A program made the translations under genes and the position numbers. Shown here one piece after another: positions 1-64,000 of a DNA stretch of 64,000 nt. Position 1 is the stretch's first letter, and each line of letters opens with the position of its first letter. Source of the stretch: Pyropia haitanensis (lineage: Eukaryota; Rhodophyta; Bangiophyceae; Bangiales; Bangiaceae); assembly GCA_008729055.1 (NCBI GenBank), contig SDUX01000008.1, forward strand, positions 3,187,756 to 3,251,755. The letters are read 5' to 3'. Below the pieces are notes generated by a model that saw only the letters and a list, made by a program, of their open reading frames with translations, was not told the DNA's origin and did not search any database.

Positions 1-832
1 GGGATGGGGAGAGCCTGGGGGGGGGGATGAGGTGGAGGGGAGGGGGGGCACCAGCCCAGCGGCGACGCCGCCGCTCGAGGGGCGACCGCGGCGGGTGTGT
101 TGGGGCGGCCAACGGGGTGTGAGGGGGGGGGGGGGGGGGGACAGGCAGTAGTCCCGTTGGCGAGGGGGTGTCGGGTGGCGTACTCTGCTGCCGTCCACCG
201 CGTTGCCAATTGGTGCAACTCCGCCACCCCAGTCCGCCTCAGTCGATCATTAAACGTCCCTCTTGAGGAAACGGGGTCGCGGCGGTCTTCGTCCTCCCCC
301 CATTTATTCCAATCCCGCTAGCGTTCTGCGTGCAAGTCGGGAGTTTGTCGGTTATTTGACACGTGGCGGTCCCGCCCCACACCCCCCCCCCGCGCGCGCA
401 GCGGCGCCGCCTTCGTCATGCGGCGCGCGCCCTCGTCTGCGCGGCTCGAGCGTTGCGACCACCCGACGGACCGCGACGGACCGGCACCGCCCGCCAAGCC
501 GCGCCCGCGCACTGCCCGCCGCGGTCGGTCGTTGGCGACGCCGCCGCGACGCGGTTCGCTTTCCCCACCGCCCGTACCCCGCTGCGGCTGTGCCTTGCGG
601 ACGAACGCTGGGTGCGGGTGTCGTCTCGTCTCTTGTTTTGTGTTGGTGCGGGGCGGCGTCTTTTCTCCCCGCCGTCCCGGCCCGACCCACGCCGGCCTGT
701 GGTGGGCGCCGCTCGCGTCAAGGCTGTGCGCCTCTTCATTTCCCCTTGCGCGTCGGTCTCCCTCTGCTCTTCCGTGGCCCTCTGCCCTTCTTTCCTCCGC
801 GTTTGCGCTCCCTCGTACCCGCGGCGGCAGCC
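1..832. other. 5' flank of the DCP2 gene, no gene recognised
   Basis: Very GC-rich sequence with G-runs near 24-32 and 122-140. The open frames here are low-complexity Pro/Arg-rich readings on both strands, which is what random sequence of this composition gives. Position 780-832 is pyrimidine-rich and leads directly into the proposed DCP2 start, so it is probably promoter and 5' UTR. No TATA box was seen. Confidence 0.5.
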
Positions 833-3006
833 ATGTTCTCTGGGGACGGCCTCGACGGGGCCGCCCCCTGTGACGACGCCGCCCTCTCTTCCATGGCTTC
901 CATTGTCGTTGTCGACGCGGCCACGGTGGCGCCAACGCCCGCACGGCCTGCACGCCCCGCCGCGGCCACCGCCGCCAACGCCGCGGCGACCGCGCCTCCC
1001 CCCCCTCCTCCACCGCCCCGGTCGTTGCGCGGCCCATCCCCCCCCCCTCGGCCAACGAGGCGGCGGCGCTGGCCGAGGTCTTTGACGACCTGTGCCTGCG
1101 GTTCCTGTACAACCTGCCCGAGTCCGAGTTCGAGTCCTTCCCCCGCCTCTTCTTTGCAGTCGAGCAGGCCTACTGGTTCTACCTCGACTTTTCGCGCGAA
1201 GCGCAGCGCAGCCTGCCGCCCATGTCCCTCCGCACGTTTGCGCGGCGGCTGTTTGAACACAGCCCGCCGCTGCGGCCACACCTGCCACGGCTGGACGAGC
1301 TCGTCGCGGACTGGAAGAGCTACAAGGGGGACATCCCGACGTGCGGGGCGGCGTTGCTCAACCGGGACCTGGACAAGGTGCTCCTTGTCCGCGCGTACGG
1401 GTCGGGCGGGCGGTGGGGGTTCCCAAAGGGGAAGATTGGCAAGGACGAGACCCCGTTTGCCGCCGCCATGCGCGAGGTGGCCGAGGAGGTGGGCTACGAC
1501 GCGACGCCGCTGGCGAATGAGCGCGACGCGCTCGTGTCCACGTCGTGCACCCACGGGTCAGGCGGCGGGGGGGGGGGGTCTGGCGGCGGTGGCGGCAGTG
1601 GCGGCGGTGGCGGCGGCGGAAGCAGCGGCGGCGGCAGCGGCGGCGGTGGCGGCGGAGGTGGCGGAGGCGGTTCTGCCGGTGGCACATCCACTGGGGGGGG
1701 AGGTGCGGACAGCGGTGGCGGCGGCGGCGGCGGTGGCAACGGCAACAGCAGCAACAACGGCAGCGGCGGTGGCCGCAAGCTCCACCTCACCATCTTCATC
1801 GTTGCGGGCGTAGACGAGGACACTGTTTTTGAGACGCAGACGCGCAAGGAGATTTCCGAAATCGCGTGGTGGCCACTCTCCCACCTCGCCGAGTCGCGGG
1901 CGGACCGGGAGACGCCCCTCCCCGACGGGGGCGTCCCCGGCTTCCCGTCGGGGCCGGGCGGGAAGAAGGCGTACCACTTTCTTGTCGCGCCGTTTCTCAA
2001 GCGCATCAAGGCGTGGGTGGCCCGCCGCAAGCGTCTGGCCGCTCGCGCGGGGGGGAAAGGTGACAAAGGTGCTGCCGCTGCGGCTGGCAGCAAGGGGGGG
2101 GGGGGCGGCAAGGCGGGTGGCAAGGCGGCTGCGGCGGCGGCTCGGGCGCTGCCGGCGGTGCCGGCGTCGGCCCCGTCTGTGCCGTCTTCGTCGGCTTCAG
2201 CGTCGTCATTGAGCACGGGGCCGCCGCCCGCCAGTCTACCCCTTCCCTTAGTTGCCACCGCGGCGGCGCCGTCGACAGAAGAAGCAGCGGTGGCAGCGAC
2301 GGCGGCGGGTGTAGGCACCGTGGCGGGCCCACTGCGAACGCCGCCGCGGCCGGCGGCGGCGGCGGCGACGGCGACGTCGGCCGGGCAGGGGGGCCCGCCC
2401 CTGCGAGAGCTGCAGCCGTTCCCGCTGCCACCGCTGGCCGTATTGGGCACCGGCGCGCCCGCCGAGCCAGACCCGGCGGCGGCGGCTGCGCCGGTGGTGC
2501 CCGCGCCCGGCGCGCCGGGCCGGTACGGGCTGTTGCCGCAGGCCCCGCCTCGTCCGCTGCTGCCAGATGCGGATTTCGGCGGGGGGGGCGGGGCGGGTGG
2601 CGCTGGTGCCGTTGGCCGGTCCTTGGACGCGGCCGCCGCGGTTTTGTTGGGCGCTCTTGGCGGCGGGGGCGGCGGCGGTGGTGGGGGTGCGGGCGGCGGC
2701 AGCGGCGGCGGTGGTGGCGGCGGCGGCGGCGGCCACAGCGGCGGCCACAGCGGTAGCAGCAGCGGCGGTGGCGGCAGCGCGGCGGGCGGCGGCGGCGGCC
2801 TCACCGCGCGGGAGCGCGCGTGCCTGTACGAGCGGTACCTCGCGGACACGGCGTCGCGGGCGGCGGAGCTGGGCCTCGGCGCCGACGAGTGGCCGCCGCC
2901 GGGCGCGGGCGCCGGCGGCGGCTGGCCGCCCGCCACGGGGGGAGGGGCGGGGGGGGGGGGCGCCCGACGCCGCCTCGCCGCCCGCGCGTGCCCGTCCGGC
3001 CGCTGA
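833..3006 (+). CDS. DCP2: mRNA-decapping enzyme DCP2 (Nudix hydrolase), one frame break
   Basis: DCP2 removes the m7G cap from mRNA in cytoplasmic decay (P-bodies). From 1087 the frame reads DDLCLRFLYNLPESE, the N-terminal regulatory region of DCP2, then WKSYKGDIPTCGA, then a complete Nudix box at 1429-1497 (G-x5-E-x7-REVAEEVGY). The C-terminal half of the Nudix fold (LHLTIFIVAGVDED, ISEIAWWPLSHL) follows at about 1780-1890. The rest is Gly/Ala/Pro-rich and probably disordered. This frame has no ATG before 1222, which lies inside the conserved region. The ATG at 833 (context gcagccATGttc) is in another frame and gives a plausible Ala/Pro-rich N-terminus. Joining them needs one extra base in the C-runs at about 1007-1047. 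A glycine-rich stretch at 1560-1774 interrupts the Nudix fold. It is convergent with the aminotransferase gene downstream. The family call is firm; the start is less certain. Confidence 0.9.
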
Positions 3007-3704
3007 CAGCGTTTACGTTTGATCGGGAGGAGATCCTGGCCTGCTTGATGTGACCGCCGGTGGTGTGCGGGAAGGGGGGCGGGGGAGGAAGCGGGGGAGA
3101 GGGGGGGAGGGGCGGGGTGGTGGCGGGGGCTTCCATGCTGGGTGGCTGTGTGTGGGGGGGGTGAGGGCGTCTGTCGTGCTGTCGTGAGTTGTGCGGAGTG
3201 GGGTAGGGCGGGTGTGGAGGGGGTGTGGAGGTTGTCGAGGGAGGTGGGAGTGTGCGGGCGCGTGGCGCGTGAACGTGGCGAGAGGGGGGAGGTGGGCCAT
3301 GCGGACATCGTCGAGAGCGGCTGCGCAGCGGCGGTCGGTACCCTGTGATGTGGACGGCAGGGGCGGCAAGGGTGGCGGCGCTGCCCGGCTGGTCGCTGCG
3401 GTCACTGCTCCCCCTCCTCGTCCATCTTCCTCACCCCCTCACCGTTGGCGTGTCCGCTGCGTCGACACGAAGCGGCCATTGTCGCCACCGTCGCTACCGC
3501 CGCCACGGCCGCCGCCTGCCGTCCGCCCCCGCCGTTGTGGACGTCGGGTGCCGCTACCACGGACGGTTGGCGGAGGCGCCCGCCATCCATCATCCATCTT
3601 ACCCCCGCCCCCCTTCGCCTCGGCCGCCCTCCCCACCCAGCCGCGTGGGGGCCAGCACCATCTCCTCTCAGTGTGAGACATGGCGGCGGCGGCCGCTGCC
3701 GCCA
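3007..3704. other. convergent intergenic region between DCP2 and the aminotransferase
   Basis: G-rich on its left half and Pro-codon-rich on its right half. Only low-complexity readings occur in either strand. Both flanking genes end here, so it should hold two 3' UTRs. No poly-T tract of the kind seen after other genes in the window is present. Confidence 0.5.
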
Positions 3705-4458
3705 CTACGCCCCGCAATCCGGCGGCGGGTCGGTCACCCCCTCCGCGTCGAGGGCGGCGAGCAGGCACGCCGCCACCCGCGCGACCGCGTCGTCCGGGAG
3801 GGCGGCACCCATCGGCAGGCTCAGCACCTCGGCCGACGCGGCGGCCGCGGTGGCCAGCGACCCCGCCACGCGGCACGGTGCGACGCCGTCTGCATAGACG
3901 GGCTGCTCGTGCATGCCCAGCCGGTAGTAGACCGCGGTCGCAATCCCCGCCGCGGCGAGGCGCGCCGCGACCGCGTCCCGCCGCCGCACCCGCACCGTGT
4001 AGACGCCGTACACGTGGCCACCCCCCGCGTCGACGGGCAGCCGCACGCGGCCGTCGGCGGCGAGCAGCCGCGCGTACGCGGCGGCAACGCCACGGCGCGC
4101 CGCGACGAGCCGGCCCATGTGGCGCAGCTTGACGCCCACCACCGCGGCTTGCAGCGCGTCCAACCGCCCATTGAGGCCAACGACGGTGTGGCCGCCGCCA
4201 GCGCCGCGGCCGTGCACCCGCCGGGAGCGCACGCCCGCCGCGAGGGCCGGCTCGGCCACAAACACCGCGCCGCCATCACCATAGCAGCCCAGCGGCTTGG
4301 TGGGGAAGAAGCTCGTCACCCCGACCGTTACCCCCGTGGCCGCGCCGGGGCAGCACGACCGGGAGCCCGCCGCGGAGACGCCCCCAAATGACTGCGCGCC
4401 GTCCTCAATCAGCGCAATCGGCCGCCGCCGGCCGCCGCAGTCGCTGCCGCCGCCGCCG

Positions 4459-4495
<37 letters not shown>

Positions 4496-5295
4496 CGCCG
4501 CCCGAGTCGGCCGTGTACGCGTCCAGGACGGCGCGCAGGGCGGGCGCGTCGACAACCGCCCCAAACAGCGACACCGCAATGACCGCGCGGGTGGCCGGGG
4601 AGAGGGCACCCCGCAGCGCGGCGGCGTCCAGGTGGTACGTGCGCGCGTCAATGTCGGCAAAGACGACGGTCGCGCCGACGAGCGACACCGCCTCGGCGGT
4701 GGAGATCCACGAGAAGGGCGGCACGACCACCTCATCGCCGGGGCCAACGCCCAGCGCCATCAGCGCCAGCACCAGGCCGTCGGTGCCGGACGCGACGCCA
4801 ATCGCGTGCACCGCTGGTGGTGCCGCCTCCGTCGCGGGGGGGGAGGGGGGGGAGGCCACGGCACCCCCGCCCGCGCCCGCCGCCCCACACGCGCGCCCAC
4901 CATCACCGCTGTTGCCGCCGCCGCTGCTGCCGCCGACATAGGCGGCGAGGTCCGCCTCTACCGCCGCCACCGCCGGACCCAGGATGAAGGCGCCCGCGTC
5001 AACGACGGCGCGCATCGCGTCGGCAATGGCGGGCGCGTACGGGCGGCCCTCGGCGGCCACGTCGACGAGCGGAATCGCATCTGCGGTTCATGAGGAGAGG
5101 AGGGGGGACGGAATGCATAGGGAGGGGGGGGGAGCAGGGGGCGGCCACCACCACGACGGGGCCGAGGTGTCAGTCAGCAGCCGCGGCGCATTGCGCCAGC
5201 GGAGAGGCGGCGCCGGCGCCAGCGCCACGCGCGTCGGCCAGCGCGTCAGACGGGACGGACGTACCGCGGGCGCCCTTGTCGCCATTGGCGGCCAT
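3705..5295 (-). CDS. DegT/DnrJ/EryC1/StrS (WbpE-like) sugar aminotransferase, two exons
   Basis: PLP-dependent aminotransferase of nucleotide sugars. Exon 2 (5080-3705) reads IPLVDVAAEG, GVASGTDGLVLAL, PPFSWISTAEAV, ALIEDGAQSFGG and the PLP-lysine motif TSFFPTKPLGCYGDGGA (Lys about residue 272). The order and the SFFP(S/T)KPLGCYGDGG signature match WbpE, which makes UDP-3-amino glucuronate derivatives in bacteria. Exon 2 has no in-frame ATG. A 31-nt first exon at 5295-5265 (ATG GCC GCC AAT ...) ends at a GTACGT donor. The intron 5264-5081 (184 bp) ends in CCGCAG, and splicing restores frame as ...GARDAIPLVDV, giving 468 residues. Two Gly-rich inserts break the conserved domain, near residue 60 and residue 210. 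Divergent from UTP13. Substrate is inferred, not shown. Confidence 0.87.
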
Positions 5296-5851
5296 CGCAA
5301 GCAAAAGCCGCGGCGCGCGCCGGGGAGCGCGGCCGCCGCGGTCGCGACCGCCACCGCCGCCGCTCCGTCCTGTCCCCGTCCGCTTCGTCTCGACTGCGAC
5401 CGCGAGCGATGGTCGGGACGCGGGCCCCAGAGTCGCCGCAATTGGCACAAGTCCACCCGCGCACTCCTTCGCGGTTGATCGTCATGTCCATAGTTGATCC
5501 GCCGGCACAGGGGCCACTTGGGCAAAGCCGCCCGTCGCCGTCGTCCCGACCGCCCCCGCGCGGCCGCCGTCCCCCTCCCATGCCAAAGTCCTCGCCGCGG
5601 CGCTGACCGCCCCCTTTGGTCCGCCCACAGAGGCGCCCTGCCCGCCACCCTCCCCCTCCCCCGTCCGCTGGGCGCCCCCATTCCCCTCTCGCCCCCTACA
5701 GTCCTCCGACATCCCCGTGACACACCCCCCGTCTTCCACCTTTCCTCTCTGTCTGCGCTGCTGTACCCTCTACCCGTGGCCACTCTTCCCCCCCGGCCAC
5801 CCTGTCCTCCTCCCTCCTCCCCACGCGCTCCGCCCCCCCCCCCCAGTCATC
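5296..5851. promoter_or_regulatory. shared divergent 5' region, aminotransferase and UTP13
   Basis: This 0.55-kb stretch separates the two divergent starts. Position 5690-5850 is strongly pyrimidine-rich on the + strand and runs straight into the UTP13 ATG. On the minus strand a short reading (GWTCANCGDSG, about 5430-5460) has one CxxC pair, but nothing else supports a gene. No TATA box seen. Confidence 0.4.
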
Positions 5852-7523
5852 ATGCCCCCCCTACCACCCGCCCCTTCCCCACGCACCACCTACGCGCCCA
5901 CCCGCACCGGGGTCCCCCTCGCCTACACGCACGGCCGGCTGGGCGCCGCCGGCGCCGCCGCCGCGGGCGCCGCCCTCACCGCCGTCGACGCCGCCGCCCG
6001 CACCGTGGTGCCCGTCACCCCCGCCGCATACCTGCCACCCGCAGACGATGATGATGACGCCGACGACGCGGCGACCGTGTCGGCCGTCGCGGGGGGGGTG
6101 GCGGTGGGCGTTGTGGTCGGCGCGTTCCGGTCGGGGCTGGTGGAGGTGTGGCGGCGGGCGCCGTCGGGGGGCGGGGGTGGTGCCGCTGCTTCCGCTGTCG
6201 GCGTCGCTCCGACGCTGCCGCCCGCCGCGGTGCGGCGCGCGTTGGGCCGGCTGCCAACTCTCGGCGGCGGCGGCGACGGCGGCGACGGCGGCGGCGGCGG
6301 CAGCGGCGACGCTGCTGGCGGCGGCAGCAGCGGCGGCGACGCCGACGACGGCGGCGGCGACGATGCGGACGACGTTGTGGAAGAGGCTGGCGTCCCCCGC
6401 TCCGACTGGACGCTGTCGCGGCGGTGGAAGCCGCTCGAAAACGGCGTCGTCACAGCCCTCTCCCTCGACGCGTCCGCGTCGCTGCTGCTGCTGGCGTCAC
6501 CCACCGGCGCGGTGCGGGTGTGGGACCTGACGACGCACCACCCGACGCACGTCTTCCACGTTGCCGCCGCCGCCGCGGCGCCCGTTACGGTCGCGGCGTT
6601 TGTCTACCCGTCGGGGGGGGCGGGGGGGGGGGCGCCGCCGGTGGCCGTCGTCGGCACCGCGGGGGGGGCGGTGGTGGTGCTGGACCTCGCCACCCGCCGC
6701 CCCCGCGTCCTGTCCACCGGCTCTCGTGGGGCGGCGGCGGTCGCCGCGGGCGGCGGCGACGCCGCCGGCGGGGGCGGCGGCCACGTGGCGGCCGTGACGG
6801 GCGTCGCGGCCGCCGGCGGCGGCCGGTTTGCGACGGTTGGCGCCGACGGGCTGGTGTGTGTGTGGGACGCGGCGGCCGGCGCGGCGGCGGCGGCGGTGGT
6901 GGCGGCGCCGGCGGGGGAGCGGCTGGCGGCGGTCGTCGCGGCGCGGCCGGGGCTGCTGCTGACGGGGGGGGAGGGGGGGGTGGTCCGCGCGTGGGCGGTG
7001 GGTGCGGCGGGGGGGGCCCGCGAGCTCCGCGCCGCCGCGACGGCGCTGCCGCGGGCGGGCGCGGTGGGGGGGGGGGGCGACGCCGACGACGCGGTGGACC
7101 ACGCGGTGGTGGATTTGGTGCTGCTGCCGGGTAGGTCGGAGGTGCTTGTCGCCATGGCCGACCAGACGCTGGTGTTTGTGCGCGTGACGGTGGCGGCCGC
7201 CGCCGCCGCCGCCGCCGCGGCGGCCGCCCCAACCCTGGCCGTCGACACCGTCCTGGCGGGCAACCTCGACGAGATCTACGACCTCCGCGTCCTCGACGGC
7301 GGCGGCGGCCACGACGTGGCCGTCGCGTCCAACTCGCCGGCGGTGCGGGTCTTCTCCCCCCCCGCGGCCGCGGCGGACCTGACCAGCCCCGCCGCGGCGG
7401 GCGTGTGGCGCGTGGCGGGGCTCCTCGTCGGCCACACGGGCATCGTGCTGGCGGTGGACGCGGCGCCGGGCTGGGTCGCGTCTGCCGGCCGCGACCGCAC
7501 CGCCCGCCTGTGGCGGCAGCCGC

Positions 7524-7558
<35 letters not shown>

Positions 7559-9738
7559 CCGTCGGCGGTGCCCGTGGCGTGGGAGTGTGTGGCGGTGGCG
7601 GCGGGCCACACCGACACGGTCGGCGCGGTGGCGCTGTCGCGGCCGCCGACAAAGGCGGCGGCGGCGGCCGCCGCCGCCGCCGCCACCACGGGGCCCGCCC
7701 CGGCGGGCGCACCGCCGGCGGGGTCGTTCCTTGTCACCGCCGCGGCGGACCGGACGCTCAAGCGGTGGAACCTGCGCGGCGTTGGCAAGCGGCCAGCAGC
7801 CGCCAAGGGCGCCGCCCCCGCCCCCGCCGCGGTGGCGCCGGCCAAGCTAACCGCCGCGTGGACGGTGGTCGCCCACGCGGGCGACATCAACGCCGTCGCC
7901 GTGGCGCCCGACAACGCGACGCTCGCGACCGCGTCGGCCGACCGGAGCGCCAAGCTGTGGGCCGCGTCGACGGGCGCGCTCGTGGCCACGTGCGTTGGCC
8001 ACAAGCGGGGCGTCTTTGCGGTCGCGTTTTCCCCCGTCGACCGGGTGCTCGCGACCGCCGCGGCGGACGCGACGGTGCGGCTGTGGTCGGCCTCGTCGGG
8101 CGCGCCGCTGCGGACGCTCGAAGGCCACACCGCCCCCGCGCTGCGCGTGTCGTGGGCGACCGCCGGCTCGCAGCTGCTGTCGGCCGACGCGGGCGGCGGC
8201 CTCCGCCTGTGGGCGGCGCGCTCGGGCGTCGGCGTCGCGGCGTGGGACGCCGCCGCGGGCGCGGCGTGGGCGCTCGGCACCGTCGCCGACGGCGGCGCGG
8301 TCGTGTCGGGCGGCGTCGACGGCGCCCTGCGCGTCTGGGCAGACGTGTCGGCGGCGGTGGCGGCGGCGGCGGCGGCGCGCGCCGACGCGGTGACCGCGGC
8401 GGTGGCGGCGGTGGAGGCGGCCGCGCGGCGGCGGCAGTGGGGGCGCGCCGCGCGGGGGGCGGTGGAGGTGGACCTGCCGCGGAAGCTCAAGGCGGTCGTC
8501 CTCGACCTGCTCGCCGTGTGCGCCGCGGGGGGGGACCCGGGCGGCAGCCTGTCGGGCGTCGCCGCCGCCGAGATGGACGCGCTCGTGCGGGCGGTGCTCG
8601 GGCCGCTGCCGCCGCCGCCACCCCCGCCGGCGCCGCTCTTCCCCTCGACCGCCGCTGCTGGTGGCCGCGACGCGGGCGGGGTGGGGGCGGGCGGCGACCC
8701 GACGGTGGCGGCCATGGCCGCCGACGCGGCGGCCGACGCGGCCGACGCGGCGGCGCTGCCGCCCCGCGCCGGCGCGCGGCTCGCGTCCCTCCTCGCCGCC
8801 GCCCGTGAGTGGGCGGCCGGCGGTGGCCCGCCGTCGGCGGCCGCCGCCGCCGCGGTACTCGCCGCCGTCCTCCGCGTCGTCCCCGCGGGTGGCCTCGCGG
8901 CGGGCGTGCCGGGCGGGCGGGCGCTGGCAGAGGGGCTCGCCGCCCACGGCGGGCGCCACGCGGCGCGGCTGCGGCGGGTCGGCCTCGGCCTCGCGTTTGT
9001 CGACTACACGCTCGACGCGGCGCGCGCGCTGGGCGGTGGTGCCGGGGGGGGGGGGGGGCGGCGGCAGCAGCCGCGGCCGCCGCCGCGGCGGTTGCGCCGG
9101 TGGCGGCCGCGCCGCGGGTGGTGCGGGGGGGGCGGGGGGTGTGGGGGGCGCCGCCCGCCGCCGCCGCCGACGCGTGGGCGCCCGCGGTGGCCGACGCCGC
9201 CGCCGCCAGTGTGGATGCCGTCCCGTCCGACGCGGACGCGGCTGCCGCGGATGCTGCTACCGAGGCTGCCAACGGCGTCACCGACACTGCCGACGGCGTT
9301 GCCGACGCTCCCGACGACGCCGGCGCTGCGGCGGCCGCCGCCAACGGCGATGGTGCGACGGCCGCCGCCGACGGCGGCGCGGTGGCGGCGGCGGCGGCGA
9401 CGCCGACAGGCGGCCGGCGCCAGCGGACCAAGCGGGGCGCCAAGCGGGGGCGCCCCACCGCCGCCACCGCCGCCGCCACCACCGCCGCCACCACCACCAA
9501 CGCCGCCGCCACCCCCGCCACCGCCGCGGCGGCGGCGGCAGACGGCGCCGCGGCGGCCGCGCCGGCCGCCGCCGGCGCGCCCACCGCAGAGATGGCGGCG
9601 GCCGGCGGCGACGGCGGCGGCGGTGGTGCGGCAGCGGCGGCGGCCGCCGTCCCCGCGGGCGGCAAGGACGGAGGCGGCGGCGGCAAGCGCAAGCGCCGAC
9701 GCAAGCACCCCGCGTTGGTGCGCAGCGTGCCAGTGTAG
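5852..9738 (+). CDS. UTP13: UTP13/TBL3-like WD40 protein of the small-subunit processome
   Basis: Nucleolar component of the UTP-B/U3 snoRNP complex in 18S rRNA maturation. WD repeats run from about residue 190 (ENGVVTALSLDAS ... AVRVWDL) to about 835. Clear units include HAGDINAVAVAPDN/SADRSAKLW, GHKRGVFAVAFSPVD/AADATVRLW and GHTAPALRV/AGGGLRLW, in the order seen in TBL3. A helical C-terminal region follows (RQWGRAARGAVEVDLPRKLK, ... LAFVDYTLDAARAL), matching the Utp13 domain. Gly- and Ala-rich inserts sit between blades. The ATG at 5852 follows a pyrimidine-rich leader (cagtcatcATGccc). After the 15-G run at 9044-9058 the frame must move by one base. The new frame gives an acidic Ala-rich stretch and a basic, nucleolar-type end (GGKRKRRRKHPALVRSVPV) stopping at 9738. 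Confidence 0.88.
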
Positions 9739-10198
9739 CGTGGGGGGGATGAGGGGGGAGGGGGAGGAGGGGGCGGTTGGGGAGGGGGGGGGGGAGGGGG
9801 GGGTTGGTTTGTCTCCCACCTGCGTGCGTGACGGTGTGCTTTTTTTTTTTTCTTGCGCAGTGCAGCGTATCCATAGGCAGCACCAGCCCGCTCCGACCCG
9901 TCCCCGAGTCCTGCTGCCGACGCGCTCCCCGCCCGCCCAGCGGGCGACGCCCGTGCGGCCGGCCGCGGTGGCGGCAACCGCCTCTGGTGCGTGCCCTGCA
10001 CCCGCTGCCGTCGTGGCCGCCACCCCCACCGCCGCCGCCGCCGCCGCCGGCACCACGGCTGCGCACCGCGTCGCGCGCCGCCGCCGGCTGTTGGCACCGG
10101 CAGCGGCGGCTGCCGCGCCGGCGGCTGAGGAGGGCACCGCCGCCGCCGTGGGCGCCGCCGCCGTGGGCGCCGCGGCCGCGGCGGTGGCGGCGGACTGG

Positions 10199-10290
<92 letters not shown>

Positions 10291-11954
10291 ACTGCGGTGG
10301 GCTGCGCACGACGCCGTGGTGGTGGCGGCCTGTGGTTGGGCTGCTGTGGTCATGGCGCCGTGATGTCAAAGTGCGGGGCGTCTGCCCTCTAGCTAGCCCC
10401 GCGCGCGTCACGGGGAACACGCCATCCCTGGTCACGTTGTCGCTACGGAAACCAGCAGCGGGGGGCGGTGGCCGACACGTACCGTAGTGGTGTGAGGAAA
10501 CGCTGGAACACGTATCGCCGTTGGAACCCGTTTGGGGCAGCCGCAACCGCTTGGTGCCCCTGCGTCGCCGTCTGGACCAAACCGCACCAGCTGCGTTGGA
10601 CGTTGGCCTCGGGGACGCCCCACCACGCCGCGTGCTCTGCTCCGCGGGAGACAGGCCGACCGATAGCTCGTCAGACACACCCGCCGGTCGGCACCCGTCC
10701 GTGTTCATCCGGTTGCCGCGCCAGTCTGGAAACACACGGGGAAACCGGCGGCGGCGGAGCGCGCCACGCCCGCCGCGCCCCACCAGCGTCCATGCACACC
10801 CGTCACACGCGCGCGACCCGATGGTCGTTGCCCCCCCCCCCCCGCCCCCCCCTCCGCTCTTCTCTCACGCGGCGGCGGAGCTCCTTGGCGTTGTGCGCGG
10901 GGACGCTGCTCACAGGGGGGGGGGGGGGGGCGCGCCCCCGCCCGCGTGTCGCCACTCCCGCCGCGGCCCACGTCCCGCCACAGGCCCGCGCGCCGCACCA
11001 CACGATGCGGCGAACCCGCCGTGTGTCCGTCAGCGACGGGCACCCCGTCTGCAGGTCGCACCGGATCGCCGCGCCAAGGGCCCGCGTCTGGTGGGCGCGC
11101 CACCAACGACGAGCTCGCCCACCCGCGCACAGCAGCGGGATGTCCCGTCCCGATGCCGTTGCCGGGAAAGCCGCAGCGGGGCGCGTACGTACTATCCTAG
11201 CCGCGCCCGGTCTCGCGCTACAAAACCGCCGTCGTGACCGACGCGGCGCGCACCGCTGCCGCACCCGCCCCTTGCCGCGCCCGCCACGGTCGTGTGTCAC
11301 CGCCGCCGCCGCCGCCGCCGCTGTGCCCCTGGCTGCCGTCAGAACCCTATGGCCGCACCTGTCCATGACCACGGCCGCCTCACAAGCGGGCTTCCAGTCC
11401 AAAACGAAAAAAAAAAAAAAGAGGATATCGATAGGCACCGTGCGGAGCGCGCGGCCGTCGTGGCGTACCTCGACGCTGCACGGCTGCGCGCGCCGTCATC
11501 GCAGCGCGACGGCAATAGCGCGCACAGAAAAAAAAGACAAGATAGAAGCGCAAACGCCACCAGCGTCGCGACGACGGCAGCTCTGGCTGGCTGCCACCCG
11601 CAACGTCGGAGGGGAAAGAGGAGGGGGGTGTCCAACCGAGCGCGAGCACCCCCGCCGCGGCAGGGGGCACCCGACGGGGCACGGCGCCGGGCGGGCAGCC
11701 GCCCCACCTGAGAGGACACACACGCACGACAGGAAGCCCACGCACACGAGGTGCGTGGGGGTAGGGGGAGGGGGGGGGGGGAGGGGCAACGCAAAGCAGA
11801 AGGAAAGCAAAAAAAAAAAAAAAGAGAGCGGGGTGGGGTGGACTGGCAGGGGCGAAATTAGCAACGCGCTCTGCCGCGACCACAGTCAGGGGGCGGGAAC
11901 ACGGTGCGTCGGCCGGCGCGTCACGTCGTCAGTGGGCGACCGCCGCCGCCGCCG

Positions 11955-11991
<37 letters not shown>

Positions 11992-12315
11992 GCCTGTCGG
12001 CGTCGCCGCCACCGCGGCGGGGATGCGTGCCGCCGCCGCGGACGGCGCGGGTACCGCGTCGCCGCCACAGTTGCCACCGCCGCTGTCGCCGCCGTCGCCA
12101 CCGCTGTCGTCGCCGCCGTCGCCACCGTCGTCGCCGCCGCCGCTGCCGCCACCGCCGCTGGGGGCGGCCGCCGGCGGCGCATCTCCCGACGCAGGAACCG
12201 CCAGCGCGGGCGGCGGGCGCGCCGCCGCCGTCCCCCCCCCGCCGCCGCCACCGCCCGCGACGCGCCCGCCGCGTCGGCGGCCGGCCGTGGCGCACTCGAC
12301 TCAACGGCCGCCGCC
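9739..12315. other. convergent intergenic region, UTP13 and RBM39-like genes
   Basis: About 2.5 kb without a supported gene. It holds a 12-T tract at about 9841 some 100 bp after the UTP13 stop, a (GGC)n microsatellite, and A-runs at about 11407, 11527 and 11808 that are T-tracts downstream of the minus-strand RBM39-like gene. Position 11886-12315 may code for a C-terminal extension of that gene in another frame. Long + strand readings across this region and on to 15.8 kb are antisense shadows. Confidence 0.5.
10199..10290. repeat. (GGC)n trinucleotide microsatellite
   Basis: Uninterrupted GGC repeat of about 30 units. It lies in the intergenic region after UTP13 and should be length-variable and difficult to sequence accurately. 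Confidence 0.95.
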
Positions 12316-12470
12316 TCAGCCAGAGGATTGTCGGCAGCAGCCACCGCCGCCGGTACCGCCGCCGCCCCATCGACGGCCGGCGCTGGCGGTGGCGGCTGCC
12401 GCTCGCCCTCCACCGCCGCAGGGGCGGCCCCCGCCGCCGCTGCTGACCCGGCCGCAACCGCCGATGCAGC

Positions 12471-12503
<33 letters not shown>

Positions 12504-15500
12504 GTCCTCGTCGCCACCCCCACCCCCGCCGCTGTGGCCGACATCCCCACCACCGCCGCTGCCGCCGCCGCCGCCGCCGCCGCCGCCACTCTCCACCTCC
12601 CCCTCCCCCGCCGCCCCCCCCCCCCTCCTGCTCTGGAAACACCGCCGCGTACGCTGCCGGCGACAGCAGCCGCGCGCGCACCAAAAACCCCGCGTACCAG
12701 CGGCGGTCGAGCAGCGCGGCGGCGCCCACCGCGGCGGCCGCCGCCCCAAACCGCACGTACACCCAGCCGCCGCGGCCGTCTGGGCGGGCGCCCACGTGTG
12801 CCGGCGGCGCGACGTGGGCGGCCAGCTCCGCGGCCACGTCGGCAACGACGTCGGCAATGTCGGCGGCGGTGGCGGTGGCGGCGGCGAACATCGGGCCCAG
12901 CCGCAAGCACGGGCTGGACGGTACGGGCTCCTCGCCGGGCACGTCGGGCTCGTCCGCCGCCGCGGCATCCGCGGCGGCAGTGCCACCCGTCGCGGTAGCG
13001 GCCGGTGGGGCGGCCGGCACGGGCGCCCCCCCCGGCGCGGCGATGTCCACCCCCCGGGACAGGCGCGCCATCAACGCCGCCCGCTGGCCCGCCGTCAGCG
13101 CCACCCCCGCGCGGTCGTCCAGCTCGCCGCCGCCCTCGTCAGCCGCCGCCGCGGCCGCCGCGCGTGCCCGCGCGCCGCGGTCGCCGCGGTCGCCGCGGTC
13201 GCCGCCACCCCCACCCCCACCCCCACCACCACCACCACCACCACCCCCACCAATACGCGTCCCCCCGGGACCCGCGGCGCCCCTCCCCCCCCCACCACCC
13301 CCCCCACCGCCACTCGCACCACCCGCTCCCGCCCCCCCCCCGCCCCCCCCCCCCCGCTCGCCCACCACCCCCCCACCCGCCGGCGCCGCCCCCCCCCCCC
13401 CCGCGGCCGGCTTGGCCAGCGACAAGTGCCCCGCCGACGCGAGCGCCGCGGTCGCGCGCGCGGCGGCGGCGGCCGCCGCCACCGCGGCGGTGCGGGGCGA
13501 CACGGGCGCGGCGGGCACGACGGGCGGCAGCAGCGCCGCGACGACGGGCGGCGCGACGGGCGGCGCCGGAGCGGGGGGCGTCGCCCGCGCGGGTGCCGCC
13601 ACGGCCAACGGCGTCGACGACGGCGCCGGCAGAGCCGCCGGCGTGGCTACCGCCGCCGCCGCCGCAACGTCCAGTGGCCGCGGCGGCGGCGGCTGGGATG
13701 GCGGCGGCGGCGGCGGGGGCGGCGGCGGCGGTGGCGGCGGCGGGGGCGGCGGCGGCGGTGGGGCGGCCGCCGCGCCCGGCAGCGGCGCGAGCAGCCCCGC
13801 GAGCGCAGCCCCGCCGAGCCCCCCGACAACGCCGCCCGACGACGACGGCGGCGCCGCGCCCGCCGCGGCGGCCGCCGCCCCCCCCGCGCCCGGCAGCGGC
13901 AGGCCGCCCGACAAGAGGCCGACCAGCCGCGCCGTGTCAATCTGGGCCACCTCGGTCGGCAGCGTCACGACGACCGCCTTGGCCTCGGCCGCCGCCGCCG
14001 CCGCCGCGGCCGCGCCGGCCGCCCCGCCGCCGCCGCTGGTGCCGCCACCACCGCCGCCACGGGCGGTGGCACCCTTGCCGCCACCGCCAGAGCCACCACC
14101 GCCGCCGCCACCGCCGCCGCCGCCGCCACCCCCACCCGCCGCCCCACCGCCCGCCGGCGGCGGCACCGTCGGCAGCACCCGCACCCGCGGCGGCGCGGCT
14201 GGCGGTGGCGGCGGCGGTGGCGGCGGCGGCGGCGGCTCCCCCGGCGGCGCCGCCTTGAGCCACGTGTGCGCCGGCCGCGGCGCGGCAGCGGCCGCCGCCG
14301 CCGCCGCCGACGCCGGCGGCGGCCCCGCCCCCCGCGGGCGCCCCCCCCCCCCACCTTCCCCATTGGCATGGGCGGTCGCCGCCGCCCCCCCCCCCGCCGC
14401 CGCGGCAACGGGCGGCTCGGTCCCCCGCGGGCGCCCCCCAGCGGGCCGCGGCGGCGGCACGCACGCGCGGACCGCCAGGGGCACCCCCCCCAAGGGCGTC
14501 CCAGACAGCGCAACCGCGGCGGCCACGTCCGCCGCGGAGCCGAGCTCCACGTAGCCCGACCCGCGGTGCCCCCGCGGGCCGCGGCGGTCGCCCACGAGCA
14601 CCACCGCCCGCACGCGGCGGACGGCGGTCGCAAAGACGGCGCGCACGTCCGCTTCGGTGACGCCCCGCTGCAGCTGCCACACGTACACGGTGCGCGCGTC
14701 TTGGTCGGCCGCGGCCGCGGCGGGCGGAGCGGCCGCGGCGGCCGCCCCCGCCGCGGCGCGGCCGTCGCCCCGCCGTGGCCGTGGCCGGTGGCGGCCCGCC
14801 GCGGGCGACGCGGACCGCGACGCGGACCGCCGCCGGGGGGGCGGCGACGTGGAGCGGGACGCGGAGCGGCGGCGGCGGCGGCGGTGGCGGCCGCCGCCGC
14901 CGTGACGGCCGCCGCCGCCGCCGCCGCCGCCGTCGCCGTCGCCGGCGTCCACCTCCATGGGCGCGTCGAGGGGCGAGCGCGACCGGCCCCGCGGCGGGCG
15001 GCCGTCGTCGTTGCCGCCCCGCCCGCGGCGCCAGTCCCCGTCGGCGCGGCTGCGCTCACCGCGGCGGCCGGGGCGGTCACCCCAGCCGCCGCCACGCCGA
15101 TCCACCTGCCAGCCGTCGGCCCAGCCGCCCACCTCGTCGCCGCCACGCGCGGTGCCGGCGGCGCCCCACTCCCCCCGCCGGCCGCCGCCATCCCCGCGGC
15201 GGTCCCCATACGCCCACGGCTCGGGCCGCCCGCCGCCGCCGCCGCCGCCGCCGCCACGCTCCCACGGCCGCCCCCCCCCGCGCTCCCGGTCCAGCGCAAG
15301 CTCCCGGCCACGCCCCGGGTCCCGCCCCCGGCCGTACGCGCGGCCACGGTCCCGCTCGCGCACCCGGCCGCCGCCCCGCTGGTGCCACTCCCGCTCGCCG
15401 TCGCGGCAGGCGTCGCGGTCCCCCCCCCCCCCCCCCCCCCCCTCCCACTCGGCCGGCCGCTCCCCCTCCATGTCCCCCTCCCGGTGCCGCCCTGTCGGCG

Positions 15501-15660
15501 GCGGCGGCGACGGCTCCCGCCCCCGCCAGGGCGCACCCCCGCCCCCACCCCCGCCCCCGCCCCCAGACGACCACGACCGCGACCGGGAGCGCGGCCACGG
15601 CCGCGCGCCGCCACCACCTCCCCCCCGCCGGCGGTCGTCTGCCCAGCCGCGGCCGCCGCC

Positions 15661-15704
<44 letters not shown>

Positions 15705-16068
15705 CGCCAGCGGCACCCGCTCCTCGTCGGCCACCCACGCCGCCAGGCGGGGAAGCGGTCGCCGACCGTCGGCGCCCCCCCGACGACGCCGACCGTGACC
15801 GGGACCGGGACCGGGACGCGGAGCGGGAGCGCCAACGCCGGCCGGACCGGAGGCGGGGGGACGCCGACGGCGTGTCGTACCGCCGGCGCGTCGCGGGGCT
15901 GGCGCCGCCACCCCCACCACCACCACCGCCGCCGCCACCGTCACCACCGCCGCCACCGCCACCGCCACCGCCACCGCCACCGCCACCGCCACCACCGCCA
16001 CCGCCACTCGCCGCGGCCGGCACGGAGAGGCGGTCATAGACCGACGGCCGTCCCGCGGCGGGCGCCAT
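12316..16068 (-). CDS. RBM39/CAPER-like splicing factor
   Basis: RBM39-family proteins join U2AF65/SF3B1 in 3' splice-site recognition. The start at 16068 gives MAPAAGRPSVYDRLSVP. It is followed by Gly-rich and RS-rich sequence (SRSASRSRSRSRSAS) and by acidic/basic dipeptides. One good RRM is visible at about residues 455-540 (RNP2-like VYVWQL, RNP1-like RGSGYVEL). Further on come GVALTAGQRAALMARLSRG, equivalent to the RBM39 linker helix, and a C-terminal UHM-like domain at about residues 1035-1145 (CLRLGPMF ... GGWVYVRFG ... RRWYAGFLVRARLLSP ... FPE). The second RRM expected between them is not recognisable; that stretch holds long Pro and Gly tracts. A 12-C run at 12614-12625 probably hides another frame change, after which GEGEVESGGG... 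could extend the protein to about 11886. The family call is good; the end is uncertain. Confidence 0.78.
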
Positions 16069-17287
16069 GACCGCCGGCCACCGCGGCGGGCGGGCGTGTG
16101 GACGACGGTCAAGGACGGCGGCGGGCGCGGCGTGGACCGACCGCCGGCGGCGGCGGCACCGACGGGGGCGTGCCGCGGCGCACCCGGCGCGCGCGCGCGC
16201 GCGCGCGCGCGGCGACCGCCGACCGCGGCGGCGCGCGTGCGCACGGGGGGGGGCGGGCCGGCGTGGGCGGCCGCGGCGCGGCGGGGACGCGCTCGCGGCG
16301 GCGGCGGGGCGGCGGCGGATCGCGACGGCCGCCAGCCGCCGCGCGCGCTGGGACGGGAGCCGACGCGGGGACAAGGCAGCAGGGCCACGTCGCCCCAACT
16401 GTTTGTACTTGCATGGACCAAAGGTACTTCGGGCACGAACAACACGGGCGGTTCAGCCTGTCTGGTGGAGGAACTATGGGAGGCCACTTCCATGCGTCAC
16501 TCTGGTTTTCTGTGACGAGATTGGCGGGCCGACGACACCTCCACCGCGCCCCGCCGATGGTGTCCGCCATGCGTGGCGGCCCGCGTCCGCGCGGGGCCCG
16601 CGGACCGGTGCGCGCACCGCCGCGGGCCACCCCGCGTCGAGCCGAGCGCGGTGGTGCCCCCCCCCCTCGCCGGGTGGGTGCCCGCCCCCCCCCCCGCCCC
16701 TCCCTCCCCATGCGTGTGTGCTATTCCAGCTGGAGGAAGGAGCGGCGGGGCCGGGCGGCTCGACGCACCCCATCCTCGGGGCGGGCCCGCCCGCGGCCTC
16801 TGCCGCCGCCGCCGCCGCGGCGGCGGCGCCCGCGCGGCGCCCCTCCTCCCGCCCCACTCCGTTTACCGCGTCCCGCCTGTCGTGCACCGGCCGCGGCGCG
16901 TGCGCCTGTCGCGGAAGCCCCTGTCGTCGCCCTTCCTCACCCCCCCCCCCCCCCCGCCGCGGTGCAGCCACGCGCCGGGGATCCAAAGCACGACCCCCTG
17001 CGGGCGGGCTGCCCGCCCGACGGGGCCGGCGCGGCGGTGCCGCGGTGCTGCTTCCCCTCACCGCGTTCCCCTCACCGTTGTGCGCATCCGCCCCCCCCCC
17101 CCCGTTCAAGCTCGGCGCCGCACCCGGACCGCAACCGCTGCTCGCGACGGCGCCGCCGCGCCGGCGCCGTCGCGGGCACCCCGGCACACCCGTCGGGGGT
17201 GTGCGCGGTCCGCGGCGCTCCCCCCCCGCCGCCCGCCCGTCCGCGTCCACCCCCCGCCCTTGGCCGCGGCCGTTGGCGACGGGCGGG
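16069..17287. promoter_or_regulatory. divergent 5' region, RBM39-like and P450 genes
   Basis: 1.2 kb between two divergent starts. It contains an alternating GC tract at about 16188-16211 and a patch of lower GC at 16380-16550. This patch is the likeliest core promoter area, but no TATA or initiator motif stands out. No gene is supported in either strand. Confidence 0.4.
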
Positions 17288-19538
17288 ATGCGGCCGCCGC
17301 GGCGGGTGCTCCTGCCCCCCCGCCCGACGGCGGCGGTCGTCGTCTCGGCCGCCGCCGTCGCCGCCGCCGCGGCCGTCACCCATACCCTGCTGACGCGCGC
17401 CGCGGCGGCGGGCACCCCGCCGCCCGCCGCCGCGGCCGTCGCCGCCGCGGCGGTCGCCGCCGCGGCCGTCGCCGCGGCGGTCACGGCGGCGGCGTGGCCA
17501 CGCTTTGCGACCGACACGCTGCGCCTGCACGGCAGCGTCTTGCCCGGCGTGCCGCTGGGCGGGGACTGGCCGCTCGCCGGCCGTGCGCCGTCGTTGACCG
17601 CCGCCGCCGCGACGGGCGGCCTCCTCGACCTGGCCGTCTCGTGGCAGGCCGCCGTTGGCGACGGCGTCAACTACCAGGTGTGGGTGGGTGGCCGCCGGGA
17701 GGTGGTCCTCGCCGTCCCCGCCGACATTGTGCACGTCGCGGCGCGGGTCAACCCGCCGCGGGATCGGGTGAGTATGCGCCACTTTGGCACGCCCATCAGC
17801 GACGCGGTGCTGCTGCTGTTGGGGGACGAGCGGGGCCGCCACGAGCGGGCGCGGCGGGTGGTGGCGCCCATCCTTGGCTCCGCCGCCACCGCCGACGCGG
17901 TCGCCGCGGCGGTCGCCGCCGCGTTCCGTGACGGTGGGGAGTGGGCGGCCCGGCTGGACGCGGCCGCCGCGGCGGCCGAGGCGGTCCCCATTGACGAGGT
18001 GCTGCAGGACGTGGCGCTCGACATTGTCCACACGCTCCTCTTCTCCACGCCGTGGCCGTCGGCCGCCGCCCGCACCGAGGCGCGGTCGCACCTCGCCACC
18101 TTCTTCCGCCTCCAGTGGCTCGCCGCGGTGCCCGCGGCGGGGCTGCTCGCGGCGCCCGCCGTCGCGGCGCTCCGCCGCGTCGGGGACCACTTTTGTGGGC
18201 TGACGCGGCGTGCCGAGGCGGCCCGCCGGGCGGCGACCGCGGCGGCGGCGGCGGCGGCGGCGGCGGGGACGCGGCCGCCCGCGGCGGACCTGTTTGGCGC
18301 GCTCCTCGCCGACTTGGATGACCCGGGGGGGGCGTACGAGGGGGACTGGCGGCGGATGGCGGGCGACGTGATGGGCTACCTTGCCGCGGGCTATGATACC
18401 ACCGTACGGTTCTTGAGGGGTGCCACCGCGCGAGGGCGGGCGCCGGAGGGGGGGGTGGGCGGACGGAGAGGGAGCGGGGGCCTGCTGCCACGCGGTGGCC
18501 GCGTCGGCCCTGGCGGTTGGCGCGCCCGCCCAGGGGGGTGTCGGGTCCGCCGCCCGCCGGCAACACGGGCGCGCCGCCGCATCGCCGTGCCGCCCAGAGG
18601 CTGAGGACTGACACACCTTTGCTGCCGACGGCCGACGTGCGCGGGTGCTGCTGCCCGGGCGGCGGTCGCCGCGGGGTACGGTGCGGCTGGACCTCCGCGC
18701 TGTTTGGTGCGCCCTCCTCCCGCCTCCCTCTCTTCCCCCTCCCCCCCCCCCCCCCCCCCCCCCCCCCCGGCTTTCCCCATCCCCCGCAGGCCCACTCCAT
18801 CTCATGGGCCATCCACGAGGTCCTCGCGGACCCCCCCCTCGCAGACCGCCTCCGCGCGGAGCTAGCGGCCGCCCTCCCCCCCCCCCCGCGGCCCTCACCC
18901 CCGGCACGCTCCCCCACCTCCCCCTCGCCACCGCCGTCTGGCGCGAGACGCTCCGCGCGCACCCGCCCGCCGCGCTCGGCGGCCGCCGCCGCCTAACCAC
19001 CCACACCACCCTCCCGTCAGACGGGTCGGTGCTGCCGGCGGGGACGGTCCTCGCGGCGCCGCCCTACACGCTACACCACGACCGGCGGGTGTACGTGCAG
19101 CCGGGGGTGTTTGACCCGCGCCGGTGGCTCGGCGTTGGCCCCCGCGCGTTGGGTGGTGCTGCTGCGCGTGCTGGTGGGGGGGGGACCCCACGCCGCCCCC
19201 GCGGGGGGGGGGGGGGGTGCGGCGGCGCCCGACAACGACACGGGGGGGGGGAGGGGGGGTGGGGGGGGGGGGGGGGGGAAGGACGGCCGCCTCACCCGCC
19301 GCGCGCGGCACGCGCGGCGGCCCGCGCCGCGCGCGACAGCTGGCTGCCGTTTGGCACGGGCGGCCGCGGCTGCCCGGGCGCCGCGGTCGCGCGCGTGGAG
19401 TGGCACGCGGTGATGGCGGCGCTGCTGCGGCGGTACGAGTGGGCGCGGCCGCCGGGGCCGCCGGTCGTCCCGGCGGTGGAGACGACGCTCCGCCCGCACG
19501 GGCTGCGTGTGGTGTTTACGAGGAGGAAGGGGGGGTAG
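17288..19538 (+). CDS. cytochrome P450, two exons, one frame break
   Basis: Haem-thiolate monooxygenase, probably ER- or plastid-membrane anchored (N-terminal Ala/Val-rich hydrophobic stretch). Exon 1 (17288-18403) ends in the I-helix oxygen-binding motif GYLAAGYDTT. The intron 18404-18789 runs from GTACGG to CCCGCAG and holds a 28-C tract at 18741-18768. Exon 2 continues the I-helix in phase as AHSISWAIHEVLADPPLADRL. A 12-C run at 18876-18887 then requires one extra base. The new frame gives the K-helix ExxR (RETLRAHPP), FDPRRWL in place of the PERF motif, and the haem loop FGTGGRGCPG at about 19350-19379 with the Cys ligand, ending at 19538. A Gly-rich insertion lies between the PERF-like and haem motifs. 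CYP family and substrate cannot be told by eye. Confidence 0.88.
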
Positions 19539-20154
19539 GGCGGCCATCGCGTGGGGGGGGGAGGGGGGAGGGGTTCTAGTCGCAGGGACGTTTGCCCGAG
19601 ACACGGGGAGGGCCAGCAGGCCACGGGGCGACCGCACTCCCCTGACGAGAGATGCCCGACCCGCCACCACGGTCCACCCTACCATAGTCACCCCAGTGTC
19701 CCCCGTCTCGCGCGTGAGGGGGTGGCGCGCGGATTGCGTGGCGCGCCCCAGCATCGGCCGGGACGTCCCCCGACACGGCGTCGCGGCGGCGGGCGCCTTG
19801 CTGGTGTGCCCCACCAGGGACGCCGCGGATGTGTTGCACTGCTAGGGGGCAGCCGCCCAACGTCGACCGGGCGCCGCGGCGGCCTGTTGATGCGTGGCGG
19901 CCGGGCGCGGCAGGTGCGGCACCCGCGCGTCCGCGGCAGAGACTCCTCTCCCGACCAGGCCAACAAGGTCAGCGTGAGAACGTCGATACAAAACGGGGAG
20001 TCCCAGCCAGCCCCGACAAAAAAAAAGAGACACAGCAGTCGAACGCACGCCACCGCCACGACGGGTCCACCCACATCCCACCACCGCGTGTCGCGGACGC
20101 CCGCGCCGCCTCGCGGGGTCGCCGCCCGCCACTCCCCCCCCCCCCCCCGCGGCG
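19539..20154. other. convergent intergenic region, P450 and FAF2-like genes
   Basis: About 0.6 kb holding both 3' ends. A 9-A run at about 20020 is a T-tract on the minus strand, roughly 125 nt after the proposed FAF2-like stop. No coding sequence is supported. Confidence 0.5.
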
Positions 20155-21868
20155 TTACTCGCCGTCGGCCGCGTCGACGACGCCCTCGCTCTCGTCCCCC
20201 CCCCCCCCCCCCCCCCGCGTCGTCGCGGGCCTCGAGCATCAGCGCGACCCCACCCCCCAGGCCACCGTCGCCGCCAACCACCCCCCCCGCCTCCTCGGGC
20301 CACCGCCACACGCGGCGCGGGAAGGACGCGACGAGCGCGACGGCCGCAACGTCCACGTCCGCGATGCCGCCCACCCAGTCCCACAGCCGGCCCATCGGCT
20401 CGGCCGCCCCAAATCGCCGGTCCGCCGTGCCGCCCGCCGGCAGCCGCAGCCGCACGCGGCACGCGCCGGGGGTGCCCCGCGGCGGCTCCTCACCGAGCGC
20501 ATCGAGGCGCGCCCGCCGTGTGGCCGCCGCGTCGGCTGCCGCGGCCGCCGCGGCCGCCGCCGCGGCCGCCTCGGCCGCCGCCGCGTCGGCGGCCGCCGCC
20601 GCCTCGGCAGCGGCCGCGGCGGCGGCGGCGGCGGCCGCCTCCTCCCGCCGCCGGTCCGCCTCGAGCGTCTCCTCGTACGCGCGGTCCTGCTCGGCGCGCA
20701 GCGCCCGCGCCGTCGACGCGGCCGTCGCGGTCGCGCGGGCGGCGCGCAGCGGCGGCGCCGCCCGCCGGAGGCCGCGGGTCAGGTACGCCGCCACCGACGC
20801 GGCGGTCGCGTCCACGCCCGCCCGTGTCAGCGGGGCCGGCGGCAGCAGCGGCGCGCCCTCCCGCGCCGACACGCGCGCGCCGTAGACGGCGGCGGAAAAC
20901 TCGCCGGGCCGGCGGGGGCCCGCCGCGGCCGCCGCCGCCGACGCGGGCGGCAGCAGCACCGCGAGGAAGGGGTAGGTGGACGGCGCCAGCGCGTGCGCCA
21001 GCGTCCGGCCCGTCGGGTGCGACACGTCCGCGCCATAAAAGGTGACGCTGGAGAGGACCGACACGACGTCGGGGTGGCCCAAGATGTGGCCCGCAAAGGT
21101 GGGCACGTCGGGGTGGGCGGGCGCGTGCAAATACACAATGAGGGGGGTGTAGGCGCGGCGGGCGGCGCCCAGGGCGGCGGCGTAGGAGCCCGCATAAAAT
21201 GGTGGCAGCGGCACCCGAGATGTTGGCGACGGCGCGTCGCCGCCCGCCACGGGAGCCGACGGCGCCACCAGCCGCGCATAATCGGCAATAAAGCGAGCCG
21301 CCTCCTCCGAGCCGCCGCCAAGGTCCGCCACCGCCGCGACCGCCGACACGTCCTGGCCATCCGGGCGGCCAATACCCAGCACCGCCACGGCCGTCGCCGC
21401 GGCCGACGCCGCAACCGCCCACGCCGCCGCCAGCAGGCGCCACAAGAGGCCCAGCGCGGCAGCTACCACGCCAGCGGCCCCCCCCGCGGGTACAGCCACC
21501 ACGCCACCGCCGCGACCGCCGCCGCTGCCGGCACGGCGACGGGCGCCACCGCCACCACCACCACCACCACCACCGCCACCGCCGCCACCCGCCACATCAC
21601 GGGTGACGGCCGCCGCGCCCGCAGCCCCGTCGGCAGCAAACGCCGCCGGTGGGGGATCTCCCCTTAATGCCGCGTCCAGCGCGGCGTGGACGTCCCCACC
21701 CGCCGCGGCCAGCCGCCGGCCGGCCTCATCGGCAGACATGTCGGGGATGACGTCTCGGAGAGCGGCGACCGCGTCGGCCGCCACCCCTCCATCACTGCCG
21801 CCGCCGACTCTGATGTCATCGCCACCGGCGCCGCCACGGCGGCGGAGGCCAGAGGGGGGATCTGCCAT
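20155..21868 (-). CDS. FAF2/UBXD8-like UBA-UAS-UBX protein
   Basis: FAF2/UBXD8 recruits the p97/Cdc48 ATPase to the ER and lipid droplets for protein degradation. The start at 21868 (ATGGCAGATCCC) opens MADPPSGLRRR. A UBA-like segment follows at about residues 33-70 (VIPDMSADEAGRRLAAAGGD), then a Gly tract, a hydrophobic hairpin (about 125-165, VVAAALGLLWRLLAAAWAVA), the thioredoxin-like UAS domain (YTPLIVYLHAPAHPDVPTFA ... VTFYGADVSHPTG), an Ala/Glu-rich coiled coil, and a UBX domain with the p97-binding FPR loop (VASFPRRVWRWPEE). This is the FAF2 domain order. A 21-C run at 20196-20216 precedes the end. Another frame gives an acidic tail (DESEGVVDAADGE) and stop at 20155-20157; the uninterrupted frame runs into low complexity. 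Convergent with the P450. Confidence 0.88.
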
Positions 21869-22740
21869 GGTGAGCGGTTGGCGGGGGGGGGTCAGCGGGA
21901 CGGGAAACGTAAGCAACAACGAGGGGGGACAGGGGGAGCGCGTTGGAAAGAAGACGCGCTCAGAACCCGCCGCCAACTACGAAGCGGGGACAGAGGACGG
22001 GCAGAAGAGACCCGCCGCCAGATACAAGGCAGGAATAGGGGACGGCGAAAGGGGAGGGAACCGGGGAGGAACGGAATAGCCGTCGTGACGAGCCGACGCT
22101 GCCGAGGCGGCGCGGCGCATGGGTAGCAGCTGGAGCCCACGTGCGGCGGACAACCGTACACAACCAAGCACGCTCGCTTGCTGTCACTCAACTTGGACTG
22201 ATGGCAAGCAAATCCGCCTTTCAGTGTACCCATCATGGGAGACAAGTACAGCATGCAAAACGATATCCAATATACTTTCTTCAAATGGGACAAACTCCCC
22301 ATCGCAGACGGCTACGCAAGAGAGGCACGTGACGGGTCCCGGAAACGTACATTTGATGCCACACGCTTCAACACAGCGCTACGGCGTGCTGCCGACTGCC
22401 TTCTGGGTGAAAGCAAGCCGTCTTGACGAGGCACTTCCTGCTACTGTCGCTTAGTGGGGCGTCATACAAAGCGAATGTCGGCAGATAGGACTCAAGAGGT
22501 CCATGGCCAACCGGTGGCACTTTCTTCTTTCTCGTTTTCCAAGTCGACTCCCTCGGCTGGTGGCTAGCCCATGACAAGACATTAAACTGCCGCGCAGGAA
22601 GGCAGCATTCAACCGCAAACAACGAGGAAGAGAGGAAAAATACAGACGTTGCGCGGCAGGCGATCCGCACGCAGCTGCTCTCAGCACGGGTGCGGTACCA
22701 GCGGCCGCGTTCGCGTCGGGACCGCTCATCCAGTCGCTGT
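21869..22740. other. intergenic, upstream of FAF2-like gene
   Basis: Base composition is more balanced than elsewhere. It begins with the 5' flank of the FAF2-like gene. Short open readings occur in several frames with no recognisable motif. A 24-bp imperfect direct repeat is seen near 21960-22040 (agaacccgccgccaactac and agacccgccgccagatac). Confidence 0.4.
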
Positions 22741-23115
22741 CTAGGCGGCGGCTGCCCTGCCGGACCAGGGTCCCCCGAGTCCCCCCCGGGCGGCCAGTGC
22801 CCGCTCCGCGGCTGCGATGCGCCGCGACAGCGCCACCGCCGCTGCCCGCAGTCGCCGGTTCTCCTTGGCCAGTGCCCTTGCGCGGGGGGAAGGGGGGGCC
22901 GCCGGCCACGGCCGGGCAGAAGTGGGGAAAGTACAAATCACCTGGCAGCCGCGCCCGTCGAGGCTGCTGCCGTTGACTAGAGGGAGGGAGAGCGGCGGCG
23001 GCGGGGGGGGGCGACGTCCGCTTGACTGCAGCGGCACGGCCGGGGGGACACCCCTGGGCGGGCGGGTCGAAGCGGGCGCGGTCACTGCCCGGCCGCGCTT
23101 GGCAGAGGCCACCAT
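22741..23115 (-). CDS. hypothetical small protein with C-terminal coiled coil
   Basis: A 124-residue reading from an ATG in the context cacaccATGGTGGCC, starting MVASAKRGRAVTAPAS. The end (ALAKENRRLRAAAVALSRR) is a short charged helix with coiled-coil character. The middle is Pro-rich and contains a possible GT-AG segment, so the true product may be spliced. No family recognised. The helix vaguely resembles shugoshin-type N-terminal coiled coils, but this is too weak for a name. It could also be a chance open frame. Confidence 0.28.
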   Translation of the reverse strand: MVASAKRGRAVTAPASTRPPRGVPPAVPLQSSGRRPPPPPPLSLPLVNGSSLDGRGCQVICTFPTSARPWPAAPPSPRARALAKENRRLRAAAVALSRRIAAAERALAARGGLGGPWSGRAAAA

Positions 23116-25504
23116 GGTGTGCGCGGGGGAAGGAGGAGCAGAGAAGCAGGGGAGCAGTGGAAGAGAGAACAGGGTGAACAAGGCACGGCGGCGGGACGAC
23201 GCTGAGGGGAGCCAGGAGATGCCGTTGGCGGGGACAGAGTACGCCGGAAGGCAGCAAAGGGTCGTTCCGGGTGAGGAAAAGACAAAGGAGATGCGACCAA
23301 GCAGGCAGTGGGCATCGGCAGCGGACTTGGTGAGAGGAGTGCGTCGGAGCATCAGGGAACATGCAGTGCCGCTACAGCACGCTCTCTTGTGTTGACCGCT
23401 GTCCCACCCGGCGGCTCCCGACTCGCCCCACCTCTGCAGTGGTGACTCTCAGTGCGCCGCGGTGCCGCCCGTATGTGAGATGCAGCGCCCACAACGGCAT
23501 TTTTCCACTCCTCCTTCCCCCACCACCAGACGGGCGCCAAACCGCGGGAGACGGCGGCGTCGAACCACTGACCATGGAATCGCCACCCTGTTGGTTGGGA
23601 GCTGCGGTGGTCAAGTGTGACGGGTCCAACCCGTCGCGGTGCCGCCCGCGAGGTGCCGCCCGCCCGCTCCCACCGCGGTGGGGTCGTGCCTATGTGGCTG
23701 TGTGTGACGAGGCCACGCGTCCGTCAGGGCAGCCCCCCCCAAACGCCAATTTGGCCAACGCGGCATCCAGGCTGTAAGGGCAGACGGCGGGGGTGGCGAG
23801 CATGTACGGAAAGGGAAAAAGACGTTTGTCCCCTCCCCGCCGCCACCCCTGCTATACAAAAAGAGCACCCACGCAGAGGCAATACGGGTGGACCGGCCGC
23901 AGGAGATGTGGCGCGGCGACTGTCTTGCTGCAGTCAGCTCCACACTGGCCGTAGTGACCCGTCTGCCTGACAGGCGGCCCCGTCTGGGCGTGGCGTGCCC
24001 AGCACTGGTGTGCGCGCTGCGCTCGCCGCCACGACGCGCGTGCCCGTGGGCTGACCGCAAACCGCCACCTCACACCACGTTTGGGCCGCGCCCGCCCAAT
24101 AGGGAGATATGGCATGGTAGACGGCAGCCCACGGGGCCATCACGTGGGGGTGGCAGGGCGGCGTGCAGGAGCCCCGTGCCAGCCCCGTAGCGACGCTCGG
24201 CGCGGCGTGACGGCAGGAAAATGCCACCATGGATGGGTGGTTCATCCACAGGAGCCGACCAGAGGGTCCTCTGCCTTGGCGCTGCACCTGGCCACGCACG
24301 TGCTGTATGCTGCGGCGGGCTTGACGGCGACGGCCGCGGCCACACCGTCGCCGCTGCTGGGCCGGCGCTCGCCCGGGCGCAGCCCCCTCTGGTAGAGAGG
24401 GCCCCGCGCAAGCGCACTCACCCCCCGCTCTGCACCCCCCAGAGTCCACGCCAGGCCATTCACGATGGCGGGCCGGCCGCCACCCCATTGCCATCGTGTC
24501 TCCTACGGAGGCGTCCGCGAAGGGGAAGGTTCCCTTTGTGAGAGAATCTTTTTGGTGCGATCACCGCAATTTACGGTGACGTCGACCAAACCGTTCCCGG
24601 TGCGCCACGCGGACGCGAGGCGATCGGGCGGCCCCACGGCCACATACGCAGGACCACCGCGTGCCGCGCGTGGAGCGGTGCACCGCGCCGGTTGATTCGG
24701 CGTCACAATTTGGGGGTGACTTTCCACAAAAAAGTGGAACCGAAAAGGCAGGCTGTCATTGACCAAAGCGGTTGGAGAGCCAATCAGACAGCCAATGCGG
24801 GTCCCGGGGTCGTTCGGGTCTACTACTCTTGTCAGAGGCCCCCACGCAGAGCCTTCCTCCTGGCCTGGCTTTCACCCACCGCTCCCACCCACGCAGCTAC
24901 TGGCGGCCACGTGTGTCAATTAGAGTGTGACGTGAACTCGGTTCCAGCTGTTGAAAAGCGTGCTGTGCCGGCACACTGCCTGAAGTGTTCGTGGCGAAAC
25001 TGTTTCACGGCGCTACGACCACTGCGCTGATGGACGGGGGCGCTCCACGACCAGACAGGGGCCACCGCGCCCGAGTTCTACCCTTTTTGCCAGTGTGCGT
25101 ACGACCCTGCCAACATCGGAACCTGCAGCTGTGTAGTACTTCCGAGACGTGAATCGAGCGGCGTGTCTGTAGCCGGCAGGCGTCAATGCAACGAGTACAC
25201 GGTGTGGAGGGGATTCGTTTGGTAGGCGGTGGAGTACGTCACGACCCCCTCTGCCCGCCACATCGACAGGTGGACGGACGCCGTCGGCTACATTAGCCTA
25301 AGGACTGCAAGAGGGCAAGGATAACGGAAGAAACAGAAGGGCAGTTCAAGACCCGTTGTCCCGCACGAAACACCACAGTAACGAAATCAAGTAAGCGCGT
25401 GGTACACGACGCGGGAGAGACAGCAGATGGGATCCCCAAGTCACGCTATACTACTCGCCATCCCCCCCCCCCCCGCCATCGCACTCCACACGGAGCGGGC
25501 GGCC
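23116..25504. other. intergenic region, no gene recognised
   Basis: 2.4 kb of moderate GC between the small coiled-coil frame and the end of the acidic repeat gene. Features seen: a hairpin at about 23619-23635 (gacgggt/acccgtc), and a segment at 24690-24805 with two CCAAT boxes (gagccaatcagacagccaatg). The same segment has inverted copies of a CGTCA-containing motif, which looks promoter-like for an unrecognised + strand transcript. No frame in the region has a recognisable domain. Confidence 0.35.
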
Positions 25505-28500
25505 TCAGGGCAGCTCCAGACGGGCGTCATAGTAGCGTGCATCATCATCAGTCGCAGAGGTGGCGTTGGAGGAGGGCGCCCGGCCAAAGTGCACAGATCT
25601 GCCCGTGCGAGCCCCCCCCCCCCCCCGGGCCAGCACCAGAGAGTCCTCCCACCCGTCAATGGCGGTGGTGTAGTCATCCGCCTCGTCGGGCTCGGTGGCC
25701 GACGCGGGATCCGCGGCAACGGTGCCGTCGACGGCGGCGGCGGAGGCAGCGACAGACGCACCACCCGCGGCAGCCACCTCCGCAGCGGTGGGGATGGCAC
25801 GAACAGACGCCACGCCGCCGATGGAAGCGGTGGGGACGTCCCAGCTCCCCGTCGACGGGTCGTCAACCGTAAAGTCATCGTCGCTTGCAACGTCCGCGGC
25901 GGTCGGCGTAGAGTCATCATCGGCCGCCTCTGAGGGCGCGTCCGCGAGCGCAGCCTCACTGGCCAGCAGCTCTGCCTCGGCGGCAGTCACCTTGACGGCG
26001 TCTACGGGCACAGCGACCGCCTTGTCGTTGCCGTCATAGGCGGCAACGGGCTTTGCGGCGGCAGCTCCCCCATCGACGGATACCGCGTCGGAGGGCACAG
26101 GCGCGGACGCAGAGCGAGTTGGAGCAGGTGTCTTGGCAGGCCGCGACGCGGCGGCCACGATAGCGGAGACAGGCACGACTGCAGCGTCGGCAGCAGCCTC
26201 GACGGTAGGCGCGGCGTCAGGCTCGGCAGCATCACCAATGGCGGGCACGTCGCGACAGTGGACAGCGACGGCGCCCGTAGTGGGGTCAGCAGCGGGCTGA
26301 CCGCCAGCAGGCTGGACGGCCGGCTGGGCGGCCGGCTCGGCGATTGGCTCGGCTGTCGGTGCGTCGGCCATCTCGACTGCCAGATCGGTCGCCCGCTCGG
26401 CCACTGGCGCGGCCGCAGGCTCACGCTCTACCACGGCCTTAGCCGCCAGCGATGCAGCCGAAGCCCCGTCTGTGGGCCCGGCTGCGCATTGCACCTCGTC
26501 ACCATCATACGCCGCGACGGCGTCCGACGCCCCGTCCAAGAGATCCCCGCCAGCCACCTCTGTGACCTCAGTCCCGGCCGCGTCGCCCGGCGACGCGTCG
26601 GCATCCGCCTCGGCCGTCGGCTCCGCATCCCGCCCCGTCGCAATACCCGCCACCGCCGCGAGCGCCGAGCCCGCTGCTGCCACTCCGGCCGTGGCCTTGC
26701 TCCCGACCGTCGCGACGGCCGCCGCCAGCCGCGATGGCGACGGCTGTGAAGGGACGTCGTCGACCTCATCGTCGGCGGCGGCGCTGGTGCTGCGCGCCGC
26801 TTCGACGCCCGCGTCGGCCGTCGGCCCGGCTCCCCGCCCCGTCGCAACACCGGCCACCGCAGACAGCATGGAGCCCGCGGCGGCCACCCCCGCCGTGGCC
26901 TTGCTCCCGACCGTCGCGGCGGCGGCCGCCAGCCGCGATGGTGAGGAAAGTGAAGGGACGTCGTCGGCCTCCTCGTCGGCTAGGGACAGTTCGCCGGGCG
27001 CCGCCACGGATGGCTGCGCGGTCGTTGAGGCACCAGGGATGCCCCCGGGAGGCGTGCTCGAACCCCTGACGTCTGCTGCCAGTACTGCTGCCGCCAGTTG
27101 GGACCCTGGGGGCGATGACGCGGGCTTGTCCCCACCGTCCGCTGCAGATGTGGCGGCCCGCTCGCGTGGGGGCGTGCCAAGCATCGGCTCTGCCACGACT
27201 GCCGCTGACGGCGCCGCTGGTGGGTCCGTTCCTACCGCTGCGGTCGCCCCCGCTGCCAAGGCCGGTTGTGGGCTCCCTTCCGCAAGCCCCTTCGTTGCTT
27301 CCAAAGGCGGCGGAGAGTCGTCCGTCGTCGCATAGTCAGACGCGAGGAACACGGTCGCTGCGGGGCTGTCCCCGACATGCGCAGCGGTGACGGCGATAGG
27401 ATCCGCACCTCCGTCATCGGCGTCATTGTTGCCGGAGGAAGGCACGCCGGCAAGCGGAGGCCACCTATGCTCCCCCCCCGCCTCCCGATCTTGCTCATCC
27501 TCTGGCGCACGCAGGGCGTCAGCGTCCGACTCGCCGTCCATCAGCACCCCCACCCCAGGGACAGAGAGGTCAGTCGAGGCCGATGCGAAGCGGGCGCTGC
27601 TGCTGGGTGTGTCGGCTTCTGAGCCCCAGCCGTCTGGCAAGGATTCCACCGCAGACACCGTGGAGACCACCACCGCCTCTGCTGTCGCGGCGGCCGCGGC
27701 CGCCGTGACAGTGTCGGTGGTGCCTCCCCCGCGAGACGATGGACCGGTGCCGTCGCTGGCACCCACATAACGCCCGCCTCCGAGAAAGCCGGCCGTGGCT
27801 CCCGCCCACTCGTCGGTGGCGCTCATGCTCAGCGTCGCTCCTCCTTGGCTTCCGTCCGTCTCGTACGCTCCCGTCGTTCCCGCGTAGATGTCGACGCCAT
27901 CCCCCAGCGGCCAGCTGTCCTCCCCAACGTCATCCTCGATCAAGTCGCGCGCATGTTCGTCACCCGCGCTGCTGCGTCGGCGTTCACCAACGCCCCGACC
28001 TGTGGCGCCGATAAAGCCACCGCCGCTGGCCGCCCCCCCCTCCGACCGCCCGTCTCCTCCACCCTGCACAGACTCCTCCACGTCCCCGTCATTCTCCGAA
28101 TCATCCCCAAAGAGCAGGGCCTCCACTTCGGGCGAATACTCGCGCAGCTCATTCCCAGCCGGCGGCTCCGCCCCAGACGACGACTCGCTGTCGCTGTCCG
28201 CGCCGCCGTCAAGGTAGATGCGCACGCCGTACGCGCCGCCCTCAGCCACAACGGGCGACGTCCGCGACCCAAAGCCCGCGGCGCCGCCGCCATACTTACC
28301 GCCAAGGCCCTCGTCGTACTCTTCTCCGCGGGCGGCGGCCGCCTCGCGGGCGGCAACGGCGGCCGCCGCCTCGAGGCCCGTCTCGTCGCGGAGGAGCTCG
28401 GACGTGGACGGCTCCTCGGTGCTGCCACTGGCCCTCCCCCCCGCCGCCCCCCACAGCGCCCCCGACGATCCCGCCGAGTCCCCCGCGCCCCGCTGACGGC

Positions 28501-29626
28501 CGTACGATGCGAGCAGGGCCATGTCATCGCTGTCAAAGAGGTCAGCGGTGGCGGGCTCCTCCACACCCCCGACATCCGTATCGTCCGCAGCGGGAAAGGC
28601 GAGTGCGCTGCCCGTCGAGCTGCCCGTGAGACCCCTCGGGAGGGACCGCGGCTCGTCCGTGCGATCGAGGTACGTCCCGCCGGCGGTGACGGGGACAAAG
28701 TGATCGTCGCCGCCCATGTCCAGACTCGTGTGCGTGCCACCGCTGGCCACAAAGCTCCCCGACCCGGCGGGTACCACGGCCGATGACCCCGCCCGGGCCG
28801 ACATTGTGCCGGCAGACGATGCGGTGGCGTCGGCGGCGGCGCTCCCGCCGCCGGCGCGGTCAGACAGCCCACCGGCAGAGGCGGCGGCAGAGGCCGGCTG
28901 GGAGCCGATCCACCGGTCTGGCCGCTGCTCCCGCCGCCAGCGCCCCTCAATCAACGCGGCCGCGGGGATGATGTAGCCGCGCCGCGCTGACCGCCGCTGC
29001 ACCCGCCGGTACGCCGCGGCCGCGTCGCGGGCGGCAATGGCCGAGGCGCCCCGCCCGAAAATGGCGGAATCCCCCCGCCCCCACCCGTCGCGGTCAACGT
29101 GCTCACCCTCCCGCACCATCGACGTCCGCCGGCGGGTCGCCTCGAGCGCCGCCGCCGCCTCGTACTGCGTCGCCGCCGCCGCGCCGGGGCCAAACACCGC
29201 ATCGTCCCCGCGACCATACACATCAATGTCGGTCGGCCGGAGGATGCCGGGGATGACCGACGAGAGAGAGGTGGAGAACCCCGACGCCGCCGATGAGTAC
29301 TCGCGTGGGAGGGAGGTGCCAGACGCGGCCGGCCCGCCCGCCCCTGCGCCGCCGCCGCCACCCCTCAGAGACCCGACACCCGCCCCGTCGGCAGCGACCC
29401 CGCCGACAGGCGTCGGCGCCGACAAGCGGGCATTGTTAGGCGGCGACGGTGACTGCGGGAGCGGCCGTCCCGCCCCCCCCCCAGAGGACTTGCTGCCGCT
29501 TCCGCCCCCCCAGAACCCCCCCGTGGAGCCGCCCGACGGTGCGCCCACCGGCGGCGGCCGGTCCGTCACGGCGAGGCTCCGCCGGCGACCGCCACGGGAG
29601 ACCACCCGGCGGCCGCCAGACCCCAT
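25505..29626 (-). CDS. large acidic Ala/Ser-rich protein with amphipathic repeats, unknown function
   Basis: A single uninterrupted frame of 1,373 residues from ATG 29626 (MGSGGRRVVSRGGRRRSLAV). It is less homopolymeric than its neighbours and has no frame break. Near residues 140-230 a motif occurs twice: YGRGDDAVFGPGA and WGRGDSAIFGRGA, each followed by an Ala-rich helix ending in RR. The C-terminal half is acidic. Two 68-residue direct repeats are encoded at about 26.64-27.05 kb, each with SPSRLAAAxATVGSKATAGV and then AAGSxLxAVAGxATGR. This Ala/Val/Gly/Thr/Lys helix resembles the amphipathic repeats of synucleins and perilipins, which bind lipid surfaces. No enzyme motif, signal peptide or membrane segment was seen. 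I do not recognise the family. Confidence 0.72.
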   Translation of the reverse strand: MGSGGRRVVSRGGRRRSLAVTDRPPPVGAPSGGSTGGFWGGGSGSKSSGGGAGRPLPQSPSPPNNARLSAPTPVGGVAADGAGVGSLRGGGGGAGAGGPAASGTSLPREYSSAASGFSTSLSSVIPGILRPTDIDVYGRGDDAVFGPGAAAATQYEAAAALEATRRRTSMVREGEHVDRDGWGRGDSAIFGRGASAIAARDAAAAYRRVQRRSARRGYIIPAAALIEGRWRREQRPDRWIGSQPASAAASAGGLSDRAGGGSAAADATASSAGTMSARAGSSAVVPAGSGSFVASGGTHTSLDMGGDDHFVPVTAGGTYLDRTDEPRSLPRGLTGSSTGSALAFPAADDTDVGGVEEPATADLFDSDDMALLASYGRQRGAGDSAGSSGALWGAAGGRASGSTEEPSTSELLRDETGLEAAAAVAAREAAAARGEEYDEGLGGKYGGGAAGFGSRTSPVVAEGGAYGVRIYLDGGADSDSESSSGAEPPAGNELREYSPEVEALLFGDDSENDGDVEESVQGGGDGRSEGGAASGGGFIGATGRGVGERRRSSAGDEHARDLIEDDVGEDSWPLGDGVDIYAGTTGAYETDGSQGGATLSMSATDEWAGATAGFLGGGRYVGASDGTGPSSRGGGTTDTVTAAAAAATAEAVVVSTVSAVESLPDGWGSEADTPSSSARFASASTDLSVPGVGVLMDGESDADALRAPEDEQDREAGGEHRWPPLAGVPSSGNNDADDGGADPIAVTAAHVGDSPAATVFLASDYATTDDSPPPLEATKGLAEGSPQPALAAGATAAVGTDPPAAPSAAVVAEPMLGTPPRERAATSAADGGDKPASSPPGSQLAAAVLAADVRGSSTPPGGIPGASTTAQPSVAAPGELSLADEEADDVPSLSSPSRLAAAAATVGSKATAGVAAAGSMLSAVAGVATGRGAGPTADAGVEAARSTSAAADDEVDDVPSQPSPSRLAAAVATVGSKATAGVAAAGSALAAVAGIATGRDAEPTAEADADASPGDAAGTEVTEVAGGDLLDGASDAVAAYDGDEVQCAAGPTDGASAASLAAKAVVEREPAAAPVAERATDLAVEMADAPTAEPIAEPAAQPAVQPAGGQPAADPTTGAVAVHCRDVPAIGDAAEPDAAPTVEAAADAAVVPVSAIVAAASRPAKTPAPTRSASAPVPSDAVSVDGGAAAAKPVAAYDGNDKAVAVPVDAVKVTAAEAELLASEAALADAPSEAADDDSTPTAADVASDDDFTVDDPSTGSWDVPTASIGGVASVRAIPTAAEVAAAGGASVAASAAAVDGTVAADPASATEPDEADDYTTAIDGWEDSLVLARGGGGARTGRSVHFGRAPSSNATSATDDDARYYDARLELP

Positions 29627-32385
29627 GGTAAGGGGGTGGTGGGGGTGGCGACCACGCGAGGGAGGAGCTGAAAGAGGGGAGGGGGAAGGGGGGAGCAACA
29701 GGGGGCGCGCCGACAACCGGTGGGTCTGCCGGCGCGTCGCGTGCAGACTCCAGGACCGTCACGGGCAGTGCCGCCCCGTCCACGGCCAGCCACCACGCCG
29801 ATGGAGTGGGACGCAGCCGCCGACCGCGGAGGCGGCGGTGCGGCTGCGTCGGTGGCGCAAGCGCGGCGCGGCAAAGGGGAAACACGGTCGGCGAGTGGCC
29901 GAGGGAGGTGCAAGACAAGAGAGGCAACAGGGAAAAGGGAGAGGCGGTCGCGCCGCGGATCGGCGCGACAAGGCGAACGAGTGCGACAGCCGCGGCGGCG
30001 GGCGTAGCGCTCGGCGGCACGCGCCGGGCCGTCGTCGCCGTCTGCCCCACGGCGCGCCGACGGCGACGGCGGCAGACACCCGCCGGCAAAGAAAAACGAG
30101 GGGCCCCCCCTGGCGCGCAAAACGGCTGTACCGCCGCGGGGGCGGACACTCGGGGGGCAGTCCAGTGGGTGGGACGGGGGGGAGGACAGGGGGGGATGGC
30201 CGAGCGAGGGGGAGCGCCGCCGCCCGCCACAGCGCTCTCCGCCAGGGACACGGTGGCAGGCGCGCCAACTCCCCCCCCCCCCCCCCCCGCTGTGTCGCCA
30301 CGGGCGGTTACACCTTCGCCGCCGCGCCGAGCGGGCGGCCGAGGGAGCGAGCGGACGAGCGCGCGCGCGCGCGCGCGGCTGTCGGCGGCCGCTGCCGCCG
30401 TGGTGGCGGCGCTTGCCAGCTGGCGCGCCCCTCCGTCCGGCTTGGCCTCGGATCGGCGGGGGAGTGTGATGCGGGCGGCGGCCCGCCCCACGCGGGTGGG
30501 GGGGGGGGGGGGGCAACGGCGGGAGCGCGGGCGGTCCAACTGGCCGCCAGCGGCGGCCGGCCTGGCGGGCAGGGAGCGAGCAGACGCCCACTGGCAGCGG
30601 GCACAGCGGCCAGTCCAACTGGCAGCGGGGGGGTCCCGGCAATGCGGGCGGCCGCCGACCCGCCCCCCTATAGCCCCTTCCCTCCCCCCCTCAACTCCCC
30701 CCCACCGGTCGCACGCAGCGACGCGTCGTCGGCGACGGTCGCAACGCCCGTCGCGGCCTCGGCGGCTGCACCCGCCACGCGGCGTGACCGCGCACGGCGG
30801 CGCGGCGGGGGCGGCGGCCCGCCCTCGCGACCGCCAACGACGGCCGCGCGGGGGAGACGGGGAATGGGTGGAGCGGGAGTGGGGGGAGGGGGGGGGGGGG
30901 GGGCAGGTGGCGGGGTCACCCCGCCTCGGTGGTGGGGCAGACGGGTCTGGGGGGGAGGGGGGCGCCGCAATCAGAGAACCAAGGGCGACCGCGGGGGATC
31001 TGGCAGCCACCCCGGCTCCCCCCCCTCCGCCCCGCTGAGTCCAGAGACGGTGGTGGGGGATGGTCTGCCGAGCGGGTGCGGTCCCTACCGGCGCGCGACA
31101 CACTGCTGGCGGGGGTATTTGCGGCTGGGGAGGCGGCAGGTGGAGTCAAGCGCGCCACGTCGCGGCGGACGCGTGTCTGTGCAGTGGTGGAGCGACAGGG
31201 CGGGGGCCGTCACGCGGCTGACTGGACGCTGTCTCGGCAACACCTTTCGCGCGCCGTCGCCAAAGCGCTGGCCGTCGGGAGCGCCTGCGTGCGTGGCGGA
31301 AGGGGGGGGACCGGGCGGCAGCTGCAGCGGCTTGCGACTGGGGCGGACGAGTGGGGGGGTGCAAAAGATAGGAAGCGCCGAAGCGCGTGTAATTACATAC
31401 GAAGTGCGAGCACATCCACTGGCAATTAGAGTGGCAGGCCGGGTTGCGTCGTTGGGCCAAACCACCCAGGCGTTCGGCGAATACACGCCGAATTACGGTT
31501 TTCAAAATCGAACGCGGTTCGAATAGATTTAATTGGTACATCAAGTTGTTTCAGAAAAGTTTTCGCACGCTGCGTCGGTGGCAGCTGGGGCAGCCGCGGC
31601 GGCGGTAGTGCCAGAGGCATTGGCGGTGGTGGCGGCAGCGGCCGGGCGCGGCCGGCGGCGCGCATGCGCGGCGTGCGCGTCGAGCACCCGATAGGGCGGA
31701 CCGCCCACTAGGTGCGCGTCGAGCACCCGATAGGGCGGACCGCCCACTGGGTGCGCGGCGCGCAACGACCTCGGCGGCCGCCGCTGCGGGGTGTCCTGGC
31801 GCAGGCGCCGATCCGCGTGTGGCGCTCGGCAGTGGCAGCCAGCGGGAGCCACGGACGAGCGGGTACGCAAGACGGGCAGGGGGGGGGGAGTGGACGGGAC
31901 CGCCGCCACTATGGGCGGGGGTGTTTTGCACGCACGCCGGTCGCCGGTCACCGCTGCGGGCAGCCGGCTCGCAGGCCTGCACACACGGAGCGGCGGTTGC
32001 TGCCGAGGCTGGCCTCCCGCAGCAGCTTCAGACAAAGTGGGGTTGTTCATCGTGCACGCGGCGGTGCAGGACCATTGTCAGACGGGCAATGCAGGCGAGC
32101 GCCCCTCTTCCACGCTCTCTCCCCCTCGAGGCCCGTCGTCACGTCTCCGCGGTCGCCCCTGCCGACGCGCGCTCCCTTCACGGGCCCGCCCTTTGTGCAC
32201 CCCCCCTCTTCACCATCGTTCTCGATCGGGTTTCCGCCGACGCACGGGGAAGGTACAAAGCTGCCGAGACGTTGACGGTCACGACCTGCCCACGCGGGCA
32301 TGGTCCCGCACGGAGAGGTACTTCTGTCTGCCCCACGCATGCACTGCGAGCAGCAGCGTGTTCATCCAGGGAAAGCAGGGGCAGC
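29627..32385. other. intergenic region, no gene recognised
   Basis: 2.7 kb. The left two thirds are extremely GC-rich, with an alternating GC tract at about 30359-30378 and G/C homopolymers; both strands are open in several frames, with only Arg/Pro/Gly-rich readings. From 31380 the GC falls, with an AT-richer patch at 31440-31560 and a 39-bp tandem duplication. A GGTTCGAA at 31509 resembles a tRNA B box but has no tRNA around it. Confidence 0.45.
31673..31750. repeat. 39-bp tandem duplication
   Basis: Two adjacent copies of a 39-bp unit starting gtgcgcgtcgagcacccgat, differing at about one position near the end. A third partial copy (gtgcgcg) follows. Each unit contains gggcggaccgccc, a short hairpin. 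Confidence 0.9.
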
Positions 32386-33381
32386 CTATCCACCAGTCGG
32401 TCTGGGTGGAGATCGCCTCGCCAGTGACGGCCCATCGAGCAACTGAAGTAAAGACAGACACGGCACGGAGCACTCAGCACGCAAGGAATTTCGCAGGTGC
32501 GAGTCCCAGCCAAAGGTTGGGTGCTTCAGTGAGTAGGCCTCAGTCGCCGCGATCAAGAGCGTGCCGACGGCAACGCTCCCTTCGGCAGCTCTCAGGGTAG
32601 GTGCGTAGGAGGGCCCGTCTGCTTCCCCCCCCCGCCCCCAGGACGGCTCCCACCATATAGGAAACAAAAAACGTACAGTGCTCGCAGTTGTTGGTCGGCA
32701 GCCAGTAGCCGGTTTCCCCCACTCTGGTGAGGGCACGAGCCACCACGTCTGACGGCGGGTAGACGGTCAGTCCGGGGTCAGTGGCGACCACCACCCGCCT
32801 CACATCCTCCATGGCGCCGCCGCCAATGAACGCCGAAAGGGGCTCCACACGCACTGCTGCTTGTTCCTCGCGATCGTTCTTTGCTGCGCTTGGGCGGCGT
32901 GGGATGGGGGGGTGGGTAGACGGGGCCAAGAAGTACCAACCAGTCAGGAGCGCCCGCACCCGCCGCTGCCGTGCGTCAGTGCCTGTGCAGCCACCGCTCG
33001 TGGCTTGTGCATCCCCTGCAAGATCCAAGACAAACAAGAGGAAGCTTCACAATGAGGGACCACACAAGTGCGTGGGATTGCGCCGTCGACACGGTGGCGG
33101 CTGCCGCAGTGTCTCAACATACAATAATGCAAAACGGCCGGCCCGCCTCCCAGCCCGTGGTCGCGACAGTCGTGGCCCAGAAAGATGGCGTCGTGGTCGT
33201 ACAGCCTCCAGCCGCCGCCTTCACTCATCGAGCTCTCTCGATGCACGCGGATCATATCTCCCGGGCTTAGGTCGCGCACGTCGTCTGCAGAGTAGCTGCG
33301 CTCCTCCGTGGCGCCGTCGCCTGGCCCCGCCGTCAAGTCCGTCGTGTCTATGCTGGCAGTCGGAGCCACCCGCGCGTGCAT
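32386..33381 (-). CDS. LRAT/NlpC-P60-like acyltransferase or thiol hydrolase, three exons
   Basis: LRAT-domain enzymes use a His/His/Cys centre to transfer or hydrolyse acyl chains on lipids. Exon 1 (33381-33123) encodes LSPGDMIRVHRE and YDHDAIFLGHD, with His about residue 63, ending in AVLHY (second His about 85). The intron 33122-33016 has GTATGT and TTGCAG. Exon 2 (33015-32677) holds VRVEPLSAFIGG, VVARALTRVGETGYWLPT and the catalytic NNCEH (Cys about 197). The intron 32676-32619 (GTACGT/AAGCAG, 58 bp) leads to exon 3 (32618-32386), which gives a hydrophobic helix SVAVGTLLIAATEAY, a plausible membrane anchor. All junctions keep frame (276 residues). An upstream in-frame ATG at 33897 (MASTTALSKSV) is an alternative start, possibly with a further intron. 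The domain call is firm; the substrate is unknown. Confidence 0.82.
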
Positions 33382-34130
33382 ACGCAGGGGAGGGGGCCCG
33401 TCGGCGAGAGTCTGGCGCCGCAGCCGCCCGTGGTCAGCCGAGGGGAGAAGGGGACCGGGGGTCGGATGGGGGCGGAGGCGCTCGCGGCCGCGTGACCGCG
33501 CCCACAGCAGCGGGAGCAGCCGGGCAGGAAGAGTAGTGGGGCACCTCCGGCGTGCGCGCGTTATCAGGGTCTCTGCGGGACGCCACGTGCGATGGCGGCG
33601 GTGGGAGGTGGGCCAGCGCGCCGCGCCCAGACGGGACCGGCCGCCGTGACGGCGCGCCCTGGCCCGCCTCCAACCCCGTCGTGGTGGACGGGCGGCGCGG
33701 GAGCCCCGCGCTCGCGCGGATTCGCAGCGGCTTTTTCTTGAAGTGCTCACATTGCTTGCCGGCGGCGGCCCACATGCGTCACGGTTTCCCCACGACTGCG
33801 CGTTAGCGTGAACTGGCACAGTCGCCGGGTCCGCGACCGTCTGTTTCGATGGCCCGGTGGCCGACACACTCTTCGATAGTGCGGTGGTGGAGGCCATCGT
33901 GATGATGCAGGGCGCCGCCAGGTCTCTTCCCCCGCGGTCGACGTGGGCGCCGCCGGCTCCCTCTCCTCGCGGTCGACGCGGCCGCCGCACCGGCGGTGCG
34001 TCCCACCACGGGCGGCCCGCGCCGCGCCGCGGGGGCGACTCACAGTAGGGGGGCTCACAAACGCGAGCGCGCCTTTCACCTTGCCAAGTGAGCGGCTCGC
34101 GCACTAGGGGTGTGCAATGTCACGATCTGT

Positions 34131-34144
34131 CATGAAATTTCATG
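34131..34144. promoter_or_regulatory. perfect 14-bp palindrome upstream of a TATA box
   Basis: catgaaatttcatg is fully palindromic, and related half sites (gaaattt, tttccgtttctttcc) follow within 80 bp. It lies about 100 bp before a TATATAT, in AT-rich sequence unusual for the window. A dimeric transcription-factor site is a reasonable inference. Confidence 0.45.
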
Positions 34145-34245
34145 GAAATGTCCGACCCCTCTCACTGTCGCCTTCCTACGCGATGTCGTGACAGGAAATT
34201 TCTTTCCGTTTCTTTCCGACACGTGGCTTGCACACGGGAATGGAG

Positions 34246-34252
34246 TATATAT
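34246..34252 (+). promoter_or_regulatory. TATA box (TATATAT)
   Basis: gtatatatcccc stands out in a GC-rich window. It is followed by a pyrimidine-rich leader of about 150 nt and an ATG at 34404 in an excellent context (caaacaccATGg). This is the clearest core promoter in the window. Confidence 0.6.
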
Positions 34253-34403
34253 CCCCACCACGTGTCCACAACTCCGCACTGCCGCTCGCTCTCCCTTGCG
34301 GAACGACTGCTCGTCGTCGCCATCACTGTCCCTGCTTCCGTCTTCGTCCGCCTCGGATACTGAGTCTCACCTCCCACACCACACCCCACCTCAACCAAAC
34401 ACC

Positions 34404-35228
34404 ATGGTTCTTCATCCCCTACGCCCCCCGCGGAGCCAGCGGGCTGTTAACAACACCTGGGTGGGGCGGTGGCTGGGGCGGTGGCGGGGGCGATACCCGC
34501 CGGGGCGGCGGCGGCGGCAGCGGCGGCGGCAGCGGCGGCAGCGGCGGCAGCCCATATGCGGTGTCGGGTGGTGGCGGCGGTGGCGCCGGCGGTGGTTCCA
34601 TTCGGCTGGGCGCGGCGCCCGCGGCGCCCGCGGCGGCGGCCACGTCGGCGAGCGCCTTCTACCCCCTTTCTTCCTCCTCCTCCTTTTCCCCCTCCTCCTC
34701 CTCTTACCCCTCGATAGGCCGCACGTGGAGCGACAACCGCCGGCGGTGGGGGGACCCCCCCGCGGCGGCGGTGGGGGTCTCTTTCAGGGACCTTCCCGGC
34801 CGCTCCCTTCGTGGCCGCCGTGCAACCACGGCGCCCGCGTCGTGGCGGACGGCCGCATCCCGGTGCGGGCTGCCCGTCAGGGCGGGGGGGGTGCTGCGGC
34901 TGGGGAACGACCGCCGCGTGCCAGGAGGCGGGGGGGGGGGGCGGGGGATTTTTTTTTTTTTTTTTGTAAGGAGGGGGGCAGTGGCGGTGAGGCGGTGACA
35001 GGGGAGTGGGTGCTGTGGAGCTGTTGTGCGTCAGACTGTGCTGAGCCAATCGGGGATGGAATTGGGAACGCTCCTGACTCAGAAGTCCTCTTTGGCTTCA
35101 GAAAGGGACGTCCCTCTGTCGAGCGATGTCCCCCTCTTTCCGACAGCGGGCAGAGAAAGACATCAGCAAATCTGTCCCGGGCCTTTCTGCACATCCCTAT
35201 CGCGCACGCACGGCGCACCGCCGGCTAA
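34404..35228 (+). CDS. hypothetical gene behind the TATA box, structure unresolved
   Basis: The ATG at 34404 opens MVLHPLRPPRSQRAVNNTWV, after which the frame becomes Arg/Trp-rich low complexity and runs to 35228. The neighbouring frame reads as a smoother Gly/Ser-rich chain (GGSPYAVSGGGG, FYPLSSSSSFSPSSSSYPSI). An early intron or homopolymer error therefore probably moves the true protein into that frame. A 15-T tract at about 34951-34965 may mark its 3' region. No domain recognised. The promoter evidence is better than the coding evidence. Confidence 0.35.
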   Translation: MVLHPLRPPRSQRAVNNTWVGRWLGRWRGRYPPGRRRRQRRRQRRQRRQPICGVGWWRRWRRRWFHSAGRGARGARGGGHVGERLLPPFFLLLLFPLLLLLPLDRPHVERQPPAVGGPPRGGGGGLFQGPSRPLPSWPPCNHGARVVADGRIPVRAARQGGGGAAAGERPPRARRRGGGAGDFFFFFCKEGGSGGEAVTGEWVLWSCCASDCAEPIGDGIGNAPDSEVLFGFRKGRPSVERCPPLSDSGQRKTSANLSRAFLHIPIAHARRTAG

Positions 35229-35503
35229 ACCGGCTCAAGATCCGGCTGCTTTTTGGCTGCCAGCAACGCCGTCCGCTTGCTGAGAGTGTTTCCACCAATG
35301 CGAACGATCTGCCTACCATCTCACAGGCAACTTTCGGAATATTCATTTGAGCGTCCACGTGGCTGCTGAATGTCGTCTCCGCCAATGGGAGCGCAGCACG
35401 GGCAAACGGGAGTCCGGTGGCGGCCAGATTCGGGCCTCCGATTCGGTTTCAGCCCTCAATGGAGTTGAGGTAGTTGAATCTAACTCTCGAGTGCCACGTA
35501 CAC

Positions 35504-35583
35504 AAACGAGATGGTCATGACCATCTCGGAAACGATCTAGGGGGGGGTAGATCGTTTCCGAGATGGTCATGACCATCTCGTTT
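35504..35583. repeat. 36-bp perfect inverted repeat with G8 loop, Harbinger left end
   Basis: Arms 35504-35539 and 35548-35583 are exact complements separated by eight G. Each arm contains gagatggtcatgaccatctc, itself a 20-bp palindrome. The same ACCATCTC/GAGATGGT words occur just inside both TIRs (35315, 47520-47535), so it is probably a transposase- or SANT-protein binding cluster. Confidence 0.9.
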
Positions 35584-35913
35584 CGGGTTATGGGAAGGTA
35601 TATTGGGCTAGAATGGGGTCTAGAACGGGACATTGGAGACATCCTCGAAAGTTTTTGGGTGCAACCCGAAAGCCGCACGGCGGCCGCTCGTCCCGTGCGG
35701 AGGTCCCGCGCCGCGGGGTGCCGGCAGGCCCGTCGCCACGGTTGCTGTGGCGGGCCAGTCGCCACGGCTGCTGTGGCGCCTCGCGCCTGTCACACATTCG
35801 CGCCCGTCGCAATCCGCGGGCGGCGCCGGCAACCCCGCCCGAGGCGTGTCCCCGTGTGCATCGGGGCCGGCGGGAATGGCACCAGAGAGGGGGGCGGGGC
35901 AGGGGTGGCGACA

Positions 35914-36290
35914 AGCGGCTGTGCTGCGGCGAGGCAGCATCGGCCGCGGCCCCGCGCGAGAGGCCCGTTCAGGGGCGTGGCGAGCGGGGGCGGGCTGTGG
36001 GGGGGGGGGGTGGGGAGCCTGCGGCCGCGGCGTGTCGGCCGCGGCCCGACCCAGGAGCATCATTTCCGGACGTGTGGGGGGGGGGGACGCCCCTACGGGC
36101 GCGTGCGGCGGGGGTGGCAACCAGCGGCCGTGCCGTGTCGGCCGCAGCCCCGCCGGAGAGCATCGCTCTGAGTGGTGTGGGGGGGGGCGGGCGTCACGTG
36201 GGAGGCGTCCGGGGGGGGGGGTGGCATGGAGCGGCCATGGCGCGGCCGAGCAGTGTCGGCCGCCCCCGCTCGAGCGCTGGTCAGGTGGTG
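35914..36290. repeat. four diverged subterminal repeats, Harbinger left end
   Basis: Copies begin at about 35914, 36020, 36123 and 36229, spaced 103-106 bp. Their shared core is (a)gcggc(c/t)...gtgtcggccgc followed by a G-run. Such subterminal arrays are common binding sites in Harbinger and CACTA elements. The readings of this stretch in the long + strand frame are therefore probably not protein. Confidence 0.65.
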
Positions 36291-36676
36291 TGGGAGGGGA
36301 GGGTGGGGGGCGGCAGGGGGGTATTGTGGGGGTGCCGGCTCACGAGGGCCGCAACGTGGCGGCCCGCATATCCCCCCCCCCACCCTCGACCCTGTTTCGC
36401 CCGTGCCTGGTGTGGGGGGGGGGGAATGGGTGCCACTGGGTGCATGGCGTGTACCGTGTGGCACGCGCAGCGCCGTTACCCGGTCGCCGTCGCCGTCGTC
36501 GCGACCATCCCCATCGCCGGCACCGCCGCGATCACCACCATCCCCACCACCACGACGGACACCACCGCCGCCACCGCAGCCGCCATCACCACCTGCACGT
36601 GAGTGGCACTGTTTTGTCGCCTGCGGCGCTATCGTCAACGTGTCGGCCGCCCTGTTTTCGCCCGAGGGGCCACGCC

Positions 36677-38415
36677 ATGGACCCGCCCCTCCCCGCCGTC
36701 GATCGGGAGGCGTGGGAGGTGTCTGAGGGGTCGGCCGACGAGACGCGCGCCGCTGTGCTCGCGTCACAGCTCTCTCTTCGGCGGCGGCGACACTACGTGG
36801 CGCTGCTGGGCGCCGTGGCGCGGCGCCGACGTCGCGGCGGGTCCGTCCCCGGCCGCCGGCCCAACCGGCCGCGTGGTTTCGATGCGGGCTTCCATAGCAT
36901 TCTTCGTGACTACTTTGGCGTGGACGGGTGCCCGCCTGTGTACGGCGAGGCAGATTTTGAGACGCGCTTTCGTGTGCCCCGGAATGTCTTTATGGAGATA
37001 TACGACGACGTGAAGGATCTTCCCTACTGGAAGCGGACGGTCAACGCAACTGGGCAGCCACAGGCGCATGGACTGCAGAAGGTGGTGGCTGCCTTTCGCG
37101 TGCTGGCGTACGGCGAGGCCGCTGATCGGCCTGACGAGTACCTGCGCCTGGCGAAGTCAACAACGGCGGTAGCGACGCAGATGCTAGTCGACCACATCGT
37201 GGACAACTACGAGTGCTCTTACTTGCGGCCACCCACTCTGCAGGAGCTGGCCCACATCCTCGACCGTAACGCGGCACGGGGCATGCCAGGCTGTATGGGC
37301 AGCATTGACTGCTCTCACTGGGCCTGGCGCATGTGCCCCAAAGCGCTTGCAGGACAATACCAAGACTACAAGAAGCGACGCTCTGTGGTCATGGAGACGG
37401 TTTGTGATGAGGACCTTTTCATCTGGCATTTCTTTGTTGGCCCGCCTGGGAGCCACAACGATCTCAACGTGTGGGGCCAGTCCCCGCTGTGTATGGACAT
37501 TACCAGTGGACAGTGGCCCCCGGACATGTTTGAGTACACACTGAACGGCCGGACCCGTCGCTTACTGTACTATTTGGCCGACGGTGTTTATCCCCATTTT
37601 CCTTTCTTTGCCCGACCCTTCTCCCGCGCCGCCAACAACTCCCTGAAACGTCGCACGTACAACCGCCTGCAGGAAGCACTTCGAAAGGACGTGGAGCGCC
37701 TGTACGGCGTGCTGACCGCGCGGTTCCACATTTTGCTCCGGCCTGCCAAATTCCACTCTGTCGACCGCATTGTCCGCACTGCCAAAGCTGTGGCCATCCT
37801 GCACAACATGGTCGTCATTAACCGTCGGGACGGGTATCTCTCTCGGCGCCGCATCGGCGATGCTTTTGGTGAGCCGGGCGCCGCGGCCTCGACGTTGGCC
37901 GCGGCAGCTGCAGCAGCGTTGGCGGAGGCCGCGGGGAGTGCCGCCCTGGCGGCGGGCCCAGCCGGTGGGTCTGGCGGAGGTGGGGTGGGGGCGGCCGCGG
38001 GGAGTGGCACCCTGGCGGCCGGCCCAGCCGGTGCGTCTGGCGGAGGTGGGGGGGGGCGGCCGCGGGGAGTGGCACCCTGACGGCCGGCCCAGCTGGTGCG
38101 TCTGGCGGAAGTGGGGGGGCGGCGGCCGCGGGGAGTGGCGCCCTGGTGGCTGGCACGCCGTGTGGACCTGTCGGTGCTCGTGGCGCGGGACGGGTGGTCG
38201 CAGGCGGTGGATCTTTAGGTGGACGCGGAGGAGCTGAAGCAGTCGACGGTCGTGGTTGCCGTTCAGGCCACCCTGACGACATGCAGCGGTTGTCCGGCCT
38301 GCGGAGCCCGACGGAGCATGAGCGCTTGCGGGAGGACCTGGTGGAGCACATCTGGGCGCATAGGAAGAACGCGCTCGCGCCCTACCTCCATCGACACGAC
38401 GACCTCATGCGTTAG
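36677..38415 (+). CDS. PIF/Harbinger transposase (Plant_tran / DDE_Tnp_4 type)
   Basis: Excises and inserts the element. The ATG at 36677 (cacgccATGgac) gives MDPPLPAVDREAWEV. The protein contains FETRFRVPRNVFMEIYDDV and then the DDE core: GSIDCSHW (Asp 211), GPPGSHNDLNVWGQSPL, YYLADGVYPHFPFF (Asp 302) and RKDVERLYGVLTARFHILL (Glu 340). Spacing and motifs match the Plant_tran family. After residue 410 a 60-bp Gly/Ala repeat occurs about four times (37.92-38.16 kb). A 9-G run at 38048-38056 then breaks the frame. One extra base restores a typical family C-terminus (TEHERLREDLVEHIWAHRKN) ending at 38415. The element may therefore be intact (assembly error) or newly inactivated. Convergent with the SANT-like gene. 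Confidence 0.93.
37925..38160. repeat. about four tandem ~60-bp Gly/Ala-coding repeats in the transposase gene
   Basis: The unit contains gcggggagtggcaccctggc followed by a ggcccagc(c/t)ggtgcgtctgg block and a G-rich spacer. Copies differ by a few substitutions and G-run length. They separate the DDE core from the conserved C-terminal LVEHIW helix. Confidence 0.75.
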
Positions 38416-38433
38416 AGCCTGAACGGCGTCGTA

Positions 38434-38473
38434 AAGGTTTTTTTTTTCCCTGACGGGTTTTTTTTTTCCTCAT
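38434..38473 (+). terminator. T-tract 3' motif after the transposase gene
   Basis: AAAGG, ten T, CCCTGACGGG, ten T, CCT begins about 20 nt after the transposase stop. An almost identical motif follows the convergent SANT-like gene in mirror orientation. It probably directs 3'-end formation or RNA stability in both transcripts; the role is inferred. Confidence 0.5.
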
Positions 38474-38960
38474 ATCCCTCGTTTGGAGAGTACCGCCGCT
38501 GCGGCCAAGCTGTAGTATCTCCGCCTTGGGGCCGGCAGCGGCCGCAAAAATGGCGGGGCCGGGCCGGGCGGCTACTCGCCCCGCCGCTCACTTGGCGTGC
38601 GGGGCGGCCGCACAGCCGCGGCTGCCCGCCCACGCCCAACCCACGCCCCGTCCTCCCCGCGGCCGGTGGCGGCCGCCATCGTGGGATGCTCAGGTGCGGC
38701 CTGCTGCGGCCGGCCGCGTCGCCACTCGCCGCGCCGCTCGCTGAGCGCGCGGCGCGGCCGCACTGGTGGCGCTGCTAGGCCGCGCCGCACCCCGCCGGCC
38801 CCGGTGCTGTTTTTCGCATGTGGGCGTGGATGGTCTAGTGCGGCCGCTGCGAGAGCGAGGCGTGCGTGGTTTTATGTTCGGCGTTGTCCACGCCGAGTGT
38901 GTGCATCCTCGCCGACTTGGCCCTCTCCGTTTCTTGCTGTCATCATCGTGGCTGCAAAGT
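38474..38960. other. spacer between the convergent Harbinger genes
   Basis: About 0.5 kb with no supported frame. It contains two diverged direct copies of a ~45-bp sequence (38568-38612, 38716-38762; core cgccgctcnctnngcg(t/c)gcgg(g/c)gcggccgcac). Confidence 0.55.
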
Positions 38961-38965
38961 GCTTA

Positions 38966-39002
38966 AGGAAAAAAAACCCCGGAGGGAAAAAAAAAACCTT
39001 TT
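38966..39002 (-). terminator. T-tract 3' motif after the SANT-like gene
   Basis: Read on the minus strand: AAAAGG, ten T, CCCTCCGGGG, eight T, CCTTAAG, starting about 25 nt after the stop at 39027. It matches the motif after the convergent transposase gene apart from the central three bases and T-run length. Confidence 0.5.
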
Positions 39003-39026
39003 ATGTATCGCTCGTCTGCCAAAGCG

Positions 39027-41390
39027 TCACAGGAACAAGTCGTCGTCGTCCTCGTCCTCTTCCAGCTCTTTCACTTTGCCGATGAGGAGGCCAAACTCGT
39101 CGTCATCATTGATGGCTCCAGTGTCCGCGTCCGGGTCCTGCTCAGCGTCTTCATCACCTTCCCCGTCAGCTTCCTCCTCGTCCGCATAGCTCTCTCCAGA
39201 TCCCGATGAAGGAACTGTCGGTGCGAGGCGAGGGGCCATCCACCTTGGCCCCTTCCCCTTAGAGCTTCGCTGCGTCGCACATTGAAGCTGCTTGTCGATT
39301 TGGGCGCGACGACCGTCGGACAGCAACGCGGCCGCAGCGCGTCCACCGCCCGCGGCCGTCAAGGACATACGTGGATGGGGCGCAATGGCCACCGTGCCTA
39401 TCCCTGCTGCTTCTGCACGCACCGCCGTGGACGCACTAGGGCTTGAAGTCCCCGCCGGCCGCGTTGAAGTCGGCCGCGCGGCCGCCGCGGCAGGTACAGC
39501 ACCTCTGGCTGCCCGCGGCGGCTCCACGGGCGGCCGTCCCCACACCACAGCAGGCAGCGACGAAGATGACGTCGCTGGAGTGGGTTCCAATGGACGCCAA
39601 TTCAGTACCGGCGCAGCGCGTCCCGTGCGCGGGAGGGCAGGGCGAGCCACAGCCGCGATAGGAGGGGAAGAGCGGCCGCCAGACGGTCCCGTGACCACGA
39701 CCGCATCGGTCCCGCCGGTGAGCGTGGTTGCGGCGGCAGGACCGGCCGCGGGGGCGGCACAGGTAGTCGGCGCGGCCGTCGTCGCGGCCGCGTCGCCGCC
39801 TCTCCCCGGACCGCCACCACCCTCCGACATGCCCCCCAGCAGCGACATCCGCTCTGCCGCACCATCTTCTCCAGCCCCGTCCTCAGGTTCCTCCTCGCTG
39901 CCATCTGCGGCTGCCCATAACCTCCCCTCCGCACCACCACCAGCGGCGACGGCCGGTCCATCAGCCGTACCGTCCGCGGCGGCCGCCTCCGAGGCGGCCG
40001 GAGCTGCCTGCGCGGCCAAGTGCGCTGCGATAAGCTCATCCGCGCGCTGGGCGAGAAAGTTGCGAAAGCGCGGCTCGTCGCGGATGGCGGGGGCCGACAG
40101 CGTCGCTATCAGGTTTCTGTCGCTCGCCGCCCGAGCAATGACCTTGAGCGCCTCGGTGTTGGCAATGCCCTCATTCGCAAAAGCTTTGTCCCTTGCAGCC
40201 TGCGCCATCCGGTTCAGGGTCGCCCGCGTGCCCAGCGGCCGCTCGGCAAAGGTCGCCGGCCGCTGACGCTTGCCCGGCGTCAGACCATCCGTCGCTTCCG
40301 AGCCGGCGCCGTCCGTTGCCGCGCTGGCGACGCTGGCTTCGCCTGCGCCAGCGGCCGCTCCCACCGGCGGGCCGTCCCCGCGGGCCCGCCGTCGGCGCGC
40401 CTCTTGGGCGGCCATGGCGGCCGCCCCGCTATACTTGTCTGAAACCTTGAGCACCCGCCAGCAGTTCATCCAGTACTCCGCTCTTGACTCGGGTGACTTA
40501 AGCCTCGGGTGGGGAACGTACTTCCCCATTCTGATGGCCTCGTACACATCCCGCTTCTCGTAGGAGGCCATCATGGCCAGCTCCATGTCGGCCTCCGATG
40601 GGTTGCCAGTCAGGTCGAGGCTCTCCACGTGCACACGCGCGCACACCAGGCGCATGACCTTCTCATTCAGCTTCTGGTAGTATCGCTGCACGGCGGCGGC
40701 CTCGCGGACAACCCTAGTACCGAGGCCGCCATCACCGGCCTGTGCGGCAATGCGGTCCATACGCGCCTGGAAGTTGGCCGTCACAGCAGCAAAAAACTCC
40801 TTGCCCTTCTGGTCGGTACCCACCACAGCATCCTCAGACACCTCCAGCCACGCCGCACTCAGCTGTACGCGCTCGACGGCGGAGTAGGGGACCCCGTTGG
40901 TGTGGATGCGAGGTCCCACTCCAGCTCGAACGCCCTCCGCGCCGCGGCCGCCGCCGCGGCCGCGTCCTCGAGCGACTGCAGCTGTGGTGGCGGCCGCTGA
41001 ACCTCCTCCGCGGCCGTGGACGCCTCTTCCGCCTCGGCCGCGACGCCCGGCGCTGGGTCGCGTGCGGGCCCCGGCGGCTGCTGCGGCGGCCTCTCCGTCG
41101 GGGTCGCCGTCACCATCGGTGAGGCCGTCGCCGTCCCCGTTGCGGGCCGTGCGGCCTCCCGCGGGCGGTGGCCGACCGCCTCGTCCGCTCGGTCCTCCGT
41201 CACGGGACGCCCCGCCACCTCGGCGGCGCCGTCGGCCACGCGCCGGGGCAATCTCGGGGGTGCTGTACCCGGCGGAACTCGCTGCCCCGCTGCCGTCGCT
41301 GTCGTACCCGGAGCAGGTCCCACTGCCGCTGCTGCCAACCTCGTCGCGGCTGCTCCGCCCCCCTCTGGCGGTGGGAGGGGACGGGAACAT
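39027..41390 (-). CDS. Harbinger Myb/SANT-like DNA-binding protein (ORF1)
   Basis: The partner protein of PIF/Harbinger transposases, thought to bring the transposase to the nucleus and element ends. The start at 41390 gives MFPSPPTARGGRSSRDEVGS followed by an SG/D-rich and Arg/Gly-rich region. At about residues 165-290 is the plant NAM-associated/SANT-like domain: GVPYSAVERVQLSAAWLEVS, EDAVVGTDQKGKEFFAAV, VQRYYQKLNEKVMRL, SRAEYWMNCWRVLKVSDKY. A basic stretch (TPGKRQRP) and helices follow. The end is strongly acidic (DDDEFGLLIGKVKELEEDED). The frame stays open far upstream through the tandem array, but that upstream reading is unlikely to be used. The gene may instead be joined by splicing to the upstream Cys/W-G frame. 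Confidence 0.8.
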   Translation of the reverse strand: MFPSPPTARGGRSSRDEVGSSGSGTCSGYDSDGSGAASSAGYSTPEIAPARGRRRRRGGGASRDGGPSGRGGRPPPAGGRTARNGDGDGLTDGDGDPDGEAAAAAAGARTRPSAGRRGRGGRGVHGRGGGSAAATTAAVARGRGRGGGRGAEGVRAGVGPRIHTNGVPYSAVERVQLSAAWLEVSEDAVVGTDQKGKEFFAAVTANFQARMDRIAAQAGDGGLGTRVVREAAAVQRYYQKLNEKVMRLVCARVHVESLDLTGNPSEADMELAMMASYEKRDVYEAIRMGKYVPHPRLKSPESRAEYWMNCWRVLKVSDKYSGAAAMAAQEARRRRARGDGPPVGAAAGAGEASVASAATDGAGSEATDGLTPGKRQRPATFAERPLGTRATLNRMAQAARDKAFANEGIANTEALKVIARAASDRNLIATLSAPAIRDEPRFRNFLAQRADELIAAHLAAQAAPAASEAAAADGTADGPAVAAGGGAEGRLWAAADGSEEEPEDGAGEDGAAERMSLLGGMSEGGGGPGRGGDAAATTAAPTTCAAPAAGPAAATTLTGGTDAVVVTGPSGGRSSPPIAAVARPALPRTGRAAPVLNWRPLEPTPATSSSSLPAVVWGRPPVEPPRAARGAVPAAAAARPTSTRPAGTSSPSASTAVRAEAAGIGTVAIAPHPRMSLTAAGGGRAAAALLSDGRRAQIDKQLQCATQRSSKGKGPRWMAPRLAPTVPSSGSGESYADEEEADGEGDEDAEQDPDADTGAINDDDEFGLLIGKVKELEEDEDDDDLFL

Positions 41391-44300
41391 GGCGGAACGG
41401 TTGGCGCTGCTGCTACTGCTGCAGGTGGCGCTGCCGCAACCGGCGGTGGCGCTTGCGGGGGATGACGGGCCCGGCCCGGGGAGCAAGCAGGGGGAGTCGG
41501 TTCCCCCCGCTCTCCAGATGTTGTCACCGCCGCGGGGCCGGAGGGCGTCGCGGCCGGCGCAGGCAAGTTGCTCAAGAATGGCTGCGGTCGTGGGCCGGTG
41601 TCGCTCGGCCCACCCGGGCGCGGCTGCTCGGCGCTTGGCTGCTGCCCGCTGTACGAGCTCGGCAGTTGCGGGCCGCTTGGCGGAATGCCCCCGCGCGGTG
41701 CCGGGGACGGCAACGACCTCGGCTGTCCGCCCGCCGTCGCAGAAGACGACGGTCGGTTGGCCGCCTCGCCACCTGCCTGCGGCCGCGCCTGCCCGCGAGG
41801 GCTCGGCGGCCGCTGCTGCTGCTCGTTGCGTAGTCCGCTTGGCCCCGCCTGGCCGTCGCCTAGCGGCGGCGGCGCCTGGCGCCGCGGGCTCGGCTGCCCC
41901 TCCCACTCCTCGCCGCCCCTCCCGCTCGGCCCCGCTTCGCCACCGCCCAGCGGCGGCGGAGTGCGTCGACGTGGGCTTGTCGGCCGCTGTTGCCGCTGGT
42001 GGCCCCGCCCGCTCGGCCCCGCTTGGCCGCCACCCGATGGCGGCCAAGCCTGCTCGCGTGGGCTCGGCGGCCGCTGCCGCTCCTGGTTGCCCCACGTGCT
42101 CGGCCCGGCCTGGCCGCCGCCCAGCGGCGGCGGTGATTGACGGCGTGGGCTTGGCGTCCGCAGCTCCCGCTGGTTGCCCCACCCGCTCGGCCCCGCTTGG
42201 CCGCCGCCCACTCGCGGCGGCGTCTGACGGCGCGGGCTGCGCGCCGGCTCCTCCTGCTGGTTGCCCCACCCGCTCGGCCCCGCTTGGCCGCCACCCGACG
42301 GCCACCACGCCTGCCCGCGAGGGCTCGGCGGCCGCTGCAGCTGCTGGTTGCCCCACCCGCTCGGTCCCGGTTGGCCGCCACCCGACGGCCACCACGCCTG
42401 CCCGCGAGGGCTCGGCGGCCGCTGCAGCTGCTGGTTGCCCCACCCGCTCGGCCCCGCTTGGCCGCCACCCAGCGGCGGCGGTGATTGACGGCGTGGGCTG
42501 CGCGCCCGCTGCTGCTGCTGGTCTGCCCACCCGCTCGGTCCCGCCTGGCCGCCACCCGACGGCCGCCAAGCCGGCCCGCGAGGGCTCGGCGGCCGCTGCA
42601 GCTGCTGGTTGCCCCACCCGCTCGGCCCCGCTTGGCCACCGCCCAGCGGCGGCGGTGATTGACGGCGCGGGCTCCGCGCCGGCTCCTCCTGCTGGTTGCC
42701 CCACCTGCTCGGCCCCGGTTGGCCGCCACCCGACGGCCACCACGCCTGCCCGCGAGGGCTCGGCGGCCGCTGCAGCTGCTGGTTGCCCCACCCGCTCGGC
42801 CCCGCTCGGCCGCCGCCCAGCGGCGGCGGCGTCTGACGGCGCTGGCTGCGCGCCCGCTGCAGCTGCTGGTCTGCCCACCCGCTCGGTCTCGCCTGGCCGC
42901 CACCCGACGGCCGCCAAGCCGGCCCGCGAGGGCTCGGCGGCCGCTGCCGCTCCTGGTTGCCCCACGTGCTCGGCCCGGCCTGGCCGCCGCGCAGCGGCGG
43001 CGGCGTTCGACGGCGAGGGCTTGGCGTCCGCAGCTCCCGCTGGTTGCCCCACCCACTCGGCCCCGCTTGGCCGCCGCCCACTTGCGGCGGCGTCTGACGG
43101 CGCGGGCTGCGCGCCGGCTCCTCCTGCTGGTTGCCCCACCCGCTCGGTCCCGGTTGGCCGCCACCCGACGGCCACCACGCCTGCCCGCGAGGGCTCGGCG
43201 GCCGCTGCAGCTGCTGGTTGCCCCACCCGCTCGGCCCCGCTTGGCCACCGCCCAGCGGCGGCGGTGATTGACGGCGTGGGCTGCGCGCCCGCTGCAGCTG
43301 CTGGTCTGCCCACCCGCTCGGTCCCGCCTGGCCGCCACCCGACGGCCGCCAAGCCGGCCCGCGAGGGCTCGGCGGCCGCTGCCGCTCCTGGTTGCCCCAC
43401 GTGCTCGGCCCGGCCTGGCCGCCGCGCAGCGGCGGCGGCGTTCGACGGCGTGGGCTTGGCGTCCGCAGCTCCCGCTGGTTGCCCCACCCGCTCGGCCCCG
43501 CTTGGCCGCCGCCCACTCGCGGCGGCGTCTGACGGCGCGGGCTGCGCGCCGGCTCCTCCTGCTGGTTGCCCCACTCGCTCGGTCCCGGTTGGCCGCCACC
43601 CGACGGCCACCACGCCTGCCCGCGAGGGCTCGGCGGCCGCTGCAGCTGCTGGTTGCCCCACCCGCTCGGCCCCGCTCGGCCGCCGCCCAGCGGCGGCGGC
43701 GTCTGACGGCGCTGGCTGCGCGCCCGCTGCAGCTGCTGGTCTGCCCACCCGCTCGGTCCCGCCTGGCCGCCACCCGACGGCCGCCAAGCCGGCCCGCGAG
43801 GGCTCGGCGGCCGCTGCCGCTCCTGGTTGCCCCACGTGCTCGGCCCGGCCTGGCCGCCGCGCAGCGGCGGCGGCGTTCGACGGCGAGGGCTTGGCGTCCG
43901 CAGCTCCCGCTGGTTGCCCCACCCGCTCGGCCCCGCTTGGCCGCCGCCCACTTGCGGCGGCGTCTGACGGCGCTGGCTGCGCGCCGGCTCCTCCTGCTGG
44001 TTGCCCCACCCGCTCGGTCCCGGTTGGCCGCCACCCGACGGCCACCACGCCTGCCCGCGAGGGCTCGGCGGCCGCTGCAGCTGCTGGTTGCCCCACCCGC
44101 TCGGCACCGCTTGGCCGCCGCCCAGTGGCGGCGGCGATTGACGGCGCGGGCTTGGCCGCCGCTCCTGCTGCTGGTTGCCCCACCCGCTTGGTCCGCCCTG
44201 GTTGCTGCCCCACAGTTCTCGTCCACGGAGGCCGCCGTCCTGCGGCCTCGTGATGCCCGCCAGGTCCTGCCTCGGTGGGCGAGCCGCCCAGGGGCAACGA

Positions 44301-44671
44301 CAGGTCCAGTGGCACAGTCCGTGGCGATGCCCCGCGTGCTCTGCCAGGCGACACTGCCAGCACAGGCGCCGGAAGCCTCGGCGCACCTGTGTGCGCGACA
44401 GCTCCGCAGACTGACCCCACCAGCGGTTTGGTGCCTGGCCCGCGGGCGGTCGAGCGGCCCACGGGCACCCGCACCTCCACTGACAGAGCGGGTACTCCGG
44501 GCCCGTCACCTGCGCCCGGTGACAACGGGCGCAGAGGGCTCGGCAGCCACGGCGATGCTGGTCCTTGCTTATCTGCCGCGGCGGGGGCCCACCTCCCGGT
44601 GGCAGGCCCCTGCCAGGTCCGTCCTTGGACGGCCCACTGCGTCCTTGGTCCCCTCCGTCGCTCGCCGTCAT
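40859..44671 (-). CDS. Harbinger third frame: duplicated Cys motif plus 28 W-G repeat units
   Basis: A 1,270-residue frame from ATG 44671 (MTASDGGDQGRSGPSKDGPG). Residues about 45-75 and 101-130 hold two copies of C-x2-C-x12-C-x3-C-x-C-PWAARP, a probable metal-binding motif I cannot assign to a family. Between the copies Cys, Pro, Ala and Arg codons differ by silent third-base changes, which supports this frame over the other open frames. Residues about 161-972 are 28 tandem 29-residue units such as PSGWGNQQLQRPPSPRG then QAWWPSGGGQPG. Units 1-25 carry PS-x-W-(G/A), with 21 WG and 19 GW pairs in Ser/Gly/Asn/Gln context, as in Argonaute-hook proteins. The last part is Pro/Ala-rich and overlaps the SANT-like gene in another frame, so the true 3' end is probably spliced earlier or joined to it. 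Both products could be one protein. Confidence 0.55.
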   Translation of the reverse strand: MTASDGGDQGRSGPSKDGPGRGLPPGGGPPPRQISKDQHRRGCRALCARCHRAQVTGPEYPLCQWRCGCPWAARPPAGQAPNRWWGQSAELSRTQVRRGFRRLCWQCRLAEHAGHRHGLCHWTCRCPWAARPPRQDLAGITRPQDGGLRGRELWGSNQGGPSGWGNQQQERRPSPRRQSPPPLGGGQAVPSGWGNQQLQRPPSPRGQAWWPSGGGQPGPSGWGNQQEEPARSQRRQTPPQVGGGQAGPSGWGNQRELRTPSPRRRTPPPLRGGQAGPSTWGNQERQRPPSPRGPAWRPSGGGQAGPSGWADQQLQRARSQRRQTPPPLGGGRAGPSGWGNQQLQRPPSPRGQAWWPSGGGQPGPSEWGNQQEEPARSPRRQTPPRVGGGQAGPSGWGNQRELRTPSPRRRTPPPLRGGQAGPSTWGNQERQRPPSPRGPAWRPSGGGQAGPSGWADQQLQRARSPRRQSPPPLGGGQAGPSGWGNQQLQRPPSPRGQAWWPSGGGQPGPSGWGNQQEEPARSPRRQTPPQVGGGQAGPSGWGNQRELRTPSPRRRTPPPLRGGQAGPSTWGNQERQRPPSPRGPAWRPSGGGQARPSGWADQQLQRARSQRRQTPPPLGGGRAGPSGWGNQQLQRPPSPRGQAWWPSGGGQPGPSRWGNQQEEPARSPRRQSPPPLGGGQAGPSGWGNQQLQRPPSPRGPAWRPSGGGQAGPSGWADQQQQRARSPRRQSPPPLGGGQAGPSGWGNQQLQRPPSPRGQAWWPSGGGQPGPSGWGNQQLQRPPSPRGQAWWPSGGGQAGPSGWGNQQEEPARSPRRQTPPRVGGGQAGPSGWGNQRELRTPSPRRQSPPPLGGGQAGPSTWGNQERQRPPSPREQAWPPSGGGQAGPSGRGHQRQQRPTSPRRRTPPPLGGGEAGPSGRGGEEWEGQPSPRRQAPPPLGDGQAGPSGLRNEQQQRPPSPRGQARPQAGGEAANRPSSSATAGGQPRSLPSPAPRGGIPPSGPQLPSSYSGQQPSAEQPRPGGPSDTGPRPQPFLSNLPAPAATPSGPAAVTTSGERGEPTPPACSPGRARHPPQAPPPVAAAPPAAVAAAPTVPPCSRPLPPPEGGGAAATRLAAAAVGPAPGTTATAAGQRVPPGTAPPRLPRRVADGAAEVAGRPVTEDRADEAVGHRPREAARPATGTATASPMVTATPTERPPQQPPGPARDPAPGVAAEAEEASTAAEEVQRPPPQLQSLEDAAAAAAAARRAFELEWDLASTPTGSPTPPSSAYS
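41756..44191 (-). repeat. 87-bp minisatellite, 28 units, with 435-bp higher-order structure
   Basis: Twenty-eight units of 87 bp (29 codons). Unit types recur in the order LQ/WW, EE, REL, T-ERQ, ADQQ. This block of five (435 bp) is repeated three times (units 2-6, 7-11, 12-16) and again with losses. The last three units are the most diverged. All three minus-strand frames and one plus-strand frame stay open through the array, so open length alone says nothing about coding. Confidence 0.92.
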
Positions 44672-46478
44672 TGTGACCAGCAGGAGACAAAGGCAGCACA
44701 AGATGCGTCTCGCGGTCCGACAGCGAGGGGGACAGGGGCTCGTGCCGGCCTGGCCGCCGATATCCGCCGGCGAGAGTTGGGTCTGACGGCTGAAGGCGGC
44801 CGGCGTCGCGGCCGCCGGTCATAGCCGCTCGACGTCCCGGGTGCGCGATGGATGCGCTCGCCCAAAAAGAACGAACCGGCACTGCTGTGGGGAGCGATCC
44901 CCCCCTACCTCTCGCCACAGCACGAGAGCCCGAGATGCGGCCGCCAGCGCATGTTGCGCGCGGCCACACAGCGGGAAGAAATCAGCCAAGTGTCGCCCGA
45001 AACAGCCACCAACAGCACGTACTCCACAGCGGCGCGCGCGACCATACAGAGCGCGACCCGTTCTGGGCGGCCGCACGTAGACTCGCGGTCTGGACGACAG
45101 CGGCACTAGCCGTGCGGCCGCCCAGAATCCAGGGGAGAGCCGCCTCCACCCGTGCGGCCGATGCCAGGGGGGATGGTCCCCAGCCGCGTCGACAGTAGGG
45201 CCGCCCCGAAAAAAGATACACCAGGCGCGAAAACCGTGCGGCCACGGAGACGATGCGAGGGAAGACGGCCCCTCCCCGGCACGGCCGCGAACAGTGCACA
45301 CGCCCCTCCGGAAGAGGGGGGGCGGCGACGAACCGCGGCCGCCGTGCGGCCACGAGGGACGCACGGGAGTGGCCGCAACGCGGCCGGTGTGCCACCAAAG
45401 ACCCGCACGACGGCGGGGCGGTGCGGCCGTCACTCGCCCGTACGGCGAAGCGGCCGGATCGAAGGTGCCGGGGAGACCAAGGCGGTGCGGTGACCCCTGC
45501 CTCGCCGGCGGCCCCTCCCCGTAGTGGAGGGGGGGGGCCTGGCCGTCGACGGCCACAGTCGCTCCGCCGGACCCTATTGGGTCACACGGGCGGGGCCCCC
45601 AAGTGGCAAACGCCCCCTCCTCGCGCGGGGGGACCGTGCGGCCGACTGCTGCCGCAGCACAATAGAGTTGGGGGGGGGGGGGCACGAGCACGCGGACGAC
45701 CAACGCGGCGCAGGCCGCGATGCAAGGAGGGGCACAGATGGCGACGCGCAACCCCTCCTCGAGCGGGGCGCCCGTGCGGCCGACTGGTGTGGCCGCACAA
45801 TTGAGGGTGGAGGCGGGGGTGGACGAGCGTGCCGGCGACCAATGCGGCGCAGGTCCCGACGCGGGGAGGGGCACAGACGGCGACGCGCACCCGCTCCTCG
45901 TGCATGGCGTCCGCGTGCCCGCCTGGTGGTGCCACAAAAGGGGGTGGCACAGCCGAGTGTGTGGTGGAGTGTGGTGTCGGATGTCAAATGCAAATCGCAC
46001 GGGGCCCGCACGATGAGTGGCCCCCAAGCGCAAAGCACCGATTGGCTGGTGTGCGACGGTCGTGCGGCTCGCGACAGCGGACAACAGTATGGGGGGCACA
46101 TAGACGGAGGGACACCCCGGCTGCATCTGGCGCACAGGCCGACGCCAAAATCAATCTGCCCCCCCTCCTCTTCGAGGCTGTGCGCCTCGCACGCGATTGG
46201 CGCGCCGCATGACTGCGCCCGTCGCGACCCCACGCGTGGGGGGGAGAGGCGGGGCTGCGGGCTGGCGCGGGGGAGCGCTGTGGCCCCGCGTGGGACGCGG
46301 GTGGTGAACTCGGTATACGTAGCATGGCGAGGTCGCTCGCCGCGGGAGGGGGCGCCAGCCAAAGGAGGGCGGGCGTTTCAGAAACCAACTGACACGCTCA
46401 AACCGGCCTCCCAATCGAAGAACAGGGCGGAGGGGGCCGCGCCTCCTCCTGCGGGCGAGTCCAACGACCACCCCCGGC
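44672..46478. other. Harbinger right subterminal region
   Basis: Presumed promoter side of the minus-strand Cys/W-G gene. The word gtgcggcc(g/a) recurs at least six times between 45050 and 45790, and a CCAAT box (minus strand) lies near 46040. Open frames on both strands here look like shadows of low-complexity DNA. Confidence 0.5.
45614..45950. repeat. diverged ~138-bp tandem repeats, 2.5 copies
   Basis: Copies begin at about 45614, 45753 and 45889. Each starts cc(c/g)ctcctcg, continues with a cgtgcggccgactg-type block, and ends with gaggggcacaga(t/c)ggcgacgcgca. They are probably subterminal protein-binding sites of the transposon. Confidence 0.7.
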
Positions 46479-46835
46479 ATGCGCCTGTGCGGACAGTCCG
46501 GCACGGAGTGCCCCCTACCGTGCCCTGTCGGCGGCGGCTTCGCCGACGCCCTCCCTTCGGCGCCACGCGCACTGAACACGTGGCTGGAGGAACATATTAA
46601 CGCAAAGCGCGCCGTAGGGACCACGAAAACAGTACCATTCGAAACTGCCGCTGACAGGCGACGTACGTCGTCCGCCACGTTCGCGAGCGCAGTATCCGGC
46701 GAAGGGGGGGGGGGGAGGAGGGGGCGCGGGATCCGAATGCGGGATGCTCGGATCGACCAGGATCCGCGTGCGTTGGCGCAAGGGACGGCGGCGAGGCCCG
46801 GTGGAGGAAGCTGGGCGGGGACCATCCGCGCTTGA
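46479..46835 (+). CDS. possible small Harbinger ORF, 118 residues
   Basis: Reads MRLCGQSGTECPLPCPVGGG, then a mixed-composition middle (NTWLEEHINAKRAVGTTKTV), unlike the Arg/Pro shadows around it. No domain recognised. The overlapping minus-strand frames look less natural. It may be an exon of a larger transcript or chance. Confidence 0.25.
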   Translation: MRLCGQSGTECPLPCPVGGGFADALPSAPRALNTWLEEHINAKRAVGTTKTVPFETAADRRRTSSATFASAVSGEGGGGRRGRGIRMRDARIDQDPRALAQGTAARPGGGSWAGTIRA

Positions 46836-47539
46836 CAGCACGCTGAGGCAGGGGGGGGGGCGGCACCATAGGACATGCCCCCGCGTCTCGCGACGGCCAC
46901 GACAGAAACACACCCAGAGGCAACCTACGCAACGCCAACGAGAGACGAGAAACCAGTTGACAGTCTCCCCACCTGTCGTCCATCCAGCACACGGAGCCAC
47001 GTGATTGGCCACCTCGACGAAACAGCAACAAAAACACAGAAGTTGGCCCTACTTGCACCTATGACTGCATGAATGTCGCATATGACACAGGAATATAGGG
47101 CAAAAAAAGTCCCAACGTGGCACAAAATGGGCCCAATCCCGGCCAAAGCGGCCCCATTCCTCCAAAGCATTGGCCAAACGTCCCGATACTGACTGGGTTT
47201 GTCGTGCGTGTCACGTGATTTACGGACCAGAATCGAGTGCCGCCGGCATGTTTCGACTGCTGCCCGGCTCCGAGACGGGGGCTACCGCATATTCTCGCTT
47301 CCGTATCCATTTCGTGCAATCCCAGAGCGAAACACGACGATCCGGAGCCATATCGACGTTCTTGTACAGGACTCTTTCCCGTAACCGAGAGGACAGGCTG
47401 GCGACTGGTAAAAATCATGTAGCCCCCGTCTTTGCACAACTACATTACGAACATCGAGAGCCGCCGCTCTCAGCCAGTCACAGACGCGCACGTGGCGTTT
47501 GAAAATTCATACGGCCCTGAGATGGTCATGAGATGGTAA
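46836..47539. other. right end of the Harbinger element, no gene
   Basis: Moderate-GC sequence leading to the right TIR. It contains a short inverted-repeat-rich stretch and GAGATGGT words at 47519-47535 shared with the left end. No supported frame. Confidence 0.5.
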
Positions 47540-48217
47540 CGCATTGGTGGAAACACTCTGAAACCGGGTGTCGCAAAGCCGTGGCATCGCAAAGAATTGC
47601 GAAAATCGCAGCCCGTTGCGAAACGAGTGTTGTTTCCACATTCTCGCCCACTCTCACCGCTTTTGCGTTCTTGTTGTGGATATCTCCCGGCCATTCCCTG
47701 ACATTCATCATTATACTGTAACCAATGAGAGGCCCGGAAGTGAGAGCGGGCGCCCACGCAATGACCTTTGTCGCTCTATATCAGTCACTTTTCTTGCTAG
47801 CGGGCGACACACCGAGCGGGAGATTTTTTGACTCACGACGTGTACAACTCGTCTTTTACAACGTCGTTGCGGTTCACGCATTCGGCTTGCGATCGTTGGG
47901 ATGTCGCCGAGCACCATGTTGTATAGCGCGCTGTGAAGAGGCATTTCGGTTGACCACCCGTCACGGGGTCGTTGTCGCTGGATGGCCCAGCTCGTGACGA
48001 TTCTGCACGTATGAGGCGAGGAGGCGGCGAAGGACCAGAAGCCCTTCTTTCAAAAGATAAACTGAAAAATGCAGAAAATGCTCCATCAGGAGTCGAGAAA
48101 GAGGGCCCGCAAATCCTTGCGAGCTCTGTTTACAACGAAAATCGCAAGGAGAGCTTGAGCCGGTTTAGCCGGCGGTGCGCGGGCGTCAGGGAATCCTGAG
48201 CGCCTCTGTGTCTGAAC

Positions 48218-49086
48218 CAGGGTTGTGAGGGTAATAATTACAGTTATACAATTATAGCAATGATTTCACTGAAATCATCGAAATCATGGGAGGCCTACCA
48301 TAATTATGAACGAGATCGCCACGTTTCTCGATCTCCGAGGTTGGATCGGGCACCCGATCGCAGGACAGCATGTGACAGCACGGAAGTGAAGTTTGGCGCG
48401 CCGTACGGGCGCACGCAAGGCCGTGTGCGGCGGCAGATGGGGTCCGTCTGCAGACGCGGCAAGCTGCGGGAGGAGGACCCCCTAGCCTCAACCACGACAG
48501 CGGCCGCCGCCGCCGCTGCGCTGCTCAGCCGCGGCATCCGCCTGACGCGCGCTGCGCCGGCAGCTACTTAATAGACTGCTGAGTTGATATACGAGTGGCC
48601 CGTTCCAGCAGGTCCTCCTCGCGATCCTCCCCAGCACTTTCATCGTTCCAAACGTCTTCCTCTCCACTTCCTTCCCCACCACTACCCTCCCGCTCTTCGT
48701 CTCCCACGTCCTCTGGCTCATCTGCGACCTCCTCTAGCTCGACATTGTGCAACCCGAGCTCCGAGGAGCCACGGGCAGGCATGTCCACGTGATCTGGTAG
48801 CACGCGCGAGTTGAAGCAAATGTAGAGCAGCTTGTGGAGGGTGGTGTACGACAGCTTCGTGCGCAGCTTGCTGTGGATATTGGCCGCATTGGAGAACGAC
48901 CTCTCTCCGGCCGCGCGTGGCGGTGCTTGCCGCCACCTGGTCTCCACAACATTGGGTGCTTCGAACTGAAGGCTAAATCTACACGTGGCAGCATTCATGG
49001 TTTCTATAATTATAAACTGAAACGAACGAAAATTATAGTGAAATCAAAGCTTCCGAGCATGATTTCACTGAAATCTTGCAACCCTG
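48218..49086. mobile_element. degenerate hAT-family element, 869 bp
   Basis: The ends CAGGGTTGTGAG (48218) and the complement of CAGGGTTGCAAG (to 49086) are typical hAT termini. The flanks tgtctgaac and agtctgaac match at 8 of 9 bases, an 8-bp-type target duplication displaced by one base. Both subterminal regions contain tgatttcactgaaat. Too short to be autonomous. A transposase remnant lies inside on the minus strand. Confidence 0.85.
48564..48998 (-). pseudogene. hAT transposase C-terminal fragment
   Basis: A 144-residue open frame with ERSFSNAANIHSKLRTKLSY followed by TTLHKLLYICFNSR. This is the hAT C-terminal dimerisation motif (ER-FS-a--i---r--L----l--L--i--N). It is followed by a short acidic tail. 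The catalytic DDE part and zinc finger are missing, so it cannot be an active transposase. Confidence 0.8.
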
Positions 49087-49259
49087 AGTCTGAACCCACC
49101 TGGTGGCGGTCGCCGCGGCGGCCTGCGGGCGGGTGCGGCGGCCGCCACCGGCCGCGATCGCCCCGGCCGGCCGCCACGGTCTGCGTCGCCGTCGTCGCCA
49201 CTGCCAGCGCCGAAGTCCCTCGCGCGGGCCGAAGCAGCTTCTTGAGACGTTGACAATTA

Positions 49260-49523
49260 TCACTCACCTTGACCGCACGCCACACCTCCGTCACTGGCCG
49301 GAGAATGACGGTTTTGGCCATTGATCCTTGTGACGAAGAGTCGATCGTGTGTGGCGGTTTTTAACAGCAGAATCTGTCTCAAGCGAAGAATGGCTACCCG
49401 ATTTTCTTGTCCCAGCCTACGCAGCTTGACGAGCTCTGTCTCATCCTGCTCCTTGTTCTCGGTCCTCTCCTCTTTGCTGTCTTTCAGTGCTGTTTTCCTC
49501 CTGGAAAAAGCTCTTTTGCTCAT
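49260..49523 (-). CDS. hypothetical coiled-coil fragment
   Basis: Reads MSKRAFSRRKTALKDSKEER, then a Glu/Lys/Leu helix (ETELVKLRRLGQENRVAILR) and a short tail. Codon usage is not GC-saturated, unlike the host genes. The region upstream on the minus strand (to 49848) is open in another frame, suggesting a spliced or broken gene. It resembles the charged C-terminal helices of transposon SANT-type proteins, but no family can be named. Confidence 0.3.
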   Translation of the reverse strand: MSKRAFSRRKTALKDSKEERTENKEQDETELVKLRRLGQENRVAILRLRQILLLKTATHDRLFVTRINGQNRHSPASDGGVACGQGE

Positions 49524-50229
49524 TGCCCACGCTACTACACTTCACAGGACGAAGAGCACACCACTGCCAAACGGCGGGACGCCCAGAGTCGCTGTTGTCC
49601 TCCTCCATCCACAGCACTGCTCGAGTCTCCATACCCGGAGAGTTTGGCACGCCCAGGGTCAAACGACGCCGTCTTGGGGTGTCAAAAAGCACTGGTAGAA
49701 AAAAAGCACAAGAATCGTTCATGGCTCCACTGTCGCCAAGAGCGTCCCGCGTGGGCTCCCTACCGTGCCCTTTCAGCACTCCTTTTATTTCACCATGGAC
49801 CCTCAGCAGCTGTGAGCGACGACCTGCGGGCGGCACCCCCTGAACCATCCTCCCCCCCCCTCCCCTCTACCGAGACGTCTCACACCGGTCAAAGCGCCCG
49901 CTGTGTACCCGCTGGCACGCCCTCCCCGGCACCTGCCAGCCGTGACCACTGCCCAGAGGCGGGCGACTACGACCGCCAGCCCTTCCCCCCTCCCCCCCCC
50001 CCGCCACCTGCCGTGCACGGTGGCGGCGGTGGCGGACCCCCGCGCGGTACCACCCCGTCGGTTACGATCCGGCAGCCGCGGCAGCCAACCGCCCTCCGGT
50101 CTCCCGCCCCAGACACCGCCAGCACGCCACAGGGACGCGGTCGTCCGCCGCCGCCACCGACAGTGCCGCCGCGTCCCAGACGGGGTGAAGCAAGAGCGGG
50201 GGTGTGTGTGTGGGCAGAAGGAGGGGGGT

Positions 50230-50811
50230 TCAGCCAAAGCGGGTACCGCCGCCGTCCCCCCCGCCCCCACCAGCGCGGTCACGCCGCGCCGCCCGCTCCC
50301 GCCGCGGCGGCGGCGTCGCGGCCGGCCGCCACACTGCGCGCGGCGGGCTGCCGCCGTCGCTACTGCAGCTGCCGTCGGGTGTGTCGCTGTCGCTGCCGCT
50401 GCCGCTGTTGCTGCCGCTGTCGGCGCCCGCGCCGCCGTGCGGGTCCTTGCCGCCGCCGCCCTGCCCCTCCGCGTCGTCCTCGTCCTCGTCGTCAGAGGGG
50501 GCGGGCGCCGCGTGAATGGCGTCTGGCACCGCTTGCCCCGCGTGCGCGCGCCGACACTGGGCGCACGGCCGCGGCCGCCGCCAGGGGCGCCCTCCTCGGC
50601 CTGCTCCGCGGGGAAGCGCACGTGGCGGCCGCCGCCCCTACCGCCGCCGCCACTGTCGTCCGAGGCGGGGCTGCGGCTGACGCGGCGGCCGCGGCCACGC
50701 CGGTGTGGGGAGGCGTCCTCCTCCTCCTCGGCGGGAAACCGGCACCGCCGGCGGCGACGGCTGTCGCCATTGTCGTCGCTGACGTCGCTGTCGCTGCCGC
50801 TGCCGTCACCC

Positions 50812-50842
<31 letters not shown>

Positions 50843-51830
50843 GTGCCACGTCGCGTTTGCCCTCGTCTTGGCCCTCGTCCTCGTCCTCGTCCTCGTCCTC
50901 CTCATCCGACGGCGGCGGGCGCCGCGTAAACGGCGTCTGGCACCGCTTGCTGCGTGTGGACGTGGGCGTGCGGCCACGCCTGCTGCGGGGGGTGTCTGTC
51001 TCTTCGGCCCGCTCCGCGGGGAAGCGCACGTGGCGGCCGCCGCCGCCGTCGCCGCCGCCGCGGGCCACGGCGCTCGCGTCCGCGTCGGGGCTGCGGCTAC
51101 CGCGGCGGCCGCGGCCACGCCGGTGTGGGGAGCCGCTGCTGTCGCTGTCACGGTCGCTCCCGCGGTGGGGCACCTCGGCTGGTGGCACCCCGCCGTCCTC
51201 CTCGTCCTCCTCCTCCTCATCCGACGGCGGCGGGCGCCGCGTAAACGGCGTCTGGCACCGCTTGCTGCGTGTGGACGTGGGCGTGCGGCCACGGCTGCTG
51301 CGGGGGGTGTCCGTCTCTTCGGCCCGCTCCGCGGGGAAGCGCACGTGGCGGCCGCCGCCGCCGTCGCCGCCGCCGCGGGCCACGGCGCTCGCGTCCGCGT
51401 CGGGGCTGCGGCTACCGCTGCGGCCGCGGCCACGTCGGCGTGGCGAAGCGTCGTCCGCCTCAGCAACAAAGCCGCACCGGCGGCCACCGGCGCCACCACC
51501 ACCACCACCACCACCGCCACCACCACCACCACTGCCACCACCGCCGCCGCCGCCGGCGGCGTCGCAAACACGTCGCCCGCCCACCACCCCCTCTTCCGCC
51601 ACCACCGCACCGCCCGCCGCCGTGTCGGCGGCCGCCATGGCCGCCGCCGCCGCCGCTGCCGCCGCCGCCCGCCCCGCGGCGGCGGTCGCGGCGGCCGCCG
51701 CGGTGGCCGCCGCGTCGACCGTGGCGAGGAGCTTGGCCGCCGCCGCCGCGCCGCCGTGCCGCCGCGGCGGCTGCACCAGCCGCCCGTCTGGCGTGGCGTC
51801 GGTGGCCGCTGTGCCCGTCGGGATGGTCAT
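50230..51830 (-). CDS. triplicated HVRFP/TPFTRRPPP repeat protein, unknown function
   Basis: The start at 51830 gives MTIPTGTAATDATPDGRLVQ, followed by Ala- and Gly-rich sequence. The body contains three copies (+ strand landmarks 51334, 51019, 50611) of a module: an RS-like SPRRRGRGR, GRHVRFPAERAEETDTPRS, KRCQTPFTRRPPPSDEE and an acidic stretch. RHVRF fits the RVxF consensus for docking to protein phosphatase 1, and the TP/SP sites are potential kinase targets; both are inferences. In the third copy one C is missing at about 50490 relative to the other two. Restoring it gives the expected PPPSDDEDEDD and an acidic, then basic, tail ending at 50230. Probably nuclear from its basic/RS character. 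Confidence 0.68.
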
Positions 51831-52789
51831 GAAAAACCGTTGGTATGGGGGAGGGGGGGGGGGGTGCGTGCGTGGCGCGGCGAGACGGAGTGGAGAGGGG
51901 GGGGGGGGGGGCGGGGGGGGGGGGGGTCTGGGCCGCGACAGGCGGTGGGCGGGAGGTGGGTGGTGGAGGGGGTGGTGTCCCAGAGTGCTGGGTGATGGAT
52001 GGGTGGGGGGTGGGGGGGGGGGGGGGAGACGCCGGCGTACGGTGTGGAAACAGGGGAGGCGGGGCGTCACCATAGACGTGTGGTGGGAGACGACCGTCGG
52101 GCGGGGAGACGGGGGCGGTGCACAGCAGAACGTGGGACGAGTGAAAAAATAGCGGGAGCGACGGGAGCACCGCGTGGGGGGGACGCCGGGAGCGTACCTG
52201 CACACGCGGGGCGGCGGCACCGCATGCGGGTAGCTGCGAGCAGCACCCAGCCGGGACGACCCGCCCGCAGCACCCCGGGACGCCAACACAGCCGCCAAGC
52301 GCGGCAGGTGTCGCGGGGGGAGGAGGCCGCCCGCCGCGCAAAAAAAAACTGGGTGGCGGGCACCCACACGGAGAAAAAAAAAAAACCGCACCCCTCCCCC
52401 CACCCCCCCCCCCCCCCACCCCACCCCCCCCCCTCATCACCCCCGTGACACCCACCACCACCAGCAAACATCAGCTGCCCCTTTCCCCCCCACCAAACGG
52501 CTCATCCCGGTGGGACCGCCACACCCGACCGCAGCGAGCGGCGGCACGGACCGGACCGGCCCGCCGCGGCCGGCGCGCGTCGGGCAGCCGCCGGCGGGCG
52601 CCGCCGGCGGGTGGCGGCGGCGCCATTGTCACGCGCGCGCCACGCCCGCGGTGGGGCGGGCGGCACGCCCCGTGGGGCGGGCGGCCGCACCCGCCGCGTG
52701 GCCAGGGCGGGGGGGGGGGACGCCGCCGCGGCGGCGGGTCGGCACGCCACAACGGCCACAAGTCCCCCCCCTGCGCCGGTGCCCGCCGC

Positions 52790-52823
<34 letters not shown>

Positions 52824-53376
52824 GCGCGGGGCCGCGGCGGTCGTGTGGGGGGGGTGGCGTACAACGCGCGAGCGGCCGGGTGACCAGGCGGGGCAATACG
52901 CGGACTTGGGGGATGGGAGGGCGACGGGGAATGTCCAAGTCCGTCAACGGTGCGGTGGGGAATCCGTGCGGCGGCGGCCGCACGCCCGCGCGACTGGCAA
53001 AACGCCCGTTGCTCCGGATGGGCGCCCGCGTGGCAGACGGCGGGTCCGCCGGTCTTGGGAGGGGCGGCCGACGCGTGGCGGTGGTGCGCTCTACGTCCAG
53101 AGTGGCAACGACGGAGGTGACGCCAAGGTGCCGCATCACGCAAAAGGTCAAGGGAGGAACAAGAAGAATACATCCATGCATGCGGGTCACAACGCCACGA
53201 GCCGTGCGCGTACCGCAGCCTCCCTTTCCCCCGCAAACACAGACTGCTCGGCCCCAGACCACGCGCGGCGCCCTCGAGGGATGCGCGCCGCCTCCCACGG
53301 CCGCGCGCCCACCGCACCCCACGCCGCCAACGGCACCCCCCCGCAACCCCCCCCCCCCCCCAAAAAAAAAAAACCG
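51831..53376. other. intergenic region
   Basis: 1.5 kb between the start of the HVRFP-repeat gene and the end of the photolyase-hydrolase gene. It has dense G/C runs, A-runs at about 52340 and 52373, and a 12-A run at about 53361, which is a T-tract on the minus strand directly after the photolyase-hydrolase stop. No supported gene. Confidence 0.5.
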
Positions 53377-54478
53377 TCAGGCGCCCACCTCCACCGCGGC
53401 GGCCACCCCCCCCCCCGCCGCGAGCCGCCGTTCCACCCCCCCCAGCCACCCCCCCACCACCTCATTCACCCGGCCTGGCACCTCATGGTGCGGGCAGTGC
53501 CCCGCGTCGACGCGGACGACGGTCGCGCGCCCCCCCCCCACGGCGGCGGCCATCGCGTCGGCGCGGGCGGCGGCGTCATTCAGTGGGTCCGCCACGCCCG
53601 CCACGACGAGCACCTCCCCCCCGTACGCGGCCAAGAGGGCGCCGAGCGAGCGGGGCGGCGGCAGCACCAAGCCCGACGCGAGCACGTCGACGGCGCCCCA
53701 GTCGAGGGAGGCGGCGTAGATGGGCCGCGACAGCTCCGCCGCGCGGTGGGGCGCGACGGGGTACACCCGCCCGAGCGTCGTGTCAATGTTGGCGCGGAGC
53801 CACGAGAGCAGCACCCCCGCCGCGGCCATGCGTGCCGCGCGGACGCGGAAGAGGCGCGTGGCGAGGCCCCCCCGACCCGACGGCGATGCAGCAGCGGCGG
53901 CGGGGGGGGGGGTCGCCCCCGCCGCGCCCGCCGCCGCCGCCGCCGACCGCACGACCGCGGCGGACGCGGCGAGCGCGGCCGCCGGCGCCGCCGCGGCCGC
54001 CGCGTCGAGCACCGACCCCTCCGCCGCGTTCTCCGCGGCGCCCGTCGTCGCGGCCGCTGCCGGCGGCGGCGTGCCCGGCGCGTCGCCGAGCTTGCCCGCG
54101 GAATTGAACAGCACCAGCCCGGCGCACGCGGTCGGGTGGTGGTCCGCCGCGTACGCGGCGGCCATGTAGCCGCCAATGCTGTTGCCACCGACGTACACGC
54201 GGCGGCAGACGGGGGGGCCACCCCCGTCTGCGACGGTATGGCCACCGCCGCCGCCGTCGCGCAGCACGACCTGCTGCACAAACGCCGACAGCTGCGCCTC
54301 CCACAGCACCTGCGAGTAGGCCGTGTCGCCCGGCTTTTCCGAGCCCCCAAACCCAATCAGGTCCACCGCGTAGACGTCGGCGCCAATGGCGGCGGCGAGC
54401 GGCCCCATGTTGGCCGCCCAGTGGTACGCGCCGGCGCCAAAGCCGTGCACGAGCACCACCGCGGGGCGGGGCTCGGCG

Positions 54479-54510
<32 letters not shown>

Positions 54511-54981
54511 CACCCCCACCCCACCATCGGCCGACGCGGGCGGGGCGGCAACGACCGCGTAGCGGCAGAGGTACCCCCCCCAGCGCCAATACTCGTACCC
54601 CCCCCCCCCCCCCCCCCCACCCAGCCCGGGCAGGGCGGCGCCCGTCGCGACCGCCGCCGCGGCGGCGCCCTCATGAAAGTCCCGCGCGTCGACGGCGGCG
54701 GCGAGCGCCCGCGCGGCGCGCCCCCCCCCCCCAGCGGGGCGGCCGCCCACGCCGCGTCGGCAGCAGCGGCGGCCAGCCGCCGCGGCGACACGGTGCCGAG
54801 CCGCCACGCGGCGCCGAGGGAGCGGCCGAGGTCCGCCGCGGCCGCGGCGCCGCCCCCCCCCGCTGGCGCCGCGCACGCGGCGGCATAGGCGGCGGCAAAG
54901 GCGGCCTCCCCGCCGTCGGGGAGGGAGAGAACGGGCGGGGTGGCGGCGTCGAGGCGAGCCGCGACGGCCACAAATGGGTCC

Positions 54982-55013
<32 letters not shown>

Positions 55014-55086
55014 AGCGTCGGTGGCAGCGGGGGGGGGGGGCGGCGGCGCGGGGATGGCGACCGTGGCCGCAGCCGCAGCCGCCAAT

Positions 55087-55117
<31 letters not shown>

Positions 55118-55681
55118 CCGGCGGCGCGTCTGCCGGCGGCGGCCGCCGCCGGCGGCGGGCCGCCCACGCGCGGTACGCGGGAAACGCGGCCCAGACGGCG
55201 CTGTCGGCCGGCGGCGCGTCGGCCGGCCCTTCCGTCCATGGCGACAGCGGCACGCCCGCGGCGGCGGCGGCGGCCAGCACCGCCCGCACCGCCGTGGTCG
55301 GGTCGGACCGGACCGCCGCGGTGGCGCCGCCGAGCGCCGTCACCGCCGCGGCGGCGGCGGCGGCCTCGGCGGTGGGCGTGTCGGCGGCGGCGGCGACAAT
55401 GTCGAGGCGGCCGCCGCGGGCAGAGAGGCGGGAGGAGAGGGCGGAGAGGGCGGCGAGCAGGGGGGGGTCCGCCGCGTGGCGGGGGAGGAGCACAAAGAGG
55501 CAGGCGAGGGCGGGGGGGGGGGTGCCGCGACGTTGCCGCCGCCGCCACCGCCGCCACCGCCGCCGCCGCCGCCGCCACTGCCGGCGGTGCCGAGGGCGGC
55601 GGCGATGCCGGGGTGGTCTGACAGCCGCAGGTCCCCCTCACGGAACCAGACGACGGGCACCGCCGGGGCGGCGGTCGGCGG

Positions 55682-55720
<39 letters not shown>

Positions 55721-55935
55721 GGTGACGGCCCTCGTCGGCCGCGTCGGCGGGGACGCCACCCCGCCACGGGTGCAGCGGCGTGTCGCCGCCGCGGCGGCCG
55801 CGGGCCGACGGCGGCCGGCGGCGGTCCGCGGGCCGGCCGCCGCGGCCGGCGCGCGCGTCACAGCCGACCCGTGCGGGAGGGGGGGACAAACGCCGCGGTG
55901 GCCCGCGGCAGTGACGGCGGGGGCGGAGGGGCCAT
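53377..55935 (-). CDS. photolyase-N-domain / alpha-beta hydrolase fusion (plant type), several frame breaks
   Basis: Land plants and algae have proteins with an N-terminal photolyase-like Rossmann domain fused to an alpha/beta hydrolase, usually plastid-targeted. The ATG at 55935 starts MAPPPPPSLPRATAAF, a transit-peptide-like Ala/Arg/Ser region. Then VVWFREGDLRLSDHPGIAAA, LLPRHAADPP, SARGGRLDIV and VPLSPWTEG mark the photolyase N domain. Next come YEYWRWGGYLCRYAV, typical of this fusion, and the hydrolase: VVLVHGFGAGAYHW, VYAVDLIGFGGSEKP, nucleophile elbow VGGNSIGGYMAA (Ser), GEVLVVAGVADPLND (Asp) and DAGHCPHHEVP (His). The frame changes at homopolymers near 55880, 55517 and 54725, each needing one extra base. 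The FAD-binding photolyase domain is absent. Divergent from the CENP-B-like gene. Confidence 0.85.
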
Positions 55936-56663
55936 GGCGGCGTGGGGATGGAAGCGGGTGCGGAAGCAACGTACGGCGCAAGTGTTCCAGGGGCGTGATG
56001 GAGTGTGGGGTGGGGCATGCGGGGGGGGGAGGCGGAGGCGCAACAGCTGGTGCTGGAGCTGTCGTCGGTGGGAGGCCAGGACGTTGAGACGAGGCCGTGG
56101 AGGGGAGAGAGGGAGGGCGTCGTGTGGAGGGTCTCTGATCTTGAGCTGGCACACCAACGGATACAGCCACGAATACGGACGGTGTGCAGAGATCACGCGG
56201 ACCGGTCTGTTCCATGCGCAAGTCGTACTTGAACATCTCACAGTACGTGCTGCTGCTACTTCCTGATTGGCTCTTCATTGCTTACACAAATGGTCGGGTT
56301 CACCCATGGGCAAGACAAAATCCGTTTTGGTTCTCTCTCTCGTGGGTGCCTACGCGACTGCCGCCCACAGGTGGCGGCGGCGCCGCCGCGCGCGGCGCCA
56401 CCGCGCGCGCCGCCTTTTCCGTGAGGTCCCGCCCGCGCTAACCGCCGCGCCGCCGGCCGCGTCCGGCTGCGCCACGCGCCCATCCGGTTGGGGCGCGCGT
56501 GACGGCCGCGCGGCCGCGGTCGGTCGCGGGCGGCCGCGCGCGCGCGCGGAATCCAAACGCGCAAGGGGGAGGAGGGGGGGGGGGGGGGAGGGGAGGGCCG
56601 GGGGGGCATGGTCCTCGCGGTGGCTGGGGGAGACGCCGTGCCGGCGGGGGTGGGCGGCAGCGT

Positions 56664-56694
<31 letters not shown>

Positions 56695-56701
56695 AGCGTC
56701 C
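55936..56701. promoter_or_regulatory. divergent 5' region, photolyase-hydrolase and CENP-B-like genes
   Basis: 0.77 kb. The middle (56130-56360) has clearly lower GC and includes a CCAAT box on the minus strand (gattgg, about 56264). The right third is G-rich. An upstream in-frame ATG at 56267 exists, but the one at 56702 is preferred. Confidence 0.45.
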
Positions 56702-56716
56702 ATGGCGGGTATGGCA

Positions 56717-56748
<32 letters not shown>

Positions 56749-57355
56749 AGTGCCGGCGGTGGCGGTGGCGGCGGCGTCGTTGGCGGCGGCGGGCGCCCCC
56801 CCCCCCCCCCCCCCAGCCGCCCTCGCGTCGGCGGTCGTCCACCTCATCCGCACGCACCTGACGTCACTCCAGTCGGCCGCGTCCGCGTCGGCGGCGATTG
56901 CGCTGCTGCGCGCCGCGCCGGCGCTGCCGCAGGCGTCCATCATCTACGCGGGCACCGCCGCGGCGGACGCGGCGGTCAAGGCGCTCGTGTCGTCGGCGGA
57001 GGAGCTGCTGCGCAAGGCCGCCGACGCGGAGGCCGCGGCGGTGGGGGGGGGGGCGGGGGGGGGGCGGGGGGGGGCACCGCTGCCGGGGGGGGGGGGGGGG
57101 GGACCTCTATGGTGGGGGGGGGGGGGGGGGGGGGGGCACCCGCCCTTGCCCCCGCCACCGCCCGTGGCGTCACCCGCCGCCGCCGCCGCTGCCGCGCCGC
57201 TGGGGGTGCGCGCCGCGGCGCCAGCGGCGGTGGCCGCGGCCGCTGCGGGCCGGGACGCGGACGTTGGTATGGACGGCGGCGACGCGGATGGGGGCGACGG
57301 CGCGGGGGCCGCTGCTGCCGACGGCGGCGGTGGCGGCGGCGGCGTCGGCGGCGGC

Positions 57356-57386
<31 letters not shown>

Positions 57387-57387
57387 T

Positions 57388-57430
<43 letters not shown>

Positions 57431-58444
57431 GTCGGCGGCGGCGGCGGCGGCGGTGGTCGCCGCCGCCGCGTGGACGCGGCCGCCGCGGCGGCTGCGATGG
57501 CGGCCGCGTCGACCATCGCGCCGCGGCCCTGTGCGGTCACCCAAGAGGCGGTGGACGTGGCGGGGGAGGTGCTCGTCAATGCGGGCCAGGCGGTGCTGGA
57601 GGAGGACCTGGCGGGGGGTGCGGGCGCGGGCGGGGGGGGGGGGGCGCCAGTCGCGGCGGCGCCCGAGTACGCGACGCCGCAGCCGGTCCGGCGGTACGCC
57701 CGCCCCGTGGCGGGTGGTGCCGCCGCGAGCGGGCCGGTTGGTGGAGGGGGCGGCGGTGGGGGGGGTGCCGACGGCGGCGGCGGCAGCGTCAGTGGCGGCA
57801 GCGGCCTCGGAGGGGATGAGGGGGGCGGTGGGGGCGGCGGCGGTGGCGGCGTCGGCGGCGGCGGCGGCGGCGACGGCGACGGCGACGGCGGTGTCGGCAC
57901 GGGTGGCCGTGGCCGCGTCGTCGGCTACGCGTCGGCGCCGTACGTGTCGGACGGGCGGGCCAAGCGGAAGCGCGTGGCGTTGTCCCTCTCCGTGCGGATG
58001 GAGCTGGTGCACCTGATGCAGTCGGGCTGGACGACGGTGCAGCTGATGGAGCGGTTTAACATTGGCCGCTCGACCGTCAATGACGCGCGGAAAAACGCGC
58101 AGCGGATCCGCGCGCTCGCCGCGCAGGCAGAGGTGGACCTCGCGCGCAAGTCGTTTCGCCGGTCCACGCTGCCGACCGTCGACGCGGGCCTCGCCGCGTG
58201 GCTGGCGGGCGTCGTTGACGCGGGCAACCCGGTGCCGACGCTGGTGCAGGCGCGCGCCGCGGCGGACGCGATTAGCCAGGGGATGGACCTGGACTTTCAC
58301 GGGGGGGTCCACGGGTATGTGGACGCGTGGGCGCGGCGGAACAAGGTCACCTGGGGTCCCGCGACGGTGCGGGCCGCCGCGCGGCCCGGGGTGGGCGGCG
58401 CGGCGGCGGGGGTAGGGGGGGACGGCTCCGCCGGCAGTGACGAC

Positions 58445-58510
<66 letters not shown>

Positions 58511-58549
58511 GCGGGCGCGGCAAGGCCGCCGGCGGCCGTCGCTGATGGC

Positions 58550-58586
<37 letters not shown>

Positions 58587-58990
58587 ACGTTGCTGCCGGC
58601 GACGCGGGCGGCGATGCCCGCCCGGATGCCGACGCGGTCGCGGCGGCGACCGCGGCGGCGGCGGCGGCCGACGCGGCCGCCGCCGCGGCGGCCGAGCACC
58701 GCGCCGCCGCCGCCGCGGAGGAGGCGGCGGTCGTCGAGGCGACCGTCGCGGCGGCGGCCGCCGCGCGGGAGGCGGCCGACGTGGACGCCACCGCCGCCGC
58801 CGCGGAGGAGGCGGCCGACGCGGCCGACGCGGCCGACGCGACCGCCGCCGCCGCGGCCAGCGGGGGGGGCATCGACCTGACCATCGGCGCCGCGGGGGCC
58901 ATGGCCGCCGCGCCCGCGGCCGCCGCGGCCGAGCTGCTCGTGTCTGAAGCGGAGGACGCGGCCGTCACGGCGGGCGCCATGCACGCGTGA
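56702..58990 (+). CDS. CENP-B/pogo-type DNA-binding protein without DDE domain
   Basis: The ATG at 56702 (gcgtccATGGCG) gives 762 residues. After an Ala tract, the N-terminal region (VVHLIRTHLTSLQSA ... VKALVSSAEELLRKA) is helical and unrecognised. Gly tracts follow, and then at about residues 420-470 KRKRVALSLSVRMELVHLM and TTVQLMERFNIGRSTVNDAR, the CENP-B/pogo N-terminal helix-turn-helix. At about residues 495-550 LAAWLAGVVDAGNPVP and HGYVDAWARRNKVTWG form the second, Tc5-type HTH. The rest is an Ala-rich helix with no DDE transposase signature. This is the layout of a domesticated pogo/Tigger-like protein; centromere, silencing or transcription roles are all possible. Stop at 58990 follows AGAMHA. 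Confidence 0.78.
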
Positions 58991-59357
58991 CGGGCGTGGC
59001 CGTCGGCTAGTGTGGGGGTGTCCCGCCGGCGTGGCTGGGTGCGTGGCGTAGCGGGGGCGGGCGATTCGACGCGGGGAAGAAACCGTCCCGTTGCTGTGGA
59101 GCGACGGCCGCGGCTGGCCGTGTGGGTGACGGCCGCGACGACGCGGTGGTGGTGTGTCGAACCGTGGGCTGTGCCACCTCGTGTCCGCGCCGCGTCTGTG
59201 CGCGCGCTGTGCTATTTTTTTTTTTTTTCGCTCGGTCTGTTGTGCTTGCAGCGCCTCGACTCCTTTGTCTTTGGGCAGAAGTGGCGGCCACGGCAGGAGC
59301 AGCGGTGGCCACCTCACGTGCCCGGCGGTGGCGTCGACGCTCGGCGGCGCATGGCGC
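58991..59357. other. convergent intergenic region, CENP-B-like and CitE-like genes
   Basis: Holds a 14-T tract at about 59215, followed by tcgctcggtctgttgtgc, some 225 bp after the CENP-B-like stop. No gene seen. Confidence 0.5.
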
Positions 59358-60766
59358 TCATGCCGCCACGCCGTTGGGTCCTTCCCCCCCGTCCTCCTCG
59401 GACAGCCCGTCGAGGAGCGCCACACACTGCCGCATGACGGGCGTGTCGACGACCCGCCCGTCGACAACGACCGCGCCCACCCCCCCCCCCCCTCCGCGGC
59501 GGCCCGCCACGCCGCGAGCGCGGCCCGCGCAAACGCCACCTGGGCGGGCGACGGCGCCCACGCGGCGGCAATCGCGGGCAGGACGGCGGGGTGGATGGCA
59601 AACTGGCCAGTGTAGCCGGCGGCGCGGGCGGTGGCGGCCGCCGCCGCCGCGCCGACAGCGTCACGGAAGCGGGTGTAGGGCGTGTCTGGCGGGGGCGGCG
59701 CAGGGGGGGCGGCCACGGGGGGAGGGGAAGGGCGGTGGGGGGCGGGAGGGGAGGGGGAGGAACGCCGCGTCGGGTGGGCAGGACAGGCGGGGGGGGACAA
59801 GGCGGGAGCCCGTGCGGCGCGGGACCACCACCCGCGGCAACGACGCTCGTGGCCGGCCGTCAGTGCACCGCCCCCCATCGGACGCGCGCGCCGCACGCGC
59901 GAGTAACGTCTTCTGGCGCGCCCCCCCCCCTGGCTGCATCGCCGGGCGCTTCCCCGGTGGCGGCACCGGCGTCCCCTCCCCCCCCCCCCCCCCCCCCACC
60001 ACCCCCGCAACGGGCGGCACCTACCAAAGCAGGCGAGCCCCCGCGCGCGCGCCGCGGCCGCCACGCGGGCGCGCGCATAGTCCAGCGCCCCCCCCCCCCC
60101 ACTCGACGGGAGCCCCAGGTCCGCGGCGAGGTCGTCCCCCCCAAACGCGAGGCCGACCGTGCGCCCCGCCCCCCCCCGCCCCCCCCCCGCGGCGGCGGCC
60201 GCAATCGCCGCGGCCGCCTCCACCCCCGCGGCGGTCTCCACCCACGGCAGCAGGCCGACCGACCCGGCGGGGCGGCCGGCCGCCGCCTCGGCCGCCGCGA
60301 CCGCGTCGGCAACCGCCGCCGCGTCGGCGGCCGACGCGACCTTGCCGACCGAGACGGCCGCGATGGCGGCGGGCGCGGCGAGGACCGCCGCGAGGTCCGC
60401 CTCGAGGAGCCCCGAGTGGAGGGGGTTGACGCGCGGGATCACGAGCGGCCGCCGGCGGCGGCGGACGCTGTCGGCGGCGGGGGCGGCGGCGCCCCCCGCC
60501 GCCGCCCCGCCGCCGCCCGTGGCACCCGGCTCCCTCCCCCCCGCCGCGTGGCCACCCTCGTCCAGGGGGGACAGGGACGGCAGCAGCTCCGCGACGAGCG
60601 CGCGGGCGGCGGCCTTGCCGGCGGGCGCGACCGAGTCTTCCAAGTCGGGCATGACGCCGGCGGCGGCGGGGTGGCCAAACGCGCCGCGGAGCATCTTGGC
60701 GCTGTGGCCGGGCGCGAAGAGCACCGCCCGGAGAGCCGATAGCGGGGGGGGGAGGGGGGGGGGCAT
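59358..60766 (-). CDS. CitE/CLYBL-like HpcH/HpaI-family lyase, two exons
   Basis: Citrate-lyase-beta-like proteins cleave malyl- or citramalyl-CoA, often in mitochondria. The start at 60766 gives MPPPLPPPLSALRAVLFAPG. Then MLRGAFGHPAAAGVMPDLED carries the metal/substrate Asp/Glu, followed by RRPLVIPRVNPL, SVGLLPWVETAAGV and VGLAFGGDDLAADLG. Exon 1 ends at 60025. The intron 60024-59686 (GTAGGT ... GCCAG, 339 bp) leads in phase to FDTPYTRFRDAV, YTGQFAIHPAVLPAIAAAW and SPAQVAFARAALAA, all expected in CitE. After a C-run at about 59480-59492 one extra base gives VGAVVVDGRVVDTPVMRQC and stop at 59358. Reaction specificity is inferred from the family only. Confidence 0.87.
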
Positions 60767-61393
60767 CGCGCAAAGGGGGGGGGGGGGGGGAAACCAGAGA
60801 CAAGACAACCAGGAGGGGGGGATGGGGACAGCAAGACGATGGGGGCGGCCAGAGTAGGCCGACCGCGAGCCCGCCGACGCGGGCGGTGGACCCGCCGCGG
60901 CGCGGTCGCCGATGTGCCACCGCTGCCGCGGGCGGTGCCAATTGGGACAGCACCGCACGGCGCCCGCCGTAGAAGCGCTCAGCACCACCGCGTCGCACCG
61001 AATCCACACCAAACCGCGCTGGCACAAAGGTGGGGCGGGCAGAGAGGATGGCAGAGGCGTTGGGGGGGCGCAGGCAGAGTGCCGCGCGCGCACGGTCGCG
61101 GCAACCTCGCTGCGACCGCCGACGCCCGGCTCACCTTGGGGCGAGTCCACCGGATGCATCCGCTTCACGAGGTTGCTGAAATTGAGCTGCACCAGAAAAA
61201 CGGGACTCCGAGAGGTACACACCATGAATGGACACATTCGTACATTTGAAGCAAGACTTTCATAAATCACAGAGCTATTTTCAGTCGTATTTCTGAACTT
61301 TCGTGGAAACCGTCGGGATCAGTCTACAAAATCTGCTGAAAGCACTTTCAACCGCCGCGGGGGCTGGACAGATACGAGATGTCTGCGCTGTGA
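60767..61393. other. intergenic, 5' flank of the CitE-like gene
   Basis: GC-rich next to the CitE-like start, then a sudden drop to AT-rich sequence at about 61170-61350. No supported gene. Confidence 0.45.
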
Positions 61394-62134
61394 GTGTCCT
61401 CGTTACTCGACACACCAGCAGGCTTTGAACTTGTGTGGAGCATGGAGCGGGATGCACGTGTAGCGGGCCCCAAAGTTTCCCACCCGTCCCACCCCTTCCG
61501 TTCCGAGTGTCCGCTGAAGGTCCGAGGAGATTGGACCGGGCAGCGACCAGTGGTCTGTGCCATCAATAGTCATCCCAGTGGAAGAGCTATGCGGCGCCGT
61601 AATCACTGGGTTTTACGGCATCCGTTTCAGACTCTCGGTCGTTACCGTCAAGGGCGATGCCGTACTTGTGGGAGCTCAGACGCTTCAGTCTGTGCGGTCA
61701 GGCGGCAAGGCAGCCCACGCCGCTTTTTGTCCTTGGAAGGACGAGGAGGACTGGAGAAAACTGTCGGCGGTGCGCGCCGTGGACCATCCCGGTCTGGTGA
61801 TAGCTCGTTCGTGCATACAAGACCGCTGGTGTGGGATGGCGAGGAGGCTCTGCAGAGCGGGCAGGGACGAAGGTGCACGATCTGTCTTTTTCGTGGTTCC
61901 AAGGATCATGAAAGATTGGGCGTAGAGTTCTCCATTCATGATTTACTTCGTCGAACGTACAGATCTTTTCGGCAATGCGACCACTTGCGGTACATCGGGC
62001 TTGCGAACCTCCGTCCATGTGTAATTGTGCTTGTGCCATCGCTGTGTAGTGCTGTCGAGTTTACCGCCACGTACGGAAAAAAGCAGGAAATTTCTTTCTT
62101 GCGCGCACAGAGGCCGTCAAGGCCGTTTTCTTGA
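61394..62134 (+). CDS. possible ORF with paired Cys motifs, unknown
   Basis: A 246-residue reading in moderate-GC DNA, starting MSSLLDTPAGFELVWSMERD. It contains RYRQGRCRTCGSSDASVCAV and later GRRCTICLFRGSKDHERLG, i.e. C-x2-C pairs that could bind zinc. Another frame (61557-61925) is open over the same stretch and reads about as naturally (VEELCGAVITGFYG). One of them may be a transposon remnant. No family recognised. Confidence 0.25.
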   Translation: MSSLLDTPAGFELVWSMERDARVAGPKVSHPSHPFRSECPLKVRGDWTGQRPVVCAINSHPSGRAMRRRNHWVLRHPFQTLGRYRQGRCRTCGSSDASVCAVRRQGSPRRFLSLEGRGGLEKTVGGARRGPSRSGDSSFVHTRPLVWDGEEALQSGQGRRCTICLFRGSKDHERLGVEFSIHDLLRRTYRSFRQCDHLRYIGLANLRPCVIVLVPSLCSAVEFTATYGKKQEISFLRAQRPSRPFS

Positions 62135-62921
62135 AAGAGATCTTTCCTTTCATTTCCATCGCGAGACCCACCACGTGGCACCGCCCACGCCCTCCTATTG
62201 GCAGATACATGAAGCGGAGCTCGTATCTCCCTCCGATTGCAAGTCTCCTGGTGTGTAAGGACGCTTCTCCTGCGCGGCATTCGCCAGCCGTCTGCCTTGA
62301 GAGCCGCAGGCGCCGCTGCTGGCGCCGCCGCCCATCTGACAGTGAATGGCCTGACTGACCTTCCCGTAAATCCCCTTCATCGCAATTTTTCCCCGGAAAG
62401 GAGGACATCTCTATCGCTGTGGCACCTTCCAATCGGGTTCTCGAATTCCGAAGGCGCTCGCGCTGCTCTTCCCTCTGACGTGGCGTAGCGCGGCCTCCTC
62501 ACCGCGCGCGCGTCCGTGACCACTCCCCACCGTTGTGCCTTGCTCGCCCTTACCCCCCCGCCCACGTCATGAGGCGGGTGGATTGCACGCTGCGGCGGCG
62601 CTGCCGCTGCTGGCGGAGCGGGCGGGGTGGCACGGCGGCTCTGTGGGGAGTGTCGCGGCGGTAGCATGGGCGCCGCGCGGCGGCTGCCGCCGCTGGCCGC
62701 CTCCCGCACCCGCCTGGGCGCCCCTGTCGCGGCTTCCGGGCGGCTGGCACGCCCGTCGCGGCGGCTGCTGACGCCAACGCTGCAGCCGCAGCTGGTGTGG
62801 TGACGCTGCAGCCGCAGCTGGTGTGGCCGCACCCGCTGGGGAGGGGGGTGGCGACGGATGCCACGGGCTGCATGATGGCGGGATCATGGTGAGAATAGAG
62901 GAGGAGAGCGGGGGAGCGGCA

Positions 62922-62961
<40 letters not shown>

Positions 62962-63669
62962 GCGCCCCAAACTCGAGTCCGCCATTCCCGCGTGGCGTGT
63001 CCCCGGCGGCGGGCCCCCCCTCGCGGGCTGCCTCCCCGTCTGTGCGAGCGGCGTCGCCGCGCCGGGTGGGAGCCCGCGGCGGGGCAAGGGCGGGAGTGGA
63101 CGGCCCGGCGCGGCCTGGCCGCCGCCGCCCCCCGGCCAAGACCCGCCGCACCGGCGCGTCCGCACCCCTGGGCGGGCAGCAAATACGACCGGCGGCCCGC
63201 CCGCGTCGCGCGCGCACGGTGAGCGGCAGCGGCTCGCCGGGCGGTCGGTGCCGCCCGCTCCACTGCGTTTTGTGTGTGGGTATCTGCCTTTTCCTCTGCG
63301 CGCGCGCGCACGCCCGCGGCCCACTGCCGACACTGGGCACACCCCGTAGCGTGTTGTCGTCGTCTTGCTCCTTCCGGCTGGTTTTTCCCCGCTCTCCCCC
63401 CCCCTCGGCCCAAGTGTTTTCTTTTTTTTTTTCGTGTGCCGCCCCGCGGCCGCGCGCCCCCTGCCTGGTCGCTTGTAGGGGGGCGCGCCCGCCTGCCGAT
63501 GCGGTTTGGCGACCCGGCACGGGGGAGGCACACCCACCGCGGCGGTAGCGGCGGCGGCGGCGGGCGTGGCAACGCTGCGGATGGGCTCGCCGCCGGCGGG
63601 GTGGGGGCGGCGGCAGCGGGAAGGCTGCAGCGGCGGCAGGTGCGGCGGCAGCGGCGGCGGCAGCGGCGC

Positions 63670-63700
<31 letters not shown>

Positions 63701-63730
63701 GGCAGCGGCAGCAGTGCCGGCGGCGAGGCG
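62135..63730. other. intergenic region with promoter-like patch and GGC repeats
   Basis: Contains a CCACGTGGC (62169-62178) and a CCAAT box (cctattggc, about 62192), a 22-bp tandem duplication (cgctgcagccgcagctggtg) near 62781-62826, a GGC/GCA repeat at about 62920-62960, a T-tract near 63420 and a long GGC-rich stretch at 63540-63720. Frames on both strands are low-complexity. Confidence 0.45.
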
Positions 63731-64000
63731 ATGCGCCGCCGCCGCCCGTCCCCGCGGCTCGTGACGGTGGCGGCAACGGCGGCGGCGGCGGCGGCGGCGG
63801 CGGTAGCGGCAGCTGTGGTGTGCGCGTCTGGCTGCGCGAGGCTGGCGGCCGGCCAAGCGGTGGCCGCGGCGGGTGCGCCACGACCTGCCGCGGCGGCGGC
63901 GTCGCCGTGGGAGGCAACCCCACGGGTGGCGGCGGGCCACCCGGGCGCGCCGCCGTCAACGTTGCCAAGCCGGCCCGCCTCGCGGTTGCGGCCACCGGGG
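63731..64000 (+). CDS. 5' part of a possible secreted or plastid-targeted protein, cut by the window edge
   Basis: ATG 63731 opens MRRRRPSPRLVTVAATAAAA followed by Ala/Val-rich sequence and VVCASGCARLAAGQ. This is a basic n-region, hydrophobic core and small-residue cleavage site, as in a signal or transit peptide. The frame stays open to the last base. The product is unknown, and an Ala-rich chance frame is possible. Confidence 0.35.
   Translation, partial: MRRRRPSPRLVTVAATAAAAAAAAVAAAVVCASGCARLAAGQAVAAAGAPRPAAAAASPWEATPRVAAGHPGAPPSTLPSRPASRLRPPG

Follow-up and report, generated by a model that had tools for sequence, protein, structure and literature searches.

A 12,275-bp element at 35284..47558 of the window, the 64,000-nucleotide stretch of Pyropia haitanensis DNA that was analysed, is a PIF/Harbinger transposon. 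It is tentatively read as one of a young family that carries three genes, the third coding for an accessory protein whose N-terminus looks metal-binding and whose tract is basic, disordered, and multivalent; this reading as a whole was given a probability slightly short of even. The family has moved recently, as seen from its near-identical copies and perfect terminal inverted repeats (TIRs) and target-site duplications (TSDs), and its function is therefore directly testable. The third gene would represent a new type added to Harbinger elements.

The assignment to PIF/Harbinger, already made in the preliminary description, was upheld by the transposase gene, the TIRs, and the 3-bp TSDs. The left TIR (GAGTGTTTCCACCAATGCG, 35284..35302, plus strand) is paired with a right TIR at 47540..47558 (minus strand), and the element is flanked by TGA duplications at 35281..35283 and 47559..47561. 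Eight TIR-paired copies with sizes of 10.6-12.3 kb were located in the host genome, each flanked by a matching TNA TSD, together with three further TIR matches that had no partner. The DDE transposase gene (36677..38080, plus strand; 467 aa from the ATG at this start) matched the Pfam families Plant_tran (1.3e-56) and DDE_Tnp_4 (3.5e-13), and its product contains the motifs GSIDCSH, YLADGVYP, and VERLYGVL, which we take to bear the three catalytic residues D, D, and E. The second gene (39027..41390, minus strand; 787 aa counted from this ATG, a provisional start) showed a third-position excess relative to diverged copies, which identifies it as a conserved gene. Its product, labelled SANT-like by eye, gave a NAM-associated match with an E value of 0.011 and 17.1 bits, under the cut-off of 27.7, and matched a relative, P0002, at 65% over 25% of the query. 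The DDE gene of the Plant_tran/DDE_Tnp_4 type, the TIRs, and the 3-bp TSDs are shared with PIF/Harbinger (PHIS) elements, which have DDE and Myb/SANT genes; the SANT-like second gene may be the counterpart of the latter. The window element differs from them in its size of 12.3 kb and its third gene. An outer inverted repeat (35214/48179) was considered as the ends of the Harbinger element and rejected as part of a separate element of ~690 bp: eight of its nine pairs in the genome are spaced 688-690 bp, and the window pair alone spans 12,966 bp because the Harbinger element interrupts it.

The third gene (40859..44671, minus strand) begins with an ATG at 44671, is open for 1270 codons, and comprises two Cys modules, a W-G/SPR array, a Pro-rich stretch, and a conserved C-terminus; its 3' end overlaps the SANT-like gene. 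Since a second minus frame, that of the SANT-like gene, is also open (1980 codons, through the W-G array in the window), an open frame by itself is no proof of a gene. Nevertheless, in all likelihood the W-G frame is a genuine gene separate from the DDE and SANT-like genes, as had been proposed, judging from the third-position bias of the Cys modules, the hyperconserved C-terminus, and the W-G arrays of related elements. The 1270-codon frame was kept in six of the eight TIR-paired copies, with substitutions only. Cys modules A (44444..44557) and B (44273..44386), both on the minus strand near the start of the gene, are two copies of the pattern C-x2-C ... C-x3-C-x-C-P-W. In the window they differ at 45 of 114 nt, 23 of which are W-G-frame third positions, and they share 21 of 38 residues in this frame versus 10 and 11 in the other same-strand frames; frames of the opposite strand reach no more than 15 of 37; in another register, 48 differences (22 at third positions) and 19 of 38 identical residues were counted. 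When A and B were pooled and compared between lineages, third positions accounted for 39 of 57, 35 of 64, and 40 of 70 differences (p 7e-8, 4e-4, and 4e-5, from three comparisons that share sequences). The final 65 nt (ELEWDLASTPTGSPTPPSSAYS-stop; 40859..40923, minus strand), which lie within the overlap with the SANT-like frame, differ from two diverged lineages at 2/65 and 6/65 positions, with Fisher p values of 0.0012 and 0.0023 for SANT-frame third positions, and 25 of 26 residues of the C-terminus are identical in the diverged copy j10. At 41127-40924, the third-position excess falls in the SANT frame and not in the W-G frame. A Pfam search of the third gene found no family above cut-off, residues 1-190 of the W-G ORF matched none, at E 0.1, of 410 candidate proteins near its length, and scans of viral contigs, bacterial genomes, and archaeal genomes gave no result. 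The AlphaFold model of the Cys module (mean pLDDT 60) had no confident fold and was too poor for a fold search.

The array (41756..44191, minus strand) consists of 28 tandem units running from 44191 to 41756, each exactly 87 nt (29 aa), and a count of the units confirmed the earlier figure of 25 with PS-x-W-(G/A). The residue following W is G or A in all 25; in the final three units, W gives way to R, R, and L. The Ser/Gly/Asn/Gln surroundings given in the preliminary description did not prove to be the main composition, as G (20.0%), P (19.1%), Q (14.3%), and R (13.1%) dominate the tract, with S at 8.9% and W at 5.3%; the net charge is +74 and LIVFYMC make up 3.9%. S-P-R occurs in 25 of the 28 units and S-Q-R in the other three. 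P1, S2, S14, and R16 are invariant (28/28). Within the array a block of five units (435 bp) is repeated; the 25 W units are not independent motifs, and their number results largely from block duplication.

Related elements with a W-G array in the third gene were found in the host genome, in a diverged subfamily of six loci, all of which are decayed by stops or a frameshift. Their arrays are built of 20- or 21-residue units (60 or 63 nt) and stand in the Cys frame at five loci and frameshifted at one. The SANT-like protein matches at 68% and 69% at two loci, and the DDE protein at 85% at the one locus reached. W is present in 46 of 53 units (four loci counted); in the unit comparison, S2 and P3 are conserved in 45/45. 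In the W-G frame, locus j12 has a stop downstream of its array, and j10 has both a stop and a change of frame; L009 has its later part in another frame than its Cys modules. Of the 18 places with Cys modules recorded in the genome, 16 were read (all but C6:1877k and C1:363k); L007 entered as untranslated sequence.

From the cysteines, the two modules would be expected to bind metal and may anchor the third protein to nucleic acid or to a transposase/SANT complex. The tract, which grows by block duplication, would offer many weak contacts through its regularly spaced W, R, and S-P, the candidates being nucleic acid, self-association, and S-P phosphorylation, and could serve as a scaffold that assists the element's transposition or expression; these partners are candidates only. 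In the fungal-TET paper PMC12730594, Nuwa families are said to encode two proteins (a transposase and a Myb/SANT protein). Additional proteins are carried by other Harbinger lineages, a SET methyltransferase by HarbingerS and TET/JBP with a third protein by PHISTA. HarbingerS and PHISTA resemble the window element, in a comparison made by description, as Harbinger lineages with an additional protein, whereas the window element has Cys modules and a W-G/SPR array and is without a recognised enzyme domain. A likeness to the VANC anti-silencing proteins of Arabidopsis VANDAL elements, again as a transposon-encoded accessory protein, was drawn by description; VANC induces a loss of DNA methylation over its targets (PMC5735166), an activity that the third protein is not known to have.

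It is possible, though on the unlikely side, that the gene and its Cys modules are functional and that the array serves as a low-complexity linker, neutral in its sequence and enlarged by block duplication, with W-G arising as a by-product of G+C-rich codons (TGG, GGN). The 435-bp block fits this view, as do the copy numbers, one related copy having 8 units versus 28 and a third copy being amplified differently, and other tandem repeats of the window likewise have unit lengths that are multiples of three, such as one of 66 bp in the DDE frame. Clear codon constraint was absent both from the substitutions between units in the two array types and from the differences among six young copies: 17 of 50 unit-to-unit substitutions were synonymous in the W-G frame (13.6 expected) and 23 of 83 in the diverged subfamily (21.4 expected), and 11 of 44 distinct differences were synonymous among the young copies (expected fraction 0.305). 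Against a neutral linker, W-G and S-P recur in arrays of different unit length, and the density of W beside G or A (25 in the best 300 aa) is unmatched elsewhere in the window, where the next best of the 88 open segments with 300 aa or more has 10. No W codon was lost in the 44 differences of the six copies, and few losses were expected anyway.

The preliminary description had suggested that the array binds the host Argonaute through the tryptophan pockets of PIWI and, by sequestering or recruiting it, counters or exploits small-RNA silencing; this was not supported and is considered improbable. Argonaute-binding GW/WG proteins include GW182/TNRC6, the Pol V CTD, SPT5L, and Tas3. The window tract has in common with them tandem W-G in a sequence poor in bulky hydrophobics and disordered by composition, with 25 PS-x-W (26 in one copy) in G/S/N context and W separated by more than the ten residues described for TNRC6 sites. 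W motifs also recur in the diverged subfamily with other unit lengths, including GGWANN twice at L009, and the host genome has a eukaryotic-type Piwi gene, the one match of an intron-blind search. The window tract differs from the GW/WG proteins in being transposon-encoded, strongly basic, and rich in S-P-R, which a hook leaves unexplained, and in both array types W (present in 25/28 and 39/45) varies more than the S-P and P-S residues do. None of the four pocket residues is kept in the one host Piwi domain found, which has T, K, L, and L at the positions of hAGO2 590, 659, 660, and 695, versus P, F, K, and E at the positions matching the ALG-1 pocket, in one pairwise alignment (108/296 identical) made without a plant or fungal Argonaute control. 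In C. elegans, joint alanine replacement of the four ALG-1 residues is reported to have abolished binding of AIN-1 and AIN-2. That the array, amplified differently in the two subfamilies, is instead a multivalent platform that binds a diverged host Argonaute at some non-canonical surface and protects the element against small-RNA silencing seems very doubtful. Should the array prove to bind Argonaute, the transposon would encode a factor that acts on the very effector of silencing; otherwise, W-G arrays can arise without an Argonaute role, and caution is due in calling hooks from sequence.

There is similarly little reason to expect that the array acts as DNA, in the form of tandem sites for the SANT-like or DDE protein of the element. 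The VANC targets are tandem repeats that vary between related elements, but VANC21 was localised in non-coding regions (PMC5735166), and the arrays described here follow conserved coding modules within an open frame, each subfamily having a unit length divisible by three (87 nt in one, 60 or 63 nt in the other).

Highly improbable is the reading in which the W-G frame is untranslated and the array extends the SANT-like protein at its N-terminus, using the frame that is open through it: its sequence TTAAILEQ recurs in j12 and j10 (and in P0003 at tblastn E 0.12), but SANT-frame stops separate TTAAILEQ from the SANT-like domain in j12, j10, and L009 (one such count started in j12 past a W-G-frame stop and omitted j10), and the constraint on the Cys modules falls in the W-G frame. 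Within-array codon tests did not separate the two frames, 21 unit-to-unit substitutions being synonymous in the SANT frame versus 16.6 expected. By a codon-usage score for which the DDE and SANT-like genes were the training set, the SANT frame came out higher in the array (-0.20 per codon versus -0.28 for the W-G frame), and even the Cys block gave the W-G frame no advantage. The order of GC by codon position in the W-G frame of the array (.80/.75/.85; SANT frame.85/.80/.75) is that of DDE (.63/.43/.72) and of the first 900 nt of SANT (.69/.52/.80), which counts against the SANT frame. These two genes served as the only controls, since the other scanned ORFs came from a ranking by GC3 minus GC2 and would have biased this measure. 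The 20-aa units gave.72/.77/.86, with GC3 highest and GC2 not lowest. A single spliced Cys-W-SANT protein, suggested by P0003, lost its place as the main reading because P0003 was located in the same genome (C1:332660), where its later W-G-frame sequence goes on, in the +1 frame, up to the conserved C-terminus already described; splicing may nevertheless occur. When the P0003 tail was compared with the window frames, 31 of 300 shuffles scored at least as high as the best observed match, and the alignment of TTAAILEQ (77) was under the shuffle mean of 84.7.

Two further inverted repeats were observed in the element. A perfect 36-nt subterminal repeat containing GATGGTCATGACCATC lies at 35504..35583, and a T-rich/A-rich repeat (38433..39001; arms of 33 nt at 38433-38465 and 38969-39001, 91%), whose role is presumptive, sits where the DDE and SANT-like genes converge, between their 3' ends.

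The W-G repeat reported in the preliminary description was confirmed and extended. The W-G frame, which is very probably the third gene of the Harbinger element, is open over 1270 codons on the minus strand (44671..40859). Its array (44191..41756, minus strand) is built from 28 units, each exactly 87 nt long, and PS-x-W followed by G or A is present in 25 of them. When the 88 open segments of at least 300 aa in the window were ranked by W adjoining G or A, the W-G frame contained 25 per best 300 aa versus 10 in the next-ranked segment. P1, S2, S14, and R16 are invariant in 28/28 units and W is present in 25/28, a count that owes largely to block duplication. Because the SANT frame, a neighbouring minus-strand frame encoding the SANT-like second gene, is likewise open across the array stretch, the choice of frame required separate evidence.

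The element is bounded by terminal inverted repeats GAGTGTTTCCACCAATGCG with ends at 35284 and 47558, which enclose 12,275 bp; the DDE transposase gene is located on the plus strand and the SANT-like gene on the minus strand. The host genome comprises 52.9 Mb in 136 contigs and contains the 19-mer GAGTGTTTCCACCAATGCG at 19 sites; sixteen of these form eight pairs at distances of 10.6-12.3 kb, the other three are unpaired, and the 3-bp duplications match at 8/8 pairs (TGA twice, TTA three times, and TCA three times). The element is nested within a separate inverted-repeat element of approximately 690 bp (35214..35283 and 47559..48179), which has CGCACCGCCGGCTAAACCGGCTC ends and CGG flanks in the window and for which eight uninterrupted pairs were found at other genome sites. 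A perfect 36-nt inverted repeat with GATGGTCATGACCATC is located at 35504..35583 and a similar ACCATCTCATGACCATCTCA lies close to the right end of the element; both may be sites to which proteins encoded by the element bind. At its 3' end, the DDE frame carries a 66-bp tandem array (37927..38154).

Related copies were sought in the host genome using P0003, a relative at C1:332660, as the query, which returned 34 matches at 18 places, 16 of which were read. The full 1270-codon frame is kept in six copies including that of the window, from which the other five differ at 4, 7, 8, 9, and 29 positions per 4782 nt (aligned from the ATG on). One copy has 8 array units with one W codon turned into a stop, another has a different amplification with a frameshift and stops, and the copy at L023 is truncated within the array. 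Arrays recur at the six loci of the diverged subfamily 2 (L010, L011, L012, L013, L021, and L022) as units of 20 or 21 residues, e.g. PSPRGWGGPSGGNNQLPARP, and lie in the frame of the Cys modules at five of these, every one with stops; the array is frameshifted at L013, and the diverged locus L009 has GGWANN twice and no array. W is found in 46/53 subfamily-2 units (counted at four of the six loci); in those exactly 20 residues long, S2 and P3 occur in 45/45 and W in 39/45. No clear synonymous excess was detected in the W-G frame between window units (17/50 versus 13.6 expected), between subfamily-2 units (23/83 versus 21.4 expected), or among young copies (11/44, expected fraction 0.305).

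The third gene is well supported at both ends and by the spread of the arrays, and less so in between. Cys modules A and B, which precede the array in the window, differ at 45/114 nt, 23 of these at W-G-frame third positions, and share 21/38 residues in the W-G frame, where the remaining two frames of that strand give 10 and 11; in comparisons across three lineages, third positions of the modules hold 39/57, 35/64, and 40/70 differences. The final 65 nt before the W-G stop have 2 and 6 differing positions relative to two diverged lineages, 36-50% of the flanking SANT-frame third positions differ, and in the alignment changes restart immediately past the stop. As both frames overlap in these 65 nt and the 6 changes of L009 fall at W-G first, second, and third positions 0, 3, and 3 times, dual coding and a nucleic-acid signal are indistinguishable there. 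Downstream of the array, the W-G frame is stop-free in the stretches tested in the window (41755..40862) and at the diverged loci j12 and L009, and the other two minus frames contain 5 and 0, 9 and 2, and 2 and 8 stops, respectively; this count is weaker than apparent since the j12 stretch starts past a W-G-frame stop and j10, a related locus with a stop and a frame change, was left out. Within 41127-40924 the third-position excess belongs to the SANT frame (22/40; 34/73), and the segment thus gives no support for constraint on the W-G protein. We infer that the third protein could act as an accessory scaffold.

The array had been interpreted as a possible Argonaute hook, a reading that was not supported. 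A single Piwi-domain match was found in the host genome (E 6e-74, L039:1501-2400, searched without exon joining), with 108/296 residues identical to human AGO2 in one pairwise alignment. It deviates at two of four slicer positions, with D at hAGO2 637 and A at 807, both members of the slicer tetrad; slicer activity of this protein is doubtful. In Caenorhabditis elegans ALG-1, joint alanine replacement of P733, F802, K803, and E838 abolished AIN-1 and AIN-2 binding, according to PMC5147811. These residues were mapped to hAGO2 P590, F659, K660, and E695, which have the same letters at the same spacing, and the host Piwi domain has T, K, L, and L there, which counts against a canonical hook within a comparison consisting of one pairwise alignment with human AGO2, without a plant or fungal control. 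According to a review (PMC12026948), the red seaweed Asparagopsis taxiformis has an Argonaute. An Argonaute role of the array seems possible but unlikely.

Harbinger elements carrying extra genes are described in PMC12730594, so an extra gene as such is already known. Among the open-access matches listed (titles and abstract beginnings), none dealt with a W-G protein encoded by a Harbinger element, and as far as the searches reach, the W-G/Cys protein is a new variety of Harbinger extra gene.

Elsewhere in the window, an A+T-richer open frame with HSKLRTKLSYTTLHKLLYICFNSRVLPD is located at 48567..49043 on the minus strand; no Pfam match was found for it at 0.01, and by eye it may resemble a hAT dimerisation region. 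Domain matches above the cut-offs were obtained for DCP2 box A, UBX, and WD40, which together with the Piwi gene identify the host as eukaryotic, and a host gene at 874..3003 encodes DCP2 box A and NUDIX domains.
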